Of a stretch of 42,095 nt of DNA, positions 1 through 42,095 are shown piece by piece. The first letter of the stretch is position 1; each line of letters begins with the position of its first letter. The stretch comes from Bacilli bacterium. Lineage in GTDB: Bacteria; Bacillota_I; Bacilli_A; RF39; UBA660. The notes under the pieces are model-generated. The model saw nothing but the letters and a program-made list of their open reading frames with translations. It did no database searches and had not been told where the DNA came from. The stretch is taken from NCBI GenBank assembly GCA_017434825.1, contig JAFSGC010000020.1, positions 1 to 42,095 of the forward strand, in the 5' to 3' direction. The position numbers were made by a program, and so were the translations under genes.

Positions 1-183
1 CACTTCACTTTTTCGTTCATACTTTTCAGTTTTCTCATTATAAATATATATTGCTAAAGACTCTGGTACTTTTAAAGAATATTCATCTCTATCTTTTTTA
101 TCATAACTAAAAAAGATAATTACTATTATCGATAATGTAAACACTATTAACAATGATAAAAATGTAATTACCTTTTTATTCAT
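1..183 (-). CDS. Partial membrane-anchored protein, 3' end outside window
   Basis: The 61 visible codons start at an ATG (181-183) preceded by a good ribosome binding site (AGGAG). They encode a short basic N-terminus, one hydrophobic segment at about residues 5-26, and then a charged, lysine- and glutamate-rich stretch facing outward. No family is recognisable from this fragment. The gene continues past the left edge. It lies downstream of a hairpin terminator at 224-256, so it is probably a separate transcription unit from the YihY gene. Confidence 0.6.
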   Translation of the reverse strand, partial: MNKKVITFLSLLIVFTLSIIVIIFFSYDKKDRDEYSLKVPESLAIYIYNEKTEKYERKSEV

Positions 184-223
184 ACTTATATTCTCCTACT
201 ATTTATAAGTATATCATATAAAT

Positions 224-256
224 ACATAAAAAAAGAAGTGAAAATCACTTCTTTTA
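224..256 (-). terminator. Rho-independent terminator (hairpin 231-255)
   Basis: A perfect 10-bp stem (AAAAGAAGTG / CACTTCTTTT) with a 5-nt loop is followed on the minus strand by a run of seven T residues. It lies about 100 bases after the stop codon of the YihY gene and ends that minus-strand operon. Confidence 0.75.
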
Positions 257-357
257 GATATTACTTCCAAATATCGTTAGCTAAAATGCTAGATTGATAT
301 CTGAAGATTAAACGTGTTATATAAGTAATACCTGTAATAACACATTTATATTATTCT

Positions 358-1203
358 TTATTTTACTTTTTTTATAGCACCAGTTTTTTCCAATTCTTCA
401 CTTTCTTTTTGATAGTTTAAACTCATTCCTATCACAAAGAAGTATGCTAAGAAATAAAACCACATCATTAATACACAGACACTAGTTAATCCACCATAAA
501 ATGCAGTATAGTTTGCTAAATGGTTAATATAAAACGAATATAGTTCTGTCATTATAATCCACGCTACAGTAGTAAATATTGCCCCATAATTTGCATTGTG
601 TGCCACAATTTTGCGGTCAGGAGCCATTACATAGATAATCTTTATTAAGAAGAATAAGAATATCCACATAACAGGATTTTTTAGCAAATTAAATATTTCT
701 ACAATTATTTTAGTGACATGACTATTTAAATTAACGCTTTCTATTAAATAAATAATTTGATCACCAAATATTGGAACAATTAGCAAGAATACTAACAATA
801 ATACAAAGATAATCGACATAACTATCGCTTTAAATCTACGTTGAAACCAATTACCGTTTTTAACCCCATAAATAGCATTCGACGTTACAATTACTGAAGC
901 AGCACCATTACTTGCTAAATAATAACAAACAACAATTACGATAGTAAGTTTAAGTCCAGCATTACCACCAGCTCCAGTACTTAACATTAGATTAGCAATA
1001 TCTGTGGAAAATGCCTTTTGTAAAAAATCATATATAAAATCCATTGAAACATTTAATACTGAAGCAGCATATGTAATAAGTGTCATCGTAGGAATGATTG
1101 CTAAAACTAAGAAGAACGCAAGTTGCCCAGGCAATAAAATCATGTCTGGGCGTTTAAGTACTTTTGATATTCTTTGAAAAAATACTTTAATTTTTGCTTT
1201 CAT
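358..1203 (-). CDS. YihY/BrkB family inner membrane protein
   Basis: This 281-residue polytopic membrane protein has about six hydrophobic segments (roughly residues 32-54, 85-110, 128-150, 177-195, 205-230, 240-262). The pattern and the N-terminal motif with LAFFLVLAIIPTMTL match the YihY/BrkB (formerly 'ribonuclease BN') family. The family's molecular role is unsettled; it is not the tRNA-processing enzyme it was once named for. The start codon overlaps the last 17 bases of the upstream GGDEF-like gene, which suggests translational coupling in one operon. The C-terminus is charged and cytoplasmic. The family call is firm; function is unknown. Confidence 0.85.
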   Translation of the reverse strand: MKAKIKVFFQRISKVLKRPDMILLPGQLAFFLVLAIIPTMTLITYAASVLNVSMDFIYDFLQKAFSTDIANLMLSTGAGGNAGLKLTIVIVVCYYLASNGAASVIVTSNAIYGVKNGNWFQRRFKAIVMSIIFVLLLVFLLIVPIFGDQIIYLIESVNLNSHVTKIIVEIFNLLKNPVMWIFLFFLIKIIYVMAPDRKIVAHNANYGAIFTTVAWIIMTELYSFYINHLANYTAFYGGLTSVCVLMMWFYFLAYFFVIGMSLNYQKESEELEKTGAIKKVK

Positions 1204-3205
1204 TTAGTTCCTTTTGTTCTTTGAGTGCTTTTGTTGCTTCATTTAGGGCATCTTCGATTGTTTTGATATCATCTAAAATCATTGAATATCCAAATTCAGC
1301 ACCATAATCATATGGTAATTTTTTAAACTCTTTATTAAGTTTATGAATATAATTTGTAACTTGTTTTTGTGAATAACCTACCATATATACCACAAACTCA
1401 TTTCCATCTGTACGAATAATATCAGAATTATCAAGTTGAGTCTTAATTAAAGCGTTGGCAGCAGCTTTAATTTGTTTATCCCCTTCTTCATAACCTTCGA
1501 TATCGTTAATGTGTTGTAAATGATTTAAATCTACCACTAAAATTGTTTGTGGATATATTGTATTGTTACTCCATTCCTTAATATTCTCAGTTAAATAATT
1601 TCGATTCTTCAAAAGAGTTAATTGATCAATAAATCTTAATTTATCATCTTTTTTAATCTTTTTAGCAATAGTTATTTTTCTAGTTTTACGAACCACAATA
1701 ATAGCCACTAAAGCAAAGATTAATAAGAAATAAATGAAATATTTAGCAAGTAAACTCAAGAACCATCCAGAGTTAACCGTCTTTTCATGGTTATAATATC
1801 CTTCATTAAGAACACGATGAGAATCAGTAATACTCATATATTCATTTAATAAACGATACATTGCGCTACTTGTTCTAACATTAAAACCATAAATATAATT
1901 AATATCATTTTCAAATCTTAAAGTATAATTTTCAAGTCCATGAGAACGATAATATTCAAAAATATTACTATCGATTAAAATTATTTCATCTTTACGATTA
2001 AGTTTTAATAATTCTTTTGTATTACGATAAGTTTTAATATTAATACCACTTATATTCTTTAAATAAGTATATAATATAGAATTTTCATCTACATATACAT
2101 CTTTACCTACTAAAGAATTAACTGAATTAATTACAATATCATTTTTACTATTTGCAATAACTGAATATTCTACGTTAATACCACTTAATGTTTTTGCAAA
2201 ATTATTATTTAAATTATAATATCCAAAGTAAATATCTACTTCTTCTTTATTTATTGCTTTATTAAATTTATTGAAATTACGATACTTCTTAAAATTAAAT
2301 TCAATGTCTGCAAAATCCATAAAGCCATCTAAGTATACCGCAGCTATTCCACCATAGTTACCACTTGATATTACTTCATATGGAGAATTATTTAAATATC
2401 CATATTCATATGTAACACTTTGCATAGCATCTATTTCAGTTTCTGTAATGCCTAGTGAGCTTACCATTAAATCAAATAAACTATCATTATATACCTCGTT
2501 AAACTCATCTTTCCAGTTTTCATAATACTTACTTAAAACTCTACTTAAAGTATCATCAACAGTATTCATTGTATAATACATATTAATATCACTGAAATGA
2601 TAAATTATACTATAATTACTTTTTAAAATATCTCCAAGATATAAATGTAACGGAATAATTGCATATCTAGTTTCAGCTTCCATTGATTTTAGTAAATCAT
2701 CAATAGAATCATAACTTTGATATTTAACATTATTATTACTTACATAATTTGATACGTATGATAAGTCTCTTCCTAAAATAGCTACTTCCTTATTTGTTAA
2801 ATCATCAATTCCACCTATGATTTCGTATTCTTTACCAATTAATACATAATGGTCTGTATAAAATACTATATCATTTTCATTAATAGATGTTTTAGCTCCA
2901 AATGTAACACCAGTTGTAGCAGTACCATACCCAAATGTAACTTCATTAACATTTAAATCATATTTTCCTTTAAAGTCATTAATGAAATCATAAAACACGC
3001 CACTACCATTATTACCAAATACAAATGCATCATTGATAACATTTATGTTTATAACTTGAGCTGTAGTATGGTTATCATCAATCCAATTCTTTTCTGAAAT
3101 TGTTAAATGATTAGAGTTTAAGTAAATATAAACTCCTGTACCCACTCCAACAATTAATAATAGTCCTATTATAATTCCTATTATTAAGTACTTCTTATTT
3201 TTCAT
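1187..3205 (-). CDS. Membrane sensor with two solute-binding-like domains and a degenerate GGDEF domain
   Basis: This 672-residue protein has an N-terminal membrane segment (about 7-27), then a long extracellular part that reads as two tandem periplasmic-binding-protein-like modules (about 50-235 and 265-470). A second membrane helix follows (about 483-508), then a cytoplasmic GGDEF-type domain (525-665). The diguanylate cyclase signature is altered: GGDEF is replaced by DGNEF at residues 600-604. The first metal-site region (VDLNHLQHIND) is still recognisable. Loss of the first Gly and the acidic third position suggests it makes no c-di-GMP and may instead bind nucleotide or signal structurally. 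Its start overlaps the end of the upstream gene, and its end overlaps the YihY start. Confidence 0.75.
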   Translation of the reverse strand: MKNKKYLIIGIIIGLLLIVGVGTGVYIYLNSNHLTISEKNWIDDNHTTAQVININVINDAFVFGNNGSGVFYDFINDFKGKYDLNVNEVTFGYGTATTGVTFGAKTSINENDIVFYTDHYVLIGKEYEIIGGIDDLTNKEVAILGRDLSYVSNYVSNNNVKYQSYDSIDDLLKSMEAETRYAIIPLHLYLGDILKSNYSIIYHFSDINMYYTMNTVDDTLSRVLSKYYENWKDEFNEVYNDSLFDLMVSSLGITETEIDAMQSVTYEYGYLNNSPYEVISSGNYGGIAAVYLDGFMDFADIEFNFKKYRNFNKFNKAINKEEVDIYFGYYNLNNNFAKTLSGINVEYSVIANSKNDIVINSVNSLVGKDVYVDENSILYTYLKNISGINIKTYRNTKELLKLNRKDEIILIDSNIFEYYRSHGLENYTLRFENDINYIYGFNVRTSSAMYRLLNEYMSITDSHRVLNEGYYNHEKTVNSGWFLSLLAKYFIYFLLIFALVAIIVVRKTRKITIAKKIKKDDKLRFIDQLTLLKNRNYLTENIKEWSNNTIYPQTILVVDLNHLQHINDIEGYEEGDKQIKAAANALIKTQLDNSDIIRTDGNEFVVYMVGYSQKQVTNYIHKLNKEFKKLPYDYGAEFGYSMILDDIKTIEDALNEATKALKEQKELNESKN

Positions 3206-3671
3206 TAGTTTCTTCTTCCTCTTCTACTTCTCGGTTATTATTCCAAGAGACATGGTCTATTATAGCATTCTTTGCACCAAAAATAGTAGCATTTTCGCAA
3301 TGAACTACAAATTCAATGTCATAATATGAAAGAATGTCTTCACTAAATAAGTCTACAGAATTGGTTGCAATTGCTTTTGCATCTTCAACATCAGTAGTTT
3401 CATCATAATAAATATGAACATAAATTATTCTTCCTTTAATAGATAAAGAAACTTTTGAAACGTGTTCATTTTCTAAAAGTGTTTCTTTATACGTACTCTT
3501 GTCTTTGTCTTTTATTGGATAGTTTTCAATACCATCAAGTCTTGATCCATAACTACCAACATCTTTTGAATAAAAGAATGTTAAAGCTACTGCAACTATC
3601 GCACAAAAACATACGAATAATATAATAATAAGCATGAACAAAACCCTATTTTCTTTCCATAATTTTTTCAT
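3195..3671 (-). CDS. Hypothetical membrane-anchored extracytoplasmic protein
   Basis: The 158-residue protein has a basic N-terminus, one strong membrane helix (about 12-34) and an extracellular domain of about 115 residues with a beta/alpha look. It ends in an acidic tail (about eight Glu). I do not recognise the family. The ATG follows an excellent ribosome binding site (GAGGTGAG), and a promoter lies just upstream. It is the first gene of the operon that continues into the GGDEF-like protein (11-bp overlap) and YihY, so it may act with the sensor protein as a membrane partner; that is inference from position only. Confidence 0.65.
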   Translation of the reverse strand: MKKLWKENRVLFMLIIILFVCFCAIVAVALTFFYSKDVGSYGSRLDGIENYPIKDKDKSTYKETLLENEHVSKVSLSIKGRIIYVHIYYDETTDVEDAKAIATNSVDLFSEDILSYYDIEFVVHCENATIFGAKNAIIDHVSWNNNREVEEEEETNEK

Positions 3672-3693
3672 TACTCACCTCATAAGTACAAAC

Positions 3694-6572
<2,879 letters not shown>

Positions 6573-6574
6573 TT

Positions 6575-8674
6575 TTACACCTTCCTTATACCTTTATAAT
6601 TTTTAAGTAATTTCTTACTTCCTATTTTATAACTAAATGCAATTGTTACAAACCTATCATCTACTGATGTAACAATTCCTTTACCAAAAGAAATATGTGA
6701 AACTAAATCTCCTGGTTTATAATCATTTGAACTTTCTTTAGATGCTGGTTCATCATCATAAAGTAGTGTTCTACGTAATAATGACGGTCCTTCTTTTTTC
6801 TTTTCAACATCTAATAAATTTTCACTAATCTCTGAAATAAATCTACTTGGTGTGTTTGCAGTCAATTTACCATATAACATTCTTTTTTGAGCATTTAGCA
6901 AATATAATTTTTCTTTAGCTCTAGTAATTGCTACATACATTAGTCTTCTTTCTTCCTCTAGACCCCCTTCTTCATAAATACTATTCGAATGCGGTAAGAT
7001 ATTTTCTTCAAGACCAATAATAAAGACTACTTTAAACTCTAGTCCCTTAGCACTATGTATTGTCATCAAAGTAACAGCATCACTATCTTTTGTATATTCC
7101 GCAGCATCTGCTACTAAACTTACTTCTTCTAAGAAATCATTTAAGTTAACGCTACCTGTAACCTTTTCAAAATTTTCTGTTACTGATTTAAATTCCATTA
7201 AGTTTTCTAATCTTAAATCACTTTCTAAAGTTTTATCCTTTTCTAAAAGTTCTCTCATTTTAGTTAGTTCTAACACTTTATCAATTAATTCAGTTAAAGA
7301 CAATTCTTTACTTAATTCAGTTAACTCTATAATCAAGTTTTTAAATTCTAGTTCTTTACCAGATTCTATAACATCAAACATTGAGGTATTGCTTATATTA
7401 GCCATATTTTCTAGATTTTCAATTGTCTTTTCTCCAATCTTTCTTTTTGGCTCATTAATAACTCTTTTTAATGATACATCATCATCGTGATTAGCAATCA
7501 ATTTTAGATAAGCTAGTAAATCCTTAATTTCCTTTCTTTTATAGAAGTAATAACTTCCATATACTTTATAAGGTATATTTTCTTTAACCATCTTATCTTC
7601 GATACCACGCGATTGAGCATTAGTTCGATAAAATACAGCAATATCTTTTCTTTGATATCCCTCTGATACCAAATCTTTAATTTCGCTAGCTACTCTAGAT
7701 ACTTCAGCTTCATCATTAAAAGCTCTTACATATTTAATCTTAACACCATCACCTAAATCACTAAATAAATCAATATCTTTTCTTTGTGAATTGTGTTTAA
7801 TAACATCGTTTGCAGCACTAAGTATTGTTTGAGTACTACGATAATTTTGTGGTAATTTAATTACTTTACAATCTTTATAGTCTTTTTCAAAATTTAAGAT
7901 ATTTTGGAAATTAGCTCCTCTAAAAGCATAAATAGATTGTGATGGATCTCCTACTACAAATAGATTTTGATATTTCTTAGAAATTAGTTTAACCATCTTA
8001 TATTGAACTTCATTTGTATCTTGATATTCATCAATTAAAATATAAGGATATTTTTCTTGATAATGTTCTAAGATATCACTATGATAAGTAAAAAGTTCTA
8101 CCGGCTTTTTCAATAAGTCATCAAAGTCAATTGTATTATTTCTTTTTAATATTTTTTCATATTGATAATATACTTTAGCAGCTACCTTTTCCGCTGGCAT
8201 TGTTAAAAACTTTTCAATTTCCGAATCTGATAACATATTATTTTTAATAAATGAAATCTTATTTCTAATAAAAGCTGGCGAATACTCTTTAGGATCTAAT
8301 GCCATATCTTTTAATATTTTTTTAATAATGCTCGAAACATCTTCAGTATCAATTATTGTAAAGTTTTTAGAAAGTTCTAAAACATCATAATTTTCTTTGA
8401 TAACTCTAAGTCCAAACGAGTGAAAAGTTCCTACAAAAGCATAATGTGTACCAATTAAATTCTCTACTCTTTGTCGCATTTCATTAGCAGCTTTATTGGT
8501 AAACGTAATAGCTAAAATATTACTAGATTTAATTCCACTTGAAATCAAATTAGCAATTCTTGTAGTTAATACTTTTGTCTTTCCAGAACCCGCTCCCGCT
8601 ATAACTAAACACGGGCCTTCAACGTGTGTTGCAGCCTCGTACTGATCTTTATTTAAACCATCTAAGCAGTCCAT
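6575..8674 (-). CDS. pcrA: ATP-dependent DNA helicase PcrA/UvrD
   Basis: This 699-residue superfamily 1A 3'-5' helicase unwinds DNA in nucleotide excision repair and strips proteins from DNA. Visible motifs are Walker A GAGSGKT (27-33), the Walker B box with DEYQDTNE, motif III VGDPSQSIYAFRGAN, motif IV with LPQNYRST, motif V with TIHSAKGLEF and motif VI YVAITRAKEKL. The C-terminus carries the Tudor-like module seen in PcrA (PGDLVSHISFGKGIV), which contacts RNA polymerase in Bacillus. Length fits the family. It opens the pcrA-nucleotidyltransferase-ligA operon; the ribosome binding site is TAGGTG. A TATAAT -10 lies about 25 bases upstream, with a poor -35. Confidence 0.96.
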   Translation of the reverse strand: MDCLDGLNKDQYEAATHVEGPCLVIAGAGSGKTKVLTTRIANLISSGIKSSNILAITFTNKAANEMRQRVENLIGTHYAFVGTFHSFGLRVIKENYDVLELSKNFTIIDTEDVSSIIKKILKDMALDPKEYSPAFIRNKISFIKNNMLSDSEIEKFLTMPAEKVAAKVYYQYEKILKRNNTIDFDDLLKKPVELFTYHSDILEHYQEKYPYILIDEYQDTNEVQYKMVKLISKKYQNLFVVGDPSQSIYAFRGANFQNILNFEKDYKDCKVIKLPQNYRSTQTILSAANDVIKHNSQRKDIDLFSDLGDGVKIKYVRAFNDEAEVSRVASEIKDLVSEGYQRKDIAVFYRTNAQSRGIEDKMVKENIPYKVYGSYYFYKRKEIKDLLAYLKLIANHDDDVSLKRVINEPKRKIGEKTIENLENMANISNTSMFDVIESGKELEFKNLIIELTELSKELSLTELIDKVLELTKMRELLEKDKTLESDLRLENLMEFKSVTENFEKVTGSVNLNDFLEEVSLVADAAEYTKDSDAVTLMTIHSAKGLEFKVVFIIGLEENILPHSNSIYEEGGLEEERRLMYVAITRAKEKLYLLNAQKRMLYGKLTANTPSRFISEISENLLDVEKKKEGPSLLRRTLLYDDEPASKESSNDYKPGDLVSHISFGKGIVTSVDDRFVTIAFSYKIGSKKLLKNYKGIRKV

Positions 8675-8798
8675 ATTTTACACCTACATTTCTTTAAATA
8701 TTATATCAAAGATACTATTCTAAAAAAAGAAATTTTACATCAATTTGGTGAATTGAATGTTTAATAAAAATATGGTATCTTTATTACGAGGTGTTGAT

Positions 8799-9431
8799 AT
8801 GAAAAAAGCATTTACAATATTTTTAATCCTAGTTGCATTATGTGGCGCAGGATACGGAGTAAAAATGGTACTTGACAAAAAACAAGAAGAAAAAAGAATC
8901 GAAGAAATAAAAAAAGGATGGCACGTAGAAATTCTTACTGAATTCATTAATATCCGTGAAGAACCAGATCGTTATTCATACTCTACTGGAACTGTTAAAC
9001 AAGGAGAAGTATACGCTGTTGTGGAAAACGATTTAAGTGACCCTAACCTTTATTGGTATTTAATAGAATTCAAAGATGGCACTACTGGATGGATTGCAAA
9101 TAACACAAGTGGAACATATTTAAAAGATAACAATAATCCAAATGATATCGCTATTCCAATTTTAAAATTTGATGAAGCCGAATATCACGTAGTAAGTATT
9201 GATGATATTAATTATGATCATTTAAGAACTTGGGACGATAAAGACGATTTTGAATTAAGTCACCAAGTTTATCACGAAGTTGATAGATCAAAAGATATCG
9301 ATCAATATTGGATTAAATATACTATTACAGATAAATCAGGAAAATACTCTAGTAAAACTCAAAAAATTGTTTTTGAAATTAAACCAGATGAATCAAAAGT
9401 TCTTAGTTGGTCAGAATATACTAGAAACTAA
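8799..9431 (+). CDS. Membrane-anchored SH3-like domain protein
   Basis: The 210-residue protein has an N-terminal membrane helix (about 3-20), a short charged linker (KKQEEKRIEEIKK) and then a bacterial SH3-like domain (about 35-105) with the typical opening 'INIREEPD' and the 'GTTGWIANN' end strand. The remaining 100 residues are of unknown type. SH3b domains usually bind cell wall or act in extracytoplasmic adhesion. I start at the ATG 8799, not the in-frame ATG 42 bases upstream, because ACGAGGTG stands just before it and the hydrophobic segment then begins at the N-terminus. The gene diverges from pcrA. Confidence 0.7.
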   Translation: MKKAFTIFLILVALCGAGYGVKMVLDKKQEEKRIEEIKKGWHVEILTEFINIREEPDRYSYSTGTVKQGEVYAVVENDLSDPNLYWYLIEFKDGTTGWIANNTSGTYLKDNNNPNDIAIPILKFDEAEYHVVSIDDINYDHLRTWDDKDDFELSHQVYHEVDRSKDIDQYWIKYTITDKSGKYSSKTQKIVFEIKPDESKVLSWSEYTRN

Positions 9432-9434
9432 CAA

Positions 9435-9463
9435 TATACATAATCATATATTCATGATATAAT
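9435..9463 (+). promoter_or_regulatory. Promoter for the OrfA-like gene
   Basis: TATACA (9435-9440) and TATAAT (9458-9463) are 17 bases apart, followed by the ribosome binding site GGGAG and the ATG at 9483. The gene thus has its own promoter. Confidence 0.5.
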
Positions 9464-9482
9464 TATTACAGGGAGTAATGTT

Positions 9483-9683
9483 ATGAGTAAACCATATGAA
9501 CACTATAGTGAAGAATTCAAGAAAAAAGTTGTCCAATTAGTGGAATCTGGAAAAAGAAGAAGCGAAGTTGCTAGAGCTTATGGAGTAAGTGCTCCTAATA
9601 TTAGAGTTTGGCAACAAAAATATGGATCTTTAAACAAAGATACTCAAACTAAAGAAGAAACAAAAACAGTTACAAATAAGTAA
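9483..9683 (+). CDS. Stand-alone IS3-type OrfA helix-turn-helix protein
   Basis: The 66-residue protein matches the N-terminal helix-turn-helix of IS3/IS911-type OrfA transposase subunits: YSEEFKKKVVQLVESG, then RSEVARAYGVSAPNIRVWQQKY. The C-terminal leucine zipper of OrfA is missing; the tail is only a Lys/Thr/Glu-rich stretch. No OrfB with a DDE domain and no inverted repeats are visible nearby. It has its own promoter, a good ribosome binding site (GGGAG) and a terminator whose stem contains the stop codon. It therefore looks like an intact, self-contained small DNA-binding protein derived from a transposase, rather than a decaying IS. Function unknown. Confidence 0.75.
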   Translation: MSKPYEHYSEEFKKKVVQLVESGKRRSEVARAYGVSAPNIRVWQQKYGSLNKDTQTKEETKTVTNK

Positions 9684-9692
9684 CTGTTTTTT
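9663..9692 (+). terminator. Rho-independent terminator of the OrfA-like gene
   Basis: An 11-bp stem (AAAACAGTTAC / GTAACTGTTTT) with a 6-nt loop is followed by TT. The stop codon of the gene (9681-9683) lies within the stem. Confidence 0.85.
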
Positions 9693-9699
9693 ATATTAA

Positions 9700-10479
9700 T
9701 TAAATTTTTTCAATGCCTTGGAAAATAAAATTATCATTTACAAGTTTAAAAGATAAACGATATTTAGTAAATAGTTCATATACACCAGAAGTAATTGATT
9801 CAGCATTTTCAGCAGTTTTACCATCAAGTTTTTTTGTCTTTTCTACATCTGCATATAATTGATTATCTTCAAAATCTAATAAGCCGACATATTGATATAC
9901 ATAATATATGTTATCCTCTAAAGTATATTTGTAATTATACAATGCAATAATATCAGTAGCAGTAAATCCTCCACAACCGCCTGTATAGAAACGATTATTT
10001 TCAAATACATACGGGAACATATTTATATTCTTAGATATTGTACCCTCAAACATTTTGTTATACATAGATGATGCAGTTTCATAAGTCACATACCCATTAC
10101 GACACATATTTTCATCATTATTTTTTTCTTCTTCAGTTAAATCAACCCAATTATCTTTTAGACTAGCTAATACAAAATAAGTTTTTTCATCATCTGTTAA
10201 CTTTAAATTTTCATATAGATTAAATGTTTGTCCAGATATATACGAACCACCAAGAAGATTTGTAAACTCTTCTAATTTAGAGATTAAATTAGCATCTTTT
10301 AATTCATTTTCAGCAGCATCACCACTTGGATTTTCAACCGTATTATTAATTCCCGTATTATTTGTATTTTCTGGTTTATCATAAATAATTTTTCCAATTA
10401 ATATTCCAATTGGTATACATAAAACCACACATATTAAAGCAACTACAAACGTTAATTTTTTTGACTTTTTTTCTTCCAT
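9700..10479 (-). CDS. Hypothetical membrane-anchored protein
   Basis: The 259-residue protein has a basic N-terminus and one membrane helix (about 9-32), then a low-complexity Asn/Glu linker (35-60) and an extracellular domain of about 190 residues with a mixed alpha/beta look. Two cysteines (in NMCRNG and GGCGGF) are the only ones outside the helix and could form a disulfide. I do not recognise a family. The start has a good ribosome binding site (GGAGAGG). Its neighbours are a spore coat gene upstream and the OrfA-like gene convergent downstream, which give no clear hint of function. Confidence 0.6.
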   Translation of the reverse strand: MEEKKSKKLTFVVALICVVLCIPIGILIGKIIYDKPENTNNTGINNTVENPSGDAAENELKDANLISKLEEFTNLLGGSYISGQTFNLYENLKLTDDEKTYFVLASLKDNWVDLTEEEKNNDENMCRNGYVTYETASSMYNKMFEGTISKNINMFPYVFENNRFYTGGCGGFTATDIIALYNYKYTLEDNIYYVYQYVGLLDFEDNQLYADVEKTKKLDGKTAENAESITSGVYELFTKYRLSFKLVNDNFIFQGIEKI

Positions 10480-10521
10480 ATTTCCTCTCCTTATTCTAAT
10501 AAGAGAATACTATATATAATT

Positions 10522-10547
10522 AAAAAAATCAAGGTATAGCACCTTGA
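10522..10547 (-). terminator. Terminator of the coat protein gene
   Basis: Stem TCAAGGT / ACCTTGA with a 5-nt loop is followed on the minus strand by seven T residues. It lies 20 bases beyond the coat gene stop. Confidence 0.8.
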
Positions 10548-10565
10548 CTTCAACTAATTAAAAAA

Positions 10566-11009
10566 TTAGCAAACACAATCTACATATGTATCAGATAAAC
10601 ATCTAATACTACATAGGCAACTGCAATCCATTGTGAAGAAAGAATTTGTTGCAACATATGGATTTAATGATGTTTCATCAGGGTTGTTTGCTAACACTCT
10701 AAATGTACAGCAATTTCCTTCAATCTTTTCCACTCTAAATACAGTCGAACAAGTATCGCCTAAAGGCTCACCACTACAATTAGTAGTGTTATCTTTTGTT
10801 GTCGGCATACTCCAAGGTACCCCATTTCCACAACAAGTATAAAGCATTACTGGTCTAGTATTGCAAATTAAGCAATTAGCTCCGCCTCCAAGCATAGGTC
10901 TATCGCATGTATCTAGGCAGTTATCTGGGCAAGCATTTTCTTGAAGAACTAAGATAACTGATAAAATTTCATTAATGCAGTTACCGGATCCGTTTGTGTG
11001 ATTGTTCAT
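10566..11009 (-). CDS. CotY/CotZ/ExsY family spore coat protein
   Basis: The 147-residue protein has 18 cysteines spread along its length, including pairs CC and the C-terminal cluster CSCLCSIRC. The order of an opening CINEIL helix, a CPDNCLDTC motif, then RPVMLYTCCG and a later FRVEKIEGNCCTFRV strand matches the CotY/CotZ/ExsY family. These proteins form the cross-linked crust or exosporium layer of spores by disulfide-linked assembly. The ribosome binding site AAGGGTGA fits the ATG at 11007-11009. A sigma-K-type promoter lies upstream and a terminator downstream, so it is a single-gene mother-cell unit. The family assignment is from motif memory, not a search. Confidence 0.82.
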   Translation of the reverse strand: MNNHTNGSGNCINEILSVILVLQENACPDNCLDTCDRPMLGGGANCLICNTRPVMLYTCCGNGVPWSMPTTKDNTTNCSGEPLGDTCSTVFRVEKIEGNCCTFRVLANNPDETSLNPYVATNSFFTMDCSCLCSIRCLSDTYVDCVC

Positions 11010-11039
11010 TTTAATTCACCCTTTCTTGTGCTTTCATTA

Positions 11040-11067
11040 TAATTTATGATTTTCTTTACTAAATCGT
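11040..11067 (-). promoter_or_regulatory. Candidate sigma-K promoter of the coat gene
   Basis: On the minus strand, AC (11066-11067) stands 17 bases before CATAAATTA (11040-11048). This fits the sigma-K pattern AC - 16/17 - CATANNNTA known from Bacillus late mother-cell genes. The predicted start lies near 11033, giving a leader of about 24 bases with the ribosome binding site at 11016-11023. Confidence 0.5.
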
Positions 11068-11114
11068 GCTATAATTTTCTATAAAAATATAGTATAATGT
11101 TTATAGGTGATAAA

Positions 11115-11432
11115 ATGGAAACTGTATTTTCTTATATTGCAATAGCAATAATTTTAACAATTATTGTACTCGTAGTATTAAAAATTAATCGTAAAGATTT
11201 TAATATTGAAGCTAACAAGTTAATTACTTTTCTTGGAGGCAAAGATAACATCGTTAATGCCGAGTGTAATATGAGCAGATTCAAAGTTATTTTAAAAGAC
11301 ATTACAATAGTAGACAAAGATGGTATTCAAAAACTTGGAGCTAAAGGTATTGTTGAAATTGATAATCAACTTAAAATAATCTTTGGAAAAGATGCAAGAG
11401 TATTAAAAAAATACATTGATCAAATAGTATAA
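11115..11432 (+). CDS. Membrane-anchored PTS EIIB-like domain protein
   Basis: The 105-residue protein has one N-terminal membrane helix (about 5-23) and a domain matching the glucose-type EIIB fold of the phosphotransferase system: LITFLGGKDNI (37-47), then the cysteine region AECNMSRFKVILKD with Cys51 where the phosphorylated Cys of EIIB stands, and LGAKGIVEI. In the usual family the sequence after Cys is ATRLR; here it is NMSRF, so one Arg is kept and one is lost. No EIIC, EIIA or sugar genes are near. It may be a phosphorelay sensor or an anchored regulator. Start chosen at 11115 because AGGTGATAAA precedes it; a further ATG lies in frame at 11097. Confidence 0.75.
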   Translation: METVFSYIAIAIILTIIVLVVLKINRKDFNIEANKLITFLGGKDNIVNAECNMSRFKVILKDITIVDKDGIQKLGAKGIVEIDNQLKIIFGKDARVLKKYIDQIV

Positions 11433-11466
11433 AAAATGACTGAGATTAATCTCTCAGTCATTTTTA
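11431..11466. terminator. Bidirectional terminator between the EIIB-like gene and ynbB
   Basis: Stem TGACTGAGA / TCTCAGTCA, extended by A-runs on the left and T-runs on the right, gives a U-tract on both strands. It serves the plus-strand EIIB-like gene and the minus-strand ynbB gene, whose stop codon lies at its edge. Confidence 0.88.
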
Positions 11467-12723
11467 TTTGTTTAACATTTTTGAAACAGCAACTAATACT
11501 GCAATACGACCATATTCGTAAGTCAAACCACCTTGCTGATACGCAATAAAAGGGTCTCTTAATGGTCCATCACAAGATATTTCAATACTTGAGCCTTGCG
11601 TAAATGAACCTGATGCCATAATTATTTCATCATCGTAACCAGGCATTTGAGTTGGCATTGGAACAGCATTATTATCTATCGCTGAAGCACTTTGAATTCC
11701 TTCACAATATTTAATTAAATCCTCGCGATTCCCAAAGAAAATATTTTGAACTATGTCCGCTCTTTTTTCGGCATATCTAGGTTCAACTTTATAACCTAAA
11801 TCCTCTAATAATTTACTAGTAAGAATGGCAGTCTTTAAACTCGATGCCACTACTGACGGAGCCTCATATAATCCCATTAAAATATTTTTATTTTGACCTA
11901 GTGTTGGCCCTACTTCTTTTCCTTCACCAGGTACATTTAATCTTTCTGCTGCAAGATGAACTAAATCTTTTCTTCCTGCAATATAACCACCATTCGGAGC
12001 GATTCCCCCACCTAGATTTTTAATAAGTGAACCTACAATAACATCAGCTCCTACTTCTAACGGAGTCTTATCTTCTACAAATTCACAATAACAATTATCA
12101 ATCATAATAATCGTTTGCGATGAAACCTCTTTAATTAATTTAACAACTTTTTCTATTTTATCTATTGTTAAACTCTTTCTTGTAGAATAGCCTTTGCTTC
12201 TTTGAATCTCAATTAATTTAACAGCATTACTTTCTAAATACATTTTTATTTTTTCATAATCAAAATCATTATTGATTAAATCTATTTGATCATAATTAAT
12301 GCCAAAGGATTTTAAACTACTTTGATTTTCTTTAATACCAATAACCTCGTGTAAAGTGTCATATGGAAGTCCCGAAATACTTAAAAGGGTATCACCAGGT
12401 CTTAAAAACGCAAATAAAGCCACTGTTAAAGCATGCGTCCCTGAAATAATTTGTGTCCTTACAAGTGCATCCTCGGCGCCCAAAATTCTAGCAAAAACAC
12501 TTTCTATTTTTTCACGTCCAATATCATTGTATCCATATCCCGTAGAACTAGCAAAAACGCTTTCAGAAATATTTTCACATTTAAAAGCTTCTATTATCTT
12601 TAAACTATTTAAAAACGCTATATTATCAATTTGGTTATAAACATTTTGTAAATTATTTTCAACTTCAATCACTTTCTCTAATACATTTTTATCAATACTT
12701 AAATTTTCTAATAACTTATTCAT
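11464..12723 (-). CDS. ynbB: YnbB-type PLP-dependent enzyme (methionine gamma-lyase-like family)
   Basis: The 419-residue protein belongs to the PLP-dependent family long named 'aluminium resistance protein' (Met_gamma_lyase family, Bacillus YnbB). Visible signs are the N-terminal SSTGYGYNDIGREKIE block, SGTHALTVALFAFLRPGD, the PLP Asp region IIMIDNCYCEFVE and the lysine segment GSLIKNLGGGIAPNGGYIAG (PLP Lys in LIKNLGG). The true substrate of the family is not established. It overlaps the SDR gene upstream by 8 bases, so both form an operon from the promoter region near 13430. In other Bacilli ynbB lies near miaA/hfq or glnR; that context is absent here. Confidence 0.9.
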   Translation of the reverse strand: MNKLLENLSIDKNVLEKVIEVENNLQNVYNQIDNIAFLNSLKIIEAFKCENISESVFASSTGYGYNDIGREKIESVFARILGAEDALVRTQIISGTHALTVALFAFLRPGDTLLSISGLPYDTLHEVIGIKENQSSLKSFGINYDQIDLINNDFDYEKIKMYLESNAVKLIEIQRSKGYSTRKSLTIDKIEKVVKLIKEVSSQTIIMIDNCYCEFVEDKTPLEVGADVIVGSLIKNLGGGIAPNGGYIAGRKDLVHLAAERLNVPGEGKEVGPTLGQNKNILMGLYEAPSVVASSLKTAILTSKLLEDLGYKVEPRYAEKRADIVQNIFFGNREDLIKYCEGIQSASAIDNNAVPMPTQMPGYDDEIIMASGSFTQGSSIEISCDGPLRDPFIAYQQGGLTYEYGRIAVLVAVSKMLNK

Positions 12724-13411
12724 AATTTTCTTCCATTCTTACGATATCACCACTTATATAATTATCATTATTAATTATCATTTCAATTATTTTAAGTGCA
12801 ACATCTTCTTTTCTTAACAATTCTTTTTGACCTGTTCTTTCCATTTCTAGTCTAACATATCTTGGATTCATATCTAACACAGTTTGCGTTGCAACCCATG
12901 CCGGAGCAATTGCACATACTTTTAATTTAGGAAAACGTAACGCTAAATTTTTTGTTAAATTTTCAAGACCAGCTTTACTCGCAGCATAATCCATACTAAG
13001 AGGACTAAAAGTATTTTGAGCATCCGTAGAACTAACATTAATTATTACCCCATTTTCCATAATCTTTGTAGCATACTTACATATTAAAAATGGTCCCACT
13101 AGATTTACATTTAATACATCCAAAAAATCTTTTTGACTTTTATCATAAATATCTTCATCTAGACATAAAGCTGCACAGTTAACTACAACATCAATCTTTT
13201 GATATTTATTTTGAACATACTTAATAAGTTTTTCTACTTCCCTCTCATTTGAAACATCACATTTATAGCATTCGAAATTAACATCCTTAATTTTTGTTTT
13301 ATTATAAATACCAATTACTGTAGCTCCATACTTGTTTAATATATTAGCTAGAGTTAGACCGATTCCTTTACTTGCACCAGTAACAATTGCTACAACACCT
13401 TCAAAATTCAT
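12716..13411 (-). CDS. Short-chain dehydrogenase/reductase (SDR) family protein
   Basis: The 231-residue protein has the classical SDR signs: the cofactor motif TGASKGIG (11-18), VVNCAA in place of NNAG, the catalytic Ser in NVSSTDA and the YAASK motif (Tyr and Lys) near residue 148. The Asn111-type helix residue is present in LNVNLVGPF. It resembles FabG, but no other fatty acid gene is nearby, so the substrate is open. Good ribosome binding site (AGAGGAG). The stop overlaps the ynbB start by 8 bases, which points to joint translation. A TATAAT -10 at about 40 bases upstream would serve both. Confidence 0.85.
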   Translation of the reverse strand: MNFEGVVAIVTGASKGIGLTLANILNKYGATVIGIYNKTKIKDVNFECYKCDVSNEREVEKLIKYVQNKYQKIDVVVNCAALCLDEDIYDKSQKDFLDVLNVNLVGPFLICKYATKIMENGVIINVSSTDAQNTFSPLSMDYAASKAGLENLTKNLALRFPKLKVCAIAPAWVATQTVLDMNPRYVRLEMERTGQKELLRKEDVALKIIEMIINNDNYISGDIVRMEENYE

Positions 13412-13459
13412 ATATACTCCTCTTTCGTCAAATTGATTATACCATTACTTTTTTATTTT

Positions 13460-13747
13460 TTAAATTCTTTCAATATCTACAATATCAACAATACTTATTT
13501 TATCACCAGATAAAGTTAACAATTGATTACTGGTTTTACCAATTATAGTTCTTTCTTGAATATCATCTTTAAGTGTAATTCTAACTCTACTTTTATATAC
13601 ATGATGACTCGAAGAAAATATATCATTTATTTTAGCCATTACATTTACTTTTTTATCAGGAATACTATGCGAACCATAATACCTTTCTTGAGAATTATGC
13701 AATTCTTTCTCAATTGGGAATGCACTTACATTTGGCAAATCTTTCAT
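13460..13747 (-). CDS. Hypothetical small protein
   Basis: The 95-residue soluble protein has a Ser/His-rich middle (SSSHHVYKSRVRITLKDD) and a C-terminal half that reads as a small beta barrel ending in KISIVDIVDIERI. I do not recognise the family. The start is the ATG at 13745-13747, chosen because TTTAGGTGATAGT stands before it; a longer in-frame reading would add a hydrophobic 25-residue N-terminus that overlaps the divergent SEDS gene and lacks a ribosome binding site. Its small size and coat-gene neighbourhood make a spore role possible, but nothing in the sequence proves it. Confidence 0.6.
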   Translation of the reverse strand: MKDLPNVSAFPIEKELHNSQERYYGSHSIPDKKVNVMAKINDIFSSSHHVYKSRVRITLKDDIQERTIIGKTSNQLLTLSGDKISIVDIVDIERI

Positions 13748-13802
13748 ACTATCACCTAAAATAATATATGATAAAACAAATAAATATGAGCATAATACAA
13801 GT

Positions 13803-14927
13803 ATGATAAGGAATAAAAACATTTCAATTTATTTACCTATATTTTTTCTATTCATAATAAGTATTATAAATTTATATAATGCAAAATACTTAAATTCTTT
13901 TTATTCCAATTATTATATTAAACAAATCATTTGGTACATTTTAGGAATCGCAATTATTTTTATAATTCAAAAATTAAATCTTAAGAATATTTTTAAATAT
14001 AGTAAATATATTTATTATGCAAATCTTTTACTTTTAATATTAGTTCTTTTTATCGGAGAGGAAATTAATGGTACTAGAGCTTGGATTGACTTTAAATTTT
14101 TTACTTTTCAACCAAGTGAATTCATGAAACTTTCTTTAACTCTATATTTAATTGAGGTATCATCGAGAAAAGAAAACAAACTAAATAATATATTTAAGCT
14201 TACTATATTAACATTATTACCATCACTATTAGTTTTTTTAGAACCTGATACTGGAGCTATTATTTTCTTTATAATTGTCTATTTATTTATACTTATTACA
14301 AAAAAAATAAAATGGTATTTTTATTTAATTATGGGAATTTTAGGAATAACATCACTTTTATTATTCATTTATTTTTATTTATATAATCAAGATTTATTAA
14401 TTAATTTAATTGGGACTTCATTTTTTTATCGAGTAGATCGTTTCATCAATTTTAGAACCAATAATTATCAATTAGAACTATCACTAATATCTATATTTGG
14501 CACCCCTTTTATACGTAATGGCTTTAATAAAATATTATTATATATTCCCGAAGGCGCAACTGATTTTATATTTGCGTTTTGCGCTGGTAACTATGGAATG
14601 TTAATGGCACTTTTAATTATCATTTCTTACATAATATTACTTATAAAAATATCATTTAAAATAAAACATTCTCAAAACAAAAAAACTAACTACTTAGTAA
14701 TTAGTTTCATTTTGATATTGTTTTTCCAAATTACAATTAACATTTTAATGAATATTGGTTTAATCCCAATCGTAGGAATTACCCTTCCATTTCTTTCCTA
14801 TGGAGGTAGTAGCCTTATGGTTAATTTTCTATTCTTAGGTATTATTCTAAATCTTACTAATAAGGACGGTAACCGTAAGGCACATAGTAAGAATAAGAAT
14901 AATTTGAGTAAGGCATATAAGGATTAA
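13803..14927 (+). CDS. SEDS family protein (FtsW/RodA/SpoVE type)
   Basis: The 374-residue protein has about ten hydrophobic segments and the landmarks of SEDS peptidoglycan glycosyltransferases: GTRAWI followed by FQPSEFMK (about 95-110), FLEPDTGAIIFF, the loop PEGATDFIFAF and the C-terminal MNIGLIPIVGITLPFLSYGG. The loop after TDFIFA reads CAGNYG where most members have an acidic residue (AEELG). SEDS proteins polymerise glycan strands with a class B PBP; one such PBP lies at 19248-21179, though not adjacent. Whether it acts in elongation, division or spore cortex cannot be told. The ribosome binding site is weak, so the start is uncertain. The 3' end overlaps the convergent 79-residue gene by 71 bases. 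Confidence 0.88.
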   Translation: MIRNKNISIYLPIFFLFIISIINLYNAKYLNSFYSNYYIKQIIWYILGIAIIFIIQKLNLKNIFKYSKYIYYANLLLLILVLFIGEEINGTRAWIDFKFFTFQPSEFMKLSLTLYLIEVSSRKENKLNNIFKLTILTLLPSLLVFLEPDTGAIIFFIIVYLFILITKKIKWYFYLIMGILGITSLLLFIYFYLYNQDLLINLIGTSFFYRVDRFINFRTNNYQLELSLISIFGTPFIRNGFNKILLYIPEGATDFIFAFCAGNYGMLMALLIIISYIILLIKISFKIKHSQNKKTNYLVISFILILFFQITINILMNIGLIPIVGITLPFLSYGGSSLMVNFLFLGIILNLTNKDGNRKAHSKNKNNLSKAYKD

Positions 14928-15096
14928 ATGGTGGATATCCTCCTTGAGGTGCTACATTATAAATTGGTCTTGGACGAGTTAATCCTACTGCTGCTCCTCC
15001 TGCTAAACCGCCTAATAAAAATGGAACTATGAATCTGTCTTGATTAGGATTCCCCATTGGTCTTGGAGGTATATTTTTATTTGGATAATATAACAT
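14857..15096 (-). CDS. Small Tyr/Pro/Gly-rich protein, possible spore coat protein
   Basis: The 79-residue protein has a hydrophobic glycine-rich core (FIVPFLLGGLAGGAAVGL) flanked by tyrosine- and proline-rich tails, ending SYYVPYGYRPY. This composition is common in small coat and crust proteins of endospore formers, where tyrosines can be cross-linked. It has a strong ribosome binding site (GAAAGGTGATAAATT before ATG). A CATATATTA element at 15116-15124 looks like a sigma-E/K -10 but leaves only a short leader. The gene's last 71 bases overlap the end of the SEDS gene on the other strand. Role inferred from composition only. Confidence 0.6.
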   Translation of the reverse strand: MLYYPNKNIPPRPMGNPNQDRFIVPFLLGGLAGGAAVGLTRPRPIYNVAPQGGYPPFNPYMPYSNYSYSYYVPYGYRPY

Positions 15097-15154
15097 AATT
15101 TATCACCTTTCATGGTAATATATGTTTATCTTATTTTATACCTATTATATTAGC

Positions 15155-15655
15155 CTAGTTTTTACTTATAATTCTTTTTACTTTAACATCTAGCGAGTCT
15201 AAATATTCATCAATTAATTTACTTTGTAATCTTGTTTCAGCATATGCAGTAATAGCAATACTTTTTTTCCATTCTTTTGTGTATCCATCAGTTGCTAAAT
15301 TAGTTATTTTATTTTCTTTTAAAAAGTCACGTAGTTTTTTCATTACTTTCTTATCATCACATAATAATACATTTACATAAGTTCTATCTTTTGAAAAACG
15401 ATTAGATAAACTTACTGCTAAAATTGTACCTACTCCACTTGCAATCGATACAACATACATCGTTAAGTCTCCACTGGTAGATACTGCATCAATAAGTTTA
15501 TAAAAAATGATTTGACTTATTACTACTGATAGACCAGCAAGTAATCCTTTATTTTTTTGAACTAAAATAGTTTTACTCGTAGAAAGTAAATTATCAAATA
15601 CCTTTATTAAGAAAATAACTACTAAATTAAGAATAAAAATTGTTGTCGCTGACAT
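15155..15655 (-). CDS. UPF0316 / DUF5698-DUF2179 membrane protein
   Basis: The 166-residue protein has three membrane helices in its first 100 residues (about 5-25, 38-60, 63-85), including FDNLLSTSKTILVQKNKG where other members have DVSLGTLRTVYSVKG, and a C-terminal cytoplasmic ferredoxin-like DUF2179-type domain (VNVLLCDDKK... DGYTKEWKKSIAITAY). It is a paralogue of the protein at 36618-37130. The biochemical role of the family is unknown. The ribosome binding site is GAAAGGGGAG. Confidence 0.75.
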   Translation of the reverse strand: MSATTIFILNLVVIFLIKVFDNLLSTSKTILVQKNKGLLAGLSVVISQIIFYKLIDAVSTSGDLTMYVVSIASGVGTILAVSLSNRFSKDRTYVNVLLCDDKKVMKKLRDFLKENKITNLATDGYTKEWKKSIAITAYAETRLQSKLIDEYLDSLDVKVKRIISKN

Positions 15656-15691
15656 AATATCTCCCCTTTCATTTTTTAGCGCAAGACCACA

Positions 15692-15720
15692 ATAGTACCA
15701 TAAATTATATTTTAATGCAA
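15692..15720 (-). promoter_or_regulatory. Sigma-A promoter of the UPF0316-like gene
   Basis: Minus strand TTGCAT (15715-15720) and TACTAT (15692-15697), 17-base spacer. It lies directly after the tyrS terminator. Confidence 0.55.
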
Positions 15721-15744
15721 CAAAAAAATGCCAATCGGCATTTT
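15721..15744 (-). terminator. Terminator of tyrS
   Basis: Stem AAAATGCC / GGCATTTT with a 4-nt loop and a following T-run on the minus strand; it includes the end of the tyrS stop codon. Confidence 0.85.
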
Positions 15745-16969
15745 ATTCATTTATTCCTAAGAAATAATTTTTCTTTCCTTTTTTAAGAAGCATTACTTTT
15801 CCATCGATAAGATCTTCGCTTGATATTACCTTTTCTAAATCAGTAAATTTATCGCCATTAATGCTTATTGCATTACCAGTAATCATTTCTCTAGCTTCTC
15901 TTTTTGATGAACATACTTTACCATTAACGAGTAAATCTAATAACAAATCTCCCTCTTTAACACTAAAATGGTTTACGTCTTTAAATTCATTTAGAATAAA
16001 TTCACTGGATAAATCTTTTACATTGCCACTAAATAAGGCTTCTGCTTGTTTAACTGCTTTTTCGTACTCTTCAGCACCATGTAAATCTGTAATAATTTCT
16101 TTTGCTAATGCCTTTTGTCCAATTCTCTTTTCCGGACAAGCTAAATGTTCATTTTCAATATTTTCAATTTCATCTTTAGTTAAGAATGTAAGCATTTTTA
16201 AGTATTGAATAATCATTGAGTCTTCAAGATTAATTAAGTATTGATACATTTCATAGCTACTTGTTTTGTTCTTATCAAGCCACAATGCATTACCTTCAGT
16301 CTTACCAAATTTCTTACCTTGAGAATCGGTTACAAGTGGCATTACCATACCATAAGCTTCTTTATCTAGTTTTTTTCTAATTAATTCAATTCCTGATGTA
16401 ATGTTACCCCATTGGTCAGAACCTGCAACTTGTAATACACAATCACGATTTTCATATAAATATAAGAAGTCTAATGCTTGTAATATCATATATGAGAATT
16501 CTGCATATGTAATTCCAGTTTCTAATCTTGATTTAACCTTGTCTTTTGCAAGCATATAATTAACATTAAAATATTTACCATAATCTCTTAAGAAATCGAT
16601 CACATTAATATCTTTAGTCCAATCATAGTTATTTACTACCTCAAAACCAAATATGTCTTCCGCTTGTTTCTTTAAGCCTTTAAAGTTATGTTCTACTTCT
16701 TCTTTAGAAATCATCGGTCTTTCGGCAGTTGGTTTTGGATCGCCAATTAAACCAGTTGCGCCACCAACAAGTAACAACGGATGATGTCCTGCTCTTGCTA
16801 ATCTTTTGGATATTAAAAATGATGAATAATGTCCTATGTGCATAGAATCTGCAGTTGGATCAGTACCAATATAAAAAGTTAATCCACCTTCATTAAGCTT
16901 ATCAATTAGTTCCGGACTACTAATATCTTGGATTAATCCTCTCCATTTTAGTTCTTCATATAATGTCAT
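15743..16969 (-). CDS. tyrS: Tyrosyl-tRNA synthetase
   Basis: TyrS charges tRNA-Tyr with tyrosine. The 408-residue class I synthetase shows the HIGH motif as HIGHYSS (44-50), the Tyr-binding region TYAEFSYMILQ, a KMSKS-type loop KKFGKTEGN (around 228-236) and a C-terminal S4 RNA-binding domain (about 340-405, with SKREAREMITGNAISING). The KFGKT loop places it in the common bacterial TyrRS group. Length is usual. The ribosome binding site AAGGAGGAAAATT sits just after the leader terminator. Expression is controlled by a T-box leader upstream, so it should rise when uncharged tRNA-Tyr accumulates. Confidence 0.97.
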   Translation of the reverse strand: MTLYEELKWRGLIQDISSPELIDKLNEGGLTFYIGTDPTADSMHIGHYSSFLISKRLARAGHHPLLLVGGATGLIGDPKPTAERPMISKEEVEHNFKGLKKQAEDIFGFEVVNNYDWTKDINVIDFLRDYGKYFNVNYMLAKDKVKSRLETGITYAEFSYMILQALDFLYLYENRDCVLQVAGSDQWGNITSGIELIRKKLDKEAYGMVMPLVTDSQGKKFGKTEGNALWLDKNKTSSYEMYQYLINLEDSMIIQYLKMLTFLTKDEIENIENEHLACPEKRIGQKALAKEIITDLHGAEEYEKAVKQAEALFSGNVKDLSSEFILNEFKDVNHFSVKEGDLLLDLLVNGKVCSSKREAREMITGNAISINGDKFTDLEKVISSEDLIDGKVMLLKKGKKNYFLGINE

Positions 16970-16982
16970 AATTTTCCTCCTT

Positions 16983-17120
16983 AAAATAAAAAAATCTCAT
17001 AAAATATAAGGACGAGTTTTACCCGCGGTACCACCTTATTTTATGAGATTATCATACACTTTAATGTTAACGCCATCAACGATTTGAAATGGAAAGTTGT
17101 AAGTTTTCCTTCGCTTCAAC
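16983..17120 (-). ncRNA. T-box riboswitch leader of tyrS, with very short Stem I
   Basis: The T-box sequence GGTGGTACCGCGGGT is at 17021-17035 on the minus strand. It lies inside a terminator whose arms are 17037-17049 and 16994-17006 (13 bp), followed by a run of seven T residues (16987-16993). A promoter at 17127-17155 places the transcript start near 17120, only about 85 nt before the T-box. At the 5' end, TTGAA (17115-17119) can pair with TTCAA (17084-17088), and GGAAA/TTTCC (17105-17109 with 17091-17095) close a loop with a UAC Tyr codon at 17099-17101, followed by A as in known specifier loops. A further stem TTGATG/CATTAA can form before the antiterminator. The T-box call is certain; the short Stem I model is inference. 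Confidence 0.9.
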
Positions 17121-17126
17121 AAACTA

Positions 17127-17155
17127 ATTATAACCAAAATTTACTAATATTGCAA
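17127..17155 (-). promoter_or_regulatory. Sigma-A promoter of tyrS
   Basis: TTGCAA (17150-17155) and TATAAT (17127-17132) on the minus strand, separated by 17 bases. It sets the predicted 5' end of the T-box leader near 17120. Confidence 0.75.
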
Positions 17156-17259
17156 ATAATATTATAATTTTTAATATTCGCAGTATAATATTATGCTTTT
17201 ACTAAATTTTATATAGATATTTATTAATATTTTCTAGAACAAATTATAAAATTGGTAAT

Positions 17260-17288
17260 TTGCACAAGAAAATTATTATTGTTATACT
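17260..17288 (+). promoter_or_regulatory. Promoter of the 27-residue peptide gene
   Basis: TTGCAC (17260-17265) and TATACT (17283-17288) are 17 bases apart. The predicted transcript starts near 17295, just before the leader sequences that form the hairpin at 17320-17340. Confidence 0.7.
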
Positions 17289-17308
17289 TCCATTCGGAGC
17301 ATTCAATT

Positions 17309-17340
17309 GTTAGGTGTTTGCCTCTTTTTTGAAAGGAGGC
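17309..17340 (+). promoter_or_regulatory. Leader with Shine-Dalgarno-sequestering hairpin
   Basis: Bases 17320-17328 (GCCTCTTTT) pair with 17332-17340 (AAAGGAGGC), nine pairs with one G-T and a 3-nt loop. The very strong Shine-Dalgarno AAAGGAGG (17332-17339), eight bases before the ATG, is wholly inside the stem. The preceding GTTAGGTGTTT (17309-17319) is exactly complementary to 17438-17448 after the gene, and its first eight bases recur as a direct repeat at 17454-17461. Confidence 0.8.
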
Positions 17341-17347
17341 TGATTTT

Positions 17348-17431
17348 ATGAGTAAAAAAGATTGTTTAATCTTTTTCCTTATTCTCATTATTTTCCTTTT
17401 AATATTATTACTATTTATTGTTTTAATTTAA
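17348..17431 (+). CDS. 27-residue hydrophobic peptide, probable type I toxin
   Basis: The ATG at 17348 opens a 27-codon frame: a short charged start (MSKKD) and then an uninterrupted hydrophobic helix of Leu, Ile, Phe and Val to the end (last residues FIVLI). The Shine-Dalgarno AAAGGAGG is near-perfect with an eight-base gap but is locked in a hairpin. A strong promoter drives the gene, and a second promoter faces it from the other side. Small single-helix membrane peptides with sequestered ribosome binding sites and an antisense RNA are the hallmark of type I toxin-antitoxin loci such as Fst, TxpA and BsrG. No family match is claimed. It could also be a small sporulation membrane peptide; the RNA layout favours a toxin. 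Confidence 0.75.
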   Translation: MSKKDCLIFFLILIIFLLILLLFIVLI

Positions 17432-17461
17432 AAGAAAAAACACCTAACTTTTAGTTAGGTG
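17432..17461 (-). terminator. Terminator for the antisense RNA and the lipid kinase gene
   Basis: Eight-bp stem CACCTAAC / GTTAGGTG with a 5-nt loop; on the minus strand it is followed by TTTTTTCTTTT. On the plus strand there is no T-run, so the hairpin is directional. Confidence 0.8.
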
Positions 17462-17532
17462 ACAACAAATAGGCAACACCCAACTCTGAAAAATTGAATG
17501 TTCCTTTTTCATTTTATGAAGTTTCCTTCATT
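17432..17532 (-). ncRNA. Predicted antisense RNA to the peptide gene
   Basis: A promoter at 17539-17567 predicts a minus-strand transcript from about 17532. The hairpin CACCTAAC / GTTAGGTG (17441-17461) followed on the minus strand by TTTTTTCTTT is a good terminator near 17432. The RNA of about 100 nt would be antisense to the 3' part of the toxin mRNA. It also carries CACCTAAC, complementary to GTTAGGTG in the toxin leader (17309-17316). It holds no reading frame of note. The same hairpin would also end the lipid kinase transcript. Confidence 0.6.
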
Positions 17533-17538
17533 AAATAT

Positions 17539-17567
17539 ATTATATAATATTTATTATTGACCATCAA
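17539..17567 (-). promoter_or_regulatory. Promoter of the antisense RNA
   Basis: Minus strand TTGATG (17562-17567), 17-base spacer, TATAAT (17539-17544). The -35 lies inside the last codons of the lipid kinase gene. Confidence 0.65.
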
Positions 17568-18426
17568 TGATTTTTTTTACTAAGTTTTTGTCATTATAAA
17601 TTGTTACTGCATTAGGTACAATTCTAATTTCAGCCTTCTTTAGCTTAATTATTTCGCCATCAATATTTAATATCATATCTTTATCTGAAGAAAGTTTAAT
17701 ACTTGTAGTTTTAACTTTTTTAACTAACTTACTCTTTTCATGCTTAGCTTTAACAAGTTTAATTAAAACTCCAATTAATCTTATTCTTCCCATTTTATCT
17801 GCAAAATATATATCAAACAAATCATCATCAAAAGATGCTAAAGGTGCTATTTGAAATCCACCACCATAATAACGTCCATTACAAATTGCAATTATTGTAT
17901 ATTTACCTTTTACTTTTTTGTCATTATATTCAATTTCATACTCTTGAAATCTAAATTTAATAAATGTTTTTAATATTCCTAAATAATAGGATATTTTTTT
18001 GTGTTTACCAGCTTCTTTAATTAAATTAGCTTCATTACAAACCTGTGCATCAAAACCCACACTTGCTATATTAATAAAATAAAATTTATCATTTACTACT
18101 CCTAAATCAATAGTACTTTCTTTTTTAGAATATTTTTCTAGAGATTTATAAAAATCATTTCCAGATCCACACGGAATAACTCCGAGCTTGCATTTACCTC
18201 CTGCTATACCATTAATAACTTCGTTTAGTGTGCCATCACCACCAACTGAATAAACAATAGCATTTTCTTCATTCTTGTATTTTAAAGCAATTCTTGTAGC
18301 ATGATTTGGACTACGAGTTTCCACTATCTTATACTCTAATCCTTCCATTGCTTTTTCGATATTAGCTTTAATAACCTCTAAATTAATATTTCCTGAATTT
18401 GGATTAACAATAAAAATATACTTCAT
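17554..18426 (-). CDS. dagK: Diacylglycerol/lipid kinase (YegS/DagK family)
   Basis: This 290-residue lipid kinase probably phosphorylates diacylglycerol, returning it to phospholipid synthesis. Family signs are NPNSGN (8-13), the nucleotide-binding VGGDGTLNEVINGI (about 62-75), GVIPCGSGNDFYKSL (about 84-98) and the C-terminal GGG/NGRYYGGGFQIAP and DGE motifs. Length fits the DagK/YegS group. The ribosome binding site is ATAGGTG. The 3' end carries the -35 of the predicted antisense RNA. It follows efp on the same strand, but the efp terminator separates them. Confidence 0.92.
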   Translation of the reverse strand: MKYIFIVNPNSGNINLEVIKANIEKAMEGLEYKIVETRSPNHATRIALKYKNEENAIVYSVGGDGTLNEVINGIAGGKCKLGVIPCGSGNDFYKSLEKYSKKESTIDLGVVNDKFYFINIASVGFDAQVCNEANLIKEAGKHKKISYYLGILKTFIKFRFQEYEIEYNDKKVKGKYTIIAICNGRYYGGGFQIAPLASFDDDLFDIYFADKMGRIRLIGVLIKLVKAKHEKSKLVKKVKTTSIKLSSDKDMILNIDGEIIKLKKAEIRIVPNAVTIYNDKNLVKKIIDGQ

Positions 18427-18452
18427 AACTGCACCTATACATATATTATACC

Positions 18453-18482
18453 ATAAAAAAAGAGCTTATTAATTAAGCTCTT
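18453..18482 (-). terminator. Terminator of efp
   Basis: Stem AGAGCTTA / TAAGCTCT, preceded on the plus strand by a run of seven A, so a T-run follows on the minus strand. The stop codon of efp lies within the stem. Confidence 0.85.
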
Positions 18483-19033
18483 GATGAATACTTACCATCA
18501 CTAGTTGAAATGATAATTCTTTCACCTTGTGTTATAAATAAAGGTACTTTTACTACATATCCAGTTTCAATTTTTGCATCTTTATTAGCATTATTTGTTG
18601 TGTTACCTTTAACTGCTGGTTCAGTTTCAATTACTTCATATTCAACTTTTTCAGGAAGAGTTATACCAATAATTTCTCCTTCATAAAAGTCGATTGTAAT
18701 ATCTAATCCTTCTTTAATAAATTTAACATTGTCGCCTAAAGTTTTAACATCAACTTCAAATTGTTCATAAGTTTCATTGTTCATAAATGTATAAGCATCA
18801 CCAGTTGAATATAAATATTGAACATTTACTTTTTCAATATGAGCTCTTTGAATCTTAATATTTGTATTAAAAGTATCTTCAGTAGTAGAACCTGTTCTTA
18901 AATTTTTTAATTTAATTCTTACAAATGCAGGTCCTTTTCCTGGTTTAACATGTTGAAATTCTTGAATAACGCAAAGGTTACCATCAATAATAACAGTCAT
19001 ACCATTTTTAATATCATTTATATTAATTTGCAT
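18473..19033 (-). CDS. efp: Translation elongation factor P
   Basis: EF-P relieves ribosomes stalled at consecutive prolines. The 186-residue protein has the three-barrel layout: KOW-like N-domain, OB domains II and III, ending in the GERIIISTSDGKY motif. The tip loop is KPGKGPA with the lysine that is modified in most bacteria at about Lys33. Which modification applies cannot be seen; in Bacillus it is 5-aminopentanol. A good ribosome binding site (GGAAGGTAG) lies over the stop of the preceding rpmG gene, so the two are co-transcribed. The Pro/Val-rich protein at 29163-30320 has mostly separated prolines, so no obvious EF-P client is in the window. Confidence 0.97.
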   Translation of the reverse strand: MQININDIKNGMTVIIDGNLCVIQEFQHVKPGKGPAFVRIKLKNLRTGSTTEDTFNTNIKIQRAHIEKVNVQYLYSTGDAYTFMNNETYEQFEVDVKTLGDNVKFIKEGLDITIDFYEGEIIGITLPEKVEYEVIETEPAVKGNTTNNANKDAKIETGYVVKVPLFITQGERIIISTSDGKYSSRA

Positions 19034-19047
19034 TAAAATCTACCTTC

Positions 19048-19212
19048 CTATTTCTTTTCTTTTGCTACAACGTGTTTACGACAGTTTGAACAGAATCTTT
19101 TAAGTTCTAAACGTTCAGGATTATTTTTCTTATTTTTACAAATTGGACGAAGTTCTTTTCCACATTCACTACATTTATTAATAACGTGTAGTCTATTTTC
19201 ATTTTTAGCCAT
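19048..19212 (-). CDS. rpmG: 50S ribosomal protein L33
   Basis: The 54-residue protein carries two CxxC zinc knuckles (Cys14/Cys17 and Cys41/Cys44) and the family core NNPERLELKRFC, so it is the zinc-ribbon form of ribosomal protein L33. Its N-terminus is slightly longer than usual (MAKNENRLHV), and there is one extra cysteine at residue 25. A very strong ribosome binding site (AAAAAAGGAGG) and a good promoter precede it. It is the first gene of an rpmG-efp unit. Zinc-binding L33 forms are often swapped for zinc-free copies under zinc limitation, but no Zur-type site is visible here. Confidence 0.92.
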   Translation of the reverse strand: MAKNENRLHVINKCSECGKELRPICKNKKNNPERLELKRFCSNCRKHVVAKEKK

Positions 19213-19241
19213 GATTTTGCCTCCTTTTTTAAACTTTATAT

Positions 19242-19270
19242 ATTATATCAAGGAATTACTATATTTTCAA
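19242..19270 (-). promoter_or_regulatory. Sigma-A promoter of rpmG-efp
   Basis: TTGAAA (19265-19270) and TATAAT (19242-19247) on the minus strand with a 17-base spacer; the -35 lies in the last codons of the PBP gene. Confidence 0.7.
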
Positions 19271-21179
19271 ACATAAAATCGGTTATTTCACGGCTTATTC
19301 GGCTTGTAATGTAATAAATGTAGTCTTGACTACCATTATTATGTGATGTATGCGGTGAAATTACTATCATACTATACTCAGGATTATCAGAAGGAAAATA
19401 CCCTGCCATTGTTAAAGTTAATGTTTTAGTATCAATTGTGCCATCATTATCAAAGTCTAAAAAAGATTCACTAGTTCCAGTTTTTCCCGCAGGTGATAAT
19501 TTATAATTCATAAAGCCCCTTCCTGTTCCCCTGTTCATTACATAATAAAATCCCTCATGAATTAAGTCCATATCATCTTTATCAATTTCAACTTTGTCAA
19601 CAATTTCATAATTATTTTGATAAACCACATTTCCTTGGGCATCTTCAATATAGGATACTAAACTAGGTTTTCTGCGATTTCCATAGTCTGCCAAAGTATT
19701 AATGTAAGTTAAAAGTTCTATTGGAGTATATGTATCATATTGGCCTATCGATAAATTTAAAAGCAAATCCGGAGAAATAGTTTTACCAATTAAACCGATC
19801 TTTTCATTAGGAAGATCAATTCCGGTTTTAATCCCTAGTCCATAAGATGCGAGCGTACTACGATAAATATTAAACTCTCTTTCAGTTACATTAAGCTGCA
19901 TATTCGGAATATACGTTTGCCCAGCCAAAGCGATAGCAATTAAAAATTGATAATAATTAGAACTGTGTTCAAGTGCCGTTATAGCATCTAAATATCCCAG
20001 TTCCATATGAGAACATTTCTCAGTTTGATTCAAAAGTTTTACACAAGAATCATATATCTTTTTATATGGATCAATCAAATTATTTTGATATCCTACAGTT
20101 ATTGTTCCACCTTTAACTACAGACCCCATTGTAAATGAAGAAGATATATTATTAATAACAATGTCATGAAACTCTTCTTCTTTTAAATAACGTTTACCTG
20201 CAATAACATTTATTTCGCCTGTTTTAGGATTAGACATAATAACATAAGAATCATTTAAATATTCAGTATTTGGATATCGCTTAGCTTTCATAAGATTTTT
20301 TTCAATTATTTCTTCTACTTTTAATTGCAAATCAATATCAATAGACAAGTGTAAATCATTACCTCTTATTTCAGAATTTATTAATTTTAAAGAATAATCA
20401 TCATTTACTTCATATTTAGCTTTTGTCCCCTTTAAATATTTATCATAATATTTTTCTAAGTAACTAAGTCCAACTTCATCATTTAAATCATAACCCATAG
20501 CTAAATACTCTTCTTTATTTTCCTTAGTAATATTTCCTACCGTTCCAAATATTCCTTTTAATACATCTCCATATGGATAATATCTTTCAAAAGAAGATTC
20601 AATTGCTATTCCTTCGGGCAAATCATTAATTATATTAGCAATATCTTCATCAGAAATATCTTTTATAATAATCTTAGAACTATATAAGTATCCATCATTT
20701 AATAAACTATAAACTTTAGCACATGATTTATCATACTTAGAAAAACTAGATATTAACTCCCTTATTTTGTTATCTACAACTTCATCTTTATTAATTTTTC
20801 TTTCTTCAATTAATCTTTTTTCTTCATCAGTTAGTAAACTGTTTACATTATTATTTGCTTTATACCACGCTATCAACTCTTTTTCACTCGGTTCTTCGAA
20901 ATCAAAATAAATTGCAAGTTTTTTAGCTATACTTGATATATTAATTCCTTTTACATAATGAAACACTAAATTATTTATTGAAATATTATCTACTAATACT
21001 TTGCCATTTTTATCTAAAATTCTACCCCGCGGAGCACTTAATCCCTCCACAATTAAATTAGTTTTATTTATTAGCTCAGTTTCATACTTTTGATGATTTA
21101 TTCCATAATAAAAAGAAATATAACAAGATATCAGTACAAAACTAAAGATTATAAAGAATCTATATTTAATAAATATCAC
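19248..21179 (-). CDS. Class B penicillin-binding protein (transpeptidase)
   Basis: The 643-residue membrane protein has a single N-terminal helix (about 7-24), a PBP dimerisation domain starting at APRGRILDKNGKVL and a transpeptidase domain with all three active-site motifs: SVVK (in MGSVVKGGT), SSN (in EHSSNYY) and KTG (in AGKTGTSE). It cross-links peptidoglycan outside the cell and would pair with a SEDS protein such as that at 13803-14927. The usual PASTA repeats are absent, so it resembles PBP2 or SpoVD-like forms without PASTA. The stop is TGA. It has no clear operon partner. Confidence 0.93.
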   Translation of the reverse strand: MIFIKYRFFIIFSFVLISCYISFYYGINHQKYETELINKTNLIVEGLSAPRGRILDKNGKVLVDNISINNLVFHYVKGINISSIAKKLAIYFDFEEPSEKELIAWYKANNNVNSLLTDEEKRLIEERKINKDEVVDNKIRELISSFSKYDKSCAKVYSLLNDGYLYSSKIIIKDISDEDIANIINDLPEGIAIESSFERYYPYGDVLKGIFGTVGNITKENKEEYLAMGYDLNDEVGLSYLEKYYDKYLKGTKAKYEVNDDYSLKLINSEIRGNDLHLSIDIDLQLKVEEIIEKNLMKAKRYPNTEYLNDSYVIMSNPKTGEINVIAGKRYLKEEEFHDIVINNISSSFTMGSVVKGGTITVGYQNNLIDPYKKIYDSCVKLLNQTEKCSHMELGYLDAITALEHSSNYYQFLIAIALAGQTYIPNMQLNVTEREFNIYRSTLASYGLGIKTGIDLPNEKIGLIGKTISPDLLLNLSIGQYDTYTPIELLTYINTLADYGNRRKPSLVSYIEDAQGNVVYQNNYEIVDKVEIDKDDMDLIHEGFYYVMNRGTGRGFMNYKLSPAGKTGTSESFLDFDNDGTIDTKTLTLTMAGYFPSDNPEYSMIVISPHTSHNNGSQDYIYYITSRISREITDFMFENIVIP

Positions 21180-21235
21180 CTAGTATTAGTATTCAAATTA
21201 AAGTTTAATTCATACAATATACTAAGGTGATTTAG

Positions 21236-21496
21236 ATGTTTAATATTGTAGATAAATACATGAGAAATTTAAGTATTAATGAAGTGGATTCATTTGCTAA
21301 AAAGAAGAATGTAAATCTTTCTCCCGAAGAATTAGAGTTTACTTACTCTTTTATAAAAAAGAATTATAAAGAAATGTTACAAAATCCTAAACTATTTAAT
21401 ATTGATCGTTACAAAAGCAAATACACTCCAGAAAACTTTGATAAAATAAAAAAAGTATTCACAGAATACTTTTCTAAATATCAACGATTTTTATAA
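21236..21496 (+). CDS. Small DUF2624-like protein
   Basis: The 86-residue soluble helical protein opens with YMRNLSINEVDSFAKKKNV, then a Pro-Glu-rich helix boundary, and a second helix pair ending VFTEYFSKYQRFL. The layout resembles DUF2624, found as yqfT beside nfo (yqfS) in Bacillus. Here it is convergent to nfo and overlaps its end by 16 bases, which supports the link by location. Its ribosome binding site (AAGGTGAT) is good. Function is unknown, and the family match is from recall. Confidence 0.6.
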   Translation: MFNIVDKYMRNLSINEVDSFAKKKNVNLSPEELEFTYSFIKKNYKEMLQNPKLFNIDRYKSKYTPENFDKIKKVFTEYFSKYQRFL

Positions 21497-22368
21497 TACT
21501 CGTCAACACGATTTGCTAAATTCTCATCAAACTTCTTATTTTTAATTGATTCAATTTCAAATTTGTATGGAGGATAGTCTCCTATATAAGGTGTTTCTAA
21601 TATTTTAGGAACATCTTTTAATTTGTCATTATATATTACATTTATTAAGTTATCAAAACCAATTGTTCCATATCCAATATTTGCATGACGATCTTTATGC
21701 GCTCCAAGTGGATTTAAACTATCATTAATATGAATACACTTTACTTTATCAAGACCTATTAACTCATCAAAATTATTTAGATAATCATCAAAACTATCAA
21801 TTGACACCCCAGAATCATTTAAATGGCATGTATCTAAACATACACCAATCTTATCTTTATAAATAACATTATCTAAGATATATTTAATTTCCTCGATATC
21901 TCTTCCACATTCAGTACCTTTTCCTGCCATTGTTTCAAGTAATATCATTACTTTAGTATCAGCACCAATTACTTCATTTAAAGCATCACAAATATTTTCT
22001 AAAGCTTCTTCTTTAGTATGAGTAACAGCACTACCTGGATGAAGTACAACATATTTAATTCCTAATGTTTCACATCTTTTTAATTCTTGTTTTAAGAAAT
22101 TTATACTAAATGTCCATGCATCAGGTTTATTTTTATTTGCTAAATTAATTATATACGGAGCATGACATATTACATTATTAATATCTATGCCATTAGTACT
22201 CATTAACTTATGAGCTTCATCAACTAAGCTCATATCTATTTCTCTTCTTTGTGTATTTTGGGGAGCTCCAGTATAAAACATAAATGTATTTGCACCATAA
22301 CTTAATGCTTGCTCTACACTTCCAAGTAATCCTTTGCTTCCATAATTTACATGTGATCCTATTATCAT
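21481..22368 (-). CDS. nfo: Endonuclease IV (AP endonuclease)
   Basis: Nfo cleaves DNA at abasic sites in base excision repair. The 295-residue TIM barrel begins IIGSHVNYGSKGLLGSVEQAL and carries the three-metal ligand motifs, including HAPYIINLA, HPGSAVTH, LLETMAGKGTE, CLDTCHLNDSG and HINDSLNPLGAHKDRHANIG, plus LETPYIG near the end. Family length fits. The stop is TGA at 21481-21483; normal length to that point supports the standard genetic code. In spore formers this enzyme also protects dormant spores. Confidence 0.96.
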   Translation of the reverse strand: MIIGSHVNYGSKGLLGSVEQALSYGANTFMFYTGAPQNTQRREIDMSLVDEAHKLMSTNGIDINNVICHAPYIINLANKNKPDAWTFSINFLKQELKRCETLGIKYVVLHPGSAVTHTKEEALENICDALNEVIGADTKVMILLETMAGKGTECGRDIEEIKYILDNVIYKDKIGVCLDTCHLNDSGVSIDSFDDYLNNFDELIGLDKVKCIHINDSLNPLGAHKDRHANIGYGTIGFDNLINVIYNDKLKDVPKILETPYIGDYPPYKFEIESIKNKKFDENLANRVDEYYKNR

Positions 22369-22395
22369 ATTTACTACCTCTTAAAAATTGTATCA

Positions 22396-22419
22396 TAAAA
22401 AAACCGATATTTCTATCGG
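22396..22419 (-). terminator. Terminator of the prepilin gene
   Basis: Stem CCGATA / TATCGG with a 4-nt loop and a following T-run of seven on the minus strand; the prepilin stop codon (22413-22415) is in the stem. Confidence 0.82.
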
Positions 22420-22910
22420 CCTACAGTACAAGACGTTCCAGTGCAATGAACTATTCCAGAAACTCCTCCGCAATTTGCAGGTGCATCCGCATTACCCCAT
22501 TCAGCTGCATCCTTATCTAAAGAATCTCCATTAGCTTTTGCATCAATATACTTGTATGTTTTATCGCTAATCCACACTTTATACTCATACATTCCATTAT
22601 TATAAATTACTTTTACTGAACCAACAGTATCTGAACTATTTTTTTCAAAATATCCTTTTGATATTAACCATTTTATATCAAAACAAGTCGTTGTATTAGC
22701 TTTAATTGGGCTAGTATTACTAAATTGTTCTGCTTGGAAAGCTGTTTTTGCAGCAGTTATTGCAGAGATTGCATCACTTGCTAAAGCCTTCTTTCTTGCA
22801 TTTGCCATTAATGGTCCAACAGCTGTAACACCAATTAGCATAACTACTGCTAAGATAACGATAACAGCTAGTAATTCTACTAATGTAAAACCTTTGTTAT
22901 TTAATTTCAT
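22413..22910 (-). CDS. Type IV prepilin-like protein
   Basis: The 165-residue protein has a class III signal peptide MKLNNKGFTLVELLAVIVIL: a positively charged start, cleavage after Gly7 and a hydrophobic helix with the conserved Glu5 of the mature protein. The C-terminal region is secreted, Cys-containing (three or four Cys near the end) and ends CTGTSCTVGR. It is the sort of major or minor pseudopilin used in com-type or type II systems, but no peptidase, ATPase or platform gene is in the window. Start chosen at 22910 because AGAGGTGG precedes and the signal then stands at the N-terminus; an upstream in-frame start exists. Confidence 0.85.
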   Translation of the reverse strand: MKLNNKGFTLVELLAVIVILAVVMLIGVTAVGPLMANARKKALASDAISAITAAKTAFQAEQFSNTSPIKANTTTCFDIKWLISKGYFEKNSSDTVGSVKVIYNNGMYEYKVWISDKTYKYIDAKANGDSLDKDAAEWGNADAPANCGGVSGIVHCTGTSCTVGR

Positions 22911-22972
22911 CTTTTTCAATCCACCTCTATGATTTAATATTATCACAATGGCATATCAAATTCAAGCTAATT

Positions 22973-23194
22973 TTATTTAGTCGCTTCAATAATTGACGAT
23001 ATCATTTCAATACCATCAATAGCACTATTTATTTTATCTGTAGGTCTTTCTTTATAGATTACTTTCATTTGTTTTTGAAATAATTTAAAAGAGTCTGGAT
23101 TGCGATTAAGTTCTTTAATCCAATAAGATTGTTCCATAAAATGACTAAGTAATTTTGGATTATCTAAGATTTGATTTGAAACAGTATGATGCAT
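22973..23194 (-). CDS. ylbE: YlbE-like protein
   Basis: The 73-residue helical protein has the shape and landmarks of YlbE (VSNQILDNPKLLSHF, then SYWIKELNRNPDSF and a C-terminal helix). YlbE is a small protein next to the coat protein gene ylbD in Bacillus. Here the pair is in the same order, with one base between genes. The ribosome binding site (CGAGG) lies in the end of ylbD. Its molecular function is not established. Confidence 0.65.
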   Translation of the reverse strand: MHHTVSNQILDNPKLLSHFMEQSYWIKELNRNPDSFKLFQKQMKVIYKERPTDKINSAIDGIEMISSIIEATK

Positions 23195-23195
23195 C

Positions 23196-23546
23196 TTAAT
23201 CCTCGAAAAATTTATTTAATGGCCTTGGAGTAACCGGAGTTTTTGATATTACATCAGTGGATTTACCCGTTAGTTCTTGAACAAAGTCTAAAGCTTTTTG
23301 AGCTGTATTAATATGTTCTTTAATTGAATTCATATCAACACTTTTAAATAATTCATTTATCTTACTTACCCCACTATCAGTATTGACGGTTTCTTTACGA
23401 GAATAATCATTCCATACCGAAGAATCTTCACCATAAATATCATAAAGTTCATAAAATTTTTGCCAAGTCATTTGACCATTTTCAATATATTTAGCAAGTT
23501 CTGGTTTATTAGAAACAAATGATTTAAATTCATCTTTCTTAGACAT
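23196..23546 (-). CDS. ylbD: YlbD-like spore coat protein
   Basis: The 116-residue protein matches YlbD: KKDEFKSFVSNKPELAKYI, then GQMTWQKFYELYDIYGED and a helical C-terminus. YlbD is associated with the spore coat in Bacillus, so this adds to the evidence for sporulation. It is translated with ylbE. The start ATG follows ATGGTGATATAAA, a modest ribosome binding site. The unit follows parC, with the parC terminator between. Confidence 0.7.
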   Translation of the reverse strand: MSKKDEFKSFVSNKPELAKYIENGQMTWQKFYELYDIYGEDSSVWNDYSRKETVNTDSGVSKINELFKSVDMNSIKEHINTAQKALDFVQELTGKSTDVISKTPVTPRPLNKFFED

Positions 23547-23570
23547 TTTATATCACCATTTAAATATATG

Positions 23571-23598
23571 AAAAAAAGATGGATTTAAGTCCATCTTT
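23571..23598 (-). terminator. Terminator of parC
   Basis: Stem AAAGATGGA / TCCATCTTT, 6-nt loop, followed on the minus strand by a T-run; it lies at the parC stop. Confidence 0.86.
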
Positions 23599-26114
23599 TA
23601 AATTTTAAAGTCGTTTATGAAATCGTCAAATGATAATTGTTCTTCTTCTCTTTTTACAGGTTCTTCCTCTTTTGAAGGCACTGATTTTTCTTCAGTAAAA
23701 GTAAATACATCATATTTTGGTTTGATTTCATCAAGTTTATTCTTAGTTATTTGACTACCTGTACTAGATAAATCCATAATTGGAATATCAGCGTTCTTTA
23801 TTTCTGTAATTTCACTATCACATTTCATTACATTTATAGTTCTAGCTTCACTAATGTAAGCAGTACTTACTAAGTAATCTTTAGTTTTAGGTTTCTTCAT
23901 AACTAAGTTACCTTTTTTAGCTCTTGAAATAGCGACTAAATCAGATATTTTAACTCTCTTTGCAGTATTATAATTGGTAATTACATTTAAGTATTCACTA
24001 TTATCAAAAATTTGATCTGCGCATACTAAGAAGTCATCTTTTAGGTTAATAGCTTTAACACCTGATGCTTTAGCTCCGATAACCGGAATTTCTTCAACTC
24101 CATATCTTAGATAATATCCATTTGAGGTAACAAGCATAATTTCATTACCAGTTATCTTCGCAGAAATTACTTCATCATCTTCTTTTAACTTCATAGCCAT
24201 AATTGGTTTTGAGTATCTTGTAACTTCAAAGTCTCCAATTGTAACTCGTTTTACCATACCTAACTTTGTTGTAATCGTTACATCTTTATCTTTACTATCA
24301 AAGACTATACTATCTACTACTTTTTCATCTGTACTCATCATAACTAAGTTGTTAACATGTTTACCTAAATCTTTCCATTTAACTTCAGGAATAATATGTA
24401 CTGGAATATATAAATAATTACCTAAGTTAGTAAATAATAAAATTGTATTTTGAGTATTAACATTATAAATATTTCTAATATAATCCCCAGGTTTTAAAGT
24501 CATTTGATCTTCTTCACCTGCTGCAAAAGATTTTGGACTAATTCGTTTAATATAACCTTCATTAGTTACTATAACTACAGTCTTTTCTTTGGGAATCATA
24601 TCTTTCATATCAAGTTTAATATCAGTAACTTCATCACGAATTTCAGTTCTTCGTTCTGATGCATAAGCTTTCTTAACTTCATTTAATTCTTGTTTCATTT
24701 GTTTCTTTAGAATTTCTTCATCGTTTAGAATTAAATTTAAGAATTCAATCATTCTTACTAAATCATTCTTTTCATTAGTAAGCTCTGTTATATCGGTATT
24801 TGATAAACGATATAATTGCATTGTTACAATTGCTGTTGCTTGTTCTTCAGTAAATCCAAATTCTTTAACTAAGTTAGCAATTGAATCAGATTTATTTTTT
24901 GAAGCTCTAATCGTCTTAATAATCTCATCAAGAATATCTACTGCTTTTAGTAATCCTTCGACAATATGAAGTCTTGCTTTAGCATGATCTAAATCAAACC
25001 GTGTTCTTCTTAAAATAACATCTTTTTGATGTGCAATAAACGCATCTAAAATAGCTAATATTCCTAATTGTTTTGGTCTACGATTAACAATCGCTACCAT
25101 ATTAAAATTATAATTTATTTGAAGTTCAGTATTTTTTAATAAATAATTTAAAATAAATTCTGAGTTAGCATCTTTCTTAAGATCAATAATAATCTTAGCC
25201 ATGTGTTCACGATCTGATTCGTCACGAACATCCACGATACCTTCAACTTTTTTATCAATCTTAATATCTTCGATTTTCTTACGAAGTCCCTCTTTTAAAA
25301 CATCATAAGGGATTTCATGAATAATAATTTGATGCGTATTTTTTTCTTTAACAATTTCTGTTTTAGCTTTAACAACAACACGACCACGTCCTGTTTCATA
25401 TGCTTGTATTAATCCAGCACGCCCTTCGACTACACCACCGGTTGGAAAATCTGGCCCTTTTACGATTTCCATTATTGTTTCTAAACGACAATTTGGATTA
25501 TTAATTCTATGAACGGTTGCATCAATTATTTCTCCTAAATTATGTGGAGGAATATTTGTTGCATATCCCGCAGAAATACCAGTGGAACCATTTACCAAAA
25601 GGTTTGGAAAATTCGCTGGTAGCACTGTGGGTTCTAACTCTTCATCACTATAGTTAAGAGTCATTTCTACTGCATTACGATTAATATCTTTTAGCATAGT
25701 TTGTGCTATCTTAGTAAGTCTTGTTTCAGTATAACGATATGCAGCAGGACCATCCCCATCAATCGAACCATTATTACCATGGATATCAATAAATATTTCT
25801 CTCATCTTCCAAGCTTGAGACATATAAATCATCGCACCATAGATTGATGAGTCACCATGTGGGTGGTATTTCCCCATTACATCCCCAACCGCTTTTGCAC
25901 ATTTACGATAAGGACGATCAAAGGTATTTTTATCTTCCCACATTGTATACAAAATTCTTCTTTGAACTGGTTTTAAGCCGTCACGAACATCAGGAAGAGC
26001 ACGATCTTGAATAATGCTTTTTGCATATCTCCCAAAACGTTCTCCCATAATGTCTTCGAGAGTATAATCATAGATTTTTTCAATTATTGTTTTTTCTTCA
26101 ATTTTCGTTGCCAT
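23598..26114 (-). CDS. parC: Topoisomerase IV subunit A
   Basis: ParC is the DNA-cleaving subunit of topoisomerase IV, which separates daughter chromosomes. The 838-residue protein has the winged-helix and tower domains with the catalytic tyrosine in RYTETR (about Tyr128), the quinolone-region GKYHPHGDSSIYGAM (81-95) and a C-terminal beta-pinwheel. It lacks the GyrA box (QRRGGKG type), which makes ParC more likely than GyrA. The start ATG follows AGGAGGTAATC, inside the end of parE, and the genes are two bases apart, so parE-parC is one operon. The Glu-rich C-terminal tail is poorly conserved in the family. Confidence 0.95.
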   Translation of the reverse strand: MATKIEEKTIIEKIYDYTLEDIMGERFGRYAKSIIQDRALPDVRDGLKPVQRRILYTMWEDKNTFDRPYRKCAKAVGDVMGKYHPHGDSSIYGAMIYMSQAWKMREIFIDIHGNNGSIDGDGPAAYRYTETRLTKIAQTMLKDINRNAVEMTLNYSDEELEPTVLPANFPNLLVNGSTGISAGYATNIPPHNLGEIIDATVHRINNPNCRLETIMEIVKGPDFPTGGVVEGRAGLIQAYETGRGRVVVKAKTEIVKEKNTHQIIIHEIPYDVLKEGLRKKIEDIKIDKKVEGIVDVRDESDREHMAKIIIDLKKDANSEFILNYLLKNTELQINYNFNMVAIVNRRPKQLGILAILDAFIAHQKDVILRRTRFDLDHAKARLHIVEGLLKAVDILDEIIKTIRASKNKSDSIANLVKEFGFTEEQATAIVTMQLYRLSNTDITELTNEKNDLVRMIEFLNLILNDEEILKKQMKQELNEVKKAYASERRTEIRDEVTDIKLDMKDMIPKEKTVVIVTNEGYIKRISPKSFAAGEEDQMTLKPGDYIRNIYNVNTQNTILLFTNLGNYLYIPVHIIPEVKWKDLGKHVNNLVMMSTDEKVVDSIVFDSKDKDVTITTKLGMVKRVTIGDFEVTRYSKPIMAMKLKEDDEVISAKITGNEIMLVTSNGYYLRYGVEEIPVIGAKASGVKAINLKDDFLVCADQIFDNSEYLNVITNYNTAKRVKISDLVAISRAKKGNLVMKKPKTKDYLVSTAYISEARTINVMKCDSEITEIKNADIPIMDLSSTGSQITKNKLDEIKPKYDVFTFTEEKSVPSKEEEPVKREEEQLSFDDFINDFKI

Positions 26115-26116
26115 GA

Positions 26117-28021
26117 TTACCTCCTAAAACTATCTTCTAATGTGAAATCCACATTTTCTTCAATCCATTCTTTACGAGGTTCAACCTTATCCCCCATAAG
26201 AACTGATACTCTTTTTTCTGCTAAAGCAGCATCTGTAATACTTACTTTGATTAAACTTCTTGTTTCAGGATTCATTGTAGTTTCATAAAGTTCGTCTGAG
26301 TTCATTTCCCCTAAACCTTTGAAACGTTGTACTTTATATGTTCCTTTAACAGTTCTTTTTCTTTCTTCAAGTTCTTCATCCGTTGCTACATATTCTTTAT
26401 ATTTACCAAAATCAAGAGCATATAATGGAGGATTAGCTATATAAAGCATTCCTGCTTCAATAAGTGGTCTCATAAAACGATAAAAGAAAGTTAGTAGTAA
26501 AGTTTGAATGTGAGCACCATCATCATCGGCGTCGGTCATAATTATAACTTTGCCATAGTTACTATCTTTAGGATCAAAGTCACTACCAACACCCGCACCA
26601 ATAGCATAAATTAAAGTGTTTAATTCCTCATTTGCATGAATATCATTATTTGATGCTTTTTCACAGTTTAATACTTTACCTCTAAGTGGCAATATTGCTT
26701 GAGTTTCTCTATTTCTACCAGTTTTTGCAGAACCACCAGCTGAATCCCCTTCGACTAAGAAAAGTTCATTTATATTAATATTTTTTCCTGTAGCTTTTGC
26801 AAGTTTTCCACTTAGTATTTTATCTTTCTTTTCTTTGCCTTTTCCATTACGAACAAGTTCACGAGCTTTTCGAGCAGCATCCCTTGCTTCCATACTCTTT
26901 GTAGCTTTATCAATTATAGTAAGAGCAGATTCTCTATTTTCTTCCAAAAAGAATTTAATTTGTTCATAAGTAATACTCTCAGTAATACTTCTTGCTTCTG
27001 GAGTACCTAATTTTGCTTTAGTTTGTCCTTCGAATTGTAATAGATTTTCAGGAATCTTTAAACTAATAACTGCAGATAATCCTTCTCTTACATCTGATCC
27101 ATCAAATAATGAATCTTTACCTTTAACCAAATTGTTATTCTTAGCATAATCATTAAAAGCTTTAGTAAGACCCGTTTTAAACCCTACTTCATGAGAACCT
27201 CCATCTGGAGTTTTAACATTATTAACAAATGATAAAATGTTTTCATTATAAGTATCTGTATATTGTAACGCTACACTTACTTCAATACCATTTTTTGTAC
27301 TACTAAAGTTTAATGTGTTACAAAGTGGTCTTTTATCTTCATTGATATAATCAATAAAACTATTTAAACCATTTTCATAATAAAATTTTTCGCTTCTTTC
27401 ATCTTCTTCATCAATGACTTCGATTGTTAGTCCAGAAATTAAAAAAGCACTTTCTTGCATTCTTTCACATATCGTTGTATAAGAAAATTTACAATTTTTA
27501 AATATTTCTTGATTTGGAAAGAAAGTTACTGTTGTACCTGTTTTCTTTGTTTCTCCAACTTGCTTTAATGGAATAGCAACTTTTCCTCCATCTTCGAAAC
27601 GAATATTAGAAATCTTGCCTTCCTTATAAATTACAACATCCATGTAATCACTTAAAGCATTAACAACACTGGCACCTACACCATGAAGACCTCCGGATAC
27701 TTTATATCCGCCTTCTTCAAATTTTCCTCCTGCATGAAGAATTGTGTAGATAACCTCAGGTGTACTCTTTCCGCTTTCGTGCATTCCAATTGGAACCCCA
27801 CGACCGTTGTCACTAATCGTAACACTACCATTCTTATTTAATATAACTTTGATATGATCGCCATATCCATTTATAACTTCGTCGATTGAATTATCAACGA
27901 TTTCCCAAACTAAATGGTGAAGTCCTCTTTTGTCTGTTGACCCAATATACATACCAGGTCTTTTTCTAACAGCCTCTAAACCTTCAAGTATTTTTATTGA
28001 TGTTTCATCGTATTTTGCCAT
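26117..28021 (-). CDS. parE: Topoisomerase IV subunit B
   Basis: ParE is the ATPase subunit of topoisomerase IV. The 634-residue protein shows the GHKL ATP site (IVDNSIDEVINGYGD, then DNGRGVPIG and GGLHGVGASVVNAL), a transducer domain and the TOPRIM motifs EGDSAGGSA and TDADDDGAHI. The length is that of ParE/GyrB without the proteobacterial insertion. It is the first gene of parE-parC and has its own promoter over the terminator of the upstream lipoprotein gene. The ribosome binding site is GGTGATG. Confidence 0.96.
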   Translation of the reverse strand: MAKYDETSIKILEGLEAVRKRPGMYIGSTDKRGLHHLVWEIVDNSIDEVINGYGDHIKVILNKNGSVTISDNGRGVPIGMHESGKSTPEVIYTILHAGGKFEEGGYKVSGGLHGVGASVVNALSDYMDVVIYKEGKISNIRFEDGGKVAIPLKQVGETKKTGTTVTFFPNQEIFKNCKFSYTTICERMQESAFLISGLTIEVIDEEDERSEKFYYENGLNSFIDYINEDKRPLCNTLNFSSTKNGIEVSVALQYTDTYNENILSFVNNVKTPDGGSHEVGFKTGLTKAFNDYAKNNNLVKGKDSLFDGSDVREGLSAVISLKIPENLLQFEGQTKAKLGTPEARSITESITYEQIKFFLEENRESALTIIDKATKSMEARDAARKARELVRNGKGKEKKDKILSGKLAKATGKNININELFLVEGDSAGGSAKTGRNRETQAILPLRGKVLNCEKASNNDIHANEELNTLIYAIGAGVGSDFDPKDSNYGKVIIMTDADDDGAHIQTLLLTFFYRFMRPLIEAGMLYIANPPLYALDFGKYKEYVATDEELEERKRTVKGTYKVQRFKGLGEMNSDELYETTMNPETRSLIKVSITDAALAEKRVSVLMGDKVEPRKEWIEENVDFTLEDSFRR

Positions 28022-28036
28022 ATCATCACCATATTC

Positions 28037-28065
28037 ATTATAAAGAAAAAAGAAGATTTTTGCAA
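28037..28065 (-). promoter_or_regulatory. Sigma-A promoter of parE-parC
   Basis: Minus strand TTGCAA (28060-28065) and TATAAT (28037-28042), 17-base spacer. The -35 lies in the loop and arm of the preceding terminator, so terminator and promoter overlap. Confidence 0.68.
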
Positions 28066-28074
28066 TCTTCTTGA
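28044..28074 (-). terminator. Terminator of the lipoprotein gene
   Basis: Nine-bp stem AAGAAGATT / AATCTTCTT, 5-nt loop, T-run on the minus strand; overlaps the parE promoter. Confidence 0.84.
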
Positions 28075-28103
28075 CGTTTTTTTCTAGGTTTTACTTAGGT
28101 TTT

Positions 28104-29072
28104 TTAGATTTCTAATGATTCAACATATATCCCAAATTCATTTTTTGAAAGTGGTTCTTCAGGGTTAAGAGTATTATGAACAAATACCGCTAAACCAATA
28201 TATGTATCATATAAAGATTCATATTTACCTAGTGTGGCATCTAATTTACCAAATAGTTCAAACCACACATCTTCAGGTACACAACTTGGAACTTGTTGAG
28301 CAATTATTAAGTTTTCAAGTTCTATTAAATAATCATCTAATGTATGATCTGGATTATTCATTAAAGCCATTTTTATCTTTTGATACCCAATATCATCACT
28401 CATAGTTTCATCTAAATATTCTTCAAAAGTTTTAGGACGAACTGCATCACCTAATCTTTTTAATTCTTCACATGAATAAATACCCAATTCCTCAGTATGC
28501 GTATGTTCACATGTAAGCTCATGAACTTTTTGACTCAATACACGATAACTGCTAAAAGGATTAGCGAAATAGTTTAAAGTTTTATGTAATTTCCCTACTA
28601 GCATTTCAAATAGTTCAGGCGTGCAACACGTTGGATATTGTGAATAAACTAAAATATTATGAAGTTCATCAGCAACATCACTTATAGTTAATCCATTTAG
28701 AGTTAACACTTGGTAAGCTGCAAGCTCTTGGTCTTCTTTTGAAAAAGCCTCAGGATCTTGCATTACTTCATATGCATTAAGTAATTGTCCTCGCGATTTC
28801 AACTCCTGCTCATATGCCTCTAATTTAGTTAAAGGTTTAGTTTCTTGCACAATGGGTTCACTTGGTTTAGTTCCATTGACTATCGGCTCACCAGGACTAA
28901 TAAATATCTCTTCATCCGTATTTGCCATAATAGATTCAAATGGGATTGGTGCTTTTAGTGTCCCAACATAAGCACCAGTCATATTTTGATTGCCTGCACA
29001 ACCTGCTAAAAATACAACTAAAGCACTGGTTGCTAACAACCTGGAGGCAGGTTTTCCTTTTTTTGATTTCAT
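28104..29072 (-). CDS. Lipoprotein with an internal duplication
   Basis: The 322-residue protein starts with a lipoprotein signal peptide, with lipobox LAGC at Cys25, followed by a disordered Thr/Pro-rich linker (about 60-80) and a helical region with two related units at about residues 124-187 and 237-302. Both units share a helix, a P-[TS]-C motif (YPTCCTPELFEMLVGKL and VPSCVPEDVWFELFGKL) and a closing helix. I do not recognise the family. The ATG at 29070-29072 is chosen because GAGGAAAAAT precedes it and the signal begins there; a longer frame lacks such support. It is a single-gene unit with a strong promoter. Confidence 0.75.
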   Translation of the reverse strand: MKSKKGKPASRLLATSALVVFLAGCAGNQNMTGAYVGTLKAPIPFESIMANTDEEIFISPGEPIVNGTKPSEPIVQETKPLTKLEAYEQELKSRGQLLNAYEVMQDPEAFSKEDQELAAYQVLTLNGLTISDVADELHNILVYSQYPTCCTPELFEMLVGKLHKTLNYFANPFSSYRVLSQKVHELTCEHTHTEELGIYSCEELKRLGDAVRPKTFEEYLDETMSDDIGYQKIKMALMNNPDHTLDDYLIELENLIIAQQVPSCVPEDVWFELFGKLDATLGKYESLYDTYIGLAVFVHNTLNPEEPLSKNEFGIYVESLEI

Positions 29073-29103
29073 ATTTTTCCTCGATCCCTTTTCAGGGAAT
29101 TTA

Positions 29104-29131
29104 ATTATACCACTACCTATATAATTGTCAA
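29104..29131 (-). promoter_or_regulatory. Strong sigma-A promoter of the lipoprotein gene
   Basis: Perfect TTGACA (29126-29131) and TATAAT (29104-29109) on the minus strand, spacer 16. A small hairpin (TCCCT/AGGGA, about 29084-29097) lies in the leader shortly before the ribosome binding site. Confidence 0.78.
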
Positions 29132-29142
29132 ATTTATGCAAG

Positions 29143-29164
29143 AAAAAAAGCAGTTTGCACTGCT
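29143..29164 (-). terminator. Terminator of the Pro/Val-rich protein gene
   Basis: Stem AGCAGT / ACTGCT, 4-nt loop, T-run of seven on the minus strand; it holds the stop codon. Confidence 0.84.
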
Positions 29165-30320
29165 ATAATTTTAAAGTATTTTCATCTTCAGTAATAACTG
29201 GAGTATCTTTTAATTTTGGTAATTCAATTGCCATTGTTTCCTCAAAGTTTGACGGTTCTTCTTTTTTAGGAACATAAACTGAACTAAATACACCAGTCAT
29301 AACTTTTGTAGGATTACTTGGAGCTTTTTCCTCAGTAATTGCAGGGAAAATTTCTTCAGTTTTTTCTTCAAGTACCGGCGTTACAGGAACTGGATTTTCC
29401 AACATAGGACTTACCGGTTCGATAACAGGGACACTAGTAATTTCCACTGGTGTAATTTCCGGTGCAACTGGCATTTCAATTACCGGCGTAACCATCGGAG
29501 GTTCTACTGTAGGTTCAATTACAGGATTTACTACAATAGGTTCTACCGAAGGCATATTATCCAAAATTGGTTTAGCTAATTCTTTTTGTTTTTCTAATTC
29601 ATTTAATTCAACTTCAATTGAAGAAGCTAAACTACTTAAATTACTTAAATCGGGTTCTGGTATATAAGGTTCAATTACAGGATCCGGATTAAATTTTGGA
29701 ACCGGATTTTCTTGAACTAAGCCTTCAACAGATTGAGAGCTCTTATAAGAATCAACATCCAAGCTTTCTCCATTTATTTTATCAATTAATTGTTCTTCTT
29801 CCTTATCTAATAAATGATGATCTACAACTTGTGTACTAGCTAACTCAAATACTGGTGCAGCTTGAACTGGTTCAACAGGCATTTCAATTACTGGTGTTTG
29901 AATAATTGGTTCTGCAGGAACAACTGGTTCACTAACTGTAGGCACCACTGGTGCTTCAACTACCGGAGCAGCCTCAATTGTAGGTGCTGCAACTACTGGA
30001 GCTACAGTTTGTTCTGCAGGTGCTGTAGGCATTTGTAAAGTTACATCATTTATAACAGACTCATTAACCACTGGAGCCTGATTAACCGCTAAAGTATTTT
30101 GTGCTTCAGGAGCAGGAACTGCAACATTCGTAGGTACTGTTGTTTCTTTAAATGCATCAACATTAATCTTTTGTAATCTTTGTGTTTCTTCAATTTTTTT
30201 CTTATCTTTTTTACCTAAAAATAATACTACAAAAAATGCAATTACTAAAACTATGATAATTACTCCTAAATAAATAGGAAAATTTTCATTAGAGTATAAT
30301 CCCAGTATAAATTCCTTCAC
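29163..30320 (-). CDS. Membrane-anchored Pro/Val/Glu-rich protein
   Basis: The 385-residue protein has a single N-terminal membrane helix (about 15-36), a basic stop-transfer segment (GKKDKKKIEETQ) and then a long region made largely of short Pro, Val, Glu, Ala and Thr repeats (units such as EAPVV, PVIEMPV, EPVV). Such regions are unfolded and act as stalks or scaffolds. The C-terminal tail is more varied. The orientation is likely N-out with a cytoplasmic tail, because the basic patch follows the helix. The start is a GTG (30318-30320), supported by GAGGTG seven bases before. No family recognised. Confidence 0.65.
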   Translation of the reverse strand: MKEFILGLYSNENFPIYLGVIIIVLVIAFFVVLFLGKKDKKKIEETQRLQKINVDAFKETTVPTNVAVPAPEAQNTLAVNQAPVVNESVINDVTLQMPTAPAEQTVAPVVAAPTIEAAPVVEAPVVPTVSEPVVPAEPIIQTPVIEMPVEPVQAAPVFELASTQVVDHHLLDKEEEQLIDKINGESLDVDSYKSSQSVEGLVQENPVPKFNPDPVIEPYIPEPDLSNLSSLASSIEVELNELEKQKELAKPILDNMPSVEPIVVNPVIEPTVEPPMVTPVIEMPVAPEITPVEITSVPVIEPVSPMLENPVPVTPVLEEKTEEIFPAITEEKAPSNPTKVMTGVFSSVYVPKKEEPSNFEETMAIELPKLKDTPVITEDENTLKL

Positions 30321-30348
30321 CTAAAAACACCTCTTTATTCTATAAATA

Positions 30349-30377
30349 ATTTTAACACGTTAAAAACGAAAATGCAA
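30349..30377 (-). promoter_or_regulatory. Sigma-A promoter of the Pro/Val-rich protein gene
   Basis: Minus strand TTGCAT (30372-30377) and TAAAAT (30349-30354), 17-base spacer, just after the truB stop. Confidence 0.55.
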
Positions 30378-30378
30378 T

Positions 30379-31218
30379 TTATATTAACATGATATTTACT
30401 CGATATATATTATCTTCTTTCTCATAAATTGCTATCTCTGTATTATCATATTCTAAAATAACTTTATTATCACTAACATTTAACATTAGTTTATTACCAT
30501 TTTTTACTTTTTGATATTCTTCATCATTAAGTTTATATACCGGGTAATCTAACAATTCTTTAGTAGTCAATAATTTATAATTACCATTTTTCACATCATC
30601 AATTGTAAAACTATCTTCGAGCGTAAATTTTCCTTGTTTAGTTCTGATTAAACTACTCATTGTACCAATAATACTTAATCGTTTACATATTTCTTCAATA
30701 ACACTTCGAATATATGTACCTTTACTTACCAATGTTCTAAATTTAATTGTATCTTCAGTAATATCTAAAAGTTCAATATCAAAGATTTCTACTTCATTTG
30801 TAGGAAGTTCTATTTCTTTTCCTTCCCTTGCATATTCATATAATTTCTTACCATTAATCTTTTTCGCAGAATATTTTGGTATTGTTTGAATAAATTTTCC
30901 TTTAATCTCTTCGAAAGCTCTCAAAACTTCATCTTTATTAATCAAACAACTTCTTTCCTCTAAAATATTACCTGTAATATCTAAAGTATCAGTTAAAACC
31001 CCTACTTTTATTTCTGCAATATACTCTTTTTCTAAAAAAGATAGTTCATCTACAAGCTTAGTATATTTTCCTAAACACATAACTAATACCCCCGTTGCTA
31101 AAGGGTCTAAAGTTCCTGTATGACCAATTTTCTTCATACCAAAAATATGGTTAAGTTCATTAACCATATCTCTGCTTGTTTTATCTTTAGTTTTGTTGAT
31201 TAGGATTACGCCTTTCAT
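30379..31218 (-). CDS. truB: tRNA pseudouridine-55 synthase TruB
   Basis: TruB makes pseudouridine at position 55 in the T-loop of tRNAs. The 279-residue protein has the catalytic block IGHTGTLDPLATGVLVMCLG (31-50) with the conserved Asp38, KEYIAEIKVGVLTDTLD, the YSAKKINGKKLYEYAREG block and VSKGTYIRSVIEEIC. It lies at the end of the nusA-infB operon as in other Firmicutes. Its start overlaps the end of the upstream unknown gene by 32 bases. The ribosome binding site is AAAGGGATATGACTT. Confidence 0.95.
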   Translation of the reverse strand: MKGVILINKTKDKTSRDMVNELNHIFGMKKIGHTGTLDPLATGVLVMCLGKYTKLVDELSFLEKEYIAEIKVGVLTDTLDITGNILEERSCLINKDEVLRAFEEIKGKFIQTIPKYSAKKINGKKLYEYAREGKEIELPTNEVEIFDIELLDITEDTIKFRTLVSKGTYIRSVIEEICKRLSIIGTMSSLIRTKQGKFTLEDSFTIDDVKNGNYKLLTTKELLDYPVYKLNDEEYQKVKNGNKLMLNVSDNKVILEYDNTEIAIYEKEDNIYRVNIMLI

Positions 31219-31816
31219 AAGTCATATCCCTTTCCTTTAATTTTTTTGCAAATCTTAATTTATTTCCTGGCAAATCCCCAGAATCTATTAAATCATATCC
31301 TAAGTTTTCTGTTATTTGCCAAAAATCGCCATCAGTACCAAAAGTAATTATGTCAATACGATCTGTATTAGGAAATCTTTCTGCTATAAGAGTTTGGATT
31401 GCTTCAAGCATTTCGCGATATATACCATAAACAAAACTTAACTTGCCTTGGTCTGCTCCACTCATAAGCTCCCCTTTATCTTTTATATGGATTTCTGAAA
31501 TTTCTGCCACTTCTAACCCTTCGTTATTTACCACAGAAGTCATACTTGTATGAGCAATAAGTTCACCATTATCAGCATACATTCCGATAAAAAGTGTAAA
31601 ATAGTTTCCAAAAACACTTTCCACTTGAATACCAGTATCACTAAAATTCTTATCTACTACTTGTAATAAGTAAGGATCTAAAATTCCTTTTTCACAGCAT
31701 CTTAACGATAAATTTCTAAAAGAACTTCTTCCGTTAACTGCTTCATTATCCAAATAATAGTCTCTAGCAATTCTCCCTAAATATTCTGCTTCTGGTTTTT
31801 GACATTTAATTATCAT
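31187..31816 (-). CDS. Unknown protein between rbfA and truB, weakly GNAT-like
   Basis: The 209-residue soluble protein has a central beta-rich part (VESVFGNYFTLFIGMYADNGELIAHTSM, read here in pieces) and a C-terminal segment FWQITENLGYDLID then LRFAKKL. The order of strands, a middle acidic helix and an ENLGY end recall the GNAT acetyltransferase fold, but the acetyl-CoA loop is not evident. I do not recognise a family. It is translationally linked to truB (32-base overlap) and lies 6 bases after rbfA, where most relatives have no gene. A role in translation or ribosome maturation is possible by position only. Confidence 0.6.
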   Translation of the reverse strand: MIIKCQKPEAEYLGRIARDYYLDNEAVNGRSSFRNLSLRCCEKGILDPYLLQVVDKNFSDTGIQVESVFGNYFTLFIGMYADNGELIAHTSMTSVVNNEGLEVAEISEIHIKDKGELMSGADQGKLSFVYGIYREMLEAIQTLIAERFPNTDRIDIITFGTDGDFWQITENLGYDLIDSGDLPGNKLRFAKKLKERDMTYERRNPNQQN

Positions 31817-31822
31817 TAAAAA

Positions 31823-32170
31823 TTATTTCCCTTCGTTGTGTAATCCCTTAATAACATTTTCAATACGATCTGCATATTCAATAGATTCATCGTATTCAAA
31901 TCTTAATGTAGGTGTATTACGGATTTCCATTACTTTTGCAAGTTTTCCACGAATAAATGGACTTGCTTCATTTACTTCTTTTTCTAAAGTTTTCTTATCT
32001 AAATTAGAAAATGCAGTAAAATATACTTTACAAAAACTTAAGTCATGAGTAAGTTCACAACCAGTAATTGTAATTGTTTTTAAAAGTTCATCAGTAGTTT
32101 CTCTTTGAATTATAACTGGTAAATGTTTTTCGATATCTCTTTCAATTCTTTTTAAATTATAATTAGCCAC
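31823..32170 (-). CDS. rbfA: Ribosome-binding factor A
   Basis: RbfA helps mature the 16S rRNA 5' end in the 30S subunit. The 115-residue KH-fold protein has the family blocks RIERDIEKHLPVIIQRE, TITGCELTHDLSFCKVYFTAF and the closing TLRFEYDESIEYADRIENV. It starts at a GTG (32168-32170) inside the end of infB, with AGAGG before it. Standard position between infB and truB. Confidence 0.95.
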   Translation of the reverse strand: MANYNLKRIERDIEKHLPVIIQRETTDELLKTITITGCELTHDLSFCKVYFTAFSNLDKKTLEKEVNEASPFIRGKLAKVMEIRNTPTLRFEYDESIEYADRIENVIKGLHNEGK

Positions 32171-34271
32171 GTTTAACCTCTTGTAATTCGTAAATTTCTA
32201 AAACATCATTTTCTCTAAAGTCATCATATTTTTCTAAAGTGATACCACATTCAAAGCCTTTTTTAACTTCTTTAACGTTATCTTTACCTCTTTGAACAGA
32301 AGCAATTTTAGCATCAGTAAGAACTACACCATCACGAATAACACGTGCATTAGCAGAGTTCTTTACAATACCATCAGTTACATATACTCCTGCAATGTTA
32401 CCAATTTTAGAGAATTTAAATAATTGTCTAACTATAACACTACCAATAACTTTTTCTTCGAATTCAGGATCAAGCATACCTTGTAATGCAAGTTCCATTT
32501 CCTCTACTAATTTATAAATTATTGTATATAGACGAATTTCAATGTCATATTCCTTAGCCATTTCTTTAGCTCCAGGACTTGCTACAACATTAAAGCCAAT
32601 TACTAATGCTTTTGATGCACTAGCTAGAACTACGTCACTTTCACTAATTGGACCAATTCCACTACGAATAACTTTTACTTTAACATCGCCTACAGTTATT
32701 TTTTCTAAAGCGCTCTTAACAGCTTCTTCAGAACCACGCACATCAGTTTTTAGAACAACTGCAACTTCTTTTTGACCTTCGTTAATAGAATTAAATAAAT
32801 CATCTAAAGTTACGCTATTTTTCTTTTCACGATTCTTTAAAGCTTGAGCTTTACGTTTTTCTGCAACTTCTTTAACTTCCTCTAAAGTTTCGAACGCCAT
32901 AAACTTGTCTCCAGCTTTAGGATTATCATTTAAACCAGTAATTTCAACTGGAGTTGACGGACCAGCCTCAACAATACTAACACCTAGGTCATTTTTCATT
33001 GTTCTAATCTTACCCCAAGTAGTACCAACTGCGATCGGGTCTCCAATACGAAGTGTACCATTTTGAATTAAGAATGATGCTACACCACCAACGTTTTTAT
33101 CTAATCTTTCTTCGATTACAGCTCCTAATGCATAACGATTAGGATTTGCTTTTAAATCACTAACTTCAGCAATAGCTAAAAGTGTATTTAATAAGTTATC
33201 AATACCTTCACCAGTCTTAGCAGAAATATTAATAAAAGGAACGTCTCCACCCCAAGCCTCTGGAGTAAGATTTAGTTCTGCCATTTCAGTATAAATACGA
33301 TCAATATTTGCTTCAGGTTTATCTATTTTATTTACAGCAACAACAATTGGAACATTTGCAGATAAAGCATGTTCAACAGCTTCTTTTGTTTGAGGCATTA
33401 CGCCATCATCAGCTGCTACAATAATAATAACAATATCTGTAACACTAGCTCCACGAGCACGCATTTGAGTAAACGCAGCATGTCCCGGTGTATCAATAAA
33501 TGTTAGTTTTGATCCTTCATAGTCAATTTGATAAGCACCAATTGCTTGAGTAATACCACCAAATTCAGTATCAACAACATGAGAGTTACGAATATAGTCT
33601 AGTAATGTAGTTTTACCATGGTCTACGTGTCCCATTATTGTAACAATTGGTGGACGAGCAACTAAGTCTTCTTCTTTATCAACAATTTCATAATTTTCAA
33701 AATTTGAAACGTCTTGACTTTCTTCTTTCTTAAGTGTTTTGCCATAATCTAAAGCTAAAATTTCTGCATTTTCAAAATCAATTGATTGATTTAAATTAAG
33801 CATTAAACCAAGTCCCATTAATTTCTTTATTACATCTTGTGCAGAAACTCCTAAAGCTGTAGCAAGTTCACTTACAGTCATGCCATTTGTATATAAAACA
33901 ACATTTTCTTCTTTGCTATTTCCCATAAGTTTAGTCTTATGTTTATACATTTCTTTTTTTAGATGTTTAAAGTCTTTTGATTCTTTAATACTATCCTTTT
34001 TCTTTAATTTTTGCTTACTTGTAGTATTAGAAGTTGTCTTATCAATGTTTTCACTTTCTAAAACTTGTTGAACAACATCATCAATAACATCCTCTTCTTC
34101 ATATGTTGTTTCTGTAGCAGTACTAATTAAGTTAAGTGTATTATCTAAAATAATAATATCATCTTCACTAAGTGTTGTATTAGCATCAGCTTTAATACCT
34201 AATTCTTGACATTTTTTTAGAATCTCTGCTACTGATAAATTCACATCATTTGCATAATCTTTTATGTGCAT
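32163..34271 (-). CDS. infB: Translation initiation factor IF-2
   Basis: IF-2 is the GTPase that brings initiator tRNA to the 30S subunit. The 702-residue protein has two N-terminal IF2_N modules, a Lys-rich linker and the G domain with GHVDHGKTTL, the DTPGHAAFT box and NKID, then the family's beta-barrel and C2 domains ending in FECGITLEKYDDF. The N-terminal part is short, as in small genomes. Start set at the third in-frame codon (ATG 34269-34271), because GGGTGG lies six bases before it and would touch the first ATG. It follows the deaminase gene by 20 bases and overlaps rbfA by 8. Confidence 0.96.
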   Translation of the reverse strand: MHIKDYANDVNLSVAEILKKCQELGIKADANTTLSEDDIIILDNTLNLISTATETTYEEEDVIDDVVQQVLESENIDKTTSNTTSKQKLKKKDSIKESKDFKHLKKEMYKHKTKLMGNSKEENVVLYTNGMTVSELATALGVSAQDVIKKLMGLGLMLNLNQSIDFENAEILALDYGKTLKKEESQDVSNFENYEIVDKEEDLVARPPIVTIMGHVDHGKTTLLDYIRNSHVVDTEFGGITQAIGAYQIDYEGSKLTFIDTPGHAAFTQMRARGASVTDIVIIIVAADDGVMPQTKEAVEHALSANVPIVVAVNKIDKPEANIDRIYTEMAELNLTPEAWGGDVPFINISAKTGEGIDNLLNTLLAIAEVSDLKANPNRYALGAVIEERLDKNVGGVASFLIQNGTLRIGDPIAVGTTWGKIRTMKNDLGVSIVEAGPSTPVEITGLNDNPKAGDKFMAFETLEEVKEVAEKRKAQALKNREKKNSVTLDDLFNSINEGQKEVAVVLKTDVRGSEEAVKSALEKITVGDVKVKVIRSGIGPISESDVVLASASKALVIGFNVVASPGAKEMAKEYDIEIRLYTIIYKLVEEMELALQGMLDPEFEEKVIGSVIVRQLFKFSKIGNIAGVYVTDGIVKNSANARVIRDGVVLTDAKIASVQRGKDNVKEVKKGFECGITLEKYDDFRENDVLEIYELQEVKRG

Positions 34272-34291
34272 TTTCATCCACCCTTTCTTTT

Positions 34292-34888
34292 TTATTTTAT
34301 TATTTTACTAAGTTCATCCTTAGTTAAATCTTTAGCTAACAATTTAATTATATTAATTTTTTCTTTTTTATCTAAACCTTCAAGAAGATTTTCTTTTGTT
34401 AAATAGTTAAATTCTTTTAAAATTTCTCCAATTGCTCTTCCTTCATAACGACGGATTTCTATTTCTGTATCACCTACGATATTCGCAGATAATTCAGCAT
34501 TATAATCGCTATCATAAATAACTTTTGTAATGCCTGCATTGATTAGTGAATTCATGCAATCTTTACAAGGAAATGTTGTTACATACACAGTTGCCCCTAC
34601 AGTAGATATTCCATGTCTTGCAGCAAACGCAATAGCATTTTGCTCAGCATGAGATGCAGGACACATTTCTAAGTAAGCTCCGCTTTTAAAATCAGGCATC
34701 GCTCTTCTTCTGCATCCTCCATTTTCACTACAATGAGTTACTCCTCTGGCAGGCCCATTAAAACCAAATGATATTGGATTATCTTCTTTAACTATAATTG
34801 CTCCAACTCTTCTTGATAAACAAGTTGATCTTGTTGAAGCAAGTTCGGCTATAGCCATATAATATTCTTCTCTACTCGGTCTATTCAT
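34292..34888 (-). CDS. dCMP/cytidine-type deaminase family protein
   Basis: The 198-residue protein has the zinc deaminase motifs HAE (in PASHAEQNAI, His80-Glu82) and PCKDC (107-111), with extra cysteines (in HCSENGGC and MCPASH) that fit the second zinc site of the phage T4/ComEB-type dCMP deaminases. These enzymes make dUMP for thymidylate synthesis. The C-terminal 50 residues (from YLTKENLLEG) are an added helical extension that I cannot assign. It lies inside the nusA-infB operon between ylxR and infB, where ylxQ usually is. The gene overlaps ylxR by 8 bases. Confidence 0.85.
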   Translation of the reverse strand: MNRPSREEYYMAIAELASTRSTCLSRRVGAIIVKEDNPISFGFNGPARGVTHCSENGGCRRRAMPDFKSGAYLEMCPASHAEQNAIAFAARHGISTVGATVYVTTFPCKDCMNSLINAGITKVIYDSDYNAELSANIVGDTEIEIRRYEGRAIGEILKEFNYLTKENLLEGLDKKEKINIIKLLAKDLTKDELSKIIK

Positions 34889-35138
34889 TTACTTCTCCTA
34901 ATAATTCTGTATAAATATCATCAGGAACTTCCATCTCAAATACTCGATTTAATACTTTTGTTTTTTGAGCTTTTAAAATTACATCTCTATCTTTTTTTAA
35001 ATAAGCTCCCTTTCCGTTAGCCTTACCAGTCTTATCAAAAACAATTTCCTTTTCCGGAGTTCTAACGACCCTTAAAAGTTCATGCTTCTCACATTTTTCT
35101 CTAGTTACTAAACATGTTCTCAAAGGAATTTTTTTCAT
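34881..35138 (-). CDS. ylxR: YlxR (DUF448) RNA-binding protein
   Basis: The 85-residue protein has the family motif RTCLVTREKCEKHELLRVV and KANGKGAYLKKD. YlxR lies between nusA and infB in most Firmicutes and has been linked to RNA or nucleoid functions. Its start follows nusA directly, and its stop overlaps the deaminase gene by 8 bases. The companion L7Ae-type gene ylxQ, usually next, is missing. Confidence 0.92.
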   Translation of the reverse strand: MKKIPLRTCLVTREKCEKHELLRVVRTPEKEIVFDKTGKANGKGAYLKKDRDVILKAQKTKVLNRVFEMEVPDDIYTELLGEVNE

Positions 35139-36250
35139 TATTTGTTACCTTCTTCATTAATTTGAGATAAAGTTTTAATTTCAATATGATAATGAGTTAA
35201 TCTACTTGCAAGTTTAATATTGCTTCCCTTTTTACCAATTGCAAGTGATAAGTTATCATCAGTCACAATTGCAAGTGCTTGTTTATTTTCTGGATCAGTA
35301 ATATTTACAATTACATCCTTCGCAGGAGCTAATGAATTCTTAATAAATTCTTCATCATTTTCAGAATAAACTACTAAATCAATTCTCTCTTGGCCTAATT
35401 CTTTTAAGATGCCAGCGATTCTAGATCCTCTTTCGCCAATACAAGCTCCGATTGGATCAATCTTTTCGCTATTTGAGAAAACTGCAACCTTACATCTAAT
35501 ACCAGCTTCTCTAACAACTTGATAAATTTCAATTGTACCATTAATAATTTCTGGAATTTCTTGTTCAAATAATCTTTTAACAAAACCATAATGTTTTCTT
35601 GAAAGCATTATAAGTGGTCCTTTAGTACCATTTTCTACTTTAGTAATATATACTTTAATATTTGAACCCATTTGAATTTCTTCACCAGGAATAATTTCAC
35701 TCTTAGGTAAGATACCTCTTGTTCTTCCTAAATCAATATAGAAGTTTCTAGCATCTTCTAAAGCAACCATACCGACCATTACTTCGAATTCTTTTCCGTT
35801 AAATTCTTCAATAATGCTATTTTTTTCAGCTTCTCTAATCTTTTGTGTTAGTACTTGTTTTGCAGTACCTGCAGCAACTCTTCCAAAATCTTTTGGTGTT
35901 ACTTCAACTTGAATTGTATCACCAATCTTAGCGTCAGCCTTAATCTTAACAGCTTCTTCTAAAAGAATTTGTGCATCTACATTTATTTCTGGAGCAATTT
36001 TTACTACATTGCCTTCTTCATCTACTTCTTCAGTTCCTTCATCAATTTCATCAACAACAACTAAATATGAATATACTTTGATATCTCCTGTTTCACGATT
36101 AATATCAACTAAAACATTTGTCTTTGAATCAAAGTTCTTTTTATATGCTGTAGTTAATGCTAAATTTAAACCTTCATAAATAATATCTTCACTAATATTT
36201 TTTTCATCAACAATTAATTTAACTGCTTTTATTAATTCTTTACTGTCCAT
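35138..36250 (-). CDS. nusA: Transcription termination/antitermination factor NusA
   Basis: NusA binds RNA polymerase and RNA and promotes pausing and termination. The 370-residue protein has the N-terminal polymerase-binding domain, an S1 domain (about 130-200, with GTRGILPKSEIIPGE reading as RTRGILPKSE-type) and two KH domains, with GACIGERGSRI and AIGKKGSNIKLA, then a very short tail. The C-terminal acidic repeats of E. coli NusA are absent, as in Gram-positives. It follows the short rimP gene by two bases and overlaps the first base of the ylxR region. NusA may control its own operon through the leader hairpin at 36510-36544. Confidence 0.96.
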   Translation of the reverse strand: MDSKELIKAVKLIVDEKNISEDIIYEGLNLALTTAYKKNFDSKTNVLVDINRETGDIKVYSYLVVVDEIDEGTEEVDEEGNVVKIAPEINVDAQILLEEAVKIKADAKIGDTIQVEVTPKDFGRVAAGTAKQVLTQKIREAEKNSIIEEFNGKEFEVMVGMVALEDARNFYIDLGRTRGILPKSEIIPGEEIQMGSNIKVYITKVENGTKGPLIMLSRKHYGFVKRLFEQEIPEIINGTIEIYQVVREAGIRCKVAVFSNSEKIDPIGACIGERGSRIAGILKELGQERIDLVVYSENDEEFIKNSLAPAKDVIVNITDPENKQALAIVTDDNLSLAIGKKGSNIKLASRLTHYHIEIKTLSQINEEGNK

Positions 36251-36252
36251 AC

Positions 36253-36498
36253 CTATCCTCTTTCCTTACTAGATACATCTAAAATGTAACTATCTTCCGT
36301 AAAATTTTCTTCATCAACGATTGGATTAACAATTCTTGTTGCTTCAACAATCCCATCCAAATCAATTCCCCCAACTTTATCTAGGGTTACTTCTAGGAAA
36401 TTATATTTTCCTTTTTTGATATATTCAATATTATCTACGAATATATCTAAATCTTTTAGTGCTGCATTAATCTTTCCTGTAAGATTTTCGAAATTCAT
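36253..36498 (-). CDS. rimP: Truncated RimP (N-terminal domain only)
   Basis: RimP helps assemble the 30S subunit. The protein is 81 residues long, whereas RimP usually has about 150. It has the N-terminal alpha/beta domain ending YILDVSSKERG, which corresponds to the point 'LEVSSPGLDRPL' where the C-terminal SH3-like domain begins. A TAG follows at once, and nusA starts two bases on, so no room is left for the C-domain. The reading frame is clean, with a good ribosome binding site (AAGGAG), so the short form looks like a real gene product. Start ATG 36496-36498; an adjoining TTG is not needed. Confidence 0.85.
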   Translation of the reverse strand: MNFENLTGKINAALKDLDIFVDNIEYIKKGKYNFLEVTLDKVGGIDLDGIVEATRIVNPIVDEENFTEDSYILDVSSKERG

Positions 36499-36509
36499 CA
36501 AATCACTCC

Positions 36510-36544
36510 TTTTATAAATAAAAGTGGGATTTTCTGTCCCACTT
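36510..36544 (-). terminator. Terminator-like hairpin in the rimP-nusA leader
   Basis: Stem AAGTGGGA / TCCCACTT (36522-36544), 7-nt loop, then an interrupted T-tract (TTTATTTAT) on the minus strand. It lies between the promoter and rimP. A leader terminator of this kind autoregulates nusA in Bacillus subtilis. Confidence 0.7.
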
Positions 36545-36558
36545 AAAATGTCACAAGT

Positions 36559-36588
36559 ATTATAACACGTTATCTTTACCTAAGTAAA
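36559..36588 (-). promoter_or_regulatory. Promoter of the rimP-nusA-infB operon
   Basis: Minus strand TTTACT (36583-36588), 18-base spacer, TATAAT (36559-36564). The predicted start near 36552 gives a leader of about 55 nt that contains the hairpin. Confidence 0.55.
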
Positions 36589-36617
36589 GAAAATTCCGTA
36601 TTTTAGCCAAATTTTGC

Positions 36618-37130
36618 CTATTTAATAATTCCATTTTGAACTATCTTTGTTTCGTTTACCATAATAAATGCTGATGCATCTTCTTTTTTGATTAATCCTG
36701 TTAATTCTTTTAAACTTCTTTTGTTTATTTCAATTAATAACATTTCTTTTTTTACTGCATCATAATCATTTTTTAAAGCAACAATTGATACTCCATATCC
36801 TTTTTCACGAATAGCATCAATTAACTCTTGATTATTCTTTTGAGTAATTACTTGAACACAAATTAACCCATTAACAAATTTATTTGAAATAAGTGTTCCA
36901 AATAAAGTTCCCGTTGCATATCCCCCAGAGTATGAAAGTGGGATCCAGATTGAATCAATTGATGTATTTAAAGCTTCTCTTGCCACCATATACCAAATAA
37001 ATACTTCAATAAAAGCTATAGTCGCGGCAATCGAAGGTTTTCCTTTTACCGAATAAACGGTTCTAAGAGTCCCTAACGACACATCACAAGCTCTAGCAAA
37101 AAATATTCCTAAACATGTACTTAATAGCAT
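36618..37130 (-). CDS. UPF0316 / DUF5698-DUF2179 membrane protein
   Basis: The 170-residue protein has three membrane helices (about 2-22, 32-50, 62-82) with the family motif DVSLGTLRTVYSVKGKP at 17-33 and a C-terminal DUF2179-type domain (VQVITQKNNQELIDAIREKGYGVS, read in parts). The family motif here is complete, unlike in the paralogue at 15155-15655. Function of the family is unknown. The ribosome binding site AGAGGTG and spacing fit the ATG. Confidence 0.85.
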   Translation of the reverse strand: MLLSTCLGIFFARACDVSLGTLRTVYSVKGKPSIAATIAFIEVFIWYMVAREALNTSIDSIWIPLSYSGGYATGTLFGTLISNKFVNGLICVQVITQKNNQELIDAIREKGYGVSIVALKNDYDAVKKEMLLIEINKRSLKELTGLIKKEDASAFIMVNETKIVQNGIIK

Positions 37131-37172
37131 TAATATGCACCTCTTTCGCCTAAAAATTATAACATATGGCTA

Positions 37173-37949
37173 TTATTTAATCAATTTACGAACCTTTTCC
37201 ATTGCGTTCTTTTCAATTCTTGACACTTGAGCTTGAGATATATTTAAAGACTTGGCTATTTCTGATTGTGTTTTACCAATAACGAATCTTTCTAATAAGA
37301 TATTTCTTTCTCTAGCATCAATTTTTAGTAATGCTCGATGCATTGAAATTATCATATCATGGTCTTTATTTTGTTCTTTTTGATCAGCAATTTGATCCTC
37401 AAGATAAATTGTATCTCCACCATCATTATATATTGGTTCAAAAATACTCATAGGTTCTCTCAATGATTCTAAAGCATAGCCAATTTCATATTCTTTCATT
37501 CCTAAAGCAGTACTTATCTCACTATTACTTGGTTCCCTTCCATGCATATTAATATAATCTTCTTTAAACCTTAATATTTGATAGGCATTATCTTTAATAC
37601 TTCGAGATACTCTTATTGATGTATTATCTCTTAAGTATTTTTTTATCTCTCCTAAAATAAGAGGAACCCCATAAGTTGATAACTTTAAATTATAGGAAAC
37701 ATCAAAGTTATCTATAGCTTTAATAAGACCTATAACCCCCACTTGAAATAAATAGTCCATATTTAGGTTATGTTTATTAAATCCTTTTAGTATTGATAAA
37801 ACTAACTTTAAATTACCATTAACTAATTTATCTTTGGCACTTTCATCTCCATCATTTAAAGCCTTAAATAATTCCATATTTTCTTCATGCGATAAAACTT
37901 TTAAATCACTTGTATTGATGCCTGTTATATCTACTTTATAATTGCTCAT
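37173..37949 (-). CDS. sigG: Forespore sigma factor SigG
   Basis: SigG drives late forespore gene expression. The 258-residue protein has sigma-70 regions 2 to 4: LVNGNLKLVLSILKGF (region 2.1), DYLFQVGVIGLIKAIDNFD (2.2-2.3), LSTYGVPLILGEIKKYLRDN, and the region 4 helix-turn-helix KTQSEIAKSLNISQAQVSRIEK. VPLILGEIKKYLRDNTSIRVSRS is typical of the SigF/SigG group, and the location after sigE identifies SigG. The ATG 37947-37949 is chosen because its Shine-Dalgarno GAAAGGAC is directly upstream; this Shine-Dalgarno is held in a 14-bp stem. A longer in-frame reading would run through the hairpin. Confidence 0.93.
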   Translation of the reverse strand: MSNYKVDITGINTSDLKVLSHEENMELFKALNDGDESAKDKLVNGNLKLVLSILKGFNKHNLNMDYLFQVGVIGLIKAIDNFDVSYNLKLSTYGVPLILGEIKKYLRDNTSIRVSRSIKDNAYQILRFKEDYINMHGREPSNSEISTALGMKEYEIGYALESLREPMSIFEPIYNDGGDTIYLEDQIADQKEQNKDHDMIISMHRALLKIDARERNILLERFVIGKTQSEIAKSLNISQAQVSRIEKNAMEKVRKLIK

Positions 37950-37950
37950 A

Positions 37951-37993
37951 AAAAAGTCCTTTCGCCTAATATATAGAGACAAAAGAACTTTTT
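37951..37993 (-). promoter_or_regulatory. Hairpin hiding the sigG Shine-Dalgarno
   Basis: The arms 37980-37993 and 37951-37964 form 14 consecutive pairs (two G-T) with a 15-nt loop. The sigG Shine-Dalgarno GAAAGGAC is inside the 3' arm, and a run of T residues follows right up to the ATG, so it may also act as a terminator between sigE and sigG. Confidence 0.75.
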
Positions 37994-38001
37994 CTATTCA
38001 T

Positions 38002-38682
38002 TTAACCAATTAATGCTTGCAAATTACTTATTACTTTCTTTTCAATCCTCGATATGTATGATTGAGATATACCTAACATTTTAGCAACTTCTTTTTGAGT
38101 ATATTCTTTAGTATTATTAAGACCATATCTTAAAATCATTATTTCTTTATCACGACCACCCAATTTATCTATTTCTTTATTTAAAAACTCTCGATTCAAA
38201 GTATTTTCAAAAGTTTTAGGTACAATATCTTCTTCGGTTCCTAAAACATCTTCCAAATGAAGTTCATTACCCTCAGCATCATAATTTAATGATTCCTCAA
38301 GACTAACTTCTGCTTTTCTTTTTTTATTTTTACGAATATACATAAGTATCTCATTAGAAATACATCTACTTGCATAAGTGGCTAATTTTATATTCTTATT
38401 TATCTTATAAGTATTTATACCTTTTATAAGACCAATAGATCCAATTGAAACTAGATCCTCTAAATCATATCCTGTGCTTTCATATTTTTTAGCAAGAAAT
38501 ACTACCAATCTTAAATTGTGTTCAATAAGTTTATCCTTAGCAAATTCATCTCCTGCCTTTGCTCTTGCTACATATTCTAACTCTTCTTCTTTACTAAGTG
38601 GTGGCGGAAGTTTATCTGTTGCTCCCACGAAAAATACTTCCTGATACTTCTTCATTAGTTTTTGAATTAATTTTTTAAACAT
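38002..38682 (-). CDS. sigE: Mother-cell sigma factor SigE, with pro-sequence
   Basis: SigE runs early mother-cell gene expression. The 226-residue protein begins with an amphipathic pro-sequence (MFKKLIQKLMKKYQEV) and the processing region FFVGATDKLPPPLSKEEE, which matches pro-SigE of Bacillus (YYIGGSEALPPPLS). Region 2 (NLRLVVFLAKKYESTG, DLEDLVSIGSIGLIKGI), RCISNEILMYIRKN and the region 4 helix-turn-helix KEVAKMLGISQSYISRIEKK follow. It overlaps spoIIGA by 8 bases, matching the cleavage of pro-SigE by SpoIIGA. The pro-sequence is a little shorter than in Bacillus. Confidence 0.95.
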   Translation of the reverse strand: MFKKLIQKLMKKYQEVFFVGATDKLPPPLSKEEELEYVARAKAGDEFAKDKLIEHNLRLVVFLAKKYESTGYDLEDLVSIGSIGLIKGINTYKINKNIKLATYASRCISNEILMYIRKNKKRKAEVSLEESLNYDAEGNELHLEDVLGTEEDIVPKTFENTLNREFLNKEIDKLGGRDKEIMILRYGLNNTKEYTQKEVAKMLGISQSYISRIEKKVISNLQALIG

Positions 38683-39466
38683 ATTTATCCTCCAATAGTT
38701 TTACATTTAAAATAGCTTCTACTCCATCACTAAAATTACAATCACTAATACCAATTAAATAGTTATATATTTTTTGATTATTTAAAATTATGTAACTAGG
38801 TTTATAACATTTCATTAGTCCACTTCCTGATACCGTATTAAAGGGAATATACATTGGATCTCTAATATTATAAATACCTTTCATAATTTTTTTATTAACT
38901 ATAATAACCGGCTTACCTGTAACAATATCTTTTAAACTATTACCATTATCAAACAAAGATAAACAATTTATTTTTAAATTATCAAAATATATTTCTAAAT
39001 TATAATATAGATTATATGTACTTTTTAATTTTTTAGAACTATGAATATACCACACTAACACAATGGGAGCCAATATAATTAAAAGAACATAATTTATTGA
39101 TACCCCATCAAAGAAAAAGATTATTCCTTCATGATGATAAGAAAATTCTAAATCTAAATAATAAAGAAAACCCGCGAGAATAACACTACACATATATAAA
39201 TAACACAAATTATTAAATGTATACCTTAAACTAATATATTTAAATGAAACTACACACATCAAAATACTAACCACTATTTTTAAAATAAATAATAAAGTTT
39301 CATTCCAAGATAAAAATAAAAGAAAAATAGAAAGAGCACCAATAAAAGCCGAAATCATATGACGATAAAGCTTTACTTTTCTTTTTAATACTATACCTAC
39401 CGTTAAAAGTAGTAAAAAATCATAAGCAAAATTCACAAAAAAAATTAGGTCTACGTATATTGTCAT
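38675..39466 (-). CDS. spoIIGA: Sporulation sigma-E factor-processing peptidase SpoIIGA
   Basis: SpoIIGA is the membrane aspartic protease that cleaves pro-SigE after asymmetric division. The 263-residue protein has five hydrophobic helices in its first 150 residues (start MTIYVDLIFFVNFAYDFLLL) and a cytoplasmic C-terminal protease domain with the catalytic motif DNGN in SLFDNGNSLKD, where Bacillus has DTGN. The C-domain also shows PVIIVNKK and YIPFNTVSGSG. ATG 39464-39466 is chosen because AGGTGAC lies five bases upstream; an in-frame GTG slightly further up is not needed. It overlaps sigE, giving spoIIGA-sigE. Confidence 0.93.
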   Translation of the reverse strand: MTIYVDLIFFVNFAYDFLLLLTVGIVLKRKVKLYRHMISAFIGALSIFLLFLSWNETLLFILKIVVSILMCVVSFKYISLRYTFNNLCYLYMCSVILAGFLYYLDLEFSYHHEGIIFFFDGVSINYVLLIILAPIVLVWYIHSSKKLKSTYNLYYNLEIYFDNLKINCLSLFDNGNSLKDIVTGKPVIIVNKKIMKGIYNIRDPMYIPFNTVSGSGLMKCYKPSYIILNNQKIYNYLIGISDCNFSDGVEAILNVKLLEDKYV

Positions 39467-39487
39467 ACAAGTCACCTAATTTAATTT

Positions 39488-39515
39488 ACTATATTTTATA
39501 TTAAAAATTTGTCAG
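39488..39515 (-). promoter_or_regulatory. Candidate promoter of spoIIGA-sigE
   Basis: Minus strand CTGACA (39510-39515), 16-base spacer, TATAGT (39488-39493). In Bacillus this promoter has a 22-base spacer and needs Spo0A; here the spacing is ordinary. Confidence 0.45.
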
Positions 39516-39524
39516 ATTTTCTTA

Positions 39525-40577
39525 TTAATCGTTACTTCTTAAAAATGGAGGGATTTCGTAATCATTATCTAATAATTCTGGAGTTTTTCTTTTTGGCATT
39601 TCATCACCAAATAAAGCTTCTTCTCCAACTTCATCTTCGAATCCAGTTGCAATTACAGTAACAATAACTTCATCTTGTAAATTTTCATTCTTAATAGCAC
39701 CGAAGATAATATTTACATCGCTATTAGCAGCTTCTCTAACAGTTTCTACAGCATCTTCAATTTCGAATAGTGTTAAGTTATTTCCACCAGTTACGTTAAC
39801 AATGGCATTTCTAGCACCTTCGATAGTTTCTTCAAGAAGCGAATTTGAAACAGCTTGTCTTGCAGCTTCGATTGAACGATTTTCTCCTGCAGCACAACCA
39901 ATACCAATGATTGCTGTTCCGCTTTTTTCCATAACTGTCTTAACATCTGCAAAGTCTAGGTTAATTACTCCAGTTACAGCGATAAGGTCTGAAATTGATT
40001 GAACACCTCTATGTAGAACGTTATCTACTTCTTTAAATGCATCATCAAATGAAGTGGTTTTATCAATAATATCTCTTAAACGATCATTTGGAATTACAAT
40101 TAAAGTATCAACTGACTTCCTAAGTTCTTCTAAACCTAGTAAAGCATTTTCCATTCTTCTCTTACCTTCGAATTTAAATGGTTTAGTTACGATACCAACA
40201 GTTAAAGCTCCTAATTCTTGTGCAATTTCCGCAATAATTGGAGCAGCACCAGTACCAGTACCTCCACCTAAACCACAAGCTACGAAAATCATATCTGCAC
40301 CTTGTAATGCTTCTTCAAGTTCAGCTTTACTTTCAAGTGCAGCAGCTCTTCCTACTTCAGGATTAGCTCCAGCTCCTCTACCGCCTGTAATATTTTTTCC
40401 AATTTGAATTTTATTAGTTGCTAGTGATGCATTTAAAACTTGTAAATCTGTATTTACAACATAGAAATCAACACTTTGAACGCCCTCTTCAATCATTCGG
40501 TTAACAGCGTTACATCCACCGCCACCTACGCCAATTACTTTTATTTTGGCAATTTGATCCATTAATAAATCTGACAT
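39525..40577 (-). CDS. ftsZ: Cell division protein FtsZ
   Basis: FtsZ is the tubulin-like GTPase of the division ring. The 350-residue protein carries [11 protein letters not shown] (18-28), the GTP signature [10 protein letters not shown] (about 104-113), the T7 loop region with [11 protein letters not shown] and the C-terminal tail with the short ftsA/SepF-binding motif [11 protein letters not shown]. The linker is short (about 30 residues), which fits small genomes. It follows ftsA by nine bases; the ribosome binding site is AGGAGG. It forms an operon with ftsA and precedes spoIIGA. Confidence 0.98.
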
Positions 40578-40586
40578 ATATCCTCC

Positions 40587-41831
40587 TTAATTATCAAAAA
40601 AATATCCATATATTTTCCCTAGTAGCGAATTATCGGAAATATTAACTCTCTTGTGAGTGCCTCCAAAATCTTCCTGCTCATCTAATGAAAATATCGAAAA
40701 TTCTACATTTCTTAATTTCAATCTACTATTATAATATTTTATCATGCCTAATGCAACAGAGTATTTATTATTTCGAGCACCTATTTCTGATACGTTACCT
40801 ATTTTTACTTTGTCTCCAAATAGTTTTTCTACTAAACGCTCTAAATAGACTAACTCGCTTATTCCTCCTGAAACTATTATATAACTAATTTCTTTCTTTG
40901 TTAAGAGGTTAATTTGCTTTTTAACCAAATTAAATAGCTCATTTAACCTAGAAATTGCTACTGCACTAACATCATATTGATTAATTTTTAATACTTCTCC
41001 ATTCACATCTTTAACCATAATAGTTTCTGATGGTTGAGCCGCATTAATATCCGCAACAACTAGTCTTTCTTTCAAGTAACTAGCGTCTTTTTTAGGAATT
41101 TTAAATACATACGCAATATCATTATCGATTGTACTTGCACCCATATCAATAACTTCACACGCTGTTAAAATTCCTTTATTAAATATTGAAACAGTAGTAT
41201 TACTATATCCCACATTTACTACCGCTCCTACTTTCTTATTGATTTCAGAATTCTTAAATTGATAATAATCCGCTAAAGGACTTACACAAATATCAATTAC
41301 TTTAATTCCTAATTTTTCTAAGCACTTTAGAATAGTAGAACTATTATTTTTAGGAATAACAATTGCTACATCATTAACAGTTAATTTATTAGCTATCATA
41401 TTAACAGGACTTTGTACAACTTCTTCATCATTTATAATAAACTTTGTAGGTAAAATTGAAACTAACTCCTTATTCTCTCCAATCTTATTATAAACGCTGG
41501 CTTGCATAGCTCTAATTAAATCATTATGATTTATAACTTTATCTTCAGTTGTAATAGTAGTAGAACCACTTGAGATAAAGCCCTCTAAATTATAGGATGG
41601 AACATTAACTAACACTTTTTTTACTGGCAACCCAAGTATATCTTCTGCCTTTTTAAATGCATCTTTTAATGCAAGTTCAGCACTTTCAGGATTAACGATA
41701 TATCCTTTTTTGATACCTTGAGAAACAACATCAATACATGCTAAAACATTCAACTTATTCTTTTGAATTTCTCCAACAACAAGTTTAATACTATTTGAAC
41801 CAATATCTAAACTAGCAATTATCTTTCTCAT
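40587..41831 (-). CDS. ftsA: Cell division protein FtsA
   Basis: FtsA is the actin-like protein that ties FtsZ to the membrane. The 414-residue protein has the actin-fold phosphate loop SLDIGSNSIKLVVGEI, an SHS2-type domain (about 80-160), VVNVGYSNTTVSIF and the adenosine motif IIVSGGISELVYLE. The amphipathic membrane tail is SLLGKIYGYFFDN at the C-terminus. Start chosen at ATG 41829-41831 (the family N-terminus is there and AGGTGG lies close upstream), though the in-frame ATG at 41847-41849 is possible; the promoter puts the transcript start almost on that first ATG. Confidence 0.95.
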   Translation of the reverse strand: MRKIIASLDIGSNSIKLVVGEIQKNKLNVLACIDVVSQGIKKGYIVNPESAELALKDAFKKAEDILGLPVKKVLVNVPSYNLEGFISSGSTTITTEDKVINHNDLIRAMQASVYNKIGENKELVSILPTKFIINDEEVVQSPVNMIANKLTVNDVAIVIPKNNSSTILKCLEKLGIKVIDICVSPLADYYQFKNSEINKKVGAVVNVGYSNTTVSIFNKGILTACEVIDMGASTIDNDIAYVFKIPKKDASYLKERLVVADINAAQPSETIMVKDVNGEVLKINQYDVSAVAISRLNELFNLVKKQINLLTKKEISYIIVSGGISELVYLERLVEKLFGDKVKIGNVSEIGARNNKYSVALGMIKYYNSRLKLRNVEFSIFSLDEQEDFGGTHKRVNISDNSLLGKIYGYFFDN

Positions 41832-41854
41832 ACTCCACCTATTTTTCATACTTA

Positions 41855-41883
41855 ATTATATCGAAAGATTGGGCCTTTATCAA
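41855..41883 (-). promoter_or_regulatory. Sigma-A promoter of ftsA-ftsZ
   Basis: Minus strand TTGATA (41878-41883), 17-base spacer, TATAAT (41855-41860). Transcript start near 41848, leaving an 18-nt leader for the chosen start. Confidence 0.7.
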
Positions 41884-41889
41884 GCATAA

Positions 41890-41918
41890 TTGACATTTAT
41901 AAAGAATAACATTATAAT
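41890..41918 (+). promoter_or_regulatory. Perfect-consensus sigma-A promoter of the rightmost gene
   Basis: TTGACA (41890-41895), 17-base spacer, TATAAT (41913-41918), on the plus strand. Its -35 is only six bases from the -35 of the divergent ftsA promoter. Confidence 0.85.
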
Positions 41919-41938
41919 ACAGGTCTAAGGAAATTTTT

Positions 41939-42095
41939 ATGGAAAAAACGCAGTTAAATAGTACTATATCAAGCTATATAGATACTTTATATAATAATCA
42001 AAATAATACTGATACACCACATCTAAGAAATATGTTTTCAAAAGAAGAATATAATGAGTTACTTGGGGATATTGTAACCGTATTAAACAATAATC
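41939..42095 (+). CDS. Partial unknown protein at right edge
   Basis: The ATG at 41939-41941 follows TAAGGAAA and a perfect promoter. The 52 visible codons begin MEKTQLNSTISSYIDTLY and then read Asn-rich, with a helical FSKEEYNELLGDIVTVLN stretch. No family is recognisable. The frame is open to the window edge, so the gene is longer. Confidence 0.65.
   Translation, partial: MEKTQLNSTISSYIDTLYNNQNNTDTPHLRNMFSKEEYNELLGDIVTVLNNN

Follow-up and report, generated by a model that had tools for sequence, protein, structure and literature searches.

Among described T-box riboswitches, class I combines an IDTM, the elbow-binding distal part of Stem I, with Stem II, class II combines an IDTM with a linker and is found only for Gly, and classes III and IV have no IDTM; the IDTM and Stem II, singly or together, augment tRNA binding, and class III requires Stem II (PMC10482949). 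A truncated ileS Stem I shows hardly any tRNA binding unless Stem II is present, only A-U-rich codons make Stem II essential, and transcriptional T-boxes generally require an IDTM (PMC7583486), with speed given as the reason in current reviews. The statements on the need for Stem II and an IDTM count against the explanation preferred below.

The tyrS leader described here lies in a window of 42,095 nucleotides, the whole stretch of DNA that was analyzed. Like the class III ileS leaders of Nocardia farcinica and Mycobacterium tuberculosis, it has a short Stem I without an IDTM and a codon in the apical loop (PMC10482949, PMC10651847, PMC7583486), and the IIA/B pseudoknot of those leaders is also kept in the Tyr ultrashort form. 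However, class III has Stem II with an S-turn, neither of which occurs in the ultrashort Bacilli forms, and its apical loop is 5-6 nt according to the published descriptions compared, against 9 nt (Tyr) or mostly 7-9 nt (Gly) here. Class III also acts by Shine-Dalgarno sequestration, for Ile, in Actinobacteria, whereas the forms described here carry a transcription terminator and Tyr, Asp, Asn, or Gly codons in Bacilli. The class II glyQS leader of Bacillus subtilis likewise has no Stem II and ends in a transcription terminator, and it shares its tRNA identity with the Gly member of the present group, but it is glycine-specific, with a long Stem I bearing an IDTM and a linker for Stem II, whereas the tyrS leader has a short Stem I and a Tyr codon. 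The class I tyrS leader of B. subtilis has the same regulated gene, codon, T-box, Stem III, and terminator, yet its long Stem I with IDTM and its Stem II with S-turn are both absent here. A UAC leader without IDTM or Stem II that, as predicted from its sequence, acts on a terminator is thus a form that fits no published class.

One part of the TBDB description mentions class I matches with a predicted truncated Stem I, re-modeled by its class II (translational) model, and some of these may overlap with the ultrashort leaders (PMC7778990). Text searches of open papers returned no transcriptional T-box lacking both IDTM and Stem II, and novelty of the reduced architecture is likely, not proven.

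Architecture of the tyrS leader

The whole leader occupies window positions 16988-17120 on the minus strand, upstream of tyrS (Table 1). It contains an antiterminator with a UGGN bulge, and both the specifier and the bulge agree with the amino acid of the gene and with base 73 of the tRNA (UAC; UGGU/ACCA), as the tRNA-Tyr of the same genome has the anticodon GUA and the 3' end ACCA. The terminator hairpin (-20.7 kcal/mol, z -4.07, for the fold of 16983-17060) shares sequence with the antiterminator strand, making the two forms mutually exclusive.

Table 1. Features of the tyrS leader and its gene, in window coordinates
Feature	Position	Strand	Details and basis
tyrS, tyrosyl-tRNA synthetase, 408 aa	15743-16969	-	ORF; homologues in 59 of 60 relatives
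Promoter TTGCAA-17-TATAAT	17127-17155	-	Start expected near 17120; sequence; -10 box equally spaced in 17 of 18 homologous leaders
Ultrashort Stem I, 36 nt	17084-17119	-	Covariation, 15 distinct leaders
Stem I lower helix	17119-17115/17088-17084	-	
Stem I upper helix	17109-17105/17095-17091	-	
Stem I apical loop, 9 nt	17104-17096	-	ACUUACAAC
Specifier UAC (Tyr)	17099-17101	-	Preceded by U (17102), followed by A A C (17098-17096)
Stem IIA/B pseudoknot	17061-17081	-	CG (17081-17080)/CG (17072-17071); loop UUGAUG with CAUUAA
Stem III	17042-17062	-	Purine string AAAGUG (17062-17057); helix UAUGA/UCAUA; Rfam alignment, conserved in A1
T-box sequence	17037-17023	-	AAGGUGGUACCGCGG
Antiterminator	17007-17038	-	T-box bulge UGGU (17033-17030) complements tRNA-Tyr ACCA
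Intrinsic terminator	16988-17050 (hairpin 17050-16993)	-	AAUCUCAUAAAAUA / UAUUUUAUGAGAUU plus U tract; sequence, folding
Shine-Dalgarno AAGGAGG	16976-16982	-	Outside terminator; sequence

Alignment to the Rfam T-box model RF00230 (cmscan) spans the full model, AAGGUGGUACCGCGG...CGUCCUUA, at 57.6 bits (E 6.7e-12), although about 80 positions of Stem I are deleted. The curated gathering score of RF00230 is 93, and the run at that score returned zero matches for the tyrS leader, so that a permissive search was required and a standard annotation run would omit it. The low score results from the missing Stem I positions, and the threshold concerns searching rather than any biological feature; other ultrashort T-boxes score 36.9-66.4 bits against the same model where reported. 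A previous sequence-only reading had described the T-box and terminator and had placed the promoter, as well as a hairpin of about 36 nt with UAC in its loop, and both its description and its coordinates are right. To that account we add that Stem II is absent, that the IIA/B pseudoknot and Stem III are retained, and that Asp and Gly versions occur in the same genome.

Between Stem I and IIA the gap is 0-3 nt in the Tyr leaders examined, leaving Stem II absent, and the Tyr, Asp, and Gly ultrashort forms all lack both IDTM and Stem II. With a length of about 85-115 nt, these forms seem to be some of the smallest RNA switches that sense tRNA seen to date. The IIA/B pseudoknot of the Tyr form has a loop-tail helix of 5.4 pairs on average (14 leaders), compared with 4.3 in shuffled controls (0/1000) and 4.2 with swapped partners; the Gly form is without IIA/B, the Asp form is without a clear Stem III, and the K-turn is degenerate in the genus of the window. 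Some long T-boxes of the family (L117, L118, L121, and L002), for Tyr and other amino acids, also run from Stem I directly to IIA/B without Stem II. Further upstream, a 54-aa ORF (17224-17388) and a hairpin (17320-17340) lie between a diacylglycerol-kinase-like gene and the tyrS promoter, unlike in the closest relative, G003, where efp directly precedes the tyrS leader (locus L015).

Sister elements and the specifier loop

The same genome encodes 13 T-boxes, ten long and three ultrashort, the other two ultrashort elements being located before hisS-asnS-aspS (specifier GAC) and, via a small ORF, before glyS (GGC). Specifier and bulge agree with the corresponding tRNA for Tyr (UAC/UGGU; tRNA-Tyr GUA, A73), for Asp (GAC/UGGC or UGGU; tRNA-Asp GUC, G73), and for Gly (GGC/UGGA; tRNA-Gly GCC, U73). 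In genome G001 the operon is hisS-asnS, with aspS missing, and the loop codon is AAC (Asn) instead of GAC, the Asn bulge likewise having C or U to match G73. This codon switch, together with the agreement between bulge and base 73, indicates that the loop triplet is the working specifier.

The ultrashort loops follow the pattern N-U-[codon]-R, mostly with A as the next base, which matches the pattern of the tRNA anticodon loop (U33, R37, often A38). U directly precedes the codon in 18/18 Tyr leaders, in 9/9 Asp/Asn leaders, and in 14/15 of the Gly leaders that were located through their gene. Against this pattern, the exceptional Gly leader (L290) has A at that position, and the second position after the codon is often U in the Gly form. 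In contrast, the family's long Asp leaders have A before the codon in 14/14 cases and U in 0/14, and long Tyr leaders have A in 7/10 and U in only 3/10. The difference between ultrashort and long leaders is marked for Tyr (Fisher p 1e-4) and for Asp (9/9 vs 0/14; 1/817190 by counting), although the sequences share ancestry and the counts are not fully independent.

The most probable explanation, in which we have considerable confidence on comparative grounds, is that this leader is a Tyr-specific T-box riboswitch controlling tyrS transcription in which an anticodon-like loop would take the place of the IDTM and Stem II. Comparison among leaders supports its structure and conservation, the matching codon and discriminator, the terminator output, and the loss of IDTM and Stem II; tRNA binding, antitermination, kinetics, and the response to charging we infer from the T-box family. 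The nascent leader would fold a short hairpin whose loop offers UAC to the GUA anticodon of tRNA-Tyr. The N-U-[codon]-R loop, as a mimic of U33 and R37, would make a U-turn and pre-stack the codon for loop-loop pairing. Uncharged tRNA-Tyr would then pair its ACCA end with UGGU and hold the antiterminator, permitting transcription of tyrS, whereas with charged tRNA-Tyr the terminator would form. From the loop sequences we infer that affinity comes from this anticodon-like loop, pre-shaped for loop-loop pairing and possibly aided by a fourth pair, U-A37, in place of IDTM or Stem II contacts.

The strongest competing account shares all other steps with this mechanism and is not mutually exclusive with it. 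In that account, the missing affinity would come not from a U-turn loop but from additional pairs with the anticodon loop (U-A37, plus U-A38 if the -2 base is U). The U before the codon and the A37 of the own-genome tRNAs concerned are consistent with such pairing, as are Tyr loops of the form UUUACA, which could pair with U33-A38. However, many Tyr, Asp, and Gly loops have a -2 base other than U (C, G, or A), G occurs at +1, and A37 of tRNA is usually modified, and we consider extended pairing without a U-turn somewhat unlikely. As the own-genome Tyr, Asp, Asn, and Gly tRNAs all have A37, covariation cannot separate a fourth U-A37 pair from a U-turn, and the U of the codon loop could reflect the former instead of the latter.

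Comparative evidence for the short Stem I

Across 15 distinct tyrS leaders, the nine Stem I pairs have 95.6% paired cells and 37 double-change cells, with changes on both sides in seven of the nine. The lower helix alone occurs as UUGAA/UUCAA, UUAAC/GUUAA, UUAGC/GCUAA, and UUGAC/GUCAA. The covariation score is 0.730, compared with 0.318 +- 0.035 for shuffled alignments (0/500); the elements were excised by hand, which biases toward structure, but the maximum of 0.234 in a slid control makes this unlikely to be the cause. Alignment A5 holds one erroneous letter, at an unpaired column (L091, column 8). The Gly Stem I also covaries (1.029 vs 0.346 +- 0.065 shuffled).

The short leader is common to all members of the genus that have a tyrS T-box, and model R1, built from the leaders of the genus, identified more short ones elsewhere in the family, in genera other than this one, placed ahead of tyrS either directly or with a HAD gene in between (L111-L116, L120, L125, and L127). 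Matches of R1 outside the family, such as L122 and L130, are long leaders with similarity confined to the 3' half, and they were discarded. UAC and the preceding U are invariant in 18 tyrS leaders, and in 17 of these 18, drawn from several genera of one family, the -10 box lies 21-25 nt upstream of the specifier loop.

These data bear on whether the leader might be a decayed, unresponsive T-box surviving as a constitutive attenuator. Such decay would fit the absence of IDTM, Stem II, and a clear K-turn, as well as the ordinary fold of Stem I from a single sequence (53-nt stretch, z +0.76). We nevertheless regard it as improbable, given the strong covariation, a Tyr codon that is invariant with its flanks across genera, the codon switch that follows operon content, and the like handling of three amino acids.

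A canonical long T-box, in which transcription would start farther from the gene and 17120-17280 would contain a diverged Stem I, is less probable again. Long Tyr leaders do exist in other genera and before a second tyrS of the same assembly, and long leaders within the family clearly carry the IDTM marks AGAGA and GGTTGGTG. Neither motif was found in 17121-17560, the 440 nt upstream of Stem I, in agreement with the sequence-only reading, which had noted no long Stem I with distal motifs, and the homologous leaders are short as well. The promoter position is also conserved among homologous leaders, the lower helix that closes the hairpin covaries, and in G003 efp ends about 70-80 nt ahead of Stem I, too close for a long Stem I to fit. 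There is equally little chance that the leader acts on translation as the actinobacterial ileS leaders do, for although its apical specifier resembles class III, it has a terminator with a U tract, as that reading also held, the Shine-Dalgarno sequence lies outside the terminator, and Stem II is missing. Judged by comparison with its homologues, the tyrS leader is a genuine and conserved transcriptional T-box whose reduced architecture places it outside the named classes.

Evolution and significance

Mapping the ultrashort or long label onto the tyrS tree takes five changes, and well-supported branches force at least four of them, indicating that the ultrashort form was gained or lost repeatedly or that leaders or genes were exchanged. 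A second tyrS, 76% identical, is found in the same assembly behind a CYTH-like gene and has a long Tyr T-box (G000:C4:5706-7700; L002, L330); as the assembly has a contamination of 5.8%, the presence of long and ultrashort Tyr T-boxes in one cell is not certain.

A broader proposal, to which we would give slightly less than an even chance, is that these elements represent a fifth T-box architecture with neither elbow contact nor Stem II. Its entire first contact with tRNA would be between two kissing anticodon-like loops, that of the leader mimicking U33 and R37, and this contact would form quickly and tightly enough to permit a decision at the time of transcription. Within a single family of gut Bacilli, the architecture would have been repeatedly gained or lost, in Tyr, Asp/Asn, and Gly versions. 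A natural class without IDTM and Stem II would test what an RNA minimally needs to read a tRNA and assess it, and its small size is convenient for structural and kinetic work and for engineering. The family also offers a natural comparison, with both long and ultrashort leaders preceding the same gene, and the use of the standard model at its cut-off overlooks such elements in annotation.

Distribution of the ultrashort form

Ultrashort Gly T-boxes are widespread in the family. Those passing the model thresholds were present in 15/395 genomes of a class sample and 7/392 of a phylum sample, all in family f1. The regions upstream of glyS in a gene-anchored sample yielded 15 ultrashort cases, partly overlapping the model-found genomes, while other families in that sample had long leaders or none. 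In the samples searched, the ultrashort form thus appears confined to one family of uncultured gut Bacilli, which we take to be probably a member of the GTDB order RF39. A motif scan of named genomes gave at least about 64 Gly elements, in MAGs labeled uncultured Bacilli, Tenericutes, Mycoplasmatota, or Erysipelotrichaceae. As the scan pattern itself requires a U ahead of the codon and AA behind it, these elements were excluded from the loop statistics.

Several ultrashort Gly T-boxes lie ahead of genes other than glyS (L145, L192, L194, L216, and L183), and one with a UGGA bulge (L096; G277:C2:45128-45222) is directly upstream of a prolyl-tRNA synthetase-like gene. The L145 type, with the bulge context GGTGGAACAGCG and without Stem III, is the most reduced form seen. 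At L345, a hisS leader carries an AAC specifier and precedes a non-standard Asp/Asn-tRNA synthetase-like gene; this may be a further case of switched specificity.
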